Source: Thermococcus sp. (GTDB taxonomy: Archaea; Methanobacteriota_B; Thermococci; Thermococcales; Thermococcaceae). From it: a stretch of 64,000 bases of DNA. The stretch is from NCBI RefSeq assembly GCF_027052235.1, contig NZ_JALUFF010000047.1, positions 1 through 64,000 on the forward strand, in the 5' to 3' direction. Shown here piece by piece: positions 1 through 64,000 of this stretch. The notes under the pieces are model-generated. The model saw nothing but the letters and a program-made list of their open reading frames with translations, had not been told where the DNA came from and searched no databases. Position 1 is the stretch's first letter. Each line of letters starts with the position of its first letter. The position numbers and the translations under genes were made by a program.

Positions 1-47
1 CATTTGCTTATATAAATTTTTTCTTTTACTAGTTGGATTAGCTAACG

Positions 48-67
48 TTTTTTTTTTTTTTTTTTTT
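48..67 (+). terminator. Run of 20 consecutive T
   Basis: An uninterrupted run of 20 T residues on the + strand. Archaeal RNA polymerase terminates at T tracts, so this could end a rightward transcript entering from left of the window. No hairpin precedes it. An AT-rich stretch with TATAAA lies at about 10-28. The run is also a likely length-variable site. The function is inferred. Confidence 0.45.
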
Positions 68-158
68 CAATTTCCAACCGTATCAAAACAACGAGAATTA
101 ATCAAAAGAAGCCAGAGTAAAAGAGCGAACAAAAGAACACAAATGTCCATTTTCCAGT

Positions 159-1173
159 TCATTCCCAAGGGACCCTCAACCTCACCCACCCGAGAAACGT
201 TCCGAAGGGAAGGAAAATCGCCGTGAACAGATAAAGTAGCCTAAACATCGTTAGTAGGAATCTCCTGATGAAAGAGACGTTATAATTTCCAGTGACCCCA
301 ATCAAAACTACCATCGCTCCAAACAGATAAAAGATTGCATAAAAAGATTGCATAAAACAGACCACCGGCCCCCCTCTCGGCGTATCCCCTATCCAGAAGT
401 CCCGTTTCCACGAGCTTCCTTGTTATCCTGTAGTCTTTCTCCGAGGCAAACGCAAACAGCACTCCCATTAAAACACTTATGAACACGTTTTTGATGACAA
501 AAAGGTAAAGTCCCAAGCTGACGGCCACGAAATTGATAACTGTCCGGATTTTAAGTATCCTCTCGGGTATGATATACCTATGCGCCATCATGGAGTAGTA
601 CCAGCCGGCCATAACAAAAACGTAAAACGCCATCGAGATGCTTTTTTCCAGCTCAACACCAGAGAGGTACGCAACTGTAAAGAGGAGGAGAGATGCTGAA
701 AGTTCTCTCAGAAAGTTCTGCCCAGAGTAAGTGATTTTCTCAGACGTCTTATTCTTGCTATAAAACACCGAGGCGAGGAACATCAGGGAGGAGCCTATTG
801 CAAAGAGAGCGCCAAGCACCTTGACGAGGGAAACGAACGAAGTTCCCGGTTTTGCAAAGACCAGATATATAAGCCCGAATAAGAGCACACTGAATCCAAA
901 CGAGCCCAGGAAAAAGATGAGATATCTCACACTCTTAGATTTTAAGAACCCAGACTTTCTCCATTTATCCGGTTCCTTCCGAAGCCCACGGGCCAGAGTA
1001 TAGAGAAGAGTCAGAATAACCGCGAATGAGAAGCTTTCTTCCGGCGAAAGTGAGAGTGCATAGCCAAATAGCATTGCCAGAAAGATTGTCCCGACAAAGA
1101 AGCTTGGAAGAAGGAGAGATTTCCCCAATCTCAACCCCCACCACCTTGGAAGGCCAAACTCATCATTATGCAA
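159..1173 (-). pseudogene. Multi-spanning membrane protein, frameshifted near its 3' end by a 13-bp tandem duplication
   Basis: This is an integral membrane protein of unknown family. The main reading frame (1173 to 280, 297 aa) holds about seven hydrophobic segments separated by short basic loops. At 329-357 a 13-bp unit is duplicated in tandem, so the frame changes after GGLFYAIF and runs into a soluble-looking tail. If one copy is removed, the frame passes straight into a second open frame ending at 159. That gives a 333-aa protein with two further hydrophobic segments, and the total (1015 minus 13 = 1002 nt) divides by three. I therefore read this as one gene with a recent frameshift. The first in-frame start candidate is TTG at 1173, just downstream of vapC, with no good ribosome site, so the N-terminus is uncertain. 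The function is unknown. Confidence 0.7.
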
Positions 1174-1188
1174 ACGGGAGCAGGGGGA

Positions 1189-1560
1189 TTACTTTTCCAG
1201 AATTTTCACCCTGAGCCCGTACTCCTTGAACCTCTCAAAGCCCCTGTCGCAGGTATAAAGGCTCATGTTGTGGGCTATTGCAGTTGCAGCGATGAGTAGA
1301 TCCTTGAAGGGAGGCCTTTGCCCCTTCTTCATCAAGTCCCTGAAGATTGCCCCCGCTATCTTAGCGGCCTCCTCGTTGAATTCGACTTTTGGCATCATTT
1401 CGAGCATGAGCTCTTCCCGCTCCTTCAAATGGCCGCAGTAGAGCTCAAAGACGACTATGGCTGGAAGTGCGTAGGTTTCCCCGGGAGAAAGACCTTCGAT
1501 AACCTTCCTGTTTCCCCCAAAGAGCTCTATCACCACACTGGTGTCCAGGAGTCCATCCAT
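1189..1560 (-). CDS. vapC: VapC-type PIN-domain ribonuclease toxin
   Basis: A 123-aa PIN-domain protein, the usual VapC length. The N-terminal [10 protein letters not shown] carries the first acidic metal ligand (D6). The central ELYCGH segment and the C-terminal [11 protein letters not shown] and YTCDRGFE segments carry the remaining conserved acids of the Mg-dependent RNase site. It overlaps the end of the upstream antitoxin gene by 31 nt, typical of a translationally coupled type II toxin-antitoxin pair. Family members cut specific RNAs, often tRNAs; the target here cannot be read from sequence. The start is the ATG that gives the standard PIN N-terminus. Confidence 0.9.
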
Positions 1561-1766
1561 TCCTCGACCTCCTTGAGCTCTTTCCTAAGTTTCTCGACCT
1601 CTTCGGGGGTTCTCGTCCCGAACGCTATCATGAGCACGTCGAGGTTGCCCTTCTTTTTCTTACCTATGAGCTCCCTGAGGAGTTCCGAGAAGCTCTTCTT
1701 ACCCTTCATCTTGACGAGCTCGTAATAGACGTCATCGGCGATGGTTATCGTCTTGCCCAAGGGCAT
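1530..1766 (-). CDS. vapB: VapB-type antitoxin (DUF217-like)
   Basis: A 78-aa protein beginning [18 protein letters not shown], the ribbon-helix start of archaeal VapB/DUF217 antitoxins, followed by [16 protein letters not shown] and an acidic C-terminal helix that would thread into the PIN toxin groove. A GTG lies one codon upstream (1769). I chose the ATG at 1766 because TAGGTG then serves as the ribosome site. It is transcribed first and overlaps vapC by 31 nt. It probably represses its own operon through the palindrome at 1776-1789. Confidence 0.85.
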
Positions 1767-1775
1767 CACCTATAA

Positions 1776-1789
1776 GTGCATGCATGCAC
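1776..1789. promoter_or_regulatory. Perfect 14-bp palindrome, putative VapB operator
   Basis: GTGCATGCATGCAC is a perfect inverted repeat. It lies 10 nt before the vapB ATG and just downstream of an AT-rich TATA-like box (about 1792-1800, minus strand). That places it around the transcription start, where a VapB or VapBC repressor would block initiation. The repeat is seen directly; the binder is inferred. Confidence 0.65.
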
Positions 1790-1836
1790 GAAATAAATAA
1801 GCCTTTCGAAACCCCAACCAACATGAAAAGCAAAAC

Positions 1837-2931
1837 TCACGGAAGGGGAATTCTCTCAACCTCAATTCTGTCAAAGGTTGGATACTCCTCTACAATAAAG
1901 AACCTAACGTCCCCCTCTATTGCCTCGGCGAGCTCGATTGCAACTTCTTCCGGCATCTCTATCCTGCCCTTCTCACGGTTGATGTAGAGCCACTCCTCTG
2001 GCACTTCCGCCTCCTCAATGAGGAAGTGGTAAAGCTCGTCGAGGTCATCGTATTCAGCTATTCCAAAGCGGAGCGTTCCGTCCTCCGTGATTTCCATATA
2101 GGGTTTTGCGACCTTCCTCGCGGTTCTCCTCAGCCGGTTTCTCAGCTGGACAGCGTCTTTCAGCTTGGCGGTGCAGAGGTGGTAGCTCAGGGAGGTGTTC
2201 TCCTCACCCCATTCGAGTAGCTTAAGGCCCAGCTCAAGGGAGCCCTTTATCGCGGAGCTTTCGTTGCTTATAGGCTTGTAACCCCTGTCGAGGAGATTCC
2301 TAAGGTTGGTCTCGCTGAACTCAAGCTCATTGACGTTGAGGAACTTCGCGCCGAGCTTATCGAGAAACTCGGCGTACCACTTCATCCTCTCGAACTGGCC
2401 CGGGATTGAGGGTATCTCTCCACCAAAGTCCCAGTCGAAGTCGAAGGCCTTCCTTATGTTCTCTATCTCAACCTTGAAGAGCCTCGAATTTGGATTGAAC
2501 AGGTCGGGGTGAAAGCGTATCTCGTCCAAGCCGGCATCGTAGAGCTTTTCGAGGTTCTTTTTTGTTGCCAGCGCGCCGGTGGTGTAGAGGTGGATGTGGA
2601 AGTCCTCCCCAAAGGCCTCCTTGAGGGTCTTGATGTATTCAACAGTCCTGTCAAGCCTCGCGAGCGGGTCACCGCCGGTGACGCCGGCCCCTTTGGCCTC
2701 CTGCAGGAGGGCCTCCTCGATAACGTCTTCGACACTCTTGACAGGTCTCTCGTTGGCGTAAACCACATCCTCCCTGCGCCATGGACTTAGAGGGCAGTAG
2801 AAGCAGTCCCTCGGGCATTTCCCGGTGGTGAAGAGGACGAGCTTCTCGCCCCTAACGCAGAGCTGACAGCCCTTCGGCAACTCTCGCACGGCGTATGAGA
2901 AGTAAGGCGTCTCCCAGACCAAAGCTCTCAC
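1837..2931 (-). CDS. Radical SAM protein
   Basis: A 364-aa radical SAM enzyme. The cluster motif [11 protein letters not shown] (CxxxCxxC) follows an upstream CQLC pair, and GVTGGDPL is the glycine-rich SAM-binding strand. The C-terminal part ([16 protein letters not shown] onward) is specific to this family. The frame is open further upstream to 3045, but I prefer the GTG at 2931: it sits about 25 nt after the TATA-like box at 2954-2962 and avoids overlap with rnp2, which runs divergently. The substrate is not identifiable. Confidence 0.8.
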
Positions 2932-2953
2932 CACCCGAAGGCTCTGGAAAGGG

Positions 2954-2962
2954 CTTAAAAAG
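2954..2962. promoter_or_regulatory. Shared TATA box between the radical SAM gene and rnp2
   Basis: CTTAAAAAG reads as a TATA-like box on both strands and lies 24-31 nt from the GTG at 2931 (leftward) and the ATG at 2985 (rightward). The spacing implies very short leaders or leaderless mRNAs for both genes and a single core promoter region serving two directions. Confidence 0.55.
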
Positions 2963-2984
2963 GTTGGCGGACAGAGTTGGGAAC

Positions 2985-3347
2985 ATGAGGGAGAAGCCGA
3001 AGTACCTGCCACCAACCCTAAGGGACAAGCACCGCTACATAGCATTCCAGCTAATCGGTGAGAGGCCCTTCAAGAAGGAGGAAGTGAAGAGGGCCGTATG
3101 GGAGGCTTCGCTTTCAACGCTCGGTGTTCTCGGTTCTGCCAGGGCGAAGCCGTGGTTCATAAAATTCGACGAGAAAACTCAGACAGGTATAGTTAGGGTT
3201 GACAGGAAGCACGTTGAGGAGCTCCGCTTTGCTTTGACGCTCATTACTGAGATAAACGGCTCGAAGGCCATCCTTAGAACCCTTGGCGTTTCAGGGACGA
3301 TAAAAAGGTTGAAGAGGAAGTTTTTAAGCGACTTCGGCTGGCGCTAG
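2985..3347 (+). CDS. rnp2: RNase P protein component 2 (Pop5 family)
   Basis: A 120-aa protein matching the archaeal Pop5/Rnp2 family: a [18 protein letters not shown] start, a central [18 protein letters not shown] helix and [15 protein letters not shown] near the end. It pairs with Rpp30 in the RNase P holoenzyme that trims tRNA 5' leaders; the catalytic RNA is also in this window (30607-30929). The frame is open upstream to 2895, but the ATG at 2985 gives the family length and lies at the right distance from the TATA box. Its stop shares the tetranucleotide CTAG with the stop of glgA. Confidence 0.9.
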
Positions 3348-4696
3348 CGGAGGAAGGACATGGCCCTGTCAACGCTCCCTGTGTAAACGCTGGTGTACCT
3401 CCTACAGGCACTTTCCCATGTGAAGTCCTTTCTTGCCCTCTTCTTCCCGTTCTCCCTGAGCCTCCGGAGGGTTTCCTCCTCAAGGTTTTTGGCACTCACC
3501 AGGGTGTTGGCCAGAGCGAAAGCATCTCTCGGCGGGACAAGGAAGCCAGTTCCCCTCTCAGGGTCGGTCCTGAAGTCTATGATGGTGTCCTTTATCCCCC
3601 CAACGGCGCTCCCTATTGGGATGGCCCCTAGGCACATAGCCTCCAGCTGAACCAGACCAAAGGGCTCGAAATAGGATGGTATGACGACGAAATCCACGGA
3701 ACCGTAGAGTTCCCTAACCATCTCCCTCGGGAGGAGCTCAGTGATTACCCTGACGTTCTCTGGGAAGCGCCTCTCAACGTCCTTCGCCCACTTCTCCAGC
3801 TCCGGGTCACCCTTGCCTATTATTATGAACCTCATATCCCCGAAGGCCGGGTCCGTTGAGAGTATCTCAATCGCCCTGAGGAGAGTATCAACGCCTTTCT
3901 GGGCCCTGTCGAAGCGCCCTATGAACATGAAGGCCTTTCCATCTTTGAGGCCAAAGCGCTCCAGAATGAGCTTCCTGCGCTCTTCCCTCGGCAGGTTTGC
4001 CGTTTCCATGAGCTCCTCGTTCCAGAAGGAGCAGTCTATGCCGTTGAAAACGTGCGTAACTTTCCCCTCGAAGATTCCGAAAAAACTCCACTCTTCCAGC
4101 ATGTAGCTCCTGCTGACTGTGGTTACCATGTCTGCTATATAGGCAGCCGTGTGCTCCGGGTCTATGTCCGGGTAAGGTGCAAGCTCACCGAGGTTCGCCT
4201 CGTGGAAGTAGTGACCCGGTATCTTCCCCTTGTTGAGCCTGTGGACTGTGAAGACGCTCCTCACTCCAAAGTACTTCTTCAGGAGACCGAGTGAGAAGAC
4301 GGTGTGCCAGTCGTGGGCGTGGACGACGTCGGGATTGAACTCCTCAATAAGGCTGTTCATCAGACCGGCGCTGGCCTTTCCAAAGAGAACCGCCTTCTTC
4401 AAAAGCCCTTCCCAGCTCGGACCGTAGACGTCGCTCTCGCTCAGCAGTCCTCCAGCTAAGGAGTAGATTGTCACCCCGTTCTCCTCTCGCTTTCGGGCCT
4501 TGATTTCAACTTCCTCCCCGAAGGCTATAACCTTGAACCTCTCAACGGCTTCTCCGAGGCCCTTTCCGTGGTCGGGAGTAAAGACGATGACCTCGTGGCC
4601 GAGCTCTGCCAGCCCCTCGGCTATGCTAGTTACCGCCTCGGCTAGGCCCCCCACCTTGACGGGAAGGTATTCAAAGGAAAGCAAAAGCACCCTCAT
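3344..4696 (-). CDS. glgA: Glycogen synthase, GT5 family
   Basis: A 450-aa glucosyltransferase that extends alpha-1,4-glucan from a nucleotide sugar. The N-terminal [20 protein letters not shown] carries the KVGGL loop that binds the donor phosphates; VHAHDWHT and [10 protein letters not shown] follow. The C-terminal Rossmann domain has [15 protein letters not shown] and the E-x7-E-type motif in [17 protein letters not shown]. It matches the short Pyrococcus-type enzyme in length. The ATG at 4696 follows a GGAGTGAT ribosome site embedded in the end of tgr, 5 nt after the tgr stop, so the two are co-transcribed. This links glycogen synthesis to sugar regulation. Confidence 0.92.
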
Positions 4697-4701
4697 GAGA
4701 A

Positions 4702-5724
4702 TCACTCCAGGAGTATGAACTTCTCCCCTTCAACGTCCTCGAAGTAGCTGCCTATCCCGCCAACTTTGAGTTCACTGCCGTTGTACCTGAAGGTTATGTT
4801 TGCTGTGAGGGGGGTGTATTCGTAGTCAACTATTGTGCCCCTCAGGTTAACAGGCTCCTTAGTGTCCACCATCTTTCCAACGATTTCGGCCTTTCTCGGG
4901 AGACCGGCCATCTTGAGAACCGTGATGAGGGTTCTTATGTTAACGAGGGTGAGGGGTTTGGGAAGCTTCTCGTAGTTGAGCGGTTTTATGAGCTCGCTGT
5001 TGTCGAAGTATATCGTGTAGAACCAGTGCATGTAGTTCTGGATTATCTTTGGGCTTTTGGCCCAGAATGAGTAGAACTTCTCCCTCCTCCTGTCCTTTGG
5101 CAGGGCACCGAAGAACAGGGCGTACTCTATGTCTCCGATTATCCAGCTGGCCATCAGCCATGGTGCCCCACCGCTCTTGGCGAGTATCACGTTGTCCCCC
5201 TTCAGCCAGTCCGGGATTTCCTCGAAGTTGCTGACTATGACGAAGATGATGTCCTTTCTGGCCCTTATCTCGCTCTTGAGGAGCTTGAGGAACTCGAAGG
5301 GAGTGTTGATGAGAACCTCATGCTTTGCCGTCCTTATCACGTATTCTGCCCTCTCAACGGTGTTGTCGAAGCCCTGTATCGTCCATATCTCGGGCAGTTC
5401 CTCACCGTGGACACCGCGGTAGAGGTCCATGAAGGCTTTCTTCAGGTTCTCGATGTCCTCGATGAAGTCCTCCTTTATGCGCTCAAGCACGACCTCGGGG
5501 TTCACGGGCTTGTAAAGCCTCGGCGAGCCCTGCATGACGTCAACGAAACCCTTCCTGTGGAGTGAGCTTAGGACATCGTAAACCCTCGTGTGGGGAATCC
5601 CGCTCTCCTTTGTTATGTCGGTTGCCTTGCTCGGCCCGAGCTTCAGAAGGGTTATGTAAGCGAGACTCTCGTACTTCGTGAGGCCGAGCCTCTGAAGTTT
5701 CTCAACAATCTCTTCCTCCTTCAT
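4702..5724 (-). CDS. tgr: Thermococcales glycolytic regulator Tgr (TrmBL1)
   Basis: A 340-aa TrmB-family regulator. Residues 1-75 form a winged helix (GLTKYESLAYITLLKLGP, then SGIPHTRVYDVLSSL as recognition helix). A coiled linker and a sugar-binding domain of the TrmB type follow. In Thermococcus and Pyrococcus, Tgr/TrmBL1 binds TATCAC-N5-GTGATA, represses glycolytic and maltodextrin genes and activates gluconeogenic ones; maltotriose is the reported inducer. Operators of this type lie beside it (5765-5781) and before malE (7825-7841). The start follows GGAGGTCTCGGT. Family is certain; regulon role rests on homologs. Confidence 0.92.
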   Translation of the reverse strand: MKEEEIVEKLQRLGLTKYESLAYITLLKLGPSKATDITKESGIPHTRVYDVLSSLHRKGFVDVMQGSPRLYKPVNPEVVLERIKEDFIEDIENLKKAFMDLYRGVHGEELPEIWTIQGFDNTVERAEYVIRTAKHEVLINTPFEFLKLLKSEIRARKDIIFVIVSNFEEIPDWLKGDNVILAKSGGAPWLMASWIIGDIEYALFFGALPKDRRREKFYSFWAKSPKIIQNYMHWFYTIYFDNSELIKPLNYEKLPKPLTLVNIRTLITVLKMAGLPRKAEIVGKMVDTKEPVNLRGTIVDYEYTPLTANITFRYNGSELKVGGIGSYFEDVEGEKFILLE

Positions 5725-5764
5725 ACCGAGACCTCCAAGTTTTTAAGTTCACTATCCTTAGTTT

Positions 5765-5781
5765 ATTCATCAGTAGTGATA
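5765..5781. promoter_or_regulatory. Tgr-type operator in the tgr/neopullulanase divergent promoter
   Basis: ATTCAT-CAGTA-GTGATA. The right half is a perfect GTGATA, while the left half matches TATCAC at three of six positions. It lies between the divergent starts of tgr (5724) and the neopullulanase (5796), downstream of a TTTTTAAG box at about 5736-5743, where it would repress rightward transcription. It could also mediate autoregulation of tgr. Weaker than the malE site. Confidence 0.6.
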
Positions 5782-5795
5782 CTTGGGTGAGCTAG

Positions 5796-7775
5796 GTGTA
5801 TAAAATTTTCGGGTTCGAACCTGACGAACGCTTTGGAAGGGCCGCCATAGTCGAGTTCTCGCTCCCCCGGGAAGGGGAGTCCTACGCTTACCTCCTCGGA
5901 AGCTTCAACGCCTTCAACGAGGGCTCCTTCAGGATGACTCCCGACGGTGGGAGGTGGAAGGTTAGGATTGCCCTCCCCGAGGGTCTCTGGCACTACGGCT
6001 TTTCGCTGGGAGGGAACTTCACGCCCGATCCGGAGAACCCGAGGGTGGAAACCTACAGGAGGCCCGCTTACAGGTTCGGGAGGAGAGTTAGCGTTGCCGA
6101 AGTCGCTGGAGCTGAGGAGCTCTTCCACAGACCATCCCTTACCTATCTTTACTCCTTTGTCGATAGAACGCACGTCCTCCTGAGGGCTAGGAGGGGTTTT
6201 CTGAGTTCGGCCTCACTCCACATTGGATATGGGGAAGTCGACATGTCCCTGAAAGCCCGGGATTCGCTCTTCGAATACTGGGAGGCCGTGGTTCCCGGGC
6301 GTTCCAATGAGATAGAGTATTCCTTTTCGGTTGAAACTAACTCCGGAGCGAGGGAGACTCTCGGGCCGTTTAAGGCCGTTCCAAGGGAGCTCGAAGCCCC
6401 CGACTGGCCGTTGGGGAGCGTCTTCTACCAGATAATGCCCGACAGGTTCGCCGTTGGTATTCGGGAGAAAGAGCTACCCCTTGAGGGCGAGTTCTTTCAC
6501 GGGGGAGACTTAAAGGGAATCGTGGAGCACATGGACCACCTGGAGAGCTTGGGTGTTAACGCCCTCTACCTGACCCCCATATTTGAGTCCATGACATACC
6601 ACGGCTACGACATCATCGACTACTACCACGTGGCCGAGAGACTCGGAGGAGACGAGGCTTTTAGGGAGCTCGTAGAAGCTCTGAGGGAAAGGGGCATGAA
6701 GCTCGTCCTCGATGGAGTTTTCCACCACACGAGCTTTTTCCACCCCTACTTCCAAGACTTGGTTAAGGAAGGTGAGAAGAGCAGATGGAAGAACTTCTAC
6801 CGCCCACTGGACTTCCCCGTCGTTGACCCGGAGTTTCTGAAGCTCCTCGGAAAGGATATGCCTTGGAGGGAGAAGTACCGCTCCCTAAAGGAACTCGACT
6901 GGAACTACGAGACCTTCTTCTCGGTCTGGTTGATGCCGAGGCTCAACCACGAGAATCCGGAGGTCGTGGATTTCATCGCCGATGTTATGAGGTTCTGGCT
7001 TGAGAGAGGTGCCGACGGCTGGCGCCTCGACGTTGCCCACGGCGTTCCCCCGGAAGTCTGGCGCGAGGTGAGGAAGAGGACGAGGGCATACCTCTTCGGG
7101 GAGGTCATGGACGACGGAAGGCTGTGGCTCTTCGACGTCTTTCACGGGATCATGAACTACCTCCTCTACGATGCCATTCTGAGGTTCTTCGCCTTTGAGG
7201 AGATTGACGCGCGGGAGTTCCTGAACGAGCTGAACCTTTTGAGCGCTTACTATGGCCCGGCCGAGCACTTCACATACAACTTCCTCGACAACCACGACAC
7301 CGAGCGCTTCTTAGATTTAGTTGGTGGAGACAAAAAAAGATACCTCTGCGCCATGGCTTTCCTGATGACGTATAAAGGAATCCCTTCGATTTTTTACGGG
7401 GATGAAGTCGGCCTGAGGGGCTCGGGAGATGGGATGAGCTCCGGAAGAACTCCTATGCCCTGGAAGGAAGAGGCTTGGGATACCGGGTTGCTGGAGGTGA
7501 CCAAGTCCCTGATAAGGCTCAGGCGGGAGAGTAAGGCACTTCAGGTGGGCCTTTTCCGGCCGGTCTATTTTGAGGGGAACATTGTTGCCTACGAGAGGGT
7601 TCTTGAGGGTGAGAGGGTTTTCGTCGCCATAAACCGGGGCTCAAAATCGGTCAAAGTTAATCTTGGGCCAGTAAACGATGGCAATCTTTCCCTTGAAGCT
7701 TCATCCTTTGTCATCATCGGGCCCACTAGAAAGCTACGCTACCTTGATTTGAATGATACTCATGAACACTTGTAA
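5796..7775 (+). CDS. Neopullulanase / cyclomaltodextrinase, GH13_20-like
   Basis: A 659-aa alpha-amylase family enzyme with no signal peptide, so cytoplasmic. It probably opens cyclodextrins and cleaves imported maltodextrins or pullulan fragments. An N-terminal beta domain of about 200 residues precedes the (beta/alpha)8 barrel. Region I is DGVFHH, region II GWRLDVAH (nucleophile D412), region III FGEVMDD (acid/base E436), region IV FLDNHD (transition-state stabiliser D501). The start is GTG at 5796 after a GGGTGA ribosome site. It sits just before the maltodextrin importer and probably processes what that importer delivers. Confidence 0.9.
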   Translation: MYKIFGFEPDERFGRAAIVEFSLPREGESYAYLLGSFNAFNEGSFRMTPDGGRWKVRIALPEGLWHYGFSLGGNFTPDPENPRVETYRRPAYRFGRRVSVAEVAGAEELFHRPSLTYLYSFVDRTHVLLRARRGFLSSASLHIGYGEVDMSLKARDSLFEYWEAVVPGRSNEIEYSFSVETNSGARETLGPFKAVPRELEAPDWPLGSVFYQIMPDRFAVGIREKELPLEGEFFHGGDLKGIVEHMDHLESLGVNALYLTPIFESMTYHGYDIIDYYHVAERLGGDEAFRELVEALRERGMKLVLDGVFHHTSFFHPYFQDLVKEGEKSRWKNFYRPLDFPVVDPEFLKLLGKDMPWREKYRSLKELDWNYETFFSVWLMPRLNHENPEVVDFIADVMRFWLERGADGWRLDVAHGVPPEVWREVRKRTRAYLFGEVMDDGRLWLFDVFHGIMNYLLYDAILRFFAFEEIDAREFLNELNLLSAYYGPAEHFTYNFLDNHDTERFLDLVGGDKKRYLCAMAFLMTYKGIPSIFYGDEVGLRGSGDGMSSGRTPMPWKEEAWDTGLLEVTKSLIRLRRESKALQVGLFRPVYFEGNIVAYERVLEGERVFVAINRGSKSVKVNLGPVNDGNLSLEASSFVIIGPTRKLRYLDLNDTHEHL

Positions 7776-9197
<1,422 letters not shown>

Positions 9198-9200
9198 AAC

Positions 9201-9220
9201 CTTTTCTCTTTTCTTTTCTC
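9201..9220 (+). terminator. Pyrimidine-rich tract between malE and malF
   Basis: CTTTTCTCTTTTCTTTTCTC directly follows the malE stop. T-rich tracts promote archaeal termination, so partial termination here would let the binding protein be made in excess of the permeases, as these systems need. Inferred from composition only. Confidence 0.4.
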
Positions 9221-9239
9221 AACTTGGGAGGGAGACAGG

Positions 9240-10145
9240 ATGAAGAAGACGACAATGGTGGCCCTGTTCCTCATAATTCCCGGAATCACCGCGTTCCTGT
9301 TTTTCAACCTCTGGCCTATAGTGTACTCCATATACCTGGCATTCACCAACGCCCAGCTCGGCAACTTCCCAATCTACAATCCCAACAGCTCAGTTGAACC
9401 ACTTCACTTCGTTGGTCTTGAGAACTTCAGGTGGATTCTCAGCGACCCGGGTTTCAGAGATGCCTTCGTCTGGACATGGATATTCGTTATTACGAGCGTT
9501 ACCCTCAAGGTGACCGTTGGAGTATTGCTCAGTCTGCTCTATACAAACAAGTACGTGAGAGGTAAGGTTATTTATCGCTCGCTACTCATAATACCCTGGG
9601 CTCTGCCCCTGCTCTTCTCGGTCACCGTCTGGAAGTTTATGTTCGATCCGGTCTTCGGGCCGATAAACAAGGTGTTAAAATCAATTGGGGTTGCCTCTCC
9701 TCCAAACTGGATTAGCGACCCAACCTGGGCCTTTATAGCACTCAACGTAATAGAAGTCTGGCTGGCCTATCCATTCATGATGACGGTCGTCACCGCCGCG
9801 CTTCAGTCCGTGCCGGAAACTCTCATCGAAGCAGCAATTCTCGACGGCGCCAACTACTGGCAGAGGTTCAGGAACGTCGTCCTTCCAGCCGTAGGAAAAC
9901 CGATAGCCTTCGCGACGATACTCACGAGCGCCGCCAGCTTCCAGTACTTCATGGTGCCCTATATCTACAACGCAGGCCTCTTCGAGAACAAGTTCATACT
10001 GCTCTATGGCTTCAGAAAGGCCTTTGGTGCGACGCCACACTACGGAAGAGCATCGGCTGTGATGGTAATAGCCACTCTCGTGCTGGCGATATACATGTAC
10101 GTCAACGTTAGGGTTACAAGACTGCAGGAGGGTGCGAAGGGATGA
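9240..10145 (+). CDS. malF: Maltodextrin ABC importer permease MalF
   Basis: A 301-aa permease with six predicted membrane helices. The first is at about residues 5-28. The EAA loop that docks on the ATPase is EAAILDGANYWQRFRNVVLP near residue 200. It follows malE by 42 nt with a GGGAGG ribosome site and overlaps malG by 4 nt. It lacks the extra periplasmic loop of E. coli MalF, which is normal for short CUT1 permeases. Confidence 0.92.
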   Translation: MKKTTMVALFLIIPGITAFLFFNLWPIVYSIYLAFTNAQLGNFPIYNPNSSVEPLHFVGLENFRWILSDPGFRDAFVWTWIFVITSVTLKVTVGVLLSLLYTNKYVRGKVIYRSLLIIPWALPLLFSVTVWKFMFDPVFGPINKVLKSIGVASPPNWISDPTWAFIALNVIEVWLAYPFMMTVVTAALQSVPETLIEAAILDGANYWQRFRNVVLPAVGKPIAFATILTSAASFQYFMVPYIYNAGLFENKFILLYGFRKAFGATPHYGRASAVMVIATLVLAIYMYVNVRVTRLQEGAKG

Positions 10146-11377
10146 GGAAAGTAAGCCTTAAGAGCGCCGGGATGACCCTCCTGGCAATCTTCGTAATGTT
10201 CATAATCCTCTTCCCCGTCTACTACATCTTCATAGTCTCAATAAGCCCGACGTCAACCCTAGCAACCACCGAACTGCACCTCGTGCCCAGAAAGGTCAGC
10301 TTGGATTCCTACCGCGAGGTTCTCTTCGGGCTCTCGGGCAACAGGATAATGACGAACTTCACCGGTACGATAACCGGGGACGCTTACGTCAAAGACGGCA
10401 GGCTCTACGTCACCAGCGGGATAATAACTGGCAAGATAAAGTACGGGCCCTTCACCGGTGCCAAAATAACTGTCAACGTCAGCAACGTCGTCTTTTTGGT
10501 AAACGCCCCCGATGCGAAGGGCACCCTCAACGCCAAGATACGGGGACTGTTTGTACTGACGAGACTTGAGAACGACGAGAAGATAGGCTTCGGAATAATC
10601 AGGGGTGCAACTTTAACGGACGGCAAGGTTGGGAATGTCAAAGTTACGGGCAGGATGGAGGGATACGTTCTCATAAGGGGTAACGGAAAGGCCCACTTTA
10701 CGCTCCTCGGCAAGTTCGTCAACTCAACCTTCTTCAAGTACCTCAAGAACAGCACTATCCTAGCGGGCCTGACGGTTCTTCTAGCGTTGCTCTTCGTCGT
10801 CCCAGCGGCTTACGCCTTCTCGCGCCTGAAGTTCTTCGGAAGGGAGCACGTGCTATACTTCTACCTGATGTTTACACAGGTCGCTGGAGGTCTTGGAATA
10901 GCCGGCCTTATAGCGCTCTATGGTATGGTCGTCAAGCTCGGCCTTTACGACAAACTACCAGCGCTCTCGCTAATATACGCCGCGGGAAGCGTTCCCTTCA
11001 ACACGTGGCTCCTTAAGGGATACATAGACTCCATAAGCCCCGATTTTGATGAAGCGGCCCTCGTTGACGGGGCGAGCTACCTCCAGATAATCAGGTACGT
11101 TCTGCTACCAATGGCACTGCCGGGAATAGCGACAGTTGCAATATTCGCCTTCATTGGAGGGTGGACGGAGTTCATTCTGGCAAGCTTGCTGTTGACGCAG
11201 GATAATCAGCCGCTCGCGGTATGGATATACACTTTACTGGGAGGCATAGGCAGGGGGATTGACTGGAGCTACTTCGCGGCGGCGGCTCTGCTCTTCGCAC
11301 TGCCGGTGTTTGTGACTTTCATGCTTGCCCAGAACTACATAAGGAGCGGCCTCACGGTTGGAGGCCTGAAGGAATGA
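10142..11377 (+). CDS. malG: Maltodextrin ABC importer permease MalG with large extracytoplasmic insertion
   Basis: A 411-aa permease, much longer than ordinary MalG (about 280 aa). Helix 1 is at about residues 11-33. The expected loop SLDSYREVLFG is then interrupted by about 130 residues (64-193) rich in glycine and alternating hydrophobics (GTITGDAYVKDGRLYVTSG and similar), before FFKYLKNSTILAG resumes the permease core with five more helices. The EAA loop is EAALVDGASYLQIIRYVLLP. The insertion looks like a beta-strand domain outside the membrane, probably touching MalE or surface glucan. The start overlaps malF (ATGA). Confidence 0.92.
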   Translation: MRKVSLKSAGMTLLAIFVMFIILFPVYYIFIVSISPTSTLATTELHLVPRKVSLDSYREVLFGLSGNRIMTNFTGTITGDAYVKDGRLYVTSGIITGKIKYGPFTGAKITVNVSNVVFLVNAPDAKGTLNAKIRGLFVLTRLENDEKIGFGIIRGATLTDGKVGNVKVTGRMEGYVLIRGNGKAHFTLLGKFVNSTFFKYLKNSTILAGLTVLLALLFVVPAAYAFSRLKFFGREHVLYFYLMFTQVAGGLGIAGLIALYGMVVKLGLYDKLPALSLIYAAGSVPFNTWLLKGYIDSISPDFDEAALVDGASYLQIIRYVLLPMALPGIATVAIFAFIGGWTEFILASLLLTQDNQPLAVWIYTLLGGIGRGIDWSYFAAAALLFALPVFVTFMLAQNYIRSGLTVGGLKE

Positions 11378-11386
11378 GGTGATAGT

Positions 11387-14300
11387 ATGAGGAGGGTATT
11401 TGCCCTTTTCCTTGCAATTTTGATGGTTGGGAGCATCGTGGGAGCGAACCTGAAGACCGTTGGGGCGGTTGAACCAAAGCCCCTCAACGTCATAATAGTG
11501 TGGCATCAGCACCAGCCCTACTACTACGACCCGATACAGGACATCTACACAAGGCCATGGGTCAGACTTCATGCATCAAACGACTACTGGAAGATGGCCT
11601 ACTACCTGAGCCTCTATCCCGATGTCCACGCGACAATAGACCTCTCCGGTTCACTTATAGCCCAGCTGGCGGACTACATGCACGGGAAGAAGGACACCTA
11701 CCAGATAGTGACCGAGAAGATAGCCAAGGGCGAGCCACTCACAGTCGATGAGAAGTGGTTCATGCTTCAGGCCCCGGGAGGGTTCTTTGACACCACCATA
11801 CCCTGGAACGGTGAACCCGTCACGGACAAGGACGGCAATCCTATAAGGAAGTTCTGGAAGAGGTACACCCAGCTCAAGGACAAGATGCTCCAGGCTAAGG
11901 CCAAGTACGCCAACCTTCCCCTTGAGGAGCAGAAGGTTGCAGTTACGAGCGAGTTCACCGAGCAGGACTACATAGATTTGGCCGTCCTCTTCAACTTAGC
12001 GTGGATTGACTACAACTACATAATGACCCACCCCGAACTCAAGGCCCTCTACGACAAGGTTGACGTCGGTGGCTACACCAGGGAGGATGTTAAAACCGTC
12101 CTCGACGCCCAGATGTGGCTCCTCAACCACACCTTCGAGGAGCACGAGAAGATAAACTACCTCATCAACCCCGAGAAGGGGAACGTTGAAGTCACGGTCG
12201 TCCCCTACGCCCACCCGATAGGGCCGATACTCAACGACTTCGGCTGGGAGAGCGACTTTGATGCCCATGTGAAGAAGGCCCACGAGCTCTACAAGAAGTA
12301 CCTCGGAAACGGAACCGTAACTCCAGTTGGCGGTTGGGCCGCCGAAAGTGCGCTCAACGACAAGACCCTTGAAATCCTCGCCGAGAATGGCTGGACATGG
12401 GTGATGACCGACCAGCTCGTCCTCGACAGGCTCGGGGTTGAGAAGACCGTTGAGAACTACTACAAGCCCTGGGTTGCCGAGTTCAACGGAAGGAAGATAT
12501 ACCTCTTCCCGCGCGATCACGCGCTGAGCGACCGCGTTGGATTCCAGTACGCCGGGATGAACCAGTACCAAGCGGTGGAGGACTTCGTCAACGAGCTCCT
12601 TAAGATACAGAAGGAGAACTACGATGGGTCGCTCGTTTACGTCGTCACCCTCGACGGAGAGAACCCGTGGGAGCACTATCCCTACGACGGCAAGCTATTC
12701 CTCAACGAACTCTACAAGAAGCTTGAGGAGCTCCAGAAGGCCGGCCTCATAAGGACGGTTACGCCGAGCGAGTACATCAAGCTCTACGGGGACAAGGCCA
12801 ACAAGCTCACCCCCAAGATGATGGAGAGGCTCGACCTCACCGGGGACAAGGTCAATGCCCTCCTCAAGGCACAGAGCCTCGGGGAGCTCTACGACATGGT
12901 CGGCATTAAGGAGGAGATGCAGTGGCCAGAGTCGAGCTGGATAGACGGCACGCTCTCAACTTGGATAGGCGAGCCTCAGGAGAACTACGGCTGGTACTGG
13001 CTGTACCTCGCGAGAAAGACCCTCATGGAAAACAAGGCCAAGATGAGCTCAGAGGACTGGGAGAAGGCCCACGAGTACCTTCTCAGGGCTGAAGCGAGCG
13101 ACTGGTTCTGGTGGTATGGAAGCGACCAGAACAGCGGGCAGGACTACACCTTCGACCGCTACTTCAAGACCTACCTCTACGAGATGTACAGGCTCGCGGG
13201 AGTTAAGCCACCGAGCTACCTCTACGGAAACTACTTCCCCGACGGCGAGCCCTACACAACGAGGGCCCTCGATGGTTTGAAGAAGGGCGAAACAAAGAGC
13301 TATTCAAGCCTTTCCCCGGTAGCGGAGGGGGTTGACGTTTACTTCGATGACGATGGAATTCACTTCGTCGTGAAAGGCAACCTCACGGAGTTCGAGGTCA
13401 GCATCTGGGAGAAGGAGAGAAGGATAGGCAACACCTTCACACTGCTCCAGGAGAGGCCGAGCGAGCTGAGGTACTCGATGTTCCCGTTCTCGGCCGACAG
13501 CGTCGGCCTGCTGATAACCAAGCACGTGGTTTACAGGGACGGTAAAGCGGAAATCTACAACGCCACCGACTACGAGAACAGCGAGAAGCTTGGAGACCTC
13601 GAAGTCAAGAAGGCTGAGAGTGGCGTTGAGGTCGTCCTGCCGTTCAAGTACCTCGCCAACCCGAGCGACTTCTACTTCGCCGTCTCCACCGTGAAGGACG
13701 GAAAGCTTGAGGTCATAAGCACGCCTGTCGAGCTCAAGCTACCGACTCAGGTCAAGGGCGTTGTTCTAGCCGATATAAAGGATCCGGAGGGAGATGACCA
13801 CGGGCCGGGAACCTACACCTACCCAACCGACAAAGTTTTCAAGCCCGGCGTCTTCGACCTCCTGCGCTTCAGGCTCCTCGAGCAGACGGACAGCTACGTG
13901 ATGGAGTTCTACTTCAAGAACCTCGGCGACAACCCGTGGAACGGGCCGAACGGCTTCAGCCTGCAGATCATAGAGGTTTATCTCGACTTTAAGAAGGGAG
14001 GAAATACCTCAGCAATAAAGATGTTCCCGGACGGACCCGGTGCAAACGTTAACCTCGACCCAGATCACCCATGGGATGTGGCGTTCAGGATTGCCGGCTG
14101 GGACTACGGCAACCTGATAGTCCTTGCCAACGGGACCGTTATTCAGGGCGAGCTTCAGATCAGCGCCGACCCGACGAGGAACGCGATAGTCGTCAAGGTT
14201 CCCAAGAAGTACATCCAGATAAACGAGGACTACGGCCTCTGGGGAGACGTCCTCACCGGAAGCCAAGACGGTTACGGGCCGGACAAGTGGAGGCCTGTGG

Positions 14301-15481
14301 CCGTTGAGGCCGAACAGTGGAAGGTCGGCGGGGCTGATCCTGATGCGGTAATCGCTGGAGTTGCCCCAAGGGTTATGGACGAACTCGTTCCGCCCGGCTT
14401 TAAGCCGACTCAGGAGGAGCAGCTTAAGAGCTATGACGCCCAGAACGGCAGGCTTGCGACGGTCAAGGCAATACCCCTCCTCAAGCAGGGCATAGTGGTC
14501 AAGGATCCGGAGGGAGATGACCACGGGCCGGGAACCTACACCTACCCGACCGACAAGGTCTTCGTTCCGGGCCACCTCGACCTGCTCAAGTTCAAGATGA
14601 CCGAAGGCGATGACGCTTGGACGCTGGAGTTCTACTTCAAGACCCTTGGAGGGAACCCCTGGAACGCTCCCAACGGCTTCAGTCTTCAGATCATTGAGGT
14701 CTACTTCGACTTCAAGGATGGAGGGAACACGAGTGCCATAAAGATGTTCCCGGACGGGCCGGGAAGCAACGTCAACCTCGATCCCAACCATCCGTGGGAC
14801 ATTGCCCTTAGAATAGCGGGATGGGACTACGGTAACCTGATAGTCCTCGCCAACGGAACGGTTATACAGGGGGAGATGCAGATCAGCGCCGACCCAACGA
14901 GGAATGCGATAGTGGTCAAGCTCCCGAAGAAGTACCTCCCCGGGATAGGGAAGTACGGGCTCTACGCCTCCGTACTGGTTGGCTCTCAGGATGGCTACGG
15001 ACCGGACAAGTGGAGGCCCGTGGCCGTTAAGGCAGAGCAGTGGAAGCTCGGTGGCGCTGATCCTGATGCAGTAATAGCCGGTGTCGCGCCGAGGGTAGTG
15101 GATGAACTCGTTCCTCCGGGCTTTAAGCCGACTCAGGAGGAGCAGCTTAAGAGCTATGACGCCCAGAACGGCAAGCTCGCGACAGTGCTCATGATACCTC
15201 TCGTCAAGGGAACCGGTGGGGAGCAGGGTGGAGGAACCCAGACCTCGACTACATCTAGCACCACCACAACGAGCACAACGACAACATCTACAACCTCAAC
15301 AACGACCACCACAACTACATCATCAGGAGGGGCAGGCGGTGGAAGCGCTCCAACTACAACCACGACAACAACCAGCAGTTCCACTTCAAGTTCCTCCTCC
15401 AAGGCCGGCGGCAAGACCTGCGGTCCGGCTCTGCTCGTTGCCCTCGCGGTGATACCGCTCCTCCTCAGGAGGAGGCGCTGA
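11387..15481 (+). CDS. apu: Secreted, membrane-anchored amylopullulanase (GH57)
   Basis: A 1364-aa bifunctional enzyme that cuts alpha-1,4 and alpha-1,6 bonds of starch and pullulan outside the cell. A signal peptide of about 27 residues is followed by the GH57 domain, opening VIIVWHQHQPYYYDP. The nucleophile is E320 in GGWAAESAL and the acid/base is D423 in TLDGENPWE; both are 29 higher than the published Glu291/Asp394 pair of the T. hydrothermalis enzyme, fitting signal-peptide numbering. Two near-identical C-terminal domains (about 799-1030 and 1040-1271), a Thr/Ser linker and a final hydrophobic helix ending RRRR complete it. It begins 9 nt after malG and precedes malK, so hydrolysis and uptake are one operon. 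Confidence 0.95.
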   Translation: MRRVFALFLAILMVGSIVGANLKTVGAVEPKPLNVIIVWHQHQPYYYDPIQDIYTRPWVRLHASNDYWKMAYYLSLYPDVHATIDLSGSLIAQLADYMHGKKDTYQIVTEKIAKGEPLTVDEKWFMLQAPGGFFDTTIPWNGEPVTDKDGNPIRKFWKRYTQLKDKMLQAKAKYANLPLEEQKVAVTSEFTEQDYIDLAVLFNLAWIDYNYIMTHPELKALYDKVDVGGYTREDVKTVLDAQMWLLNHTFEEHEKINYLINPEKGNVEVTVVPYAHPIGPILNDFGWESDFDAHVKKAHELYKKYLGNGTVTPVGGWAAESALNDKTLEILAENGWTWVMTDQLVLDRLGVEKTVENYYKPWVAEFNGRKIYLFPRDHALSDRVGFQYAGMNQYQAVEDFVNELLKIQKENYDGSLVYVVTLDGENPWEHYPYDGKLFLNELYKKLEELQKAGLIRTVTPSEYIKLYGDKANKLTPKMMERLDLTGDKVNALLKAQSLGELYDMVGIKEEMQWPESSWIDGTLSTWIGEPQENYGWYWLYLARKTLMENKAKMSSEDWEKAHEYLLRAEASDWFWWYGSDQNSGQDYTFDRYFKTYLYEMYRLAGVKPPSYLYGNYFPDGEPYTTRALDGLKKGETKSYSSLSPVAEGVDVYFDDDGIHFVVKGNLTEFEVSIWEKERRIGNTFTLLQERPSELRYSMFPFSADSVGLLITKHVVYRDGKAEIYNATDYENSEKLGDLEVKKAESGVEVVLPFKYLANPSDFYFAVSTVKDGKLEVISTPVELKLPTQVKGVVLADIKDPEGDDHGPGTYTYPTDKVFKPGVFDLLRFRLLEQTDSYVMEFYFKNLGDNPWNGPNGFSLQIIEVYLDFKKGGNTSAIKMFPDGPGANVNLDPDHPWDVAFRIAGWDYGNLIVLANGTVIQGELQISADPTRNAIVVKVPKKYIQINEDYGLWGDVLTGSQDGYGPDKWRPVAVEAEQWKVGGADPDAVIAGVAPRVMDELVPPGFKPTQEEQLKSYDAQNGRLATVKAIPLLKQGIVVKDPEGDDHGPGTYTYPTDKVFVPGHLDLLKFKMTEGDDAWTLEFYFKTLGGNPWNAPNGFSLQIIEVYFDFKDGGNTSAIKMFPDGPGSNVNLDPNHPWDIALRIAGWDYGNLIVLANGTVIQGEMQISADPTRNAIVVKLPKKYLPGIGKYGLYASVLVGSQDGYGPDKWRPVAVKAEQWKLGGADPDAVIAGVAPRVVDELVPPGFKPTQEEQLKSYDAQNGKLATVLMIPLVKGTGGEQGGGTQTSTTSSTTTTSTTTTSTTSTTTTTTTSSGGAGGGSAPTTTTTTTSSSTSSSSSKAGGKTCGPALLVALAVIPLLLRRRR
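13781..15196 (+). repeat. Two tandem 723-bp repeats encoding duplicated C-terminal domains of the amylopullulanase
   Basis: The sequence from 13781 recurs from 14504 with an exact 723-bp (241-codon) period. Long stretches are identical at DNA level, for example the start (DPEGDDHGPGTYTYPTDK in both) and the end around SYDAQNGRLAT/SYDAQNGKLAT. Each copy resembles the beta-sandwich glucan-binding type domain found at the C-terminus of glucodextranase and other surface amylases. The DNA similarity points to recent duplication or continuing gene conversion. Confidence 0.85.
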
Positions 15482-15511
15482 CTCCCTTTCAAATTTTTGA
15501 GGGGTGATAAA

Positions 15512-16630
15512 ATGGCTGAGGTGAGGCTCATTAACGTCTGGAAGAAGTTTGGTGACTTTACTGCTGTCAAGGACATGAACCTTCACATCAAGGACGGGGA
15601 ATTCATGATTCTGCTTGGGCCGAGTGGTTGTGGGAAAACAACAACGCTGAGAATGATAGCCGGTCTTGAAGAACCGACAAAGGGTCAAATCTACATTGGG
15701 GACCGGCTCGTTGCTGACCCAGAGAGAGACGTCTTCGTCCCGCCGAAGGATAGGGACGTGGCAATGGTCTTTCAAAGCTACGCCCTTTACCCGCACATGA
15801 CGGTTTACGATAACATCGCCTTTCCACTCAAGCTCAGGAAAATCCCGAAGGACGAGATTGACAAGCGCGTTAGAGAAGTCGCGGAAATGCTCGGCTTGAC
15901 TGAACTCCTCCACAGGAAGCCGAGGGAGCTCAGCGGTGGGCAGAGGCAGAGAGTGGCCCTCGGGAGAGCGATCGTGAGGAGGCCTCAGGTTTTCCTCATG
16001 GACGAGCCGTTGAGTAATTTGGACGCGAAGCTTAGAGTGAAGATGCGCGCTGAGCTGAAGAGGCTTCAGAGGCAGCTCGGCGTAACTACGATCTACGTGA
16101 CTCATGATCAGGTTGAGGCTATGACGATGGGTGACAGGATTGCGGTGATTAACGCGGGTCAGCTCCAGCAGGTTGGTTCTCCGGATGAGGTTTATGATAA
16201 GCCGGCGAACACTTTCGTGGCTGGGTTTATTGGTTCTCCACCCATGAATTTTCTTGAGGGGACTCTTACTGAGGATGGTTTCGTGGACTTTGGTGAGTTC
16301 AGGCTTAAGCTGTTGCCTGATCAGTTTGAGGTTTTGAGGGAGAGGAACCTCGTCGGCAAAACAATCACCTTCGGCATAAGACCAGAAGACATACACGATG
16401 CTTTGTTTGCGCAGGTGAAGGTTCCGGGGGAGAACATGGTTACGGCGGACGTGGACATCATTGAGAACCTGGGGAGTGAAAAGATTGTGCATTTACGTGT
16501 CGGTGTTCTGAGGTTCCTAGCTGTGTTCAGGAGTGAGTCGAGGGTTCAGGAGGGGCAGAAGATAGACGTCGTCTTCGACATGAGAAAAGCCCACGTCTTC
16601 GAAAAGGGAAGCGGAAAAGCCATCTTCTGA
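15512..16630 (+). CDS. malK: Maltodextrin ABC importer ATPase MalK
   Basis: A 372-aa ATPase energising MalFG. Walker A is GPSGCGKTT, the Q-loop lies in VFQSYALYPHMTVYDN, the ABC signature is LSGGQRQR, Walker B and D-loop are DEPLSNLDAK, and the switch His is in VTHDQVEAMTMGDR. A C-terminal OB-type regulatory domain (from about 240, ending ...VFDMRKAHVFEKG) marks the CUT1 class. The ATG at 15512 follows GAGGGGTGAT. It is the last gene of the maltodextrin operon, 30 nt after the amylopullulanase. Confidence 0.93.
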   Translation: MAEVRLINVWKKFGDFTAVKDMNLHIKDGEFMILLGPSGCGKTTTLRMIAGLEEPTKGQIYIGDRLVADPERDVFVPPKDRDVAMVFQSYALYPHMTVYDNIAFPLKLRKIPKDEIDKRVREVAEMLGLTELLHRKPRELSGGQRQRVALGRAIVRRPQVFLMDEPLSNLDAKLRVKMRAELKRLQRQLGVTTIYVTHDQVEAMTMGDRIAVINAGQLQQVGSPDEVYDKPANTFVAGFIGSPPMNFLEGTLTEDGFVDFGEFRLKLLPDQFEVLRERNLVGKTITFGIRPEDIHDALFAQVKVPGENMVTADVDIIENLGSEKIVHLRVGVLRFLAVFRSESRVQEGQKIDVVFDMRKAHVFEKGSGKAIF

Positions 16631-16662
16631 AGCCTTTTAAACCCCCATTCCAACTTTTTTCC

Positions 16663-17073
16663 ATGGGGATTGAGGGTCTGGCAGACTTCATAGCGGAGAC
16701 CGTTGAGAGGGGGAAGATCGTCGAGGCGGGAATCGGCTTCCAGCTCAAGGTTGCCTTGAGGCTGAAAGAGCTCGGCTACGATGTTCTGGCCGTTGACTGG
16801 AACGAGAAAGTCATTGAGAACGCCAGAAAAGCCGGTATAAACGCGGTGAGGGATGACCTCTTCAAGCCGAAGCTTGAACTCTATCAGGGTGCAAAGGCCG
16901 TCTATTCCGTCAGGCCAACTCCCGAGATAGTTGTCCCTATTCTGAGGCTCGGGGAGGCCCTTAAGGTTCCCGTTTACATCCTCCCGTTTTCTGGAGACCC
17001 GAGGGTGAGGGGAACGAGGCTGGTCAACTTCAGGGGGCTGGCGATATACGTTTATAACCCGAAGAGAAAATAG
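16663..17073 (+). CDS. UPF0146 family protein, Rossmann-like
   Basis: A 136-aa small Rossmann-type protein of unknown function: the first strand-loop is KIVEAGIGFQLKVALRLKEL (SAM/NAD-binding-like, degenerate glycine loop) and the second acidic strand is VLAVDWNEK. A TATA box CTTTTAAAC about 25-30 nt before the ATG implies a nearly leaderless mRNA. It is 13 nt upstream of the phosphohexomutase-family gene, with which it is probably co-transcribed. It could be a degenerate methyltransferase; I cannot assign a substrate. Confidence 0.8.
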   Translation: MGIEGLADFIAETVERGKIVEAGIGFQLKVALRLKELGYDVLAVDWNEKVIENARKAGINAVRDDLFKPKLELYQGAKAVYSVRPTPEIVVPILRLGEALKVPVYILPFSGDPRVRGTRLVNFRGLAIYVYNPKRK

Positions 17074-17086
17074 GCCCGGTGGTGCT

Positions 17087-18451
17087 ATGAGGCTCTTCGG
17101 AACCGCTGGAATACGCGGAAGGCTGTGGGAGAAGGTAACGCCGGAGTTAGCTCTGAAGGTCGGGATGGCGCTCGGAACGTACAAAACCGGAAGGGCAGTT
17201 GTTGCGAGGGATGGAAGAACCTCAAGCATCATGCTTAAGAACGCCATGATAAGCGGACTTCTCGCGAGCGGGATGGAGGTTTTAGACGCTGACTTGATCC
17301 CGACGCCGGCTTTAGCGTGGGCGACGAGGGAACATGGCGATGCAGGGGTTATGATAACCGCGAGCCACAACCCCCCGACGGACAACGGCATAAAGGTCTT
17401 CAACGGGGACGGAACGGAGTTCTACGTTGAACAGGAGAGGGAGCTTGAGGAGATCGTATTCTCGGGGGACTTCAGGAAAGCCGAGTGGAACGAGATAAAG
17501 GGCGTGAGGCCAATTGAGGTTGTTTCCGATTACATCGGCGCGGTCCTCGACTTCGTGAACCACGAGACGAAGCTTAGGGTTCTCTACGACGGGGCAAACG
17601 GGGCTGGAAGTTTGGTTGCTCCCTATCTGCTCAGGGAGATGGGGGCGACGGTTTTCAGCGTTAACGCCCACGTTGACGGCCACTTCCCGGGGAGGAAGCC
17701 CGAGCCGAGGTACGAGAACATAGCCTACCTCGGAGAACTCGTTAGGGAACTCAAGGTTGACGTTGCCTTTGCCCAGGATGGAGACGCCGACAGGATAGCG
17801 GTCTTCGACGAGAAGGGGAACTACGTTGATGAGGATACAGTGATAGCGCTCTTCGCCAAGCTGTACGTGGAAGAGCACGGGGGCGGGACGGTCGTTACGT
17901 CAATAAACACCGGTTCCAGAATAGACGAGGTCGTCGAAAGAGCGGGCGGAAAAGTCGTCCGCGTCCCCCTTGGCCAGCCCCACGACGGGATAAAACGCTA
18001 TAAAGCAATCTTTGCCGGCGAGCCTTGGAAGCTGGTTCACCCGAAGTTCGGCCCCTGGATTGACAGCTTTGTAACGATGGGTCTCCTGCTCAAGATGATA
18101 GATGAAGAAGGCCCGCTCTCAAAGATAATCAACGAAAACATTCCGATTTACTACATCAGGAAGGCCAACGTGGCCTGCCCGGACGAGCTGAAGGAGAAGG
18201 CAGTCGAAAACTCCGCTAAGAGGCTTGAGGATATTCTCGGGGGGGAGATAAGGGAAGTCCTGACCGTTTCGGGCTACCGCTTCAACCTGAGCGACCGCTC
18301 GTGGGTTCTTGTCAGGCCGAGCGGAACCGAGCCGAAGATAAGGGTCGTCGTTGAAGGGCCGACTGAGAAGAGGAGAGATAGGCTCTTCGAGATGGCCTAC
18401 GGGATAGTGAAGGAGGAGGTTGAAAAGCTCAAACGAACCTCGCGGGCCTGA
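17087..18451 (+). CDS. Alpha-D-phosphohexomutase family enzyme, probable phosphopentomutase
   Basis: A 454-aa phosphomutase. MRLFGTAGIRG is the N-terminal substrate loop, the phosphorylated serine is S93 in TASHNPP, and the metal loop is DGDADR. A C-terminal phosphate-binding RPSGTEPKIRV loop closes the fold. The closest characterised relative I recall is the T. kodakarensis phosphopentomutase TK1777, which converts ribose/deoxyribose 1- and 5-phosphates. Members may also act on glucose or mannose phosphates. GGTGGTG precedes the ATG. Its 3' end overlaps the convergent MBL gene by 23 nt. Confidence 0.88.
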   Translation: MRLFGTAGIRGRLWEKVTPELALKVGMALGTYKTGRAVVARDGRTSSIMLKNAMISGLLASGMEVLDADLIPTPALAWATREHGDAGVMITASHNPPTDNGIKVFNGDGTEFYVEQERELEEIVFSGDFRKAEWNEIKGVRPIEVVSDYIGAVLDFVNHETKLRVLYDGANGAGSLVAPYLLREMGATVFSVNAHVDGHFPGRKPEPRYENIAYLGELVRELKVDVAFAQDGDADRIAVFDEKGNYVDEDTVIALFAKLYVEEHGGGTVVTSINTGSRIDEVVERAGGKVVRVPLGQPHDGIKRYKAIFAGEPWKLVHPKFGPWIDSFVTMGLLLKMIDEEGPLSKIINENIPIYYIRKANVACPDELKEKAVENSAKRLEDILGGEIREVLTVSGYRFNLSDRSWVLVRPSGTEPKIRVVVEGPTEKRRDRLFEMAYGIVKEEVEKLKRTSRA

Positions 18452-19244
18452 GCGTTCTCACGGTTATTTCCTTTCCCTCCATCATCACCCGGAAGCCTTC
18501 CTTCGCTACGTATGTCTTCACCCCGGTTACGGTTTCTATGTACTTCGCTTCCTTGTAGGGATTTGCGAAGTGCATCTTCATGCCGATATGGCTCATCACG
18601 AGGACTTCCGGTTTTTTCTCCATGCTCTTGAGCATTTCGACGGCGTCGTCGGTGCTGAGGTGGTAGGGAATGCCCATGTCCCTGGGTCTAGTTATCGCCG
18701 CTATGAGCAGCCTCGCGCCGTCGTGCCATTCGATGAGGCCATCAAAGTAGGCGGTATCGGGTATGTAGGAGACGTCGCCGAACCGGGTCTTCATGCGGAA
18801 GCCTATAGTCGTTGGGTCAGAGTGCTGGCTCGGCGTTATCACGAACTCCTCCCCGCCGATCGGTATCTTGCTCCCTGGCTCGGGTATGTGGACGCTCTCC
18901 AATACGTCGAGGTGGTACTTGCTTATCGCAGGGGTGTGGGTCTCGTCGCCGTAAACGACGCTTTTTGAAGCTATCAGAGTCCCCCTCTTCTTGAGCGCCC
19001 CGCCCGTCATTGCCTCGACGATGACCTCAAGGTCGTTGCAGTGATCGACGTGCCTGTGTGAGACGAAAACCGCGTCGAGCTTTCTTGGGTCGAGCTTGTA
19101 GCGCCAGCTCCTCACGAGGGCCCCGGGCCCTGGATCAACGTGGATGTTTCTGCTCGCCCTTATGTGAAACCCTCCGGTGGCCCGGAACTGGGTTATTGTG
19201 ATGAACCTCCCGCCACCGCTCCCGAGGAATGTTATCTCTATCAC
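18429..19244 (-). CDS. MBL-fold metallo-hydrolase
   Basis: A 271-aa beta-lactamase-fold hydrolase. ITFLGSGGGRF opens the fold, and SHRHVDHCND is a form of the HxHxDH metal motif. Further ligands are plausible at SQHSD, PDTAYFDG and MSHIGM. The layout recalls RNase Z/PhnP-type enzymes, but specificity cannot be read. The frame extends upstream to 19304; I use the GTG at 19244 because GGAGGTG stands 5 nt before it and the fold begins there. It overlaps the phosphomutase gene tail to tail by 23 nt. Confidence 0.85.
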   Translation of the reverse strand: MIEITFLGSGGGRFITITQFRATGGFHIRASRNIHVDPGPGALVRSWRYKLDPRKLDAVFVSHRHVDHCNDLEVIVEAMTGGALKKRGTLIASKSVVYGDETHTPAISKYHLDVLESVHIPEPGSKIPIGGEEFVITPSQHSDPTTIGFRMKTRFGDVSYIPDTAYFDGLIEWHDGARLLIAAITRPRDMGIPYHLSTDDAVEMLKSMEKKPEVLVMSHIGMKMHFANPYKEAKYIETVTGVKTYVAKEGFRVMMEGKEITVRTLRPARFV

Positions 19245-19356
19245 TCCAACACCTCCTTTCCTTCTGCGGACGTGAGGGGTATATCGTGGGGAGTATATAG
19301 GCATTTGGGTGGCAAAAATTGTTTAAGCACCTGACACTAGTCACTACGGTGATAGT

Positions 19357-20625
19357 ATGGAGAGGTCTTTAAGGGAAGTTTCGAAGGAGGTGGAGGGTCT
19401 CCGCGATGATATGGTGGAGACCCTCGTCGAGCTGATAAAAATCCCCGCCATAAGTCCCGACTACGGGGGAGAGGGTGAATACGACAAGGCCCAGAAACTG
19501 CTCGAGATAATAAGGGACTGGCCCTTCGACAAGGTGGAGGTCTACAACGCTCCCGACGAAAGGGCCAAGAACGGTGTCAGGCCGAGTATCTTGGCTTATT
19601 ATTACGGCGAAAAGGGCGAAGAGAGCGAGAGACTGTGGATTCTAACGCACCTCGACGTGGTTCCGCCGGGGGATTTGAGCAAGTGGACGGTTACCGAGCC
19701 CTTCAAGCCCCTCGTGAAGGATGGAAAGGTCTACGGAAGGGGCGCTGAGGACAACGGGCAGAGCCTTGTCGCGAGCCTCTACGCCGTTAAGGCCCTCATG
19801 AACCTCGGAATAAGGCCGAAGAGGACGGTAATTCTCGCCTTTGTCAGCGACGAGGAAACCGGAAGCCATTACGGCGTTGAGTGGTTGATAAAGAACCATC
19901 CCGAGCTCTTCAGGAAGGACGACCTCGTTTTGGTTCCAGATGGTGGAAACGAGGACGGAACCTTCATCGAAGTTGCCGAGAAGAGCATACTCTGGTTCAA
20001 GCTCAAGGTCAGGGGGAAGCAGGTTCACGCGAGCATGCCCGATAAGGGATTAAACGCCCACCGCGTTGCCCTTGACCTTGCCTACCATCTCGATAAATAC
20101 CTCCACGAGAAGTACTCCAGGAGGGACGAGCTCTTCGAGCCACCTGAGAGCACCTTCGAGCCGACCATGGTCAAAAATCCCGCTGATAGTCCGAACATAG
20201 CGCCCGGGGAGCACGAGGTTGTCTTCGACTGCAGGGTTCTGCCCGATTATAGCCTTGACGAAATTCTCAATGATGTGAGGACTTTCTCGGAGGAGGTGAG
20301 AGGAGCCTATCTAAAGGAAGTAGAGGGGAGAATCCTCCCAGAGATAGAGGTCGAGGTGCTCCAGAGGCTGGACGCTCCAAAGCCAACTGATCCGAACAGC
20401 GAAATCGTCAGGCTCCTCAGGGAGGCGATCAAGAAGCTCAGGGGTAAGGAGGCCAAGGTCGGGGGAATAGGCGGCGGAACCTTCGCCGCATTCTTCAGAA
20501 AGCTCGGTATTCCGGCTGTAGTCTGGGCGACCCTTGATGAGACAGCCCACCAGCCCAACGAGTACGCAAGGATAGACAACATGGTGGAAGATGCAAAGGT
20601 GATGGCCGTTCTCCCGCTCCTTTAA
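19357..20625 (+). CDS. M20 family metallopeptidase
   Basis: A 422-aa di-zinc peptidase or deacylase of the ArgE/DapE/CPG2 group. Zn ligands and catalytic residues are in LTHLDVVPPGD (His, Asp), GRGAEDNGQS (bridging Asp) and VSDEETGSHYG (Glu-Glu); the lid dimerisation domain begins near WFKLKVRGKQVHASMPDKG. It has no signal peptide, so it is probably a cytosolic carboxypeptidase or acylase for peptides or amino-acid derivatives. TTGTTTAAGC about 30 nt upstream is a likely TATA box. The exact substrate is unknown. Confidence 0.88.
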   Translation: MERSLREVSKEVEGLRDDMVETLVELIKIPAISPDYGGEGEYDKAQKLLEIIRDWPFDKVEVYNAPDERAKNGVRPSILAYYYGEKGEESERLWILTHLDVVPPGDLSKWTVTEPFKPLVKDGKVYGRGAEDNGQSLVASLYAVKALMNLGIRPKRTVILAFVSDEETGSHYGVEWLIKNHPELFRKDDLVLVPDGGNEDGTFIEVAEKSILWFKLKVRGKQVHASMPDKGLNAHRVALDLAYHLDKYLHEKYSRRDELFEPPESTFEPTMVKNPADSPNIAPGEHEVVFDCRVLPDYSLDEILNDVRTFSEEVRGAYLKEVEGRILPEIEVEVLQRLDAPKPTDPNSEIVRLLREAIKKLRGKEAKVGGIGGGTFAAFFRKLGIPAVVWATLDETAHQPNEYARIDNMVEDAKVMAVLPLL

Positions 20626-20705
20626 CTTTTTGCTTCAAACTTCTTTGGAGTCATCACCAATTATTTATACCCCCTCCCTCCAATATCTCCCGGTGGTGGA
20701 ATTCC

Positions 20706-21965
20706 ATGAGGAAGGTCCTTCTGCTCGTTCTCGTTCTAGTGGTCATCGCTGGAGGCTGTCTCGGGCAGGTCGAAAACGAAAAGCCCTCAACAACTGCCAC
20801 CACCTCGTCTCAGCCTTTAAGCACCGGCTACGACGTGCTGGAAGAGGGACAGGAAAAGTCCGTGGTGGGGGCAATTAACGCCTTTGCCGTTGACCTTTAC
20901 CTTGAACTGGCCAAGGACGAGGCTAACGTTTTCTTCTCACCCTACAGCGTTGAAACGGCCCTTGCCATGGCATACGAGGGGGCGAGGGGCGTAACGAGGG
21001 AGGAGATGGGGAAGGTTCTCCACTTGCCCCCTGATAACGAGGCGAGGTGGACGGGCTTCAGGTACCTTCTGCTCTCCTTGAAAACATCAAACGGGTCTTC
21101 CTACGTTCTACGAACAGCCAACGCGCTCTGGGTTCAGAAGGACTACCCGTTCAGGGAAGAGTACCTTAGGATTATCCGGGCGTTTTATACTGGCAACGTG
21201 GAGAGCCTTGACTTCGTTAACGACCCTAAAGGCTCTGCGAGGAAGATAAACGAGTGGGTCGAGAACCGGACGAACGGGAGAATTAAGAACATCGTGTCAA
21301 GGCTCAGTCCCGACACGAGACTGATAATAACGAACGCCATCTACTTTAAGGCCAACTGGTCAAGCAGGTTTGAGGCCGCCAACACTAAAAACGAGACCTT
21401 TTACTCCCCCAGCGGTTCCGTTGTTGTTCCAATGATGCACCAGACGGCTAAGCTCCCGTACTTCGAAAACGATGAGCTCCAGGCCCTCGTGATGCCCTAC
21501 GAGGGCGGAAGGCTGAGCATGCTGATAATCCTGCCAAGAAGGGGGAAGTTTGAGGACGTGGAGGAGAAACTGAGCACGGGGTTCATAGCAGAAATCCTCA
21601 ACGGCACGGCGGAGGAGAATGTGGAAGTAGCCCTCCCCAAGTTCAGGCTTGAGAAGGAGTACCACCTGAGGAAGGAGCTCGCGGAAATGGGTATGGGGAG
21701 CGCCTTCACGGTGCCGGACTTCTCGGGAATCTCTTCGGAGGGCAAGCTGGTGATAAGCGACGTGGCACATAAAACCTTCATAAGCGTCGCCGAGAATGGA
21801 ACCGAAGCTGCGGCTGCAACGGCCGTCACGATGACCCTAGCAGCTGCTCCCCGGGAAGAGAACGTGAAACTCTTCAAGGCCGATAGGCCCTTTATATTCC
21901 TCATTTACGACAGAGAGACCGGGGTGATACTCTTCATGGGGAGGCTGGTGAACCCGAAGGAGTGA
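20706..21965 (+). CDS. Lipoprotein serpin (serine protease inhibitor)
   Basis: A 419-aa serpin with an N-terminal lipoprotein signal (VVIAGGC, Cys at about 18) and a short Ser/Thr linker, so displayed on the outer face of the membrane. The serpin core starts near NAFAVDLYLELAKDEANVFF. The reactive-loop hinge is intact (NGTEAAAATAV), which implies an inhibitory serpin able to insert its loop. Counting from the hinge puts the scissile P1 within LAAAP, a small residue that suits subtilisin- or elastase-like proteases. The C-terminal DRPFIFLIYDRETGVILFMG is the standard serpin end. A related inhibitor (Tk-serpin) is known in T. kodakarensis. TATA TTATTTATA and GGTGGTG precede the start. Confidence 0.93.
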   Translation: MRKVLLLVLVLVVIAGGCLGQVENEKPSTTATTSSQPLSTGYDVLEEGQEKSVVGAINAFAVDLYLELAKDEANVFFSPYSVETALAMAYEGARGVTREEMGKVLHLPPDNEARWTGFRYLLLSLKTSNGSSYVLRTANALWVQKDYPFREEYLRIIRAFYTGNVESLDFVNDPKGSARKINEWVENRTNGRIKNIVSRLSPDTRLIITNAIYFKANWSSRFEAANTKNETFYSPSGSVVVPMMHQTAKLPYFENDELQALVMPYEGGRLSMLIILPRRGKFEDVEEKLSTGFIAEILNGTAEENVEVALPKFRLEKEYHLRKELAEMGMGSAFTVPDFSGISSEGKLVISDVAHKTFISVAENGTEAAAATAVTMTLAAAPREENVKLFKADRPFIFLIYDRETGVILFMGRLVNPKE

Positions 21966-21994
21966 GCTTTTAAATCTCCTCCCCAACTTTTTCC

Positions 21995-22738
21995 ATGCCC
22001 CTCTGGAAGGACGGAAAGCTAGGTTTGCCGGTGAGGGAAGCGGTTGAGCTCTTCCCCGACCTCGAAAGGTATCTCGACGAGCGTGGAAGGCTAGACTTCT
22101 CGAACAGAAACGCTAGGATACTCTACAACAGGGCTGTAGCCAAAGCCCTCTTTGGGTTGGACATCGAGTACCATCCAAGGGGCCTTGTCACGACCCCTGT
22201 TTCCCGCTACATCTTTCTTAAAACGTTCCTCCGTGGTGGTGAGAAGGTTTTGGAGATTGGAACCGGGCACACTGCCTTAATGGCCCTTATGGCGGAGAAG
22301 ATCTTCAGCTGCAACGTTACCGCGACCGAGCTCGACGATGAGTTCTTCGAGTATGCCAAGAGAAACACCGAGAGGAATAACGCAAGGATAAGGCTCATCA
22401 AGAGCGACGGAGGAATAATCCGCGGAGTAATTCCCGAAGGCGAGAGGTTTGACGTTATCTTCTCGGCTCCACCCTACTATGAGGCCCCAACGAAGGGCGT
22501 TTTAACGGAAAAGGAAGGCGTCGGTGGTGGGTTGTACGGTGAGGATTTCTCGGTGAGGCTGATAGATGAGGCGCTTGACTATTTGAAGCCCGGTGGAAAA
22601 GTTGCCCTGTTCCTCCCAGATAAAAAGCCGCTTTTAGATGCCATAACTGAAAAGGGGAAAGAATTGGGCTACTCGCCGAAGGACGTTAAGTTCAAGGCCG
22701 GAACTAGGTGGAGGCACAGCCTGGTTTTAACGCTTTAG
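21995..22738 (+). CDS. SAM-dependent RNA methyltransferase, RlmF/METTL16-like
   Basis: A 247-aa class I methyltransferase. VLEIGTGHTALMALMAEKI is motif I, ATELDDEFF motif II, and FSAPPYYEAP the catalytic [N/S/A]PPY motif of N6-adenine type enzymes. The N-terminal RLDFSNRNARILYNRAVAKA resembles the RlmF/METTL16 family. The target RNA is unknown. CTTTTAAATC 20-29 nt before the ATG suggests a leaderless mRNA. Its TAG stop merges with the end of the C/D box RNA on the other strand. Confidence 0.85.
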   Translation: MPLWKDGKLGLPVREAVELFPDLERYLDERGRLDFSNRNARILYNRAVAKALFGLDIEYHPRGLVTTPVSRYIFLKTFLRGGEKVLEIGTGHTALMALMAEKIFSCNVTATELDDEFFEYAKRNTERNNARIRLIKSDGGIIRGVIPEGERFDVIFSAPPYYEAPTKGVLTEKEGVGGGLYGEDFSVRLIDEALDYLKPGGKVALFLPDKKPLLDAITEKGKELGYSPKDVKFKAGTRWRHSLVLTL

Positions 22739-22806
22739 GGACTCAGACCGTGGGCGTCTCAGCACTCACGCCGGTCTCAGAGGAGGTGCTTTCTCCTCAT
22801 CGTCCC
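22738..22806 (-). ncRNA. C/D box guide sRNA (2'-O-methylation guide)
   Basis: Read on the minus strand, 69 nt are closed by a terminal stem GGGAC/GTCCC. Inside are C box ACGATGA (6/7 to RUGAUGA), a 16-nt guide, D' box CTGA, an 11-nt spacer, C' box GTGCTGA (6/7), a 12-nt guide GACGCCCACGGT, and D box CTGA. This is the compact archaeal C/D architecture bound by L7Ae, Nop5 and fibrillarin. By the N+5 rule the D guide would methylate a U in a target containing ACCGTGGGCGTC, and the D' guide a G in AGGAGGTGC. I could not place the targets. It lies exactly between two RNA methyltransferase genes. Confidence 0.78.
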
Positions 22807-22814
22807 TACATCAG

Positions 22815-24005
22815 TCACTTCATATCTTCCACGTAGAGGAAGAGAGCCTTAAGGTATTCCGTGTCCTTTGAGGCCATCAGTATTGGGTGGTCAGGAGCCT
22901 GCGTCCTGTAGGGCTCGAGCATCTTGAGGAACTTTCCGGCCTTAGCGGCCGCGGCAATGACCATATCCTTGAAGGTCTGCATGTCGACGTGCTGGGAGCA
23001 GGAAGCTGTCACAAGTATCCCACCTTCCTTAACGAGCTGAAGGCCAGCGTAGTTCACGTTGAAGTAGGCCCTTAATCCGCGCTTGAGGTCTTTTTCGTGC
23101 TGGACGAAGGCTGGTGGATCAAGGATTACCATGTCGAACTTCTCGCCCTTCTTTATCATCTCCTCCATAACCGGGAAGGCCGAGCCAACGATGTACTTCA
23201 TTCTATCTTCAACGCCGTTCAGTTTCGCGTTCTCCTTGACCATGTTGATGGCCCAGGGAGATTTATCGACGGCGACAACTTCCTCGGCCCCTGCAACGGC
23301 CGCGTGGATGGCAAAGCCACCGGTGTACGTGAATACATCCAGAACGCGCATTCCCGGCTTGACGTACTTCTCCAGAGCGATTCTGTTCTCCCTCTGGTCG
23401 AGGAAGAAGCCGGTCTTCTGACCGCGCATGTCAACGATGAACTTGGCTTTTCCTTCCTCTATAATCGTCCGGTACTTCTCCTTTCCGAGGAGTACGCGCT
23501 CTATCTCAGGTAACCCTTCTCTCCTTCTCGAACGACCGGTGTTCTTCTCGAAGACGGTCTCTATTTCTGGCTCGACTTCCATTATTGCCTCCGCAACATC
23601 GAGCTTGAAGCGTTCCATCCCAACGCTCGAAATTTGGAGTGATGCTATCTCGTTGAATCGATCCACGATAAGACCGGGCAGGTAATCAGCCTCGCCGTAG
23701 ACCATTCGGTAAGCTTTATCGTAGCCGAGAACCCTCTTCCTGTACTCGTTGGCCTTTCTGATTCTCTCGCGGAAGAGCTCCTTGTTTATCTCGGTCTCCC
23801 TGTCCTTGGTAACTAGCCTGACCATTATGTTGGAGTTGGGGTTGACGAAGCCCCTTCCGAGGAACTTGCCCCCTCGGGTGTAAACCTCAACGATGTCGCC
23901 GGGTTCAAACTCACCTTCGGTTCTCACAACGCCCTTCTTGAAGACTATCATCGCGCCTTTGCCTATTGCCCTCGCCGCTTGAGCGTCAACGATTACCCTC
24001 GCCAT
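22815..24005 (-). CDS. PUA-domain rRNA methyltransferase, RlmI-like
   Basis: A 396-aa class I SAM methyltransferase of the RlmI/PH1915 family, which makes 5-methylcytosine in 23S rRNA in bacteria. The N-terminal PUA domain starts RVIVDAQAARAIGKGAMIVF; a central EEHD-like domain follows; the catalytic domain has VLDVFTYTGGFAIHAAVAGA (motif I), ILDPPAFV (motif IV) and TASCSQHV with the candidate cysteine. The third in-frame ATG (24005) is chosen: the family starts MARV and GGTGATGA precedes it. Confidence 0.88.
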   Translation of the reverse strand: MARVIVDAQAARAIGKGAMIVFKKGVVRTEGEFEPGDIVEVYTRGGKFLGRGFVNPNSNIMVRLVTKDRETEINKELFRERIRKANEYRKRVLGYDKAYRMVYGEADYLPGLIVDRFNEIASLQISSVGMERFKLDVAEAIMEVEPEIETVFEKNTGRSRRREGLPEIERVLLGKEKYRTIIEEGKAKFIVDMRGQKTGFFLDQRENRIALEKYVKPGMRVLDVFTYTGGFAIHAAVAGAEEVVAVDKSPWAINMVKENAKLNGVEDRMKYIVGSAFPVMEEMIKKGEKFDMVILDPPAFVQHEKDLKRGLRAYFNVNYAGLQLVKEGGILVTASCSQHVDMQTFKDMVIAAAAKAGKFLKMLEPYRTQAPDHPILMASKDTEYLKALFLYVEDMK

Positions 24006-24033
24006 TTTCATCACCGGCCTTCTTTCGGCGATA

Positions 24034-24045
24034 GGTATTTAACCC
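24034..24045. promoter_or_regulatory. Back-to-back TATA box
   Basis: GGTATTTAACCC serves as a TATA-like element in both directions, about 30 nt from the ATG at 24005 (leftward methyltransferase) and from the ATG at 24075 (rightward small protein). It is a second case in this window of one AT box serving divergent genes. Confidence 0.5.
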
Positions 24046-24074
24046 TTCGCTCCCTATTAAGAACGGTGGTTTCT

Positions 24075-24383
24075 ATGCACTTCGAGGTTATAAAGGAGTT
24101 CTTGGAAGAGATCGGTGCAGACTGGATTGAGCTTGAAGACGAAATCCATCTCGAACCAGGGGTCTTCTATGAGGTATGGAAGTACATCGGCCAGCCGGAG
24201 CTCAAAACCTACGTGATAGAAGACGAAGTCATCGAACCCGGCTCATACGATCCCCCAGAAATGAAGTACACGGACGTTAGGAAGGTCAAGATTAAGAAGG
24301 TTTACTTCGAGACTCTCGATGGGAAGAAGATTGTTACGGACTACTCCGAGTTCCAGAAGATTCTCAAAGAGAAGTCAGCGTGA
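24075..24383 (+). CDS. Small conserved-looking acidic protein, unknown function
   Basis: A 102-aa soluble protein starting MHFEVIKEFLEEIGADWIEL, with acidic N-terminal helices and a beta-rich C-terminal half ending EFQKILKEK. No known motif, signal or membrane segment. The ATG at 24075 follows GGTGGTT and an upstream TATA box; the frame is open further upstream but overlaps the divergent gene. Codon use looks like its neighbours, so it is probably a real housekeeping-type gene. I do not recognise the family. Confidence 0.75.
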   Translation: MHFEVIKEFLEEIGADWIELEDEIHLEPGVFYEVWKYIGQPELKTYVIEDEVIEPGSYDPPEMKYTDVRKVKIKKVYFETLDGKKIVTDYSEFQKILKEKSA

Positions 24384-24396
24384 TTTCTTCCTCCTT

Positions 24397-25512
24397 CTAT
24401 CTCAGAATTAGGGGGAGCATTAAAGCTCCCATGCAGTTGGTTCTCTTCACGCCAAGCTCAAGGGTCAGATATCCGATCATGGAGGACGCTGTAAGCGCTA
24501 AAAGACCCTGAAGGCCATCAAATGCAATGGATAGGATGAAAAGGAAAAGAAGGACTGTCCCATTTATGAGTCTGTATGGCACCCTTGAAATGAGGCCCGC
24601 GAGAAGTCTGGAGAGGGGCTCGCCGTAGAGGAGTACTGTCACTGATGTCAGCAGGGCAACTAGTAGAAAGGCCGGAAGATAGGAGAGCCCCACCGGTGGC
24701 ATCATCGCCACTATACCGTTCCTTACCCTGCCAGTCTGCAGGTAGTTGACTGTCGAGAAGAGAAAGTTCGCCGTGTTCACCGAGTATACGACCGTTAAAA
24801 AAGAGCGCTCGTCTCTGGAAATGAACGTGCCTATGAGAGCCGCCTGAGAGGCCGTGAAGGCAGGAACAAGAGAGGCCACCATGCCAAGGGTGGTTCCGAT
24901 GAGAGAAAATAGAACCAGCCGGGAACGGGCTATGAGGAGTTCCGCCCTGCCCGGAGTTATCGCCTTTTCCCCCGAGAGTCCAGCCAGTAGGGCAGGAACC
25001 CCAAAGAGCCCCGTGAGGAGGTGGTAAAGGGGCTCTCTCAACGATCCGGAGAGGAGTAGAAGCCCTAAAAAGCCTGAGAGTAAGTAAATGAGAAAGGCCG
25101 AGACCTTATCCCTTTCGGTCGCTATTAAGAGGGCCGAGAGGAGCAGGATGATTACTTTTCCCGCCTTGGGCGTGTAAAGGGGGGCAAGTAGGGTATAAAG
25201 GGGAATCATGGGAATCGAGAGGAGAACCGCGAGGACACTTGAGAGGATTGCTATCCTGATAACCTCCATTCCTCTCCCCCTGAGGACAAGCCTGTGGGCA
25301 GGGAGAACCGAGAGTGCGCTTCCCTCGTCTGGAACCCCGAGAAAAGTCGATGGGAATACATCCAGAAATGTGTGGGTCAGGCCCATTGCAAACAGCGTCA
25401 CCGCCGATGGTATGGAATTCCTAACCATAAGGGCAAGGGTGTTGACGTGTATTCCGGGAGTTATACCACTGAGGGTTCCTGTGATTATTCCTAACAGCGC
25501 CTCCCATAGCAT
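24397..25512 (-). CDS. TctA-like archaeal membrane protein
   Basis: A 371-aa integral membrane protein with about ten hydrophobic segments. The N-terminal GTLSGITPGIHVNTLALM matches the glycine/proline-rich signature of the TctA (tripartite tricarboxylate transporter) family; a second related loop is near GTTLGMVASLVPAFTASQ. Archaeal members stand alone without TctB or TctC, so the transported substrate is unknown. The start overlaps the end of the secreted OB-fold gene upstream by 22 nt, so the two are translationally coupled and probably act together. Confidence 0.75.
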   Translation of the reverse strand: MLWEALLGIITGTLSGITPGIHVNTLALMVRNSIPSAVTLFAMGLTHTFLDVFPSTFLGVPDEGSALSVLPAHRLVLRGRGMEVIRIAILSSVLAVLLSIPMIPLYTLLAPLYTPKAGKVIILLLSALLIATERDKVSAFLIYLLSGFLGLLLLSGSLREPLYHLLTGLFGVPALLAGLSGEKAITPGRAELLIARSRLVLFSLIGTTLGMVASLVPAFTASQAALIGTFISRDERSFLTVVYSVNTANFLFSTVNYLQTGRVRNGIVAMMPPVGLSYLPAFLLVALLTSVTVLLYGEPLSRLLAGLISRVPYRLINGTVLLFLFILSIAFDGLQGLLALTASSMIGYLTLELGVKRTNCMGALMLPLILR

Positions 25513-26651
25513 ATATCATCCCCCGATGTAACCTGAAAGGCCGGCATACCCCGGTAGGTAGTGAACTCCCCGTATGCCACAATGGACTCGTTTCCTTCTA
25601 CAGAAATTCCCAGCCTTGAGGGCAGTTTAAGGAGAACCCAGCAGGTCCCGTTGGTCACGTTGGCTATTCCAAAGCCGTTCCTGTAAACCTTTACCCATGC
25701 AACTTTCCCCTCAATTTTCCCAAAATGTCCCTTACCCGGGGAGCATATCGAGTTTGGAAGGGCCTCACGGGGCTTGATTACCCTGCAGGAGAGACACAGA
25801 AGACTTGACTTCCTCTTGAGGGCCATGAATCGAATCATATCACCAACCCTTGCGCTGAAGTTGTAGAGCCTCAACCGGGTGCAGTTGAGGCTCAGAGAAC
25901 GGCCGGCTTTGATGACAAGACACTCGCCCTCCGCTATCTGGCCGTAGCGGGCCTCTGAAACTGGTGCCCTCTCGGCCATTCCGAGGAGCCTTACGTCACC
26001 GGCGTCCTCCACGTAAAGGGTGATTGTGGAATAAAGGCGGGCTATCCCAAGGACATCGACTTTCCTTCCCGCTTTGAGTGTTAGACTGTGGGGTAAGTAG
26101 ACTCTAAACGACTCGCTCCCGTTCCACACCTCTGCGGGATTTCCGGGCTGTACGACGACTCCGTGAAGGAAGTAGGGCATTCCGTTTTCTGGCCTTTCCA
26201 GATACCGAAGTTCCCTGACCTTTAAGGGATAGAACCTGTTGCCGTAGAATAGTCCCTTGACTGAGATTAACATTCCTTTTGTTGCGTTCAATCGCACCGC
26301 TAGGCGAACTCTTGAGGGGGTTAGCAGTTGAGGGTAGCCTGAGTCCCAATAAGCTCCGGTAAGTGTTTCTAGGGGAAAAGAGGGTTTGCTTTCTTTTATG
26401 CCTGCAACGTCCATCCAGAAGCCGTTTGATGTTTCTCTCAGTCTTCCCCAAACCGTATAAACCTTCCCGACCTCCAGTTCCCTGCCAACCCCAAGGGTTG
26501 CCGTTCCGTTGTAGAGGAGCGAAAAGCCCGGACGGGAAAGGATGCAGAGGCCTGTAAAAGAGTCCTGTTGCGGAGAGTAGTGACTAAGGGCGAAGCTGAC
26601 AACCAGGAGAGATACCGCCAAAACAATGATTCTGAAGTTAACTTTAACCAT
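25491..26651 (-). CDS. Secreted protein with OB-fold-like domains
   Basis: A 386-aa protein with one N-terminal hydrophobic segment (RIIVLAVSLLVVSFALS), probably a signal peptide or anchor. The rest is beta-rich with repeated strand patterns of OB-folds: GKVYTVWGRLRETSNGFWMD near residue 60 and GKIEGKVAWVKVYRNGFGIA near 310. At least eight cysteines lie in the exported part, suggesting disulfides. Extracellular OB-folds may bind oligosaccharides or nucleic acids. It is coupled to the TctA-like gene by a 22-nt overlap. Function unknown; the fold call is from pattern only. Confidence 0.6.
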   Translation of the reverse strand: MVKVNFRIIVLAVSLLVVSFALSHYSPQQDSFTGLCILSRPGFSLLYNGTATLGVGRELEVGKVYTVWGRLRETSNGFWMDVAGIKESKPSFPLETLTGAYWDSGYPQLLTPSRVRLAVRLNATKGMLISVKGLFYGNRFYPLKVRELRYLERPENGMPYFLHGVVVQPGNPAEVWNGSESFRVYLPHSLTLKAGRKVDVLGIARLYSTITLYVEDAGDVRLLGMAERAPVSEARYGQIAEGECLVIKAGRSLSLNCTRLRLYNFSARVGDMIRFMALKRKSSLLCLSCRVIKPREALPNSICSPGKGHFGKIEGKVAWVKVYRNGFGIANVTNGTCWVLLKLPSRLGISVEGNESIVAYGEFTTYRGMPAFQVTSGDDICYGRRC

Positions 26652-26693
26652 CAGACCTAGTAAAGCGAAAGAAGCTTAAAAAATTTGTGGAAG

Positions 26694-27446
26694 TCAGTAA
26701 ATCTCACCGCTGGGATAGACGACTATGCCCTCGTCGGTTATCTCGAAGGGAAACTTCTTCATGGAATGCTTGGTTTCGCGCATCTTCCTTATCAGGAGAT
26801 ATCGCTTCAGCTCGACCTCCTTCTCGATGAAGTCAAGTAAAACTACTCCTCTTGAAATGTACTCTTCGACCCCGTACCTGCTTATCCTGCCGTGGGATGG
26901 ATCGGGGGCCTCTGTTGTCAGTATGGAGGTGACACCCATTTCAAGGAGGATGGTGTTCAGCTGGAGCAGGACTTCTCTTATCTGGTTCTCCTTTCTGAGT
27001 CTGAATGCTATCGACGGTATGGAGTCAACGAGGAGCCTCTCGGCGTTTATTGCTTTAACTACACGATAGATGTAACGGAGAAAATCCTCCGCGTTGATGT
27101 TCCCTTCAAGGACGTACTGCTCCTCTGAGGGGAGACCAACGACCGCGCTGACACCGTCCACTATCGCTATCAGCCCTTCTTTTTCGTATTTTTCAAGGTC
27201 CCACCCGAACGATTTCATTTCACGCCTGAGATCCACGGCACGCTCTTCCATTGTTACGATAACACCCGGTTCGTTGTACAACTCGGCTCCCTTGTAGATA
27301 AACTGGACGCCGAAGGTCGTCTTTCCGCTTCCGGTTGGGCCGGTGACTAAAACAGTTGTGCCCTTGGGAAATCCACCCTGAATGAGTTCATCAAAGCCTG
27401 GGATTCCACTGCGGACCCTTTCAACAAAATGTCTCCTCGTGAGCAT
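26694..27446 (-). CDS. KaiC-like RecA-superfamily ATPase
   Basis: A 250-aa single-domain KaiC-type ATPase. It starts RVRSGIPGFDELIQGGFPKG; Walker A is GPTGSGKTT, the catalytic Glu lies in TMEERAVDLRREMKSFGWD, and Walker B in RLLVDSIPSIAF. KaiC-like proteins in Thermococcales are numerous and mostly uncharacterised; some act with partner regulators. The ATG at 27446 follows GGGTGATT. It is divergent from the primase operon across a 119-nt promoter region. It resembles the ATPase at 62019-62762 in length and C-terminal sequence (KFPFEITDEGIVVYP against [14 protein letters not shown]). Confidence 0.85.
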   Translation of the reverse strand: MLTRRHFVERVRSGIPGFDELIQGGFPKGTTVLVTGPTGSGKTTFGVQFIYKGAELYNEPGVIVTMEERAVDLRREMKSFGWDLEKYEKEGLIAIVDGVSAVVGLPSEEQYVLEGNINAEDFLRYIYRVVKAINAERLLVDSIPSIAFRLRKENQIREVLLQLNTILLEMGVTSILTTEAPDPSHGRISRYGVEEYISRGVVLLDFIEKEVELKRYLLIRKMRETKHSMKKFPFEITDEGIVVYPSGEIY

Positions 27447-27565
27447 GCCAATCACCCAAAGGAATGGGGTTTATCTACCCGGTAAGGTTTAGGGTACTAT
27501 AGATATAAAACTTTTGGGAGGGAAAGTGTTTTTAGGCTTTTTCCCTAGCTTCACAGGGTGCTGGA

Positions 27566-28768
27566 ATGAAAGACCCCTTCGGGAAGGATGCTGAAAGGCT
27601 CATCAGGGAGGAGTTCGGCGACCTGCTCACACTGCTCCAGAGGATACCATCGAGCATGAGCGTTGAAGATGTGCTAACTCTCATCGAGTGGGTGCTCACC
27701 TCAGATGAACCCCCCGAGGAACTCCTCAGGAGAGGGCCCCTTGAGGAAACCAAGGACGTCTTCAGATTTTACGCAATACTCGGGGCCTTGGCCCTCTCTC
27801 CCTACGGCATAGAACTTGAACTGGTTGAGAATGCCCTCGTGAAGCTCTACGGGAGAAGGGTTGAGGGAAGCGACCTCTCGGAAACGATGCTCAAGGTTGA
27901 GGAAATCAAACCCGGCGATGTTCCGGAGAGGGACAGGAAGATACTCGAAAAGCCGATGGATAGGAACGTTGACCCCTCCGATAGGGAAAGGAGAAAGCTC
28001 AGATACAAGATGGAACTCAAAGAGTTCTTGGAGCTGTGGGACGGCTCCCTTAAGGAGGTTTACATAAGGGGAGGCTACGCCTATCTCACGCAGGAGACCG
28101 CCCTCCAGCTCTGGGAGAGGGCCTTCGCGAGGAGGATTGAGAGAGCATCCCGACTGCTCTCAGAGATGAGCGACGAACTGCCCGGATTTTACGAGAAGTT
28201 AAGGGAGAAGTTAAGGGAGATTGCCGAGAAGCACTTCAGGGAGAGGCTTGAAAAGCTCGGGAAGGTGGGTGCTCAGCCCCTCCGCTTCGACCTCTTTCCA
28301 CCCTGCGTTAAGGAAGCCCTGAAGGGAGTCCCAGCCGGCATGAGGAACTATGCAATAACCGTTCTTCTCACGAGCTTCCTGAGCTATGCGAGGATATGTC
28401 CCAATCCACCCAGAAAGGACATCCGGGTTAGGGACTGCGTCGAGAGCCTCGACATCATTGAGAGGGAGATACTCCCGGTCATAATCGAGGCGGGAAACAG
28501 ATGCACGCCACCTCTCTTCGAGGATCAGCCCCACGAGATAAAAAACGTCTGGTACCATCTCGGTTTCGGCCTAACTGACAGGCCAACCCTTGAGGACAGC
28601 GGAAACTCTACATGGTACTTCCCGCCAAACTGCGACAAGATAAGGGCCAACGCTCCCTCTCTCTGCAAGCCGGACAAGTACTGCAGGGGGATAAAGAACC
28701 CCCTGACCTACTATCTGAGGAAACTGGCAAGGGAGGGCAGGAGAGATGTTGCTGAGGGAAGTGAGTAA
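27566..28768 (+). CDS. priL: DNA primase large subunit
   Basis: A 400-aa large subunit of the archaeal/eukaryotic primase. It binds PriS and controls initiation. The C-terminal half carries the four cysteines of the 4Fe-4S domain, in FPPCVKEAL, ARICPNPP, NRCTPPLFEDQPHEIKN and KPDKYCRGIKNPLTYYL. The N-terminal half is helical (EEFGDLLTLLQRIPSSMSV). It overlaps priS by 23 nt. AT-rich boxes at about 27496-27515 probably serve both this gene and the divergent KaiC-like gene. Confidence 0.93.
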   Translation: MKDPFGKDAERLIREEFGDLLTLLQRIPSSMSVEDVLTLIEWVLTSDEPPEELLRRGPLEETKDVFRFYAILGALALSPYGIELELVENALVKLYGRRVEGSDLSETMLKVEEIKPGDVPERDRKILEKPMDRNVDPSDRERRKLRYKMELKEFLELWDGSLKEVYIRGGYAYLTQETALQLWERAFARRIERASRLLSEMSDELPGFYEKLREKLREIAEKHFRERLEKLGKVGAQPLRFDLFPPCVKEALKGVPAGMRNYAITVLLTSFLSYARICPNPPRKDIRVRDCVESLDIIEREILPVIIEAGNRCTPPLFEDQPHEIKNVWYHLGFGLTDRPTLEDSGNSTWYFPPNCDKIRANAPSLCKPDKYCRGIKNPLTYYLRKLAREGRRDVAEGSE

Positions 28769-29780
28769 GGAGGAGAGGAAGCTCTACTACAAGGGCGAGT
28801 GGGACGCTGGCAGGATACCCGACTTCATACTCGACACCCTTGAGCTGAGGGAGTTTGGCTTCGACCACACCGGCGAGGGCCCGAGCGACAGGAAGAATAC
28901 CTATTCCGACGTTAGGGATCTTGAGGACTATGTTAAAGCGACGGCACCCTACGCGATATACTCCTCCGTTGCCCTCTACGAGAACCCGGAGAGAATGGAG
29001 GGCTGGAAGGGTGCCGAGCTCGTGTTCGACATAGACGCCAAAGACCTCCCCCTCAGGCGCTGTCAGAACGAGCATCCGAGCGGTCAAGTATGCCCCATCT
29101 GCTTGGAAGACGCCAAGGAGCTCGCGAGGGACACTGTGGTTATCCTGAGGGAGGACTTCGGGTTTGATAACGTCCACATAGTTTATTCGGGTAGGGGCTA
29201 TCACATCAGGGTTCTCGACGACTGGGCTTTAAGGCTTGACACAAAGGCGAGGGAGAAGATTCTGGCCTATGTAAGTGCCTCAGAGGAGGTTACCTTTGAT
29301 GATATTCAGAGCAGGAGGATAATGCTGTCCTCTGGCTACTTCAGGGCCTTTCGCCTGCGCTTCGGCTACTTCATAGAGAGGGCCAGCCTAAACCACCTCC
29401 TAGGCATAGGGCTGAGAAAAAGCCTCGCCGAGAAACTTCTTGAGGAGGAAACAAGGAGGAAAATCGTCGAGAGCTTTGTTAAGAAGGGCCTCCTTGCCTC
29501 TTTCCCGGAGGGCACAGGCTATAAGTCGCTCCTCAGGCTCTTTGGCCTCTCTTCCACCTTCTCAAGGGCATACTTTGACGGTCGCGTTACCGTTGACGTG
29601 AAAAGAATCCTCCGCCTTCCTTCGAGCCTCCACTCCAAAGTTGGACTAATCACGACCTACATCGGCTCCAGTGAGAGAAAGCTTGAGCGGTTCAACCCCT
29701 TCAGGGATGCTGTTCCAAAGTTCAGAAAAAAGGAAGTCGAGGAGGCCTACAGGGAGTGGCTAGAGGAGCATGGTCAATGA
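28746..29780 (+). CDS. priS: DNA primase small (catalytic) subunit
   Basis: A 344-aa catalytic primase. The catalytic acids are in ELVFDIDAKD (DxD), with a third Asp likely in FDDIQSRRIM. The zinc knuckle is RRCQNEHPSGQVCPICLED, and YSGRGYHIRV is the nucleotide-binding SGRGxH motif. Start and end overlap neighbours (23 nt with priL, 4 nt with the DMT gene), so all three genes are one transcription unit. In Thermococcales this enzyme can also make long DNA strands. Confidence 0.94.
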   Translation: MLLREVSKEERKLYYKGEWDAGRIPDFILDTLELREFGFDHTGEGPSDRKNTYSDVRDLEDYVKATAPYAIYSSVALYENPERMEGWKGAELVFDIDAKDLPLRRCQNEHPSGQVCPICLEDAKELARDTVVILREDFGFDNVHIVYSGRGYHIRVLDDWALRLDTKAREKILAYVSASEEVTFDDIQSRRIMLSSGYFRAFRLRFGYFIERASLNHLLGIGLRKSLAEKLLEEETRRKIVESFVKKGLLASFPEGTGYKSLLRLFGLSSTFSRAYFDGRVTVDVKRILRLPSSLHSKVGLITTYIGSSERKLERFNPFRDAVPKFRKKEVEEAYREWLEEHGQ

Positions 29781-30622
29781 GGGGAAAGGCCGAGATAGTT
29801 GCTTCCATGCTCATCTGGGGAAGCGTTGGGATATTCTCACGCCTTTCAGGGTTAAGTGGTCTTGGGGTGGCGTTTGCCAGGGTTTCGCTCGGCTCGATGG
29901 TTCTCCTGCCCGCCCTACTATTTAGGGGGAAGCTCAAGAAAGCATTCGAGACGTTGATGGAGAGAAAACTTTCCGCTCTTCTTCTCGGCCTCGTGCTGGC
30001 CCTCAACTGGGTCTTTCTGTTCACGGCCTTCAACAGGACGACCATAGCCAATGCCGTCCTCGTCTATTACCTCTCACCCGTTATGGCAACGCTTATGTCG
30101 TGGCGTTTCCTCGGGGAGAGCATAGGAAGAAGGTGGATGCTCATCGGGATGGCCTTTACTGGCTTTCTGATAATAGCCCTCGGCAACGGCTTTGATGTCG
30201 GGAGCAAGGACTTTCAGGGGGTAATCCTCGCCCTGATTGCCGGGTTCTTCTACGCCATGATACCGAACCTCGGGAGGGCTATGCGTGACGTTGACGGTGA
30301 GGTTCTGACTTTTCTCCAGCTTGCCCTGGCGTCTCTCTTCCTCCTGCCATTTGTCCTGTTCCTCCCCGTTGGAAAGCCAGTTCCCTGGGCGGTTGCCATC
30401 TTAGTCCTCGTCCACACAGTTCTGGCCCTCTACATCTACATGGACGGCCTCAAGAAGGTTGAAGTAAACGAGGTTGCCCTCCTCAGCTACCTCGACCCTT
30501 TGAGCGCGGTGGTTTATGCCTTTCTGGTCTTTGGGGAAGTTCCAACCCTAGAAACAGCTATAGGTGGAGCTTTAATTCTGCTGGCATCTGCAATGGATGT
30601 TGTTCTGGCGAGGGGGCCGTAG
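29777..30622 (+). CDS. DMT-superfamily (EamA) transporter
   Basis: A 281-aa membrane protein with ten predicted helices as two five-helix EamA repeats (first repeat from VASMLIWGSVGIFSRL, second from VILALIAGFFYAMI). Such proteins export or import small metabolites; the substrate is unknown. The ATG at 29777 overlaps the priS stop as ATGA. The last 16 nt coincide with the 3' end of the RNase P RNA on the other strand. Confidence 0.82.
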   Translation: MRGKAEIVASMLIWGSVGIFSRLSGLSGLGVAFARVSLGSMVLLPALLFRGKLKKAFETLMERKLSALLLGLVLALNWVFLFTAFNRTTIANAVLVYYLSPVMATLMSWRFLGESIGRRWMLIGMAFTGFLIIALGNGFDVGSKDFQGVILALIAGFFYAMIPNLGRAMRDVDGEVLTFLQLALASLFLLPFVLFLPVGKPVPWAVAILVLVHTVLALYIYMDGLKKVEVNEVALLSYLDPLSAVVYAFLVFGEVPTLETAIGGALILLASAMDVVLARGP

Positions 30623-30929
30623 CCCGCCTTCTGTATGGAGGGGGCATTCGACTGAGCGGCCTACCACGGGGCTCACACCGGGAACTCATCGCCCCTCCCT
30701 CGGCCTTGCACCCCGCGGGACGGCCGTTTCACCGAATCCCCCGGGATAGTCTGCGGGTTAGCTCGGGGCTCTCGCGAGCCCCTTCGCACGCTTCATCCAC
30801 ATCCCCCGGGGGCCGTGTCGTTTCTGCGCCGTTGCCCGGCCTCTCGGCCGGTGCCTTGCGGCACCGCGGCCCCGGTGCGGTGGGCGGAACTTCCTCGGGA
30901 GCACCCCGGGAGCCCCCGACCCCCTCGCC
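30607..30929 (-). ncRNA. rnpB: RNase P RNA
   Basis: The catalytic RNA of RNase P, about 323 nt, GC-rich and without a plausible ORF. Ends are set by the perfect 10-bp P1 stem: 5' GGCGAGGGGG at 30929-30920 and 3' CCCCCTCGCC at 30616-30607. Conserved blocks follow in order on the minus strand: GAGGAAGTTCCGCCCACCG, GAAACGACACGG, GATGAGTTCCCGGTGTGAG, and CAGAAGGCGGGCTAC near the 3' end. A TATA box is in place upstream. The 3' end lies inside the last codons of the DMT transporter gene. Confidence 0.93.
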
Positions 30930-30950
30930 AGAGGGGGTTAAGGAATGGAT

Positions 30951-30960
30951 AATAAAAAGG
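30951..30960 (-). promoter_or_regulatory. RNase P RNA promoter TATA box
   Basis: CCTTTTTATT on the minus strand is 22-31 nt before the predicted RNA 5' end at 30929, the standard archaeal spacing. It fits in the short gap after the stop of the surface-protein gene (30966). Confidence 0.7.
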
Positions 30961-30965
30961 TTTGG

Positions 30966-32573
30966 TCACTTCTTTGGCAAGGAGTCCCTCTCACGGAACT
31001 TCGGAATTCTGGGTTTCCTGAACCTCCCGAGGGGAGAGCGACGCTTTGGTCTTGGTCTCTTGTACTTCTCCCCTCTCCGCCTGTAATACCATACTCCAGC
31101 TAAGAAAGCTACCACAAGCAGTAAGAGTATTAGAGCAATCCACGTCGAGCTTTTTCCTCCTTCAGCCCGCTTCTCAGTGCTTGACGTTGTGGACGTTCTT
31201 GGGGGCCTTGGACTGGCTGTTGAGGTGGTTGAAGATGTCGGCGCTGGGGTTGTCGCACGAACGCTACCGTTTATGGTGCTTACGTGACCGTTGGCCTTCA
31301 AGGCGAAGGAGTAGGAAACGTTACCCGGCGGAATTTGGAAGACCATCTTCAACGTGCTGTTGCCGGGAGGGATTTTGTGGACTATGGAGTCCTTGTAGAG
31401 GGTCTTTCCTCCCTCAGAGATACGGTAGGACAACATAGCCTCAACGGTGTCACCGGGATTGAAAATTGAGAGAACAAAGGAAAGCCTGCCGTTGGAATAG
31501 TCCGCTTTGAGATTGACTATCTTTGGAGGGGCGATTACCTGGTATTTAACCTCACTGCTCCCCACGAGTCTGTCCCCAAGGAAGAGTCTGACGTGGGCCG
31601 TGAGATTGCCCCCGACGTTGGTTGGAAGTGGGAGCTCAAAGACCCCTGTTCCGGGTGAAAGGTTCAGCTCCTTTGAGCTCTTTCCAACGCTCTCGTTTCC
31701 TCGAAAGACCTCGACTTCGAGCCTGACCTTGGCCTTTCTCTCCGATAGAATCGTCACGTAGAGCCCGTTCTTTTCATTGGGCTTTACTCTGTCTCTCTGA
31801 AGCGAAATGCCCGCGAGCTTAATTCCAACGAGGACTGTGAAGTTCTTGGTGAAGGTGTAGCTTCCTCCCCCTCCAGAGAGGGAATACTTGAGTGTGTACC
31901 TGCCTTCAGGATAATGAAGCCCTATCGGAACCGTGAACTTTATCAGAGAATCGCCAGGGGAAACTCTGATGCGCTCTGTTTTTGAGTAATACCTCTTTCC
32001 TCCTCTCTCCAGGGAGACGCTCGCGGTTACGGTAACGTTTTTGTGGCCTATGTTGAGGACGTGGGAGTACACCACAACGTTTTCACCAACGAAGGCGTAC
32101 GAGAACTGGCCCCTTCCGGGAATGTAGGTTTCGGCCCCCTTGAAGATAAGTGGTGAAGCCAGAACCATAAGTGGCACATCGGCGCGAACTATGACAACCT
32201 GTCCTCCGCTCTTCCCAAGAAACCTTAGATGGAGGGTGTAGTTGCCGGGGGTAACGTTCCCAGAACAGGTAAGGCGGTAGGCTACCCTCTTTTCCTCCCC
32301 GCTCTTCCAGCTTGAAAAGACCCGGGGGGATATCGTCAGGTTGAAGCCTCCAACTTCCCTGCCAGACTCATCCTCCACCCAGAAGCGCTGGTAACTGATG
32401 AGCGAATAGGCCAGCGGTGCCTCGTTCTTTAAGGTTATCTCGCCTTGGGCGTAGTCCCCCTTGACAACTGTAATCGTTGCGCCCGTTGTGAGCCTTCCAA
32501 ACTGAGCCGAGACGTTAGGCAGGAATGAAACAAAGAGCATCAGTGCTATCAATGGGGGTAAATACCTCCGCAT
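30966..32573 (-). CDS. Cell-surface protein with Ig-like repeats, membrane anchored
   Basis: A 535-aa protein: signal peptide (LIALMLFVSFLPNVSA), about 400 residues of beta-sandwich-like repeats (motifs such as ITVVKGDYAQGEITLKN and KAKVRLEVEVFRGNESVG, typical of NEW3/CARDB-like domains), a Thr/Ser/Pro linker, one transmembrane helix (WIALILLLLVVAFLAGVWYY) and a very basic cytoplasmic tail. NxS/T sequons are frequent, suggesting glycosylation. ATG 32573 is preferred to 32582. Its role is unknown; adhesion or S-layer support is possible. Confidence 0.75.
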   Translation of the reverse strand: MRRYLPPLIALMLFVSFLPNVSAQFGRLTTGATITVVKGDYAQGEITLKNEAPLAYSLISYQRFWVEDESGREVGGFNLTISPRVFSSWKSGEEKRVAYRLTCSGNVTPGNYTLHLRFLGKSGGQVVIVRADVPLMVLASPLIFKGAETYIPGRGQFSYAFVGENVVVYSHVLNIGHKNVTVTASVSLERGGKRYYSKTERIRVSPGDSLIKFTVPIGLHYPEGRYTLKYSLSGGGGSYTFTKNFTVLVGIKLAGISLQRDRVKPNEKNGLYVTILSERKAKVRLEVEVFRGNESVGKSSKELNLSPGTGVFELPLPTNVGGNLTAHVRLFLGDRLVGSSEVKYQVIAPPKIVNLKADYSNGRLSFVLSIFNPGDTVEAMLSYRISEGGKTLYKDSIVHKIPPGNSTLKMVFQIPPGNVSYSFALKANGHVSTINGSVRATTPAPTSSTTSTASPRPPRTSTTSSTEKRAEGGKSSTWIALILLLLVVAFLAGVWYYRRRGEKYKRPRPKRRSPLGRFRKPRIPKFRERDSLPKK

Positions 32574-32606
32574 GTTCTTCACCGCTCAAAATAGGGTGTT
32601 CAGGAT

Positions 32607-32897
32607 TTAAAGGCTACCCCTGACGGCGGGGAGCAGGAGCGCGATTCCCAGAATTCCAATCAGTACTGAGAAGATCATGTAGAGCCTGTAAACCAGCAGG
32701 CTGGAGAAGTGGGGCCTGACGATGAGGCCGATTATTGTCAGCATAACCCCATAGAGGGTCGCGAAAATGCCAAGCGAGAGCCTGAGGTCAATCCCTATCA
32801 GGAGGAGTATTCCGAAAACAGCCCCAGCAAAGACCGTAACGTGAGGCACCGTAAATGCCAGATAGTTCATGAAGGTTCTTTCCTCGCCCATACCCAT
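32607..32897 (-). CDS. Small membrane protein, three to four helices
   Basis: A 96-aa hydrophobic protein with helices at about HVTVFAGAVFGILLLIGI, LGIFATLYGVMLTIIGLIV and YMIFSVLIGILGIALLL. Its ATG at 32897 overlaps the stop of the DUF61 gene (TGATG), so the two are translationally coupled. No known domain. It may be the membrane partner of the DUF61 protein. Confidence 0.7.
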   Translation of the reverse strand: MGMGEERTFMNYLAFTVPHVTVFAGAVFGILLLIGIDLRLSLGIFATLYGVMLTIIGLIVRPHFSSLLVYRLYMIFSVLIGILGIALLLPAVRGSL

Positions 32898-33304
32898 CAC
32901 TCCGAGATGAAAGCGTAGGTTGTCGTTGTTGGAAGCTCACGCCTGACCCTCGAGAGGAGGTATCTCAGGTAGAGCCTTTCCTCCGGCTCGTCGAGGGGGT
33001 CGTAGGTTCCCAAAACCCTGTCTATCAGCTTTACCGCAGTCCTGCCCCTGACCCTGAAGTAGCCCCTGAAGTCCGTGACTATCTCAAGGACAACGGGCAG
33101 GAGGAGCTTTTCATCGTCACCCGGGTCGAGGAGCAGGGCAATCTTTTCGAGCTCGCTCCTTCTGAAGCTGTGCCAGCTCCCGTCGCGAAGTTTAACCCCC
33201 GGCCGTTCCTCGGCCAGGAGGGACTTCAGTGTTACCCTCCGTGCCGGCAGGTGGACGTTTATCCTGTATATCTCCCTGATGAGGGCGTCCTCAATTTTCC
33301 CCAT
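32897..33304 (-). CDS. UPF0216 / DUF61 family protein
   Basis: A 135-aa soluble protein of the archaeal DUF61 family: NVHLPARRVTLKSLL near the start, then VKLRDGSWHSFRRSELEKIA with a conserved Trp-His, and YDPLDEPEERLYLRYLLSR near the end. Function is not known. It is first in a two-gene unit with the small membrane protein. TATA-like TTTAAAG or TTTTATC boxes lie 20-36 nt upstream. Confidence 0.82.
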   Translation of the reverse strand: MGKIEDALIREIYRINVHLPARRVTLKSLLAEERPGVKLRDGSWHSFRRSELEKIALLLDPGDDEKLLLPVVLEIVTDFRGYFRVRGRTAVKLIDRVLGTYDPLDEPEERLYLRYLLSRVRRELPTTTTYAFISE

Positions 33305-33356
33305 GGTAGTGGGGAAACCCCTTTAAAGATAAAATTTGCTTAACTTTTAAACATCA

Positions 33357-33384
33357 AAATTCTGGGTTTGGGACTTCAGAATTT
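33357..33384. repeat. Perfect 8-bp inverted repeat between two genes
   Basis: AAATTCTG (33357-33364) and CAGAATTT (33377-33384) are separated by 12 nt. The repeat is downstream of the DMT transporter stop (33405) and just upstream of the DUF61 promoter, so it may be an mRNA 3'-end hairpin or a regulator site. Confidence 0.45.
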
Positions 33385-33404
33385 AACTTATAATGTCAAA
33401 GAAT

Positions 33405-34262
33405 TCAGCGGATTTCCTCTTCCTCAACACCTTTTGAGTGGACTATTATTGATGCCCCAACTATGAGAACCGCGCCTATAATCTGTGGCGGAGTCAGCTT
33501 TTCCCCGAAGAGGACGTATGCAAGGGCTATCGCAACAACGGGTTCGACCGTTGCCACTATGCTGGCTCTGCTAACCTCAACCTCCCGGAGTGCGTGGTTG
33601 TAGAGGACGTAGCCGAGAAAGGTCGGAAAAAACGCCAGTCCGAGAAGGTAGGGGATAGCCCCTGATGGGACTGAAAACTTTGCAAAGGGGGCCAGGTAAA
33701 GCAACCCGAAGAAGAGCGTCATGAAGAGAACCCTCTCGGGTCTCTCGTCCCTGACACCGAACTTTGCCAGGATTCCATAGAGGGAGTAAACGAAGCCAGT
33801 GCCTACCCCCGTGATGAGGGGCAAAAGGCCCACATTGAAGTTCACGTTACCAGCGACGAGGACGACGCCGAGCATGACCATAATGAGGGAAACCGCCTTC
33901 TCGGCCGTTATCGGCTCCCTGAAAATTAAACGGCCAAGCAACACAGAAAATGCCGGGGCGGTGTAGACCAGAAGGACGGCGAAACCGACCGATGAAATCT
34001 TGACGGTGTAGAAGTAGAGGGTGTAGAAGGCAAAGACACCAACGAGGCCGTAGATTGCGTAGAAAGAGAGCCTTCTTCTTGTAAAGGGGTTCTCGTGGAG
34101 GAAGAGTGCTATGTAGGAGCCGAGGATTATGAGGGCAAAGAGAACCCTCCAGAAGACCATTGTGAAGGAGTCAACTCCGTAGCGGTAGATGTAGGTGGCG
34201 AATATTCCCAGGGTTCCCCACATACTCGCAGCGAGAAAAACCAAAAGGTAACCGCGTTTCAT
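33405..34262 (-). CDS. DMT-superfamily (EamA) transporter
   Basis: A 285-aa protein with ten predicted helices in two EamA repeats (first LVFLAASMWGTLGIFATYIY, second GLLPLITGVGTGFVYSLYGI) and an acidic C-terminal tail. Substrate unknown. It follows nadE by 9 nt and may be in one operon with it. It is only distantly similar to the other DMT gene at 29777-30622. Confidence 0.82.
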   Translation of the reverse strand: MKRGYLLVFLAASMWGTLGIFATYIYRYGVDSFTMVFWRVLFALIILGSYIALFLHENPFTRRRLSFYAIYGLVGVFAFYTLYFYTVKISSVGFAVLLVYTAPAFSVLLGRLIFREPITAEKAVSLIMVMLGVVLVAGNVNFNVGLLPLITGVGTGFVYSLYGILAKFGVRDERPERVLFMTLFFGLLYLAPFAKFSVPSGAIPYLLGLAFFPTFLGYVLYNHALREVEVSRASIVATVEPVVAIALAYVLFGEKLTPPQIIGAVLIVGASIIVHSKGVEEEEIR

Positions 34263-34271
34263 GGGGTCACC

Positions 34272-35036
34272 TCAAAAAGAAGGTCCGGTTGGAAGCCTTC
34301 TCTTGTGCTCGCTTGACTTTACGAGGTTCTCCACGTGTTCGACGGTTTCAACGCTTATTCCAAGCTCCCCTGCAATCTTCTCCTTTGGCATCTTTAGGTC
34401 TACCAGACGCCAGAGTATCTCATCGAGGAGCCGGTAGCTTATTCCCAGCTCGTCTTCGTCCGTCTGGCCCTCCCAGAGGCCAGCCGTTGGCTTCTTCTCG
34501 ATTATCCTCTCCGGGACTCCGAGGAGCTTCGCTATCTCCCACACTTCAGTCTTGTAGAGGTTTATCAGCGGTGCGTAGTCGCTGGCCCCGTCGCCCCATT
34601 TTGTGAAGTAGCCAGTCAGGAACTCGCTCCTGTTGCTTGTCCCGAGGACGAGACGGTTTAGGGCGTTTGCATGGGCGTAGAGCAGAACCATCCTTGTTCT
34701 GGCCATTATGTTGCCGAGGCTCTTCTTGTCCGGCTCAAAACCGAGGGACTTGACGAACTCCTCAACTATAGGCCTTATGTTGACAACCTTGCACTTTATA
34801 CCAAGGCTTTCGCAGACGAGCTTTGCGTCCTCAACGTCTCTGTTCTCGTAGTAGGGCATTATGAGGCCGAGAACCTTTTCGCTTCCGAGGGCCTTCACGG
34901 CGAGGTATGCTGTGGTGGCACTGTCTATTCCACCGCTTATGCCAACTACAACGCCATTAGTTCCCGCTTCCCTGACCTTCTCCGATATAAAATCCACTAT
35001 TCTCTCGATGGCCTTCTCGTAATCGAGGGTTCTCAC
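34272..35036 (-). CDS. nadE: NAD+ synthase (ammonia-dependent)
   Basis: A 254-aa PP-loop enzyme that amidates deamido-NAD. The ATP loop is [36 protein letters not shown] and [17 protein letters not shown] are diagnostic NadE motifs. There is no glutaminase domain, so ammonia is probably the nitrogen donor. The GTG at 35036 is chosen because GGGGGTGAG precedes it; the frame upstream overlaps the neighbouring gene. Gaps of 4 nt upstream and 9 nt downstream suggest co-transcription. Confidence 0.93.
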
Positions 35037-35040
35037 GAGC

Positions 35041-35496
35041 TCACCCCCTGAGGATCCTCTCAAGGCCAATCCAAGCCAGTATCGTGCCCACTATCGCGAA
35101 AATAAACGCAGGTATTGCCAAATCTGAGTAGGGGTACTCGATGGCCTTGACCTCATAGCTGTAGTTTACCTCGCCCTTAAAAACGTTTACAGTTGGCCTC
35201 TCACCGGGGTAAAGCGTGAGGTTTCCCGTCAGGTTGTATGAGGTGTAGTTTGACCCCCATGAGACCATAATGCTGGCGTTTTTGGAGCTGAGCCTCAGGC
35301 TTCTGTTGGTTACGACGTGCTCCTCGAAACTTGAGTTTCCTACGGGGTGCTCGCCGACCCCAAAAGTACCGGACTGAGAGTACGAGATTGGGTTTGAGTA
35401 GAAGACGGAAACCGCGGAAAGGACGAGGGCAAGTAAAAGAAATGAAAGGCCCAAGAGAAATAACTTGGAGCGGAAAATAATTGAGAGGGAGGGCAT
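35041..35496 (-). CDS. Small membrane protein with extracytoplasmic domain
   Basis: A 151-aa protein with an N-terminal helix ([20 protein letters not shown]), about 90 extracytoplasmic residues rich in NxS/T sequons and beta strands, and a C-terminal helix ([19 protein letters not shown]). It starts 12 nt after oppF with GGTGGTTTCA as ribosome site and ends 4 nt before nadE, so it is in the same run of genes. No family recognised. Confidence 0.68.
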
Positions 35497-35508
35497 TGAA
35501 ACCACCGG

Positions 35509-36516
35509 TCAGAACTTGCCGACGAGGTGGCACTCTGCAAAGTGGTTGTGTTCGTACTCGATGAGCTTCGGTTGCTGGACATCGCAGAGGCCCTTCTGAG
35601 TGTAGATACACCTCGGGTGGAAGCGGCAACCGGGTGGTATCTCGACGGCACTCGGAACTTCACCCTTGATTGGTAGCTCCTTGATGACGTTCCTTCTCTC
35701 GGGCTTCGGCTCCGGAACCGCCGCAAGGAGCGCTCTTGTGTAGGGATGGAGCGGATTGTCTATGACCCTTTTAGCCGGTCCCATCTCCACTATCCTTCCG
35801 AGATACATCACTGCTATCCAGTCGGCAAAGTACCTGGCCGTCGAGAGGTCGTGGGTGATGTAGAGGTAGGTGACCCCCATCTTGTCCTTGAGATCCTTCA
35901 TCAGCTCAAGGATTTCAGCACGGATCGAGACGTCGAGCATCGAAACCGGCTCGTCTGCAACCACGAACGTCGGATTCAGGATAAGGGCTCTGGCTATAGC
36001 CACACGCTGTCTCTGACCACCGGAGAGCATGTGGGGAAACCTGCTGACGTAGTCTTCTGGTGGGGTAACCTTGACCATTTCGAGGGCCTTGTAAATGAGC
36101 TCCTCGCGCTCTGCCCTCGTTTCCCCAATGCCGTGTATCAGGAGGGGCTCCTCAAGGACGTCGAATATTCTGAAGCGCGGGTTTAGAGAGGCAAATGGAT
36201 CCTGGAATATCATCTGCACTTTTCTCCTGTAAGCAAGGAGCTCTTCCTTGGTTGTTATCTCCGTGACATCCTGCCCTTCGAGGTAGATTTTGCCGTCAGT
36301 GGGTTCTAGAAGCTTGACGATGAGCCTTCCGGTCGTTGACTTTCCACACCCACTCTCTCCAACAAGGGCGAAGACCTGCTGCTTGTATATCTCAAAGCTG
36401 ACTCCATCGACGGCGTGGACAAAGCGCTGTGGCTCACCGCGGAGGCTCGCTAGGAGACCTCTCTTGAGGGGGAAGTATTTCTTGAGGTTTTCAACCTTGA
36501 GTATTGGCTCCGCCAT
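35509..36516 (-). CDS. Opp-type ABC importer ATPase (OppF-like)
   Basis: A 335-aa ATPase. Walker A is GESGCGKSTTGR, signature LSGGQRQR, Walker B ADEPVSMLD, switch ITHDLSTARYFAD. The C-terminal extension carries the four-cysteine segment typical of OppD/DppD/DppF (CRFHPRC, GLC, FAEC), which in relatives can hold an iron-sulfur cluster. It pairs with the next ATPase to drive one importer. OppF-type by its position and the VDGVSFEIYKQQ start. Confidence 0.9.
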   Translation of the reverse strand: MAEPILKVENLKKYFPLKRGLLASLRGEPQRFVHAVDGVSFEIYKQQVFALVGESGCGKSTTGRLIVKLLEPTDGKIYLEGQDVTEITTKEELLAYRRKVQMIFQDPFASLNPRFRIFDVLEEPLLIHGIGETRAEREELIYKALEMVKVTPPEDYVSRFPHMLSGGQRQRVAIARALILNPTFVVADEPVSMLDVSIRAEILELMKDLKDKMGVTYLYITHDLSTARYFADWIAVMYLGRIVEMGPAKRVIDNPLHPYTRALLAAVPEPKPERRNVIKELPIKGEVPSAVEIPPGCRFHPRCIYTQKGLCDVQQPKLIEYEHNHFAECHLVGKF

Positions 36517-36526
36517 CGTTCACACC

Positions 36527-37486
36527 TCACAGCAACCAGCATGCGGCGTAGTGGTCTTTATCAATCTCCTTCAGTTCAGGCACCTGTTCCCTGCAGATGT
36601 CCATAGCGTAGGGGCACCTCGGGTGGAAGCGACATCCCTTTGGCGGGTTGATGAGGTTGGGTGGCTGGCCGGGAATGAATTCGAGCTTTTCAACGTCCTC
36701 GTGAAGCCTCGGTATCGCCGCGAGGAGCTTCTGGGTGTAGGGATGTGCAGGTTCGTAGTAAACCTTCTCGCTGTCACCGATCTCGACTATCTTTCCTGCG
36801 TACATTATGGCAACGCGGTCGCTGATCTCGGCTAGAATACTGAGGTCGTGAGTGATGAATATCATCGATAGGCCGAGCTCCTTCTTGAGGCGCTTCATTA
36901 GGTTTATGATCTGTGCCTGAACGACGACATCGAGGGCCGTTGTGGGCTCATCCGCTATGACGACGCTGGGTTCCATGAGCAGAGCCATGGCTATGATGAC
37001 ACGCTGTTTCATACCTCCGCTGAGCTCGTGGGGGTAGCGGTAGACTATCTCGGGATCAAGGCCAACCAGCTCAAGGTACTTCTGGGCCCTGTCGAGGGCC
37101 TCCTCCTGCGACATCCCCTTGTGGTAGAGGAGCGGTTCCGTCATCTGATAGCCAACGGTGTAGACCGGGTTAAGGGCGTTCATTGCTCCCTGGAATATCA
37201 TCGAGATCTTTTCCCACCTGATCTCCTTCCTGAGGACGTCCTCCGGGAGGCCCACTATTTCCCTGCCGTCTATCTTGATGCTCCCGTCAACTATCTTGCC
37301 CGGTGGGGTTGGCATGCCCAAAAGGGTGAAACCGAGGGAGGACTTGCCACACCCACTCTCACCGGCAAGTCCAAGCACTTCACCCTTCTTGAGTTCGAAG
37401 GACACATCGTCCACTGCCTTGACGACGCCCTTGTTGGTGAAGTAGTACATCTTGAGGTTCTTAACTTCGAGGACTGTCTTGGCCAT
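36527..37486 (-). CDS. Opp-type ABC importer ATPase (OppD-like)
   Basis: A 319-aa ATPase. Walker A is GESGCGKSSLG, signature LSGGMKQR, Walker B IADEPTTALD, switch ITHDLSILAEISD. The C-terminal four-cysteine motif is GCRFHPRCPYAMDICREQ with a later Cys near the end (YAACWLL). It lies 10 nt after oppC and 10 nt before oppF. Confidence 0.9.
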   Translation of the reverse strand: MAKTVLEVKNLKMYYFTNKGVVKAVDDVSFELKKGEVLGLAGESGCGKSSLGFTLLGMPTPPGKIVDGSIKIDGREIVGLPEDVLRKEIRWEKISMIFQGAMNALNPVYTVGYQMTEPLLYHKGMSQEEALDRAQKYLELVGLDPEIVYRYPHELSGGMKQRVIIAMALLMEPSVVIADEPTTALDVVVQAQIINLMKRLKKELGLSMIFITHDLSILAEISDRVAIMYAGKIVEIGDSEKVYYEPAHPYTQKLLAAIPRLHEDVEKLEFIPGQPPNLINPPKGCRFHPRCPYAMDICREQVPELKEIDKDHYAACWLL

Positions 37487-37496
37487 TCATACCACC

Positions 37497-39044
37497 TCAC
37501 GCGCGCTTGAGCCTCGGGTTGAGGACGGTGTCGAGCGAGACACCAATCAGGACGAATATGAGTCCGACTGTGGCTATTGCAAGTCCGGGCGGAATGACCT
37601 GCCACCAGTAGCCGTTTATTGTTGCACCGTTCATCTGGGCGTCGTTCAGCATCCTGCCCCAGCTTATCATGTTCGGGTTGGTGAGGCCGAGGAAGCTCAA
37701 TCCGGCTTCGCTGAGTATTGCTCCGGGAACGCTGAGGGCTATGTTGGCGAAGGCGTAGGGTAGCAACTGCGGGACGATGTGCTTGAAGACTATCCTTCCG
37801 GTTCCCGCACCGAGGGCCCTGGCTGCCTCGATATAGGTCTGCTCCTTAATCTGCAGTGCCATACTTCTGGCCACCTTGGCCGTACCCATCCATCCGAAAA
37901 GGACGAGGATTCCGACCAGCTGCGTCAGGGAGATTCTGCCTCCAAAGTACAGCGAGAGCAGGATAAGCATCGGGAGCACTGGAAGGGTCATCATGAACTC
38001 GTTGAGTCTCTGCAGGAACTCGTCCACCCAGCCTCCGAGGTAAGCACTTGTAACCCCGTAGAGGACGCCTATGAGGACGGTGCTTATTGCAACCGAGAGA
38101 CCTATTGCTATCGCTATTCTGATACCCCAGAGCAGACCGACAGCTATAGGCCTTCCTTTTTGGTCGGTCCCGAGTAAGCCGAAGGTTCTTCCAACCATCG
38201 CGACCTCGAACTTGTCGAAGCTGACGCTTACGTATTTCGGAGCCGTTATTATGATCGTGAACTTGTAAGTTCCTTGGAGACCGGTTGAGTTGTATATGAC
38301 TGTCTCAAGCGGGAGGAGATGGCCCTTTCCGTCGGTGATGCTACCGAAGAGTATCTTCATCGGGTCCGCACTCTGGTAGTAGCCGTAAAGGGTGTTGTTC
38401 ATCTGGAGCTGCTGGTTGAGGTACATGAGCTTCATCTCAAGCGGGAGTTGCTGGGGTATTTGCATTGGGAGCTGGTAAACGCCGTTCTCGTAGAGCCAGT
38501 AGAAGAGGAGGCTCTTAACCTGGGGGGTGTAGGCCAGCTGAAGTGCACCCGTGTTGGGGAGCTGGGCCTCTCTGAGGAGCGTGAGGCTCTCGTATTTAAC
38601 ACCCTGCTCCGGAGGCCTCTGAACGCGTATCGAGACCTTTGGTGTATCCTGCGGGCGGGAGGCGTTTGAGATTAATCCGGTTATGACTATGTCCTTGGGT
38701 GGAACCTGGTAGGACATGTCGTAGTTGAATGTCAGGATGTAAACGTTGTTTGTGCCGTTTTTGGTAGATTCAACCTTCATCTGGTGGATGTTGAATACCT
38801 TCTGCGGGGCCTTCGTTTCCTTGACGAAGTAGTTCTCCCATGAGGGAGGAGCGTTCTTTGGATTGACTATCCAGGCCTGGCCGGTTTGCCACTTCTCGGG
38901 GATGTCTGGACTCGTCATGTAAGGGGCTGCGAGGGCGAGACCCACGAGGATTATGAGCAGGGCCAGTCCGACCATACCGGATTTCTGGTGCTTGTATTCG
39001 CTCCAAAACCTCTTGACGCTGTCCTTGAAGTCAACCCATCTCAT
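37497..39044 (-). CDS. Opp-type ABC importer permease (OppC-like) with large extracytoplasmic insertion
   Basis: A 515-aa permease, about 220 residues longer than a usual OppC. Helix 1 (GMVGLALLIILVGLALAAPY) is followed by an insertion at about residues 48-275 with beta-rich sequence and Gln/Pro-rich stretches, then FGLLGTDQKGRPIAVGLLWG and the five-helix core. The EAA loop is EAARALGAGTGRIVFKHIVP. The insertion probably docks the binding protein or substrate. It starts 11 nt after oppB. Confidence 0.9.
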   Translation of the reverse strand: MRWVDFKDSVKRFWSEYKHQKSGMVGLALLIILVGLALAAPYMTSPDIPEKWQTGQAWIVNPKNAPPSWENYFVKETKAPQKVFNIHQMKVESTKNGTNNVYILTFNYDMSYQVPPKDIVITGLISNASRPQDTPKVSIRVQRPPEQGVKYESLTLLREAQLPNTGALQLAYTPQVKSLLFYWLYENGVYQLPMQIPQQLPLEMKLMYLNQQLQMNNTLYGYYQSADPMKILFGSITDGKGHLLPLETVIYNSTGLQGTYKFTIIITAPKYVSVSFDKFEVAMVGRTFGLLGTDQKGRPIAVGLLWGIRIAIAIGLSVAISTVLIGVLYGVTSAYLGGWVDEFLQRLNEFMMTLPVLPMLILLSLYFGGRISLTQLVGILVLFGWMGTAKVARSMALQIKEQTYIEAARALGAGTGRIVFKHIVPQLLPYAFANIALSVPGAILSEAGLSFLGLTNPNMISWGRMLNDAQMNGATINGYWWQVIPPGLAIATVGLIFVLIGVSLDTVLNPRLKRA

Positions 39045-39055
39045 TCCTCACCACC

Positions 39056-40096
39056 TCACGACCTCGCGGCGGCACCGACCCTGACACGCGGGTCAAGGTA
39101 GCCGTAGAGTATGTCCGCCAGTACCATTGAGAACACTGTCAGGAACGCGAACATGTAGTTCAGGGCCATCATGGTTCTCACGGCGTTGAGCTGGAGGGCC
39201 TCCCAGTAGAGACGGCCCATTCCCGGCCAGTTAAAGACGATCTCGGTAATTATGGCACCGCCGAGCGATCCTATCATGGCGAAGATTATCATGGTGACTA
39301 TTGGTGGAGCCGCAGCCTTAAGGGCGTGGCCGTAGATGACCTTCCTCTCAGGGACACCCTTGGCCCTAGCGACCATAATGAAGTCTTCCTGCATGGTTCC
39401 TATCATAATGTTCCTTATTATCCAAGACCAGCCTCCAAAGGAAACCGTCACTATGGTCAGAACCGGGAGGCTCATCTTCTTGAGAATGTTGCCCCATCCA
39501 CTAACTGCTGTCTGGGAGTAGAGGGTTATTGGTAGCCATCCGAGGTAGACGACGAAGAACAGTATCATGAGCATTCCGAGCCACCACATTGGCAGGCTGG
39601 TGGTAAGCATTGCGAGTATGGATATCGTCCTGTCGAGGAGGCTTCCGGGCTTTTGGGCGCTTTTGACACCAAGGGCAAGCCCTATGAATATTATTATCAC
39701 CTGAGCGGTTGTGAACAGCAGGATCGTCCTTCCAAGGGCAGTCTTAATCTGCTCCGAGACTTTATGAGTACCAAAGACCGCCGGAATAGAATTGCCCCAT
39801 TTGAAGAAGAACGTATCTATAGTGTACATCCACGCGCGCTCCCAGTATGGTTTGTCGAGGCCGTAGTAGTGCATTCTCTGTGCTCTATACTGCTCTATCA
39901 GCTCCTTACTGGGAGCCTGGTGGTGGCTTTGGGTGTACCCTCTAACCCACTGCTGGACTTCGGAATCAACCTGCGCCGTCAGTTGGATTGTGGCCAGCTT
40001 CGTAAAGAGGGCCGACATTAAGAGCACGGCGAGGAAGAGAATAATCACCGCGTTCACGAGTCTGTACGTCACGTACTTGCCGAAACCCATGGCCAT
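39056..40096 (-). CDS. Opp-type ABC importer permease (OppB-like)
   Basis: A 346-aa permease with helix 1 at about residues 10-30 (VNAVIILFLAVLLMSALF), a loop of about 90 residues and five further helices. The EAA-type loop is ARAKGVPERKVIYGHALKAA. GGAGGGGTTAAA precedes the ATG at 40096. It heads the permease/ATPase unit, whose promoter lies at about 40159-40201. Confidence 0.9.
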   Translation of the reverse strand: MAMGFGKYVTYRLVNAVIILFLAVLLMSALFTKLATIQLTAQVDSEVQQWVRGYTQSHHQAPSKELIEQYRAQRMHYYGLDKPYWERAWMYTIDTFFFKWGNSIPAVFGTHKVSEQIKTALGRTILLFTTAQVIIIFIGLALGVKSAQKPGSLLDRTISILAMLTTSLPMWWLGMLMILFFVVYLGWLPITLYSQTAVSGWGNILKKMSLPVLTIVTVSFGGWSWIIRNIMIGTMQEDFIMVARAKGVPERKVIYGHALKAAAPPIVTMIIFAMIGSLGGAIITEIVFNWPGMGRLYWEALQLNAVRTMMALNYMFAFLTVFSMVLADILYGYLDPRVRVGAAARS

Positions 40097-40158
40097 TTTA
40101 ACCCCTCCGAGGTTTCATTGGATGCTCGCAAAGGTCAACTTTTACGTGAAAGTTAAAG

Positions 40159-40201
40159 TTTAAATAGTTTTCCCCAAAAGTGCACATATGCACACATGTG
40201 T
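40159..40201 (-). promoter_or_regulatory. oppB promoter with upstream palindromes
   Basis: CTATTTAAA (40159-40167, minus strand) is a TATA box about 65 nt before the oppB ATG. About 12 nt upstream of it lies GTGCACATATGCACACATGTGT (on +, 40180-40201), which contains the perfect palindrome ACACATGTGT (40192-40201) and the partial TGCATATGCA-like core. An upstream position suits an activator. The binder is unknown. Confidence 0.5.
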
Positions 40202-40206
40202 TCATC

Positions 40207-40224
40207 GAAATTTATGAAAATTTC
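40207..40224. repeat. Inverted repeat, AT-rich
   Basis: GAAATTT-ATGA-AAATTTC is a perfect 7-bp stem with a 4-nt loop between the binding-protein terminator and the oppB promoter elements. It could be a second mRNA end hairpin or an operator half of the oppB control region. Confidence 0.35.
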
Positions 40225-40249
40225 TGTTGTAGAAGAGTCCGAATTTGAC

Positions 40250-40288
40250 AAAAACAAAACAAAAAGATGGGTAGAGGCCAGGGGCCTC
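40250..40288 (-). terminator. Hairpin plus T-rich terminator after the binding-protein gene
   Basis: Reading the minus strand, GAGGCC-CCT-GGCCTC (40288-40274) forms a perfect 6-bp GC hairpin overlapping the stop codon. TACCCATC and then TTTTTGTTTTGTTTTTG follow. This resembles an intrinsic terminator and would cap transcripts of the abundant binding protein, so that only limited transcription, or a separate promoter, serves the permeases. Confidence 0.65.
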
Positions 40289-42821
40289 ACTTCTTCTTGG
40301 CGAAGTACCAGGCGGCACCGATTATGATGATTATGACGATGCCGATTATGGCGTAGGTCGTGGTGTTGGTTCCTCCGCCGGTGGTCTGGGTGCCGCTGCT
40401 CTGGCTGGCCTGGCTCGTGCTGGTGCTGCTGGTGGTCTTGCTGGTAGTGGTGGTCTTGCTCGTGGTGGTCTTAGTTGTTGTGGTGGTCTTGGTAGTGGTT
40501 GTCTTGGTCGGGGTCGGGATGACCGACCTTGCCGCGAGGAAGCTTCCGAGACCGCTTATCGGGTCGGGCATGGTGACGGTTATCTTCTTGTTGGTCAGGA
40601 AGAAGTTCCAGGTTTCGACGGTGTAGACGCGTGGTGAGTTGAGCATGTGGGTTCCGTAGGCGAGCTTGTAGAGGTCCCAGAACTGGTCGAGGCTCTCGAT
40701 GCTGACGCTGGTGTTGTTCGGTCCCTTCCAGCTGTTGTAGGCGAGAACCATGGCGAGGTCGTAGCCTCTCCAGTTGAGGAGTGGCTTGAGCTTGTCGGGA
40801 GTGTTGTAGTACTTGAGGTCGAGGGTGCTTATGAACTTGTTAACGTCGCCATCGGCTATGGTGTTGACGAGGTCCTGGACGGTCATCGGGTTCTGGTAGT
40901 TGGTTGCCCAGTTCGGGTCAACGTAGTAGTCGAAGAACCAGAAGTCCCAGGCAATGCTCGTGACAGACTGAATACCACTGCTGACCCAACCCTCAGTGTA
41001 AACGTGCCACTGGAGGGTCCTCGGGTCCTGACCGTAGACAGTCTTGCTGGCCTGGCTCCTCTGCCACTGCAGGAGCTCGACGTTGAAGCCTGCCTTCTGG
41101 AGGATCTGGGCGATGTACTTACCCTCGTCAAGCCTCTGGTCCTCGACACGGGCAATGACCTTAAGGGTCACGGGCTCGCCGTCGTAGTACCACTTGCCGT
41201 CCTTCTTCTCAAGTTTGTGGCCCTTGGCTGCGAGGGCCTTGGCGGCGTTGTTCATTGCCTGGTCGATGAGCTTGAGGGCGTAGTTCTCGTCACCCTGTGG
41301 GGTGAATCCGAGGGCCTTGGCGACTGTCATTATCCTCATGTAAGCGTCAACCTGTCCGCTGACCTCCGGGCCGAACATTGGGGCACCGCTACCCTGGAGT
41401 ATCTGGCTGACAATGTTCTGCCTGTTGACGAGCCAGTTCATTGCGTACCTCACGCCACGGAGGGCCATCGGGTTGAACTTGAGGGTTCCGGATGAGTTGA
41501 CGAGACCGGTCTCGGGGTCGCCGACGAGGTTGAGGTCAAGTGACCACCAGACGGCGATGGTCTTGATCGGGTTGAGGTTCTTACCGTACTGCTGCATGAC
41601 CTTGGCTATGTCGCTGTACGGGGTAGCGTACCAATAGAAGTCGTACTCGCCCTTTGCGACGGCGAGAATAGCAGTGTCCTTGTTGAGGGTACCGTAGATG
41701 TCTATCTCCTTCCAGTTGGGCTCCCACGGCAGGGGCTTGCCGTTAACGGTTCCCGGGAAGCCAATCCTCTTGTTGTTGGCTAGCTTGAGGATGACGGTCA
41801 TGGCCTTGGGGTCGTACTTCTCAACATAGTACGGGCCATCGCTTATGAGGACGTTCTTGTAGTTGTCAACCCACTTGATTATTCCCTGGTAGCCGGCCTT
41901 GGCGAGGTCGGCGGTGATTCCGGCCTGCTCCTCACTGATGCCCCACTTCTGGAGCCAGGGCTTGAGGGTGCTGAGCCAGACCGGTATCGGGTCCTTCATA
42001 AGGGCCTGGGCCTCGGCCTTGAAGTAGGGAGCCTGCTCGGGGTCGATCATGTCGAGCTGGTAACCGTTCTGGGGAGTGGTACTCCATGAGAACTCCTTGC
42101 CATTGACTCCGTTGGCGACCATGTTGCTCATGACGTTGTAGAGCTCCCACGGGAAGGCGGGCTTCTCCATGAAGTTACCGATGGCGGTGCTCCACTTGTC
42201 GTAGGGAACGACGAAGTCCTGGTAGAGGGTGTACTCGATGTAGTCGCTGGTGACCTTGTCAACCTTTAGACCCATAACCAGCTGGAGGGTTCCCTGGTAG
42301 TTGTTGGCGTAGTCCTCGCTGTAGAACTTGTCGCCCTTGCCGTCTTGGTATGCCCACTCCCAGGTCATGGCGTAGTCGAAGAGGTAGTCGGCGAGGGTTA
42401 TCGGCTGACCGTCAACCCAGGTTCCGAGACCGCACTTCCAGGTGATTGCGCTCTTGGCGGTCTTGCCCGCGTAGGGTGCAACCCACTGCTTCTGGGTTCC
42501 GTTCCAGATGACTGCATCGTCAGGAACGGGGACGTTGTACTTTATGTCAACGAGCTGGCAGCGATAGGGGTGGTACTGGGCGTCGGGACCCATCGCAACG
42601 GCCCTGTCTCCGAGGAAGTACCAGACACGGACGGTGTAAACGTCAGTGAGTCCGCTTGGTGAGGGGTTGAAGACACCCATGAAGAGGCTGCCCTGGGCAG
42701 CAAGCTGGACAATCTTAAGGGTGTCCCCTGGAACCTCTGCTGCACTGGCGGGCTTGGCAACTAAGAACACGCTAAACAACATCAAGCCCATAACGAACAG
42801 GCTTAGGGCTTTCCTATTCAT
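40287..42821 (-). CDS. Opp-type extracytoplasmic solute-binding protein
   Basis: An 844-aa SBP_bac_5 family binding protein, longer than the usual 550-650 aa. A signal peptide (FVMGLMLFSVFLVAKPASA) is followed by the binding domain with the typical WNGTQKQWV...TWKCGLGTWVDGQPITLADY segment, a Thr/Lys-Ser linker of about 50 residues and a C-terminal membrane helix (AIIGIVIIIIIGAAWYF) ending KKK. It is thus anchored by its C-terminus, as in Pyrococcus CUT2-type binding proteins. Members take peptides or beta-glucosides such as cellobiose; I cannot decide which. GGAGGCAGAGGAGT precedes the ATG. Confidence 0.9.
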   Translation of the reverse strand: MNRKALSLFVMGLMLFSVFLVAKPASAAEVPGDTLKIVQLAAQGSLFMGVFNPSPSGLTDVYTVRVWYFLGDRAVAMGPDAQYHPYRCQLVDIKYNVPVPDDAVIWNGTQKQWVAPYAGKTAKSAITWKCGLGTWVDGQPITLADYLFDYAMTWEWAYQDGKGDKFYSEDYANNYQGTLQLVMGLKVDKVTSDYIEYTLYQDFVVPYDKWSTAIGNFMEKPAFPWELYNVMSNMVANGVNGKEFSWSTTPQNGYQLDMIDPEQAPYFKAEAQALMKDPIPVWLSTLKPWLQKWGISEEQAGITADLAKAGYQGIIKWVDNYKNVLISDGPYYVEKYDPKAMTVILKLANNKRIGFPGTVNGKPLPWEPNWKEIDIYGTLNKDTAILAVAKGEYDFYWYATPYSDIAKVMQQYGKNLNPIKTIAVWWSLDLNLVGDPETGLVNSSGTLKFNPMALRGVRYAMNWLVNRQNIVSQILQGSGAPMFGPEVSGQVDAYMRIMTVAKALGFTPQGDENYALKLIDQAMNNAAKALAAKGHKLEKKDGKWYYDGEPVTLKVIARVEDQRLDEGKYIAQILQKAGFNVELLQWQRSQASKTVYGQDPRTLQWHVYTEGWVSSGIQSVTSIAWDFWFFDYYVDPNWATNYQNPMTVQDLVNTIADGDVNKFISTLDLKYYNTPDKLKPLLNWRGYDLAMVLAYNSWKGPNNTSVSIESLDQFWDLYKLAYGTHMLNSPRVYTVETWNFFLTNKKITVTMPDPISGLGSFLAARSVIPTPTKTTTTKTTTTTKTTTSKTTTTSKTTSSTSTSQASQSSGTQTTGGGTNTTTYAIIGIVIIIIIGAAWYFAKKK

Positions 42822-42844
42822 ACTCCTCTGCCTCCTTTAGTTTT

Positions 42845-42906
42845 TGGCAACGTTGCCACATACGGCGTATAATGGCATGAAGCTATACATCCGAGTCCTA
42901 TTTAAG
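42845..42906 (-). promoter_or_regulatory. Binding-protein promoter and leader with two palindromes
   Basis: CTTAAATAG (42906-42898) is a strong TATA box. About 25 nt downstream, at the expected start of transcription, is ATACGGCGTAT (42870-42860), a 5-bp inverted repeat around one base. Then comes TGGCAACGTTGCCA (42858-42845), a perfect 14-bp palindrome in the leader. They look like tandem operators or an mRNA hairpin ahead of the ribosome site. The regulator is unknown. Confidence 0.6.
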
Positions 42907-43141
42907 GGTTACGTTGTTGTAGAAGTTCGGGGTAAATACCAGTGAATAAAACGGCTTGATCTTGTTTTTCTAAAATGTACGGGCATATATTAAGAATTGC
43001 GACATCAAAAATGGTATTGGTGACATAAACCACGTGATATTCAGATAAATGCCGAATTAAACCGTAATCATCTTTGTAGAAACTCGAAAAAACGATTGGG
43101 TTCGAGTTTGAACTAACAAAAATCTTAAAACTGAGGCCCAT
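42902..43141 (-). CDS. Doubtful 79-codon ORF in an AT-rich gap
   Basis: The 338-nt gap between the binding-protein gene and pyrC is visibly more AT-rich than its surroundings. It contains one open frame of 79 codons (MGLSFKIFVSSNSNPIVFSS onward) with ordinary-looking composition but only a weak ribosome site (AAGGTTA) and no recognisable family. Its start overlaps the pyrC promoter and its end overlaps the binding-protein TATA box. It may be a remnant of a lost gene or simply chance. Otherwise the gap holds only the promoters and the inverted repeat at 43080-43109. Confidence 0.25.
   Translation of the reverse strand: MGLSFKIFVSSNSNPIVFSSFYKDDYGLIRHLSEYHVVYVTNTIFDVAILNICPYILEKQDQAVLFTGIYPELLQQRNP
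43080..43132 (+). promoter_or_regulatory. pyrC promoter with upstream inverted repeat
   Basis: TCTTAAAACT (43123-43132) is a TATA box about 30 nt before the pyrC ATG, implying a short leader. Upstream, AAACTCGAA (43080-43088) and TTCGAGTTT (43101-43109) form a perfect 9-bp inverted repeat with 12 nt between, ending 13 nt before the TATA box. This position fits an activator or regulator site for pyrimidine genes. The function is inferred. Confidence 0.5.
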
Positions 43142-43159
43142 TAACCTTGGGCGGGCACT

Positions 43160-44383
43160 ATGTACGAGCTGGTTCTCAAAGGGAAGTTCCTGTTTCGTGG
43201 AATGGTCTTTGAAGGAAGCGTGGGGGTGAACGAGGGCAAAATAGAGAGGATCTCCCGGTTACCCCTGAAAGGGGGAGAGACGATAGAGCTTAAGTCGGCC
43301 ATTGTTCTGCCCGGCCTTATCGATACCCATGTCCACCTCAGGGACTTCAAGGAAAAGAAAAAAGAGACAGTGGAGAGTGGCACGAAGTCTGCCCTTCATG
43401 GGGGCATTACGGCGGTTTTTGACATGCCCAACACCAGCCCACCTGTGATGGACTCCAGAACGTTTGAAAAGCGACTGGAACTCTTCGAGGGGAGGGCCTA
43501 TGCTGATTATGCCCTCGGCTTCCTACTGAAGGACAACTGCAGGGAGGCCGTTAACTCGGGAGCGGACTTCTACAAGGTTTTCATGGGGTCATCGACTGGG
43601 GGGATATACTCGGAGAACTTTGAAAGCGACTACTCCTGCTCTCCGGAGGTTCTGAGCGTCCATGCCGAGGACGCGGAGGTTATAGCGAAGAACCCCGAGA
43701 GGCCTCCAGAAGCTGAGAGCCGGGCAATAAAGAGGGCCTTAAACGTTGCGGAAAGCTTGAAAAAGCCCCTTAACATCTGCCACGTCTCAACGCGCGATGG
43801 CGTGGAGGAGATACTGAAAAGAGGCTTTTCCTGGGTAACCTTTGAGGTGACGCCCCACCACCTCTTTCTAACTAGGAGGGACTACGAGAGAAACCCGCTC
43901 CTCAAGGTTTATCCGCCTCTCAGAACCGAGGAGCACAGGAGGGCCCTCTGGGAGAACCTCCCAAGGGTTCCAATCATAGCGAGCGACCACGCACCCCACA
44001 CACTTGAGGATAAAGCTGAGGGAGCCGCTGGGATTCCCGGGCTTGAGACAGAAGTTGCCCTCCTCCTGGACGCGGTTAACAGGGGGATTATGACCCTTGG
44101 GGAGGTAGTGGAGAAGATGCACGAGGGGCCAATAAAAGCCTTTGGTATAATGGGAAGGGATTTCGAGGTCGGTGGGGAGGCGACGTTCACTGTGGTTGAC
44201 CCAAGAAGGGAGTGGAGGGTTAAGCCCGAGGAGTTCTACACCAGAGCCAAGTGGAGCCCATGGGAAGGGCGTAGGCTTAAGGGGAAGGTCGTGATGACTC
44301 TGATAAGGGGAAGGGTCGTTATGGAGGACGATGAAATAATAGGAAAGCCTGAGGGGGTCAGGTTAAATGTACAGGGTCGTTGA
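43160..44383 (+). CDS. pyrC: Dihydroorotase
   Basis: A 407-aa amidohydrolase of the class I dihydroorotase type, which closes carbamoyl-aspartate to dihydroorotate in UMP synthesis. Zn ligands are in DTHVHLRDF, the carboxylated Lys candidate is in FYKVFMGSS, further His ligands lie in VHAEDAEV and NICHVSTRDG, and the catalytic Asp is in IASDHAPHTLEDKAEGAAG. The start is the ATG at 43160. It overlaps pyrK by 17 nt, so both are co-translated. Confidence 0.92.
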   Translation: MYELVLKGKFLFRGMVFEGSVGVNEGKIERISRLPLKGGETIELKSAIVLPGLIDTHVHLRDFKEKKKETVESGTKSALHGGITAVFDMPNTSPPVMDSRTFEKRLELFEGRAYADYALGFLLKDNCREAVNSGADFYKVFMGSSTGGIYSENFESDYSCSPEVLSVHAEDAEVIAKNPERPPEAESRAIKRALNVAESLKKPLNICHVSTRDGVEEILKRGFSWVTFEVTPHHLFLTRRDYERNPLLKVYPPLRTEEHRRALWENLPRVPIIASDHAPHTLEDKAEGAAGIPGLETEVALLLDAVNRGIMTLGEVVEKMHEGPIKAFGIMGRDFEVGGEATFTVVDPRREWRVKPEEFYTRAKWSPWEGRRLKGKVVMTLIRGRVVMEDDEIIGKPEGVRLNVQGR

Positions 44384-45068
44384 GATAACCGAGACTTGGG
44401 AAGCCGGAGAGGGGGTTAGGGCGTTCAGATTCGATGGGGAGTTCGACTTAAAAGCAGGCCAGTTCGTTATGGTCTGGCTACCGGGAGCGGGAGAAAAGCC
44501 CTTCAGCCTCGCCTGGCGCGACCTGATAGTTGTGAAGAGGGTCGGGAAGTTCACATCAAGGCTCTTTGAGCTTGGTGAAGGGGACAGGCTCTGGGTCAGG
44601 GGGCCCTACGGAAGGGGCTTCGAGGCGAGGGGGGAGCGGGTGGCTCTGGTCGCTGGTGGAATTGGAATCCCCCCGCTTTACGCCCTCGCGAGGCAGGAAA
44701 GGGGAAGTTTTGGGGAGATAACCTTAATATACGGGGCCAAAAGCGAGAGGGAGGTCGTTCTGCTGGACGTGGATAAGTACGTTGACGAGGTTGTTGTAAC
44801 GACCGACGACGGCTCCCTGGGAAGGAGAGGCTACCCCACTGATGTTCTGGCCGAGAGAAAAGAGGACTTCGACTGGGTCTACGCATGTGGACCTGAACCA
44901 ATGCTGAAGGCCGTTTTGAGGGTTATGGAATACAGGAACGTTCAAGTCTCTGCGGAGCGCTATATGAAGTGCGGAATAGGCGTCTGTGGGAGCTGTTCCC
45001 TGGGTAAGTACCTCGTCTGCAGGGACGGGCCGGTCTTTGATGGTTTTCAGCTGAGGGGACTACTCTGA
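44367..45068 (+). CDS. pyrK: Dihydroorotate dehydrogenase electron-transfer subunit
   Basis: A 233-aa FAD/2Fe-2S protein that passes electrons from dihydroorotate dehydrogenase B to NAD+. An N-terminal ferredoxin-reductase FAD domain (GQFVMVWLPGAGEKPFSLAW), an NAD-binding domain (LVAGGIGIPPLYALA; YACGPEPMLKAV) and a C-terminal 2Fe-2S cluster motif (KCGIGVCGSCSLG, then a Cys in YLVCRDGPVF). The catalytic partner pyrD is not in this window. It overlaps pyrC. Confidence 0.92.
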   Translation: MYRVVEITETWEAGEGVRAFRFDGEFDLKAGQFVMVWLPGAGEKPFSLAWRDLIVVKRVGKFTSRLFELGEGDRLWVRGPYGRGFEARGERVALVAGGIGIPPLYALARQERGSFGEITLIYGAKSEREVVLLDVDKYVDEVVVTTDDGSLGRRGYPTDVLAERKEDFDWVYACGPEPMLKAVLRVMEYRNVQVSAERYMKCGIGVCGSCSLGKYLVCRDGPVFDGFQLRGLL

Positions 45069-45115
45069 CCAATCACTTTTTTAAGCCCTTTCCCGTCCTC
45101 CGGATGGGTGTGGGA

Positions 45116-46018
45116 ATGAAGTTAACCTGGGAAGAATTCGCGAGAAAGATGGGGGTCGAGCCCCAGATCCTTGAGAACAGGGAGGCGAGACTCCTGAAGA
45201 AGTTCGTGGAGGAGATAAGCTACCCGAGTCACTGCCAGTTCTGTCAGGGGCTTGATCTGAGCAACCCGAACCCGGTTCACCACCCGAGCTACGAGCTAAC
45301 TCCAGCGTGCAACCACGACTGCATATTCTGCTACTCAAACGTTGCCGTAAAGCTCGGGAAAGCTCCGAAACCCGGCTACTACGGCTGGGACAATCCGAAG
45401 GCGATAACCGTCTCCCAGTATGGAGAGCCCCTGCTAAGCCCCCGCATCGTTGAGGTTAACAAAATGCTCCGCGAGCGCTTTCCCAACGCGAGGCTCGATT
45501 TGCAGACCAACGGCTCGCTTTTGACCGAAGAACTCTGGAAGAAGCTCGATTTTGACATTGTTATGATAAGTCTTGACGCGGCAAGCAGGGAAAAGCATCT
45601 GGAGATTACGAACGCCGACACCTTCGAGGCAGTCGTTAACGCCCTGAGGATAGTTGGAAGAGACAAGAGCGTCCGCTCCGTGGTCAGAACAATATTTATG
45701 CCCGGGATAAACGATGAAGACATCCCGAAGATAGCCGAGCTGGCCTCTTCCCTTGGCGTTGACGAGATGCACCTTCAGCCACTCACAATACACGAGCTCA
45801 ACGTGGAGCGCCTTAGAAAAGCCGGCCTCGACTTTGAGAGGGCCGAGAGCGTTAGAGATCTCCTCAAGGTGTCTATGAGGGCGAGGGAACATATTGATGT
45901 CCGGATAAGTGGCTGTCTTCTCGCCCAGCTCAAGAGGATGGATGCGCTGACACTCTTCAGCGTCAAGAGGGTCGCGAGGGAAGTTGCCCCGGTCGTGAAG
46001 AGGGAGAGGCAAAAGTGA
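45116..46018 (+). CDS. Radical SAM protein
   Basis: A 300-aa radical SAM enzyme with cluster motif CNHDCIFCYSN (CxxxCxxC) near residue 65, preceded by an extra pair in HCQFC. The SAM-binding strand is SQYGEPLLS; SLDAASREKHLEITN is a typical substrate-side strand. Substrate unknown; it resembles MoaA/SPASM-like proteins. ATG 45116 is preferred to 45104 because a TTTTTTAAG box at about 45078-45086 would start transcription near 45107. Confidence 0.8.
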   Translation: MKLTWEEFARKMGVEPQILENREARLLKKFVEEISYPSHCQFCQGLDLSNPNPVHHPSYELTPACNHDCIFCYSNVAVKLGKAPKPGYYGWDNPKAITVSQYGEPLLSPRIVEVNKMLRERFPNARLDLQTNGSLLTEELWKKLDFDIVMISLDAASREKHLEITNADTFEAVVNALRIVGRDKSVRSVVRTIFMPGINDEDIPKIAELASSLGVDEMHLQPLTIHELNVERLRKAGLDFERAESVRDLLKVSMRAREHIDVRISGCLLAQLKRMDALTLFSVKRVAREVAPVVKRERQK

Positions 46019-46045
46019 TAAACCCCTTTCTCCTATTATTGAGCG

Positions 46046-46699
46046 GTGAGACTGTTGCTCTGGGAGTTGCTCTCGGTAGTCCTCCTCCTGACCTTCCTTG
46101 GGATCAATATTCTGGTCTGGTTCGTTAGGGTCGGTGGAAAGCTCGCAGGGATAACTCTCAGAAAGGCCTTGAGGGTAGAGGTTCCCGGAAATGAGAAAAA
46201 GGGCATTGAAAGGATTTTCACTCCAATCTGGATACTCATCGGTCTCTGGGCGAGCTTCAAGGTTCGATGGGATTTTCTGGCAATGCTCTTTGCGTTCTTA
46301 GCATTCAGGAGCGGTGCGAACATCACGAGAACCCTCGTTTACAGCATCCACGACGGCAAAATCCTTGAGGACTACACCGGTGACAGCAGGGTTCTCTCGC
46401 TCCTGAGCAGGGCCGTGAGGGCAAGCCTTCTCCTTGAGGGCCTTTTCGTCCTCGCCTTTGGTCTGGCCTACAAGGCCATATCCGTAACGGCCAGACCGGG
46501 CGGGCTCTCCCGCGGGCCGTTTATAATCGAACTCTGGCTGGCAGGTCTCGTCTTCGGAGTCTTCTTCGGCTGGCTCATAGCGAGGAACAACAGGGGAATC
46601 CTTCTCGAAAACCAGATAGCCGTGGTCTCTTTCTTCGCCGGGAAGAAGGGCAGGGAGAAGGCCGATGAACTCGGGAGAAAAGTTAAGCTCAAGAGGTAA
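46046..46699 (+). CDS. Membrane protein of unknown function
   Basis: A 217-aa protein with about five hydrophobic segments (LLLWELLSVVLLLTFLGINI, IFTPIWILIGLWASF, FLAMLFAFLAFRSG, LLLEGLFVLAFGLAYK, LWLAGLVFGVFFGWLIA) and a basic C-terminus. The start is GTG at 46046 with a weak ribosome site. No family recognised. It lies between a radical SAM gene and a PP-loop gene in the same direction with short gaps. Confidence 0.68.
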   Translation: MRLLLWELLSVVLLLTFLGINILVWFVRVGGKLAGITLRKALRVEVPGNEKKGIERIFTPIWILIGLWASFKVRWDFLAMLFAFLAFRSGANITRTLVYSIHDGKILEDYTGDSRVLSLLSRAVRASLLLEGLFVLAFGLAYKAISVTARPGGLSRGPFIIELWLAGLVFGVFFGWLIARNNRGILLENQIAVVSFFAGKKGREKADELGRKVKLKR

Positions 46700-46729
46700 C
46701 GTTTTAAAGTCATCTCCCCTTCCCCCGAC

Positions 46730-47551
46730 ATGCTCAAATGCTCGCTATGCGTCAACGATGAGAGGACGGCGAGGGTAGAGGTAGTTGACGGAAAACCCCT
46801 CTGCAGGGAGTGTCAGGTCTATCTGAGGCATCCGATAGATAGAAGGGCCATCAGGAGAGAGCTCGAAGAACTCATGGAGAAAGTCGACAGGGCAATCGTA
46901 GCGTACTCCGGCGGAAAGGACAGCGTCGTTGCCCTCTATTTGGCCAAGGAAGTCTACAGAGTGCCGGAGCTTGAGGCGGTTATGATAGACCACGGCCTTA
47001 TGGCCAAGGAGGCGATAGAGAACGCCGAGAGGATAGCGGGACACCTCGGGGTTCCCTTTACGCTCTTACGCTATGACTACTCCGATATCTTCAGGAATGC
47101 CCTTTTGAAGGCACAGAGTCCCTGCAGGGCCTGCTCAAAGAGGACGATGGAGAAGCTCAGGAAGTACGCCCTCAAAAAGGGTTACAAGTATATAATAACG
47201 GGCCACGAGTTGCCCTTTGGCCACCATCCCTACAGGCTGATGAGCGGTAGGGTAGTTCAGATAAGGCTCCTATCCATGATGAGCGAGAAGGAGCGCTTTG
47301 AGATTCTGAAAAAGCTCCCCTTCGAGTTTCCGGAGTTGCCCGGCTACACAACGAACTGCCTCGTCCTCGGTCCTGCATTAGAGCTCTACTGGGAGAAGCA
47401 CGGCCACAGCTTCGAGCACAGAAGGATAGCGGCACTCGTAAGATATGGCCTGATGAGCAGGGAACGGGCCGAGAAAGAGCTTGAAAAACCTAAAGTGCCG
47501 GAGTGGCAGTGGGATCTCGTCAGAAGGAAGCTCGGCCTAGACGCTCTCTGA
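46730..47551 (+). CDS. PP-loop ATPase with N-terminal zinc ribbon (tRNA thiolase-like)
   Basis: A 273-aa protein of the TtcA/TtuA-like branch. Two CxxC pairs (Cys4, Cys7, Cys25, Cys28) form a zinc ribbon, followed by the PP-loop AYSGGKDS (residues 58-65) and a second pair PCRACSKR near residue 125 that could hold an iron-sulfur cluster. ITGHELPFGHHPYR follows. Family members adenylate and thiolate tRNA bases. The exact base is not readable, and a lysidine-synthase-like role is less likely. Its last 32 nt overlap the end of alaX on the other strand. Confidence 0.78.
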   Translation: MLKCSLCVNDERTARVEVVDGKPLCRECQVYLRHPIDRRAIRRELEELMEKVDRAIVAYSGGKDSVVALYLAKEVYRVPELEAVMIDHGLMAKEAIENAERIAGHLGVPFTLLRYDYSDIFRNALLKAQSPCRACSKRTMEKLRKYALKKGYKYIITGHELPFGHHPYRLMSGRVVQIRLLSMMSEKERFEILKKLPFEFPELPGYTTNCLVLGPALELYWEKHGHSFEHRRIAALVRYGLMSRERAEKELEKPKVPEWQWDLVRRKLGLDAL

Positions 47552-48752
47552 TTGCCTCAAGAGCGACGTCCAAAACTCTCTCGGGAGTTTCTTTAAACCC
47601 TCCTCCTCGGGCGAGGTTTTCGCTTCCTCCACCGCCCCCGCCGACCTTTGAGAGAACCTCCTTCAGGACTTCCCTCATGTCGAGGTCTACCCCCCAGTTC
47701 TTCGCGAGGATTATGTAGTTCTTTCCAGCAAGAGCAATAACCGTTCTGGGGTTCTTGTCAACGAAGTTAACCGCAAAGGCCTGGGCGTCCTTCAAGGGCG
47801 AGCTCTCAACGTGGGTAACGACCTTGATTCCGCCGACTTCCATAGCCTCATTAAGCAATGCCCTTCCCTTCCACTCCCAGAGTTCCCTTCTGAGGGAGTC
47901 CCTCTTAGCCCCAAGGCCCTCAAGTTCTTTCTTTAGCTCCCTGACCCTCTCAACGAGCGGGCGGTTCTTGTTGGGCATTTCGTTTAAGGCGCTCCAATAG
48001 TCCTCAAGAAGTTCATCGAGGTATTTTAGAGCCCTTACTCCCGTCGCGAACTCTACGCGCAGGAGCTTTTTGCTCTTCCGGTAAATGCGCAGAACTTTGA
48101 GGAAGCCTACCTCTCCAGTGCTCCTTACGTGGGTTCCACCACAAGGGGTGACATCGACAGTTCCGATGCGGACTATCCTTATCGGTGGCCTGACCTTCGA
48201 GGAGACCTCCTTCCTGAGGAGTGACCTCAGTTCATCCGGGAGCTCTTCGTAAACCTCAACCTCAACGGGTACATCCCCCCATATGACCTCGTTCGTCTTC
48301 CTCTCAATCTCAAGGATGTCTTTCCACGTGAGCTCGCCAGAGTAGTCTATCTCTATCTTATTGTATTCCGGAAATATCTGAAAGCCCGTGGTCTCGGCCC
48401 CGTAGAGGCCTTTGATAACCGCCGAGAGGATGTGCTGTCCTGTGTGGGCGCGCATGTTCTCGTATCTCCATTCCCAGTCGAGTACAAGCCTCACTTCCTC
48501 GCCGACTTCCGGAATTCTGCCTTCAATAACGCCCTCGTGAACGATTTCGTCCTTTCCGGTAACCTTCTCAACGCGCACTTCAAAGCCGTTCCCTTCAATC
48601 CGGCCTCTGTCGGATGGCTGTCCACCGCCTTCGGGGTAGAATATCGTCCTATCCAGAGTCAGCTTCACCCACTTTCCCTTAACTTCGAGGCCGGTAATCC
48701 TGGCCTTCGCTTCCTTAAGGTAGGGGTCTCTATAGAAAAGCTTCTCCGTCAT
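47520..48752 (-). CDS. alaX: Alanyl-tRNA editing protein AlaX (long form)
   Basis: A 410-aa free-standing editing enzyme that hydrolyses mischarged Ser- or Gly-tRNA(Ala). The N-terminal beta-barrel contains TIFYPEGGGQPSDRG. Zinc ligands are the HTGQH and PCGGTHVRST motifs. The C-terminal coiled coil and DHHA1 domain, with a glycine-rich loop (GGGGGGSENLARGGG), define the long AlaX-L type. Upstream CTTTTATTC serves as a TATA box in the gap after atpD; GGTGGTGGT is the ribosome site. Confidence 0.92.
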   Translation of the reverse strand: MTEKLFYRDPYLKEAKARITGLEVKGKWVKLTLDRTIFYPEGGGQPSDRGRIEGNGFEVRVEKVTGKDEIVHEGVIEGRIPEVGEEVRLVLDWEWRYENMRAHTGQHILSAVIKGLYGAETTGFQIFPEYNKIEIDYSGELTWKDILEIERKTNEVIWGDVPVEVEVYEELPDELRSLLRKEVSSKVRPPIRIVRIGTVDVTPCGGTHVRSTGEVGFLKVLRIYRKSKKLLRVEFATGVRALKYLDELLEDYWSALNEMPNKNRPLVERVRELKKELEGLGAKRDSLRRELWEWKGRALLNEAMEVGGIKVVTHVESSPLKDAQAFAVNFVDKNPRTVIALAGKNYIILAKNWGVDLDMREVLKEVLSKVGGGGGGSENLARGGGFKETPERVLDVALEAIRERLGRASF

Positions 48753-48790
48753 ACCACCACCGCTGAAGAATCGAGGGGGAGAATAAAAGG

Positions 48791-49438
48791 TTAAGTCCCC
48801 TGGCTTCTAGCCTCGATTAACGCCTTAACCCTCTTCAGCCTGAAGAAGTTCTCGCGCTCCATCTCGTCAAGCCTCTGCTTGATGAACTTGACCGTTGCTT
48901 CCATGCGCGGGATTATGATGTATTCGAGGGCATTAACGCGCCTCTTGGTGGTTTCTATCTCCTTTGCGAGCCTCTTGAGGGTCTCCTCGACTTCGGCTAG
49001 TCTTACCGCTAGGTCGAGGACTTCCTCGAACTTGTCGGCTGCAACGTCAACCTTGGCGGAGCTGGAGACGAAGGCGTAGCCCCTCTCACCGGCGCTTCTC
49101 CTGAAGGATTCGGCCTCGATGAGTGGCACCGCAACGCCCATGACGTTCCTCTTTCTGATTTCTATCTCTTTGTTTGGCCTGACCGAGAGGCTTATCTCCT
49201 TCAGCCTGAGCGTTCCGACGTCTATCTCGGCCATCTGGAGGGCCTTGAAGGCCTCCTCCATCTTGAGGTTGAGCTCTCTCCTCAGGTTGAGGGCCTCGTC
49301 GTAGATTGTGAAGAACTCCATTATCAAAGCGTCCTGCTTGTCCTTGAGGAGCTTGTGACCCTTTTTAGCTAACGTAATGCGCCTCTTCAGGTTAAGGAGC
49401 TCCATTCTCGTTGGTTTCACGTTGAGCAGTTCTGCCAT
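48791..49438 (-). CDS. atpD: A-type ATP synthase subunit D
   Basis: A 215-aa central-stalk subunit, a long antiparallel coiled coil ([22 protein letters not shown] at the start, [20 protein letters not shown] at the end) that rotates inside the A3B3 head. The third in-frame ATG gives the standard [11 protein letters not shown] start. Last gene of the nine-gene operon, 31 nt after atpB. Confidence 0.94.
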
Positions 49439-49469
49439 TTTGACCACCTAAAAAGTTGGTTCGAGGGCA

Positions 49470-50858
49470 TTAAGCCCTCTTCCTGTACTTCGGGTGGTAC
49501 TTGAGGATATACTCCTTCCTGACACGCTTGAGCTCGCTCTCCGGGAGTTCCGCGAGGAGTTCCCAGCCGAGGTCGAGGGTCTCGAAGATGCTCCTGTCTT
49601 CATCATACCTCTGGGCGACGAACTCCCTCTCAAACCTGTCGGCGAACCTGAGGTACTTCCTGTCGGTCTCGCTCAAAGCCTCCTCACCGACGACAGCAAC
49701 GAGGTCTCTGAGCGATCTACCTTCAGCGTAGGCCGCGTAGAGCTGTTGAGCCAGTTGCGGGTGGTCTTCTCTGGTTCTTCCCTTACCGATACCGTCCTTC
49801 ATCAGACGGCTAAGCGAAGGTAGAACGTCTATCGGCGGGTAGATGCCCTTCCTGTGGAGTTCCCTGCTGAGGACTATCTGGCCCTCGGTAATGTAGCCGG
49901 TCAAATCCGGAATCGGGTGGGTTATGTCGTCGTCGGGCATCGTCAGGATGGGCATCTGGGTTATGCTTCCCTTCTTGCCCCTTACGCGACCGGCTCTTTC
50001 GTAGATAGTGGCTAAGTCAGTGTACATATAACCCGGATAACCCCTCCTTCCGGGAACCTCTTCTCTAGCTGCCGAAATCTCACGCAGAGCTTCCGCGTAG
50101 TTAGTCATATCTGTGAGGATAACTAAGACCTGCATGTCGTAGTCGAAAGCTAAGTACTCTGCAACCGTAAGGGCCATACGCGGGGTGATGATTCTCTCGA
50201 TGGCCGGGTCGTCCGCTAAGTTAAGGAAGAGCACCGCCCTCTCTATTGCTCCGGTCTCCTCAAAGCTCTTTTTGAAGAAGTTGGCTTCTTCGTAGGTTAT
50301 ACCCATCGCGGCAAAAACCACAGCGAACTGTTCCTCCTCACCGAGAACCTTTGCCTGTCTGGCTATCTGGGCCGCGAGCATGTTGTGTGGTAGACCAGAG
50401 CCACTGAATATCGGGAGCTTCTGACCTCTAACGAGGGTGTTCATACCGTCTATAGCTGAGATACCGGTCTGGATAAAGTCCCTCGGGTAGGCACGGGCGA
50501 CGGGATTGAGCGGAGCACCGTGAACGTCCCTTCTATCCTCGGGGATTATTTCCGGTCCGCCGTCAATGGGCTTGCCTATTCCGTTGAATATCCTGCCGAG
50601 CATGTCCATTGAAACGGGAACCTTCAAGGTCTCGCCGGTGAAGCGGACTCTGGTTGTCTTGATGTCCAGGTCGCGGGTTCCCTCGAAGACCTGAACTACC
50701 GCCATGTTCTCCCTTGCCTCAAGCACCTGACCCTTCCTCTTCTCCCCGCTCTCGGTCTCTATCTCAACGACCTCACCGTAGGCAACGCCCTTAACTCCCT
50801 CGACGATCATGAGGGGCCCGTAGATTTTGCTAACTGTCGAGTACTCCATTCCCGGCAT
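49470..50858 (-). CDS. atpB: A-type ATP synthase subunit B (regulatory)
   Basis: A 462-aa non-catalytic head subunit. The P-loop position is replaced by [19 protein letters not shown], as in all B subunits, so it binds but does not hydrolyse ATP. Other marks are the [20 protein letters not shown] and [19 protein letters not shown] segments. ATG 50858 ([15 protein letters not shown]) is the family start; the frame opens 9 nt further upstream inside the end of atpA. Confidence 0.95.
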
Positions 50859-50863
50859 GACAA

Positions 50864-52621
50864 TCACGCTCCGTACTTCTTAAAGAGCTCCTCAAACTGT
50901 GCGTTCGTCTCGTCTATCAGGGCCCTGATCTTCTCGATGTCTGGCTCGAACTTCATACGGCCTATCTTTTCTCTCACGGGGAGTTTGGCTATCTCGTCGA
51001 CCGGTATTCCCCTGTCTATGGCCGACATTGTCTTCTCGTAGAAGTTGAGGATGACGTGCATCATCGTGACCTGCTTCTTCGGCGGGCAGTAGGTGTCGAC
51101 CTCGTCGAATGCATCCTGCTGGAGATAGTCCTCACGGAGCATTCTCGTGACTATGAGGACTGCCTTCTCCCTGTCCGGTAAAGCGTCTGGACCGACGATT
51201 CTAACGATTTCCTGCAGTTCCGCCTCCTTCTGAAGGAGTGCCATCGCTGTATCGCGCATCTTCCTCCACTCAGGGTCAACGTTCTGTTCCCACCAGCTCT
51301 GAACTGCGTCAATGTAGAGCGAGTAGCTCCTCAGCCAGTTTATTGCCGGGAAGTGTCTCCTCCTAGCTAAGTCGGCATCCAAAGCCCAGAAGACCTTGAC
51401 GACCCTCAACGTGTTCTGCACAACCGGCTCGCTGAAGTCCCCGCCGGGTGGTGAAACCGCTCCGATGACGGAGACACTACCTACTCTCTCGTCGCTTCCG
51501 AGTGTGATTACGCGTCCAGCCCTCTCGTAGAACTCCGCTATCTTGCTCGCGAGGTAAGCCGGATAACCCTCCTCACCGGGCATCTCCTCAAGACGGCCTG
51601 AGATTTCACGGAGCGCTTCCGCCCACCTTGAGGTTGAGTCAGCCATTAGAGCAACGTCGTAGCCCATGTCCCTGAAGTACTCGGCGATGGTGATTCCGGT
51701 GTAGATAGAGGCCTCACGGGCCGCGACCGGCATGTTCGAGGTGTTTGCTATGAGAACTGTCCTCTCCATGAGCGGTTTTCCGGTCTTCGGGTCCTTGAGC
51801 TTGGGGAACTCCTCAAGGACGTCGGTCATCTCGTTACCGCGCTCACCACAGCCGATGTAGACGACGACGTTGGCGTCGCTCCACTTGGCAAGCTGGTGCT
51901 GTGTAACGGTCTTCCCCGAGCCAAAGGGGCCCGGAATTGCGGCCGTTCCGCCCTTTGCTATGGAGAAGAACGTGTCAATCGTCCTCTGGCCGGTTATGAG
52001 GGGAACCTCGGGCGGGAGCTTGTTCTTGTAGGGCCTCTTGACACGGACAGGCCAGCGGTGGTACATCTTGAGCTCCTCGATGGTTCCGTCCGGCTTCTTG
52101 ACCTTGGCTATGACCTCCTCGACGGTGTAGTCGCCTTCCTCGGCTATCTCGACTATCTCGCCCTCAACCCACGGGGGAACGAGTATTCTGTGCTCTATTA
52201 TGCTGGTCTCGGGGACGACACCGAGGATGTCTCCCCCGACGACCTTGTCGCCCACCTTAACCTTCGGAGTGAAGTGCCACTTCTTGTCCCTTGGTAAGGG
52301 ATGGGCCGTGAGACCCCTCGCTATGAAGTCACCGCTCTTCTCCCTGAGCACCTCAAGGGGCCTCTGTATTCCATCGTATATGGAAGTCAGCAACCCCGGA
52401 CCGAGCTCAACGGTAAGGGACGCCCCGGTTCCATTAACTGGCTCACCGGGCCTTACTCCGGCGGTTTCCTCGTAGACCTGTATGACGGCCTTGTCTCCCT
52501 CAAGGCGGATGATTTCCCCGATGAGTCCCATCTCACCGACGCGGACGACCTCGTACATCTTCGAGCCCTTCATCCCGTCGGCAACGACCAATGGACCCGT
52601 AACGCGAATTATCCTTCCCAT
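50864..52621 (-). CDS. atpA: A-type ATP synthase subunit A (catalytic)
   Basis: A 585-aa catalytic head subunit. Walker A is [11 protein letters not shown], Walker B lies in [18 protein letters not shown], and the non-homologous bulge region (about 110-200) precedes the P-loop. Length and continuity across the P-loop show that the intein found in atpA of some Pyrococcus species is absent. It follows atpF by 6 nt. Confidence 0.96.
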
Positions 52622-52627
52622 TTCCCT

Positions 52628-52936
52628 TCACCTCTTCAACTCAACGCCAATCGCCCTCCTCACTATCTCGCGGAGGGCCTCTTCACCGAATCTTGAGCCG
52701 GACTTGTCCGGCACCTGAAGGATGATCGGAATCGTTACATCTGGAAGCTCAATCCTCTGGGCGAGCCTTTCGGTTATGAGGATTATTCCCACGTCCCCCT
52801 TCTCTATGAGCTCCTCCAGCTTGTTCTTCAGGCGCTCGATGTCCAGAGGAGTATCATCGAAGGCGTAAACTTCGTGGACGCCCGCCAGTTTAAAGCCGAG
52901 TGCTGTGTCCCTGTCGCCGAGGACCGCTATCTTCAT
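52628..52936 (-). CDS. atpF: A-type ATP synthase subunit F
   Basis: A 102-aa small Rossmann-like stalk subunit: [19 protein letters not shown] at the start and [14 protein letters not shown] in the middle. It binds subunit D in the central stalk. Its start overlaps the end of atpC by 4 nt. Confidence 0.94.
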
Positions 52937-54027
52937 TCCACCTCACCCACGATGTGCTTTATCTCCTCTGGTTGGAGGCCATCCCCAATAAGCTTTGCCA
53001 TGGCCCTCAGCTTCCTTACTTCCCTGTCCTTCTTCAGGATGTAGAGCAGGGGGGTTGCCACGCTCAGCGGGTAGAACCTGTCCAGCTCCGCGACCCTTTC
53101 GATTATGTAGTCGTCCATGGCCCTCTCAAGGGCGCTGAGGTCTCCCTCAATCTCCTCGCGGACTTCCCTGATTACCGGTCCGTATTTGGTCGAGTCAAGC
53201 TCCGCGAGCGCCATGTCGAGGGAGTCCACGTGCAGGACAGACTCCATGTTTACGGTTCCTCCAGGGATCAGCAGGGGCCTTATCTCGTCCGCTGACATTC
53301 CGGCGACCTTTGCCCTGAGCACGGTTGAGAGGTTCTTCTTATCTATCGAAAGCCTGACGAACTCGGTGAGGATTACTCTCTCCTCCTCTTTCCTTGAGAG
53401 TGCGTAGTTGAGGAGCTTTGAGTAGTAAATCCTGTACAGCTCGGTTTCAAAGCGGGTTGCGTCAATTTCGCCAAGGAGGAGCTTCTGGTATGGCTCCTCG
53501 TAGGGAGTCCCCTCAAGGATGACGAGTATCTCCTCCATGGTCTTTGCCTCTGCCATGGCCTTGACCTTGGGGAGCATTTTACCGAGCTCGACGACGTAGT
53601 CGCTCGCAGGTTCGCCGGCAAGCTTGGCCTTAACGACGCTCGCTATGTTTCTTACGTCCCACTCCTCCAGCAGTATTCCGAAGAAGTCCCTTGAGCGCTT
53701 GGGCAGTATCTTGTACATCAGCTCGTAGGTTCCGGCGAGGGCTCTCTCAAGGGCCCTCTCGATTTCCTCCACGCTGTAAGACTGGATGTCGCTGAAGTAC
53801 TCCTTGTACTCGGTGTCCTCAAGGTTCACGACGAAGTTCTGAAGGGTTCTGCTCTCGGCGAGCTCGTTGAACTTCTGTCCGCTCAGGAGTTTGGCCTCCA
53901 TCGCCCTTATCCTTGCGTTTGGATACGAGTAGGGGGTGTATTTGTAGAGGTACGCCCCCGTCTTGTAGGCGACCCAGGTGAAGACCACTGCGAGCGTCGT
54001 GTCAAGGATTGCCACTACCGGTTCCAT
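52933..54027 (-). CDS. atpC: A-type ATP synthase subunit C
   Basis: A 364-aa subunit (homolog of eukaryotic subunit d), an all-helical funnel joining the central stalk to the K ring. [20 protein letters not shown] and [19 protein letters not shown] are typical helices. ATG 54027 is 6 nt after the atpE stop. Confidence 0.93.
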
Positions 54028-54033
54028 TACCCA

Positions 54034-54645
54034 TCACCCAAAGAGGGCCCTGGCTATCGTGGCCCTTAGCTCGCTCTTGAAACGCTCTATCCTCGCCTCG
54101 AAGGTGTTGTCAACCCTAACCGTTCCGTCCGGGCTCTCCACAACGACCCCGCCTATTGTCTGGAGGGGTTCGCCGATGGTTACCTCAACTTCCTTTCCGA
54201 GCCTCTTGGCGAGCTCTTCCTTGAACCGGGGAAGCCTCTCGACTATGAGCTTGAGGGTTCTCTCGTTGGAGCGGAGTACTGCTGAGTTCACGCCGAGCTC
54301 CTCTATGGCCTTTGCCGTCAGCTCCACGAGTATCGGGAAGTACTCCTCGTCGTCCAGACTTGCGAGCCTCTCCTTCAGGCCGTCTATAACCTTCCTAATG
54401 TACTCCTCCTGAACGGCGAGCTTCTTCTTCCTGACCTCCAGACGGGCACTGGCAATTATCCTCTGCTTCTCTATCTCCGCCTGCGTCTTGGCCTTCCTCA
54501 GTATCCACTCGGCCCTGGCCTCTCCCCTCTTTCTTGCCTCCTCCTTGAGCTTTTCAGCTTCCTCCCTGGCCTCGTTGAGGATGTACTGTATCTTCTGCTC
54601 GGCCTCCCTGTTTATCTCCTGAATTATGAGTTCTGCACCCTCCAT
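54034..54645 (-). CDS. atpE: A-type ATP synthase subunit E
   Basis: A 203-aa peripheral-stalk subunit. The N-terminal half is a long charged helix rich in Glu, Lys and Ala (IQYILNEAREEAEKLKEEAR), the C-terminal half a globular domain with TIGEPLQTIGGVVVESPDGT. It pairs with subunit H in the stator. The 40-nt gap to atpK is the largest in the operon. Confidence 0.94.
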   Translation of the reverse strand: MEGAELIIQEINREAEQKIQYILNEAREEAEKLKEEARKRGEARAEWILRKAKTQAEIEKQRIIASARLEVRKKKLAVQEEYIRKVIDGLKERLASLDDEEYFPILVELTAKAIEELGVNSAVLRSNERTLKLIVERLPRFKEELAKRLGKEVEVTIGEPLQTIGGVVVESPDGTVRVDNTFEARIERFKSELRATIARALFG

Positions 54646-54685
54646 TTTCAGTCCTCCGTTGGTCTGTAAAGTAAAAAGTAGGTGG

Positions 54686-55180
<495 letters not shown>

Positions 55181-57178
55181 TCAAACACCTCCATCAGCTT
55201 TCAATTCAAGTTTTGAAACTTCTCTCTTTGCCCTGAAGGGCGTGAAGGGCTTTCCATCGCCCGAGTAAAACGTTCCGAAGAACTCAACGTACTGGAGACG
55301 GAGCGAGTGAACGAATGCTCCGAGTGCGTTTATGGCGGTCGAAAACAGCTGACCGCCTATAAAGATTATGATTCCCACGAGGGGCCCGATGTAGAGGAAC
55401 TTTATCGACCAGACCATCCCAGTCAGAACGTTGATGACCATCGCTATACCGCTGGTTGCCAGTGCAAGGGCCATGAGCCTCGCGTAGCTGAGCCACGTTC
55501 CGATGAAGCCGAAGAAGTCCGAGATTATTAGGAGCGCTGCGAGGCCTCCGTTGTTGACCACCTCCCCGATGGCAAAGAGTATTATGCCAACCCCAAAGAT
55601 GGCCTCTGCGAGGAGTGTGGACGTCTTCGTTGCAAAGAGAACTATTGCTATTATGATGAGCATCCACGAGAGCTGGTCGAAGAGGGCTCCCTTTTTGTCG
55701 CCGTTCTTCCACTTGACCACGAAGCCGATAGTGTAGCCGGTGAAGAGGTGGGCGAGGCCTATAGCGAGCGCCAATGTGAGCACGAACATCGGGTCTCTAA
55801 GCGAATCTGCTATCCTCCAGAAGTGGGCGTTGGGGTTTCCTGTGATGTACTGGAGAACGATGTCCCCGGCGTTGCCGAAGTAACTTCCAAAGAGTATTCC
55901 CATGAGTATCGTGAAGACCGAGCTCCAGAGGAGCGTGTAGGCGAACTTGTAGGTTCCGTCGTTGAACTTTCTGTGCCCCTTGACGAGGAGCGCCGCCACT
56001 ATTCCGACGATGAGCCCGTACATGAAGTCCGTGAGCATGAAGCCGAAGAAGAAGGAATACGTGAAAGCTATTATCGGCGTTGGGTCGACCTCGTCGTACC
56101 TCGGGACGCCGTACATCTCGGTGAGCATCTCGAAGGGTCTTGCCCACTTTGGATTCTTGAGCTTTATGGGTATGTCCTCGATTTCTTCCCTTGTGGGCTC
56201 CCTGACGTTTATGTAGGCCTTGCCCCCGGTTATTCTCTTTATCCCCTCCAGAACCCTTGGAACCTCGGGCCTCGGGAGCCAGCCGGTAAGGGCAAAGGTC
56301 ATGTTGGTTCTCGCGAGCATTGGAAGAACTGAGGCCTTGTCGCGCTCGTTTTCCATGAGCTCCTGGTAAAAGCGAACCTCCTCGTAGTACTTCTCCGCCA
56401 GCCCTTCGGCGTCTCTCTTGGCATCTTCAAGCTCTTTGAACTTCCCGTCGAGCTTTCTCTCGTACTCCCTCAGGAGCTCTGAAGGCTTCCCCTTTCCTTC
56501 GGGAACCTCTATCCTCTCGAAGGAGTGCTTGGCGAGAATCGAGTTCACCCTGTCGTGGTCTCTTCTGAGGGTTGCTATTACCATCAGAACCCTGTCCTTG
56601 AAGTCCCTTGTGACGACCGCTACCCTGCCCTCTGTGGCCTTTTTCAGCTCCTCAAGAAGGCCCTTGAGCCTCGGCCTCTCGACTGAGCCGACGGTTACCT
56701 CGACGAGACCGCTGTGCCTCAGGTAGCTGACCTCTATGTCGAGCGATGAGAGCATCTCAAGGGTGGCAATCGCTTCCCTTATTCTCTCTATCTCGGTCTG
56801 GATTGAGCTTATCCTCGACTCAACGGCCTTTATTTCAGGCTCAGCCTTGGATAAAAACGTTTCCACGTCCTTGATGAGCTTCTCGATGCCCTCATAGCGA
56901 TACGTCCTCTTGGGTCTCTCTCTGGGGAAGAAGAACTCCTTTATCCCTCCTCCTGAGGTTCTCTTGTATGCCTTGAGGAACTCGGTGAGCCTTGAAATCG
57001 TTATCGAGTATGAAGCGGCCTTTCGGTAGTACTCGTTCGGCGCATCCCTCTGGGCTATCCTGACCTCCGTTTCCCTTATCTCAACGGCCCCGGCCTCGTG
57101 GAGATAGGTCAACAGTTCGTCCTTGTACCTGTTGAGCGTTATTACCTCTAGCTTGACCATCTCTTCGGGCCTGAACAT
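55181..57178 (-). CDS. atpI: A-type ATP synthase subunit I (a-type stator)
   Basis: A 665-aa membrane stator subunit. The N-terminal half (about 1-330) is cytoplasmic coiled-coil and globular segments that bind the peripheral stalks. The C-terminal half has about eight helices starting IIAFTYSFFFGFMLTDFMYG, with the channel arginine likely in WLSYARLMALALATSG. It follows ahaH with one base between stop and start. Confidence 0.94.
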   Translation of the reverse strand: MFRPEEMVKLEVITLNRYKDELLTYLHEAGAVEIRETEVRIAQRDAPNEYYRKAASYSITISRLTEFLKAYKRTSGGGIKEFFFPRERPKRTYRYEGIEKLIKDVETFLSKAEPEIKAVESRISSIQTEIERIREAIATLEMLSSLDIEVSYLRHSGLVEVTVGSVERPRLKGLLEELKKATEGRVAVVTRDFKDRVLMVIATLRRDHDRVNSILAKHSFERIEVPEGKGKPSELLREYERKLDGKFKELEDAKRDAEGLAEKYYEEVRFYQELMENERDKASVLPMLARTNMTFALTGWLPRPEVPRVLEGIKRITGGKAYINVREPTREEIEDIPIKLKNPKWARPFEMLTEMYGVPRYDEVDPTPIIAFTYSFFFGFMLTDFMYGLIVGIVAALLVKGHRKFNDGTYKFAYTLLWSSVFTILMGILFGSYFGNAGDIVLQYITGNPNAHFWRIADSLRDPMFVLTLALAIGLAHLFTGYTIGFVVKWKNGDKKGALFDQLSWMLIIIAIVLFATKTSTLLAEAIFGVGIILFAIGEVVNNGGLAALLIISDFFGFIGTWLSYARLMALALATSGIAMVINVLTGMVWSIKFLYIGPLVGIIIFIGGQLFSTAINALGAFVHSLRLQYVEFFGTFYSGDGKPFTPFRAKREVSKLELKADGGV

Positions 57179-57179
57179 T

Positions 57180-57491
57180 TCAGCCCCCTCTTATCAGCTC
57201 TATTCCCGAGTTTACTGCCTTCTCGAAGTTGGACTCGGCCTTTTCACGGAGGGCGGATATCTCCATCTCCCCCTCCTTGAGAATTCTCTTTGCCTCTTCC
57301 TCGCCCTCAACGCGGGCCTTCTCGATTAAACTCTCGGCCTGTCTCTGGGCATCTTGGATTATCTTTTCCTCAAGGGCCTTAGCCTCTTCCTTCGCCTTCA
57401 GGACGAGCTCCTTGGCCTCGCTCTTGGCCCGCTCTATGCGCTCCTCTGCCTCCCTTTCTGCGTCCACAATACGCTTGATGACGTCCTCCAT
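57180..57491 (-). CDS. ahaH: A-type ATP synthase peripheral stalk subunit H
   Basis: A 103-aa, almost wholly helical, highly charged protein (IVDAEREAEERIERAKSEAK onward) typical of AhaH, which forms a right-handed coiled coil with subunit E. First gene of the operon. GGAGGGA precedes the ATG, and a small CCTG-TTTT-CAGG hairpin lies in the leader. Confidence 0.92.
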   Translation of the reverse strand: MEDVIKRIVDAEREAEERIERAKSEAKELVLKAKEEAKALEEKIIQDAQRQAESLIEKARVEGEEEAKRILKEGEMEISALREKAESNFEKAVNSGIELIRGG

Positions 57492-57554
57492 GAGCAGTCC
57501 CTCCGATGACCCTGAAAACAGGTGAGCTTTTCGCCAACTTTGGCTTCCCTAACT

Positions 57555-57565
57555 GGTTTAAATAG
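57555..57565 (-). promoter_or_regulatory. ATP synthase operon promoter
   Basis: CTATTTAAACC on the minus strand is a good TATA box about 65-75 nt before the ahaH ATG, giving a leader of about 40 nt. No other strong box occurs inside the operon, so all nine genes are probably one transcript. Confidence 0.6.
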
Positions 57566-57613
57566 TTTATGGTATAAGAGCCTAAGGGTTTTGAAAACGA
57601 AAAGAAAAGGTGC

Positions 57614-58315
57614 TCATCCGGCTTGGACTTCTTCGCCTTTGACTTTCTTTTCCAGTAATTCTTTCACCTCGCTTAGGACACCGTTCTTGGCAAAAACGAT
57701 TATCTGGCCCTTTTTGGGCAACTTCGTGTCTCCGGAGGGAATTATCAGGTTGCCCTTCTCGTCGTAGACGGCTATGATTAAAGCATCCTTTGGGAGTTTT
57801 AGTTCCCTCACGAGCTTTCCTGAGACGTCGCTGTTTTCGTCTATGGTGAAGCGGACTATCTCGGCACCCTCCTTCGGGAAGAGCACCCTGTCGAAGCCAG
57901 GGGTGATAATGTTCCTGCTGATGTACTCAGCTGCTATCTCCTCGGGGCTTATGACGAAGTCAAAGTACTTCTTCAGGTCGGAGACCTCTTCAAAGATGCG
58001 CTTGTTCTTTGGGTTGCTTATCCTCAGGGATGTTCTGATGTTGGGGTTCAGGTTCTTGGCCAGTATGCAGGCCAGCAGGTTGGCGTCGTCCTTACCGGTT
58101 AGCGCCGCGAAGGCATCCGCCTGCTTTATGTTGGCCTCCTCTAGGGTTTTCGTATCGGTTGCGTCCCCCTGTATTACCAGACCGTTGACCATCCCCGAGA
58201 GCTCCTCGGCCCTTTCCCTGTTAAGTTCTATTATCGTTATATCGTGTCCGTCCTCCTCCAGCATCTTCGCGACGAGGTAGCCAACCCTGCCCGCGCCCAT
58301 TATTATGACGTACAT
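57614..58315 (-). CDS. TrkA-type potassium regulatory (RCK) protein
   Basis: A 233-aa NAD-binding regulator. The TrkA-N Rossmann domain has VIIMGAGRVGYLVAKMLEED and the acidic IIELN strand, with GDATD downstream. A TrkA-C domain follows from about residue 140 (IVRFTIDENSDVSGKLVREL). It would gate a K+ transporter, but no Trk/Ktr membrane subunit is present here. The start ATG overlaps the secD stop (TGATG), so it is coupled to the Sec genes. Confidence 0.88.
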   Translation of the reverse strand: MYVIIMGAGRVGYLVAKMLEEDGHDITIIELNRERAEELSGMVNGLVIQGDATDTKTLEEANIKQADAFAALTGKDDANLLACILAKNLNPNIRTSLRISNPKNKRIFEEVSDLKKYFDFVISPEEIAAEYISRNIITPGFDRVLFPKEGAEIVRFTIDENSDVSGKLVRELKLPKDALIIAVYDEKGNLIIPSGDTKLPKKGQIIVFAKNGVLSEVKELLEKKVKGEEVQAG

Positions 58316-59835
58316 CACTCCTCACCGATGAGGTATTTGGCAATCTCTGCGTACGCCGGTCTCGTGATGAATATTCCTATCAGGACGCCGAGTATCGTCG
58401 TTACCGCGAATCCCTTAAGGGTTCCGACGAAGTAAACCAGCAGGAAGCTCATGGCTGCTATGGTCGTCGCTGCCGAGGCGAAGATTATGAAGAACGCCCT
58501 GCCTATCCTCCTCAGACTGCTGGCGCGTCTCGTTATTCTCGCAACCCTCTCACCGCCGAGGAGCTCGTCGGTTATGACTATCTGCTGATCAACTCCGGTA
58601 CCTATAGCTGCAATTATACCGGCTATACTCGGGAGGTCGAGGTTCCAGTTGATTAGCGCAGCGGTTCCGAGGATTATGATGACCTCGAAGAGGCTCGTGC
58701 TGGCAACCGGTATTGCTATCTTCCAGCGCCTGTAGTGGAAGTAGACTATAAGCAGAACCGCGACGAGGGCCGCGAGGCCCGCATAGAGTGCCTGGGTCTT
58801 GAAGTTTTCGCCGAGCTTGGGCGAGATGAACTGCATCCCGATGACGTTGAGCTTGACCGGGAGCGAACCACTTTTCAGGACTGTATAGACAGTTTTGGCC
58901 TCCTGCTCTGCGGCAAGCCTGTTCGGAGCTGAACCGCTTATCTGAACGTCCGTCTGGGGCTGACCGTTGGCGAGGCCCTCACCGAGGGAGTAAGGCCCGT
59001 AGAGACCGAGAACGCTTTTTACGAGTGTTCTGTCGTCTGCACCCTTGGGGCGCGGGATGTACTTAACGCTGGCGTTCATTTCTCTGAGGTTTTCGTAGAG
59101 GCTCTGTGGGACGTCGACGAGGACGATGGGCTTTCCCCCGGCGAGCTTCTTGAGTTCCTCGGCGCTCTGGCCGGAGTAAGGCACTGTGGTTATGTTAAGC
59201 GCGCTCTTGATCCTCTTCACGAGGAACGGTGCCTGTGGAGCTTGGGCGTTGAAGGTCGTGCTGTTCATGACGCTGTAGACGCTCTTCGGAACCACGAGGA
59301 GGGAGTTAACCGGCGGGTCGAGGAACATGTCAACGGGCCATCCAGCCTTTCCCTTGGCCAGCTTGGCGAACTTTTCTGCTGCGGCCTTTGAAATCCTGAA
59401 GGGGACAGCCCAGCTTCCGTCGGGTTTTATCTCGTAGGGGCCGACGTAAACGATGTCCTTACCTGTCCCAAAGATTACGCCGTCGAACTCCATGTAGAAT
59501 ACACCCTGGCTCTCGATGACCTGCTTTATCTGATTCGCCTCCTCAGCACTGGTCACGTTCGCGACCTTGACGAGGACTATCTGGTTTCCCTGACCTTCAA
59601 CGCTTATGTCCCTCAGCCCGAGGGTGTTCAAACGCCTCTGGAGGGAGTCAACGACGAGCTCCATCGTTTTCTGGTCGACCGGGTGCTCCGTTTGGGCAAC
59701 TATGGCAACGCCACCGGCTATGTCTATTCCGAAGGTGAGGGGCTTGAAGTAGAGCGTCGCTATCGAGCCCGTGAGGAAGAGTATGAGCAGGAGAACCCTC
59801 CAGCTCAGGAGGAGCTTCTTCAGCTTTCTGTTCAT
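58315..59835 (-). CDS. secD: Protein-export membrane protein SecD
   Basis: A 506-aa RND-fold subunit that assists protein export. Helix 1 (VLLLILFLTGSIATLYF) is followed by the D1 motif FGIDIAGGVAI, a large extracytoplasmic P1-type domain (about 60-330), then five helices with the GTGVDQQIVITDELL motif. Archaea lack SecA, so SecDF probably acts after SecYEG. ATG overlaps the secF stop by 4 nt. Confidence 0.93.
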   Translation of the reverse strand: MNRKLKKLLLSWRVLLLILFLTGSIATLYFKPLTFGIDIAGGVAIVAQTEHPVDQKTMELVVDSLQRRLNTLGLRDISVEGQGNQIVLVKVANVTSAEEANQIKQVIESQGVFYMEFDGVIFGTGKDIVYVGPYEIKPDGSWAVPFRISKAAAEKFAKLAKGKAGWPVDMFLDPPVNSLLVVPKSVYSVMNSTTFNAQAPQAPFLVKRIKSALNITTVPYSGQSAEELKKLAGGKPIVLVDVPQSLYENLREMNASVKYIPRPKGADDRTLVKSVLGLYGPYSLGEGLANGQPQTDVQISGSAPNRLAAEQEAKTVYTVLKSGSLPVKLNVIGMQFISPKLGENFKTQALYAGLAALVAVLLIVYFHYRRWKIAIPVASTSLFEVIIILGTAALINWNLDLPSIAGIIAAIGTGVDQQIVITDELLGGERVARITRRASSLRRIGRAFFIIFASAATTIAAMSFLLVYFVGTLKGFAVTTILGVLIGIFITRPAYAEIAKYLIGEE

Positions 59836-60740
59836 GAGCTAACCCCCCTTGAGAGGTACCATCTGAGAACGCCTGCGTTGAATATCCAGGTGTTCATGAA
59901 GTCCGCGAGGAGGCCGAATATAAGGACTATGGCTATGTTGTCAATAGTCGGGGACGTTGAGATGAGCCAGAGCATAAGGAGGGCACCGAGTGTCGTCGTA
60001 CTCATCGTGAAGCCCGTTGAGACCGCGCTCAGGTAGGCTTCCTCTATCGTGTCCTCCTTCCTCCTCGTGAGCTTCGTCGTCAGGAGTATGTTGCTGTCAA
60101 CGGTGTAACCTATGAGCATGAGCAGTGCCGCTATTGTTGCGGTCGTCAGCTGTATCCTGAATATTCCCATTGAGGCCACTGCTATCACCATGTCCGAGAA
60201 GGCCGAGAAGATTATCGCCAGGGACGACACCGGGTTCCTGAAGAAGAGGAACACAACGAGGGCCATCGCTATGAACGCGAAGGTAACGGCCTTGATTCCC
60301 TGTTTTTTGGCGAGCTCCCCGAAGGTTGGCTGAACCTCGCTGTGGGTGTACTTTGCATCTGGGAACTTGGTCTTCAGGAGGCTTATTATCTTCAAGGGGT
60401 CAACGCCAGTTGGCGCGTACACCCTGATTCCAGAGACTCCCTCAACGCTCTTAAAGCTCTCAACGTGGACGTCAACACCGAGCTGGCCGTCGAGCCACTT
60501 CTCCATCTCGTCAGGGTTCGCGCTGACGCCGTAGGCCGTTACGACGACACCGCCCCTGAGGTCTATTCCCAGGGGAGGGAAGTGAACGGCCACGAGAAGA
60601 AGTGCTATTATGAAGACCGCGAGGGGGTACATAATCATCTTCTTCGGCTCCATTTCAGCCAGAAACCTGAGCTTTTCTCTTTTCTTTGTGCGAAACTCTT
60701 CCTCAATGGAAGGTTCCTTTCTGCGCTTTTTCTTCGCCAT
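59832..60740 (-). CDS. secF: Protein-export membrane protein SecF
   Basis: A 302-aa partner of SecD. The basic N-terminus (MAKKKRRKEPSIEEEF) leads to helix 1 and the GIDLRGGVVVTAYG motif, then a smaller external domain and five helices with MLIGYTVDSNILLTTKL. First gene of the secF-secD-TrkA unit. GGGGTGAACTT precedes the ATG and TTTTAAAA at about 60795-60803 is a likely TATA box. Confidence 0.93.
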   Translation of the reverse strand: MAKKKRRKEPSIEEEFRTKKREKLRFLAEMEPKKMIMYPLAVFIIALLLVAVHFPPLGIDLRGGVVVTAYGVSANPDEMEKWLDGQLGVDVHVESFKSVEGVSGIRVYAPTGVDPLKIISLLKTKFPDAKYTHSEVQPTFGELAKKQGIKAVTFAFIAMALVVFLFFRNPVSSLAIIFSAFSDMVIAVASMGIFRIQLTTATIAALLMLIGYTVDSNILLTTKLTRRKEDTIEEAYLSAVSTGFTMSTTTLGALLMLWLISTSPTIDNIAIVLIFGLLADFMNTWIFNAGVLRWYLSRGVSS

Positions 60741-61029
60741 AAGTTCACCCCGGGGCAGTTGTTGTCCTGAGTTATGGAGTAGTTGGGTGGTGGAGTTTTA
60801 AAATTAGTGGTTGGGGTGCCGGCCACCAAAAGGAGGGGAATTGTCGGTTTTGGGAGCGATTGGACAAAAATCCTCAGGATTAACCGAGAACAGTAAAGAG
60901 AAAGCCGTTTAATTCAATAAAATTCGGTTCAGGACATTACAAGGCTGAAACGGCCCGCTGATTGCCGTTCACTTTCGGGATTAACTTTAAAAAGGGTGCC
61001 GGTTACCCCCGAAAGAGGAGGTGAGGGCC
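60741..61029. promoter_or_regulatory. Divergent control region between secF and speD
   Basis: A 289-nt gap without a gene. Near secF is a TTTTAAAA box (about 60795-60803, leftward). Near speD is CTTTAAAAAGG (about 60984-60994, rightward), with GAGGTGAGG as ribosome site. Between them is AACGGC...GCCGTT, a 6-bp inverted repeat at about 60949-60969, upstream of the speD TATA box and so not in its mRNA. I see no riboswitch-like or C/D box structure. Confidence 0.5.
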
Positions 61030-61455
61030 ATGGGCGAGATTGAGACGATAGGGTTCCACTACGTTGTTGAGGCGGCCGGTTGCGATCCTGAGATTCTCGG
61101 TGACGCTGACAAGATTCGCGAAATATTCATTGAGGCGGCTAAGATAAGCAACATGGAGGTCAAGTCAAGCTACTTCTTCAAGTTTTCGCCAACAGGGGTC
61201 AGCGGCGTGGTTATCGTCGCCGAGAGTCATATCTCTGTTCACACCTGGCCCGAGAAGGGCTACGCAGCTCTGGACGTCTACACCTGTGGCACCAAGGCAG
61301 AACCCGAGAAGGCCGTGGACTACATCCTTGAAAAGTTCAGGGCAAAGTACGCCCACGTGAGCGAGATAAAGCGCGGAATCGAGGAGGACGACGAGACCTT
61401 CACCCACATGATAATGACTTGGGAGGAGAGCCTGAGGAAAAACGGAAACGGATAG
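61030..61455 (+). CDS. speD: S-adenosylmethionine decarboxylase proenzyme
   Basis: A 141-aa class 1B AdoMet decarboxylase precursor. Self-cleavage occurs at the Glu-Ser bond in VAESHISVHTW, turning S66 into the pyruvoyl cofactor; HTWPEKGYAALDVYTCG holds the catalytic His and Cys. It makes decarboxylated AdoMet for long-chain polyamines. ATG 61030 is chosen for the GAGGTGAGG site; the GTG at 61021 is inside that site. A related arginine decarboxylase exists in some archaea, but context cannot separate them fully. It ends exactly where the convergent regulator gene ends, with no gap. Confidence 0.88.
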   Translation: MGEIETIGFHYVVEAAGCDPEILGDADKIREIFIEAAKISNMEVKSSYFFKFSPTGVSGVVIVAESHISVHTWPEKGYAALDVYTCGTKAEPEKAVDYILEKFRAKYAHVSEIKRGIEEDDETFTHMIMTWEESLRKNGNG

Positions 61456-62004
61456 TCACAGCAGCTTTTCTATCTCCTTCACCCTCTCCAACGCGTCCTT
61501 CAGGACTTCCCTGATTTTCTCAACCTTGGCTTCGAGTTCTTTCTTCTCCTCCTCAAGGGTCTTGACCTTCTCTTCCAGCTCTTTGACTCTGGCCTCAAGC
61601 TCCTCCTTCTCCTTCCTGAGCTTCTCGTACTCCTCCATCGCAACGAGCTGACCGCCTTTAGCTAGAACCTCGATGTTCCTGACGAGCTCGTCGAGCTTGC
61701 CCTGCTTTATGAGCTCGTAGGTTTCTCTGACGAGCTGGCCCGCTTTCGTCTCGCCCTTGAGGTGCTTCCTTATCGTCTGCTCAGTCCTGCCGAGCTCTTC
61801 AGCTATCTCGCTGGTTGTCATTCCCGCCTTTTCCCTGGCCAGCGCTCCAGCCGCTACCGCTAAGCTGTCAACCCATGTGAGTCTCTCCGCTGGGTCCTTT
61901 ATCAGCTCTATCACTTCGGGCCTGAAGAGGGTCGCGAAGAGGAGTATGCTCTCAAGCCTGTGTATCTCCTCCCTTCCGATCGGGTTCAGCGGAACCTCTA
62001 CCAT
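61456..62004 (-). CDS. HTH and coiled-coil regulator paired with KaiC-like ATPase
   Basis: A 182-aa protein. Residues about 55-85 form a helix-turn-helix (MTTSEIAEELGRTEQTIRKH). The C-terminal 70 residues are a pure Glu/Lys heptad coiled coil (EELEARVKELEEKVKTLEEE). The ATG at 62004 is chosen because GGAGGTGA lies 5 nt before it; the upstream in-frame starts sit inside that site. It follows the KaiC-like gene by 14 nt. It is probably the DNA-binding output partner of that ATPase, and may bind the repeats at 62780-62830. Confidence 0.75.
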   Translation of the reverse strand: MVEVPLNPIGREEIHRLESILLFATLFRPEVIELIKDPAERLTWVDSLAVAAGALAREKAGMTTSEIAEELGRTEQTIRKHLKGETKAGQLVRETYELIKQGKLDELVRNIEVLAKGGQLVAMEEYEKLRKEKEELEARVKELEEKVKTLEEEKKELEAKVEKIREVLKDALERVKEIEKLL

Positions 62005-62018
62005 CTCCATCACCTCCT

Positions 62019-62762
62019 TCATAGTTCAACAACAGTTTTCCTTTTGAGAACCTTGTCCGGGTAAACGACTATCCCCTTGTCGGTGATCTCGAAGGGGTGC
62101 CTCCTCATGGAGTGACTAGTTCCGCGCATCTTCCAGACTATCAGCGAGCGCTTGAGCTCGCCGTCTATCTCGTCGAGGTCGAGCCTTATTATGCCGTCAA
62201 CGCCGTGCTCAACACCGGGCCCGCCGAAACCGCGCTCGCCGACGCTTATCTGGCTGACGAAGATGCTGGTAACTCCAAGTCCGGCGAGAACCCTCTTGAG
62301 CTGCATCACTATGCCCCTCGCGAGGGCCGGCTTGTTGATGTAGAGCGTCGTAACGGAGTCAATCACAACGCGCTTGGCGTTTATCTCCCTGATAGCCGTC
62401 CTGAGGACGTCTATGAACTCCCTGAGGTCTGTTAAGTCGTGGACTATGTACTTCTCGTACTCCTTACTCTTTCCTATGCCCGCGGTAAAGGCATCCACCA
62501 TTGCGAACAGCCCTTTCTCCTCGTATTTCCGGACGTCCCAGCCGAACTGGGCCATGTTCTGCCTGACCTGAACCGGGTGCTCCTCCAGAGCCACGTAGAT
62601 TCCGGGCTCACCCATCTGGAGGCCGTTCCAGAGGAACTGCTGGGAGAATATCGTCTTCCCAGTTCCGGGTCCACCGCTGAGCAGAACAACGTTTCGCTCT
62701 GGAATCCCCCCGTGAAGTATCTCGTCCATTCCGGGGATTCCGGTCTTTACCCTCTTGACCAT
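62019..62762 (-). CDS. KaiC-like RecA-superfamily ATPase
   Basis: A 247-aa single KaiC domain: [19 protein letters not shown], Walker [10 protein letters not shown], catalytic Glu in [20 protein letters not shown], Walker B in [13 protein letters not shown]. The second ATG (62762) fits the family start. It is co-transcribed with the HTH coiled-coil gene. Same size class as the ATPase at 26694-27446, but that one has no adjacent HTH partner. Confidence 0.86.
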
Positions 62763-62779
62763 GAGCGTCACCCCCTTTA

Positions 62780-62830
62780 GTAACCTTTTGTTACCATAGG
62801 CTCTAACGCAAAAGGGCTTAAAAAGGTTAC
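62780..62830 (-). promoter_or_regulatory. Promoter of the KaiC/HTH operon with GTAAC repeats
   Basis: The TATA box CTTTTTAAGCC (about 62825-62814) is followed about 20 nt downstream by GTAAC-AAAAG-GTTAC (62794-62780), a perfect inverted repeat near the transcription start. A further GTAACC abuts the TATA box upstream. This looks like a repressor operator, possibly for the HTH protein of the same operon. Confidence 0.55.
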
Positions 62831-62913
62831 GTTGGGTAAGAAAAACGCCTCAGACTTAGGTGGGGCTGTTGAATCAAAGCAACGACTGGAGTGTAGAGAC
62901 AGAAAAAGGGCTC

Positions 62914-62991
62914 TGGCGGGCCGGGCGGGATTCGAACCCGCGACCACGGGGTTAAAAGCCCCGCGCTCTAACCAGGCTGAGCTACCGGCCC
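62914..62991 (-). tRNA. tRNA-Lys (anticodon UUU)
   Basis: A full cloverleaf on the minus strand: acceptor GGGCCGG/CCGGCCC, D arm AGCTCAGCCTGGTTAGAGC, anticodon arm CGGGG-CTTTTAA-CCCCG with anticodon TTT, T arm GCGGG-TTCGAAT-CCCGC, discriminator G and an encoded CCA (62916-62914). No intron. A T run (CCTTTTTCTG, about 62900-62909 on the minus strand) follows as probable terminator. Confidence 0.97.
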
Positions 62992-63018
62992 ATGCCCGCT
63001 TTGGGTAAATTCCGAGAG

Positions 63019-63027
63019 CCTTATAAG
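63019..63027 (-). promoter_or_regulatory. tRNA-Lys promoter TATA box
   Basis: CTTATAAGG on the minus strand is 28-36 nt before the mature tRNA 5' end, allowing a leader of a few bases for RNase P removal. Just upstream, overlapping the GTPase stop, a CCCGCT-GA-AGCGGG hairpin (63034-63047) may mark the end of the GTPase mRNA. Confidence 0.6.
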
Positions 63028-63039
63028 TTTTGTCCCGCT

Positions 63040-64000
63040 TCAGCGGGCGTGTATCTCAACTATGTCCCCGTCCTCAAGGACGTGGTCTGCCCCAACCCTC
63101 TGGCCCGGGAACTTAACGCTCTTTCCCCACACCCTTGCATAGCGGAAGTTCTTGGCGAAGTCCTTGTGTATCCTCTCGGCGAGATCCATAACCGTTGAGC
63201 CCTTCTTTAGTGCAACCGGCGGATAAGCTGGCTCCTCCCCGGGACTCTTCGTGAAGACCCTGATTATTCCGGCGAGCTCGTAGAGTTCGTCCTTGAGCTT
63301 GTCGAGGTTTATCTTCCTCCTCGCCGAGACGGGGACTATCTTAAACCGGTCTCCATAGGTCTTGATAAGCCTCTCGTAGTTCTCCTTACTGCCCGGGGCG
63401 TCGCCTTTGTTGGCCACGATTATCGCCCTCTTCCACACGAGGCTCTCGTCGAGGGCATCGGCGAACTCCTCAAGGGTGACGGGCTCCTTTACGGTTATCT
63501 CTGCCGAGTGGATTCTCTCCTCACGGAGCATCCGCATGACTTCCCTCATGTCGCCCTTTATGTTCTCAGAGCCGTTGATGACTATTCCCCCGCTGGCGGT
63601 TCTCTTTATCTCGACCCTCGGCTTTCTCTTGTTGACCTTGATTCCAGCCCTCTCGAACTCCCTCAGAAGAATTTCCATCTGCTTCACCGGGTCCTGCGAG
63701 AGGTCTACGACGATTGCTATCGCATCTGCGTTCCTTATCACGCTGAGCAGCTGGGGGCCCATTCCCTTTCCGAGAGCGGCGCCTTCCACAAGCCCCGGGA
63801 CTTCAACCAGCTGTATCTGGACGTCCTTGTGGTGCATCATGCCCGGTATTGGCTCGACGGTCGTGAAGGCGTAGTTAGCGACGTCGACGTCCGCGTTTGT
63901 GAGTGCCTTCAGGAGCGAGCTCTTCCCGACGTTTGGAAGCCCCGCTAAGACTATCTGGGCAGCACCTTCCTTCCTGACGCTGAAGGAGTAGCCACCGCCC
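63040..64000 (-). CDS. Obg/DRG-family GTPase with TGS domain, 5' end outside window
   Basis: A partial gene: the frame is open to the window edge at 64000, so the N-terminus is missing. Visible are the P-loop GLPNVGKSS (about 63920), a G3-type EVPGLVEGAALGKG, G4 ANKGD near residue 140 of the visible second half, and a C-terminal TGS domain (STVMDLAERIHKDFAKNFRY) ending IVEIHAR. Such GTPases act in ribosome assembly or translation. The ATG at 63840 is internal, downstream of the P-loop, and is not the true start. Confidence 0.92.
   Translation of the reverse strand, partial: GGGYSFSVRKEGAAQIVLAGLPNVGKSSLLKALTNADVDVANYAFTTVEPIPGMMHHKDVQIQLVEVPGLVEGAALGKGMGPQLLSVIRNADAIAIVVDLSQDPVKQMEILLREFERAGIKVNKRKPRVEIKRTASGGIVINGSENIKGDMREVMRMLREERIHSAEITVKEPVTLEEFADALDESLVWKRAIIVANKGDAPGSKENYERLIKTYGDRFKIVPVSARRKINLDKLKDELYELAGIIRVFTKSPGEEPAYPPVALKKGSTVMDLAERIHKDFAKNFRYARVWGKSVKFPGQRVGADHVLEDGDIVEIHAR

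Follow-up and report, generated by a model that had tools for sequence, protein, structure and literature searches.

The locus raises the question of which small RNA occupies the narrow gap between two genes of a Thermococcus sp., and which nucleotides its guides would address. The window, i.e. the whole stretch of DNA analysed here, comprises 64,000 nt of that genome, and the RNA was originally predicted as a guide RNA of the C/D box class, lying between two genes for RNA methyltransferases. This prediction is borne out by an Rfam match, by Pfam matches of the flanking genes and by a conserved neighbourhood, and all of its elements, namely the terminal stem, the C, D', C' and D boxes and two guides, are present on the minus strand (Table 1). 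From 22806 to 22738 the strand reads GGGAC-GAU-GAGGA-GAAAGCACCUCCU-CUGA-GACCGGCGUGA-GUGCUGA-GACGCCCACGGU-CUGA-GUCCC, with guides of about 12 nt (12 and 13 nt) directly 5' of D and D'. That the RNA is an archaeal C/D box sRNA we regard as practically certain.

Table 1. Parts of the sRNA locus and the genes that flank it (positions in the window).
Feature	Position	Strand	Basis or remark
C/D box sRNA gene, RF01128	22738..22806	-	cmscan; conservation in the order
Terminal stem, 5' arm GGGAC	22802..22806	-	pairs with 22738-22742
C box AUGAGGA, variant of RUGAUGA	22794..22800	-	sequence; parse inferred from stem geometry
D' guide GAAAGCACCUCCU, 13 nt	22781..22793	-	sequence
D' box CTGA	22777..22780	-	CTGA in 85/88 orthologs
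D'-C' spacer GACCGGCGUGA, 11 nt	22766..22776	-	complementary to D guide
C' box GUGCUGA, variant of RUGAUGA	22759..22765	-	sequence and relatives
D guide GACGCCCACGGU, 12 nt	22747..22758	-	10 Watson-Crick bp with tRNA-Ser(GGA), N+5 = U44
D box CTGA	22743..22746	-	CTGA in 40/88 orthologs
Terminal stem, 3' arm GTCCC	22738..22742	-	last base shared with the stop codon of the plus-strand neighbour
RlmI-like PUA-domain SAM methyltransferase	22815..24014	-	PF10672, PF17785; upstream, same strand as sRNA
Methyltransf_10-type (RlmF-like) methyltransferase, convergent	21995..22738	+	PF05971, 35.6 bits (cut-off 23)

Both D and D' boxes are CTGA in the window copy, as for archaeal C/D box sRNAs. The C box, if set flush with the stem, departs from RUGAUGA in one base (U5 to G), and the kink-turn bulge would then be formed by 22801-22799, the three bases immediately ahead of the GA of the C box. 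The C' box likewise departs in one base (A4 to C), and relatives carry an exact C' box, GTGATGA or ATGATGA. Two other parses were rejected: a C box read as ACGAUGA leaves a 16-nt guide and no kink-turn bulge beside the stem, a C' box read as GUGAGUG leads to a 16-nt D guide, and each fits the relatives worse.

The stretch 22741-22805 matches the Rfam family RF01128 (cmscan: 73.2 bits, E 1.9e-15, at a gathering score of 45 bits), the family that Rfam names sR43 and describes as sR42. Since RF01128 is already catalogued in Rfam, a claim of a new guide RNA was dropped. The window copy agrees with the family in its boxes, its terminal stem, both guides and its occurrence as a single copy, which is found in 89 of the 94 genomes of the order, with each of the six genera represented; no RF01128 match was found in 14 control genomes. 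We aligned 88 copies by hand on the D' core GCACCTCC, and the presence of D' positions 2-9 (GCACCUCC) in 88/88 is therefore partly by construction. All five pairs of the terminal stem form in 77/88 orthologs and at least four in 84/88, and several positions show compensatory exchanges (G-C to C-G; A-T to C-G and G-C; C-G to A-T and G-C). The D' box is almost constant among the copies, and the D box is more relaxed (CTGA 40, CCGA 31, CGGA 11, CAGA 6).

The single consensus departures in the C and C' boxes might be taken as signs of chance C/D-like motifs, or of a leftover pseudogene, between the two genes. For the family this is refuted by the occurrence in 89/94 genomes, by the compensatory stem changes and by the fate of the Thermococcus kodakarensis ortholog, and for the window copy we give the idea virtually no credence. 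In the T. kodakarensis genome (G024), whose 16S and 23S coordinates agree with those used for the species in PMC9014305, the RF01128 match lies at 1593071-1593134 on the minus strand, and both guides and all boxes are identical to those of the window copy. It falls inside the circular RNA ncRNA03 (1593064-1593134, 71 nt; PMC9014305, Table 1), and is thus the same locus with the same sequence. Circular reads of ncRNA03 numbered 403 in the wild type and 1 in a knockout of the RNA ligase TK1545 (PMC9014305); since the reads all but vanish without the ligase, this ortholog is expressed and circularised by TK1545, the expression data being those of T. kodakarensis and not of the window organism. 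That study lists ncRNA03 under an ncRNA name of its own; Table 1 gives no sR alias and the main text no target.

The position of the sRNA relative to its neighbours suggests how it may be made. The near-flush placement that had been described for it was confirmed: 8 nt separate the stop codon of the upstream gene (ending at 22815) from the stem, and the last stem base also belongs to the stop codon (22736-22738) of the convergent gene. Because so short a distance lies between stop codon and stem, the sRNA is probably co-transcribed with the RlmI-like gene and cut from the 3' end of its transcript, and most archaeal C/D box sRNAs are released from the transcript of a neighbouring gene in such a manner (PMC7994747). 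Scans for sigma-70 promoters and terminators found nothing, and such models fit archaea poorly. In most genomes the sRNA adjoins at least one of the two methyltransferase genes, usually between their convergent 3' ends and on either strand: 63 copies share the strand of the RlmI-like gene and 19 have the opposite orientation. On an rpoB tree this orientation flips at least eight times while the place is kept (L001-L030, L093-L150 and the window). The best NCBIfam matches of the RlmI-like gene are 23S rRNA m5C methyltransferases, all below their equivalog cut-offs, and the exact substrates of the flanking methyltransferases are therefore unproven.

Three genomes carry sRNA copies that depart from the rpoB tree. 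The copy of G080 (L013, genus g4) is of the Thermococcus type, unlike those of its rpoB neighbours, and the copies of G034 (L121) and G016 (L132) resemble those of G031 and G043 and not those of their rpoB neighbours, a pattern that suggests exchange of the locus. Elsewhere in the window lie an archaeal RNase P RNA gene (30608-30928, minus strand; RF00373, 195.6 bits) and a tRNA-Lys(TTT) gene (62914-62991, minus strand). An ORF of 419 aa (20706-21965, plus strand) looks, from a by-eye reading of its translation, like a lipoprotein serpin, a serine protease inhibitor; to our knowledge serpins are unusual in archaea.

Both guides were compared, ungapped and in D-box register, with the rRNAs and the 44 tRNAs of a complete relative (G027); rRNA of relatives was used because it is absent from the assembly of the window genome. 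This kind of search, already proposed with the original prediction for ACCGTGGGCGTC, led to tRNA-Ser(GGA) as the best match of the D guide: guide positions 2-11 form ten Watson-Crick pairs with CCGTGGGCGT, which places U44 at N+5. The tRNA-Ser(GGA) of the window genome is identical to that of G027. The complement of the D core ACGCCCACGG occurs once in the 16S rRNA, 23S rRNA and 44 tRNAs of this relative, where 0.03 occurrences are expected from dinucleotide-shuffled targets; judged against shuffled guides the guide-tRNA score is borderline, as 8 of 300 dinucleotide and 24 of 300 mononucleotide shuffles reach it. About 70 of the 88 copies keep ACGCCCACGG or a close form, and all tRNA-Ser(GGA) matches (71 genomes, six genera) contain CCGTGGGCG. 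The guide positions on either side of the duplex, 1 and 12, differ among the copies (position 1: T 63, C 14, G 7, A 4), and the core is constant in the copies that keep it. Taken together, these matches make methylation of U44 of tRNA-Ser(GGA) the target assignment that we favour for the D guide, with some confidence.

Alternatively, both guides might act on rRNA, the D' guide on 16S G991 (E. coli G1050) and the D guide on 16S U568 (E. coli about 626) or 23S U1465, so that the sRNA would modify or chaperone the 30S subunit. Dual rRNA guides are common in archaea (PMC4644070), and the D guide forms eight Watson-Crick pairs with 16S ACCGTGGG, the D' guide nine with 16S AGGAGGTGC. The 16S match of the D guide, however, spans positions 1-8 only, of which position 1 varies freely, and leaves the conserved positions 9-11 unpaired, whereas pairing with the tRNA extends over more of the guide, positions 2-11. 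We consider action on rRNA by both guides unlikely.

The proposal of tRNA-Ser(GGA) U44 as a target appears to be new. The snoRNAdb predictions for P. furiosus that PMC7668247 quotes name the tRNAs for Trp, Leu, Gln, Val, Gly and Asp as targets and no tRNA-Ser. An analysis of P. furiosus tRNAs by mass spectrometry also treats tRNA-Ser(GGA), with no 2'-O-methyl-U44 in its main text, where the coverage of this position is not visible. An archaeal Um44 guide was not found in the open-access literature searched, snoRNAdb itself lying outside this search.

If U44 is the target, guide and tRNA may be expected to change together, and the comparison of genomes provides supporting evidence. In some genomes the anticodon stem of tRNA-Ser(GGA) is altered, with CCAGTGGGC in place of CCGTGGGC. 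Among the 78 genomes in which both the guide and the tRNA state are known, an intact guide goes with the canonical tRNA in 63 and with the altered one in 1 (G072), a lost or damaged guide with the canonical tRNA in 5 and with the altered one in 9. The guide is thus degenerate or damaged in 9/10 altered-tRNA genomes against 5/68 canonical ones (Fisher p 1e-7, with relatedness ignored, which inflates the significance). The rpoB tree requires at least eight changes of the guide state and at least six of the tRNA state; the three to four independent guide/tRNA pairs that fall on well-supported branches do not suffice for a paired test to reach significance, and the guide almost never changes in the opposite direction to the tRNA. 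Exceptions are the five genomes that lost the guide but have the tRNA target, and G072. A search for a replacement guide (GCCCACKGNCNGA pattern, 16 genomes) gave 24 matches, none of which has a C/D sRNA layout in the upstream sequence shown. The co-variation backs the U44 target without proving it, and we incline slightly to the broader view that in Thermococcaceae U44 of tRNA-Ser(GGA) is ribose-methylated by the RF01128 sRNP and that the guide was lost several times, mostly together with a change of pair 28-42 in the anticodon stem of the tRNA.

The D'-C' spacer is of 11 nt and complementary to the D guide in the window copy and most Thermococcus copies, whereas it measures 3-8 nt in many other genera. 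Folding of the window RNA alone (-29.5 kcal/mol, z -3.3) pairs the spacer GACCGGCGUGA with the D guide (GACC/GGUC and GGCGU/ACGCC), and copies with a lost guide pair ACCCG/CGGGT instead. As an observation apart, the spacer (22766-22776) resembles the tRNA target minus three bases (CC-GGCGU versus CCGUGGGCGU). It is because of this spacer-guide pairing that the D guide of the Thermococcus form might be thought to be no longer a guide but half of a structural hairpin, in a molecule of which only the D' guide is functional. The longest spacer-guide stem averages 3.81 against 3.21 for shuffled spacers and exceeds all 300 shuffled means (maximum 3.60), an excess that is not independent because the rows are related. 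Genera whose spacers are short and lack this pairing nevertheless retain the 10-nt guide core, and protein-free folding may not reflect the RNP. We regard loss of guide function in the Thermococcus form as improbable and retain the D guide as a guide; it is possible that self-pairing preceded the loss of the guide in the copies that lack it.

The D' guide is more difficult to assign. Its core GCACCTCC is complementary to 16S GGAGGTGC, with G991 (E. coli G1050 by alignment) as the site, and in some species also to the 23S rRNA at G2720 (G2624 in the E. coli alignment). Neither match is significant, since an 8-mer is expected 0.33 times by chance and 63 of 300 shuffled guides equal the 16S match. 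Position 10 is T in 13/88 copies, which would extend the 16S pairing, and A in 74/88, which would extend the 23S pairing. Action of the D' guide on the 16S equivalent of E. coli G1050 is thus put forward tentatively, as somewhat short of an even prospect; otherwise the 23S rRNA or another RNA would be its target.

A different role had been raised for the D' guide: owing to its likeness to the 16S rRNA 3' tail, the GCACCTCCT core complements ribosome-binding sites, so that it might pair with Shine-Dalgarno sequences and regulate translation through mRNA leaders. This suggestion was not supported. In five genomes, near-complete complements of the guide (12 nt, no more than one mismatch) occur at roughly the rate of a reversed-pattern control, and outside the sRNA itself none stands at one conserved place across all five. 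Two of the 20 sites examined directly precede a plausible gene start, most do not, and a short match to ribosome-binding sites would lack selectivity. Complementarity to 16S AGGAGGTGC accounts no less well for the likeness to the anti-Shine-Dalgarno tail, and regulation through mRNA leaders appears very improbable to us.

The explanation that we propose, and in which we have good though not full confidence as a whole, D-guide target included, is that of an archaeal C/D box sRNA with two guides, which represents RF01128 at this locus. It would be cut from the 3' end of the RlmI-like transcript, closed by its terminal stem and, like the T. kodakarensis ortholog, partly circularised by an ATP-dependent RNA ligase. 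Together with L7Ae, Nop5 and fibrillarin it would direct ribose 2'-O-methylation at N+5, the D guide to U44 of tRNA-Ser(GGA) and the D' guide to the 16S equivalent of E. coli G1050.

Other archaeal C/D box sRNAs likewise guide the ribose methylation of tRNAs, among them the tRNA-Trp intron guide and that for Cm56 in Pyrobaculum (PMC7994747, PMC5372725), which differ from our prediction in tRNA and site. Yeast and other eukaryotes methylate U44 of tRNA-Ser by means of a protein, Trm44 (PMC5372725, PMC9957541), i.e. the same nucleotide in the same tRNA family, but by a protein enzyme in place of the guide RNA and fibrillarin predicted here; the two would be analogous, not homologous. If the D target is true, an unexplained conserved guide would be joined to a single nucleotide of a single tRNA, and, as with Cm56, one and the same ribose methylation of a tRNA would turn out to be carried out either by a protein or by an RNA-guided complex, depending on the organism. 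Close relatives with and without the guide and its target would offer a natural comparison.
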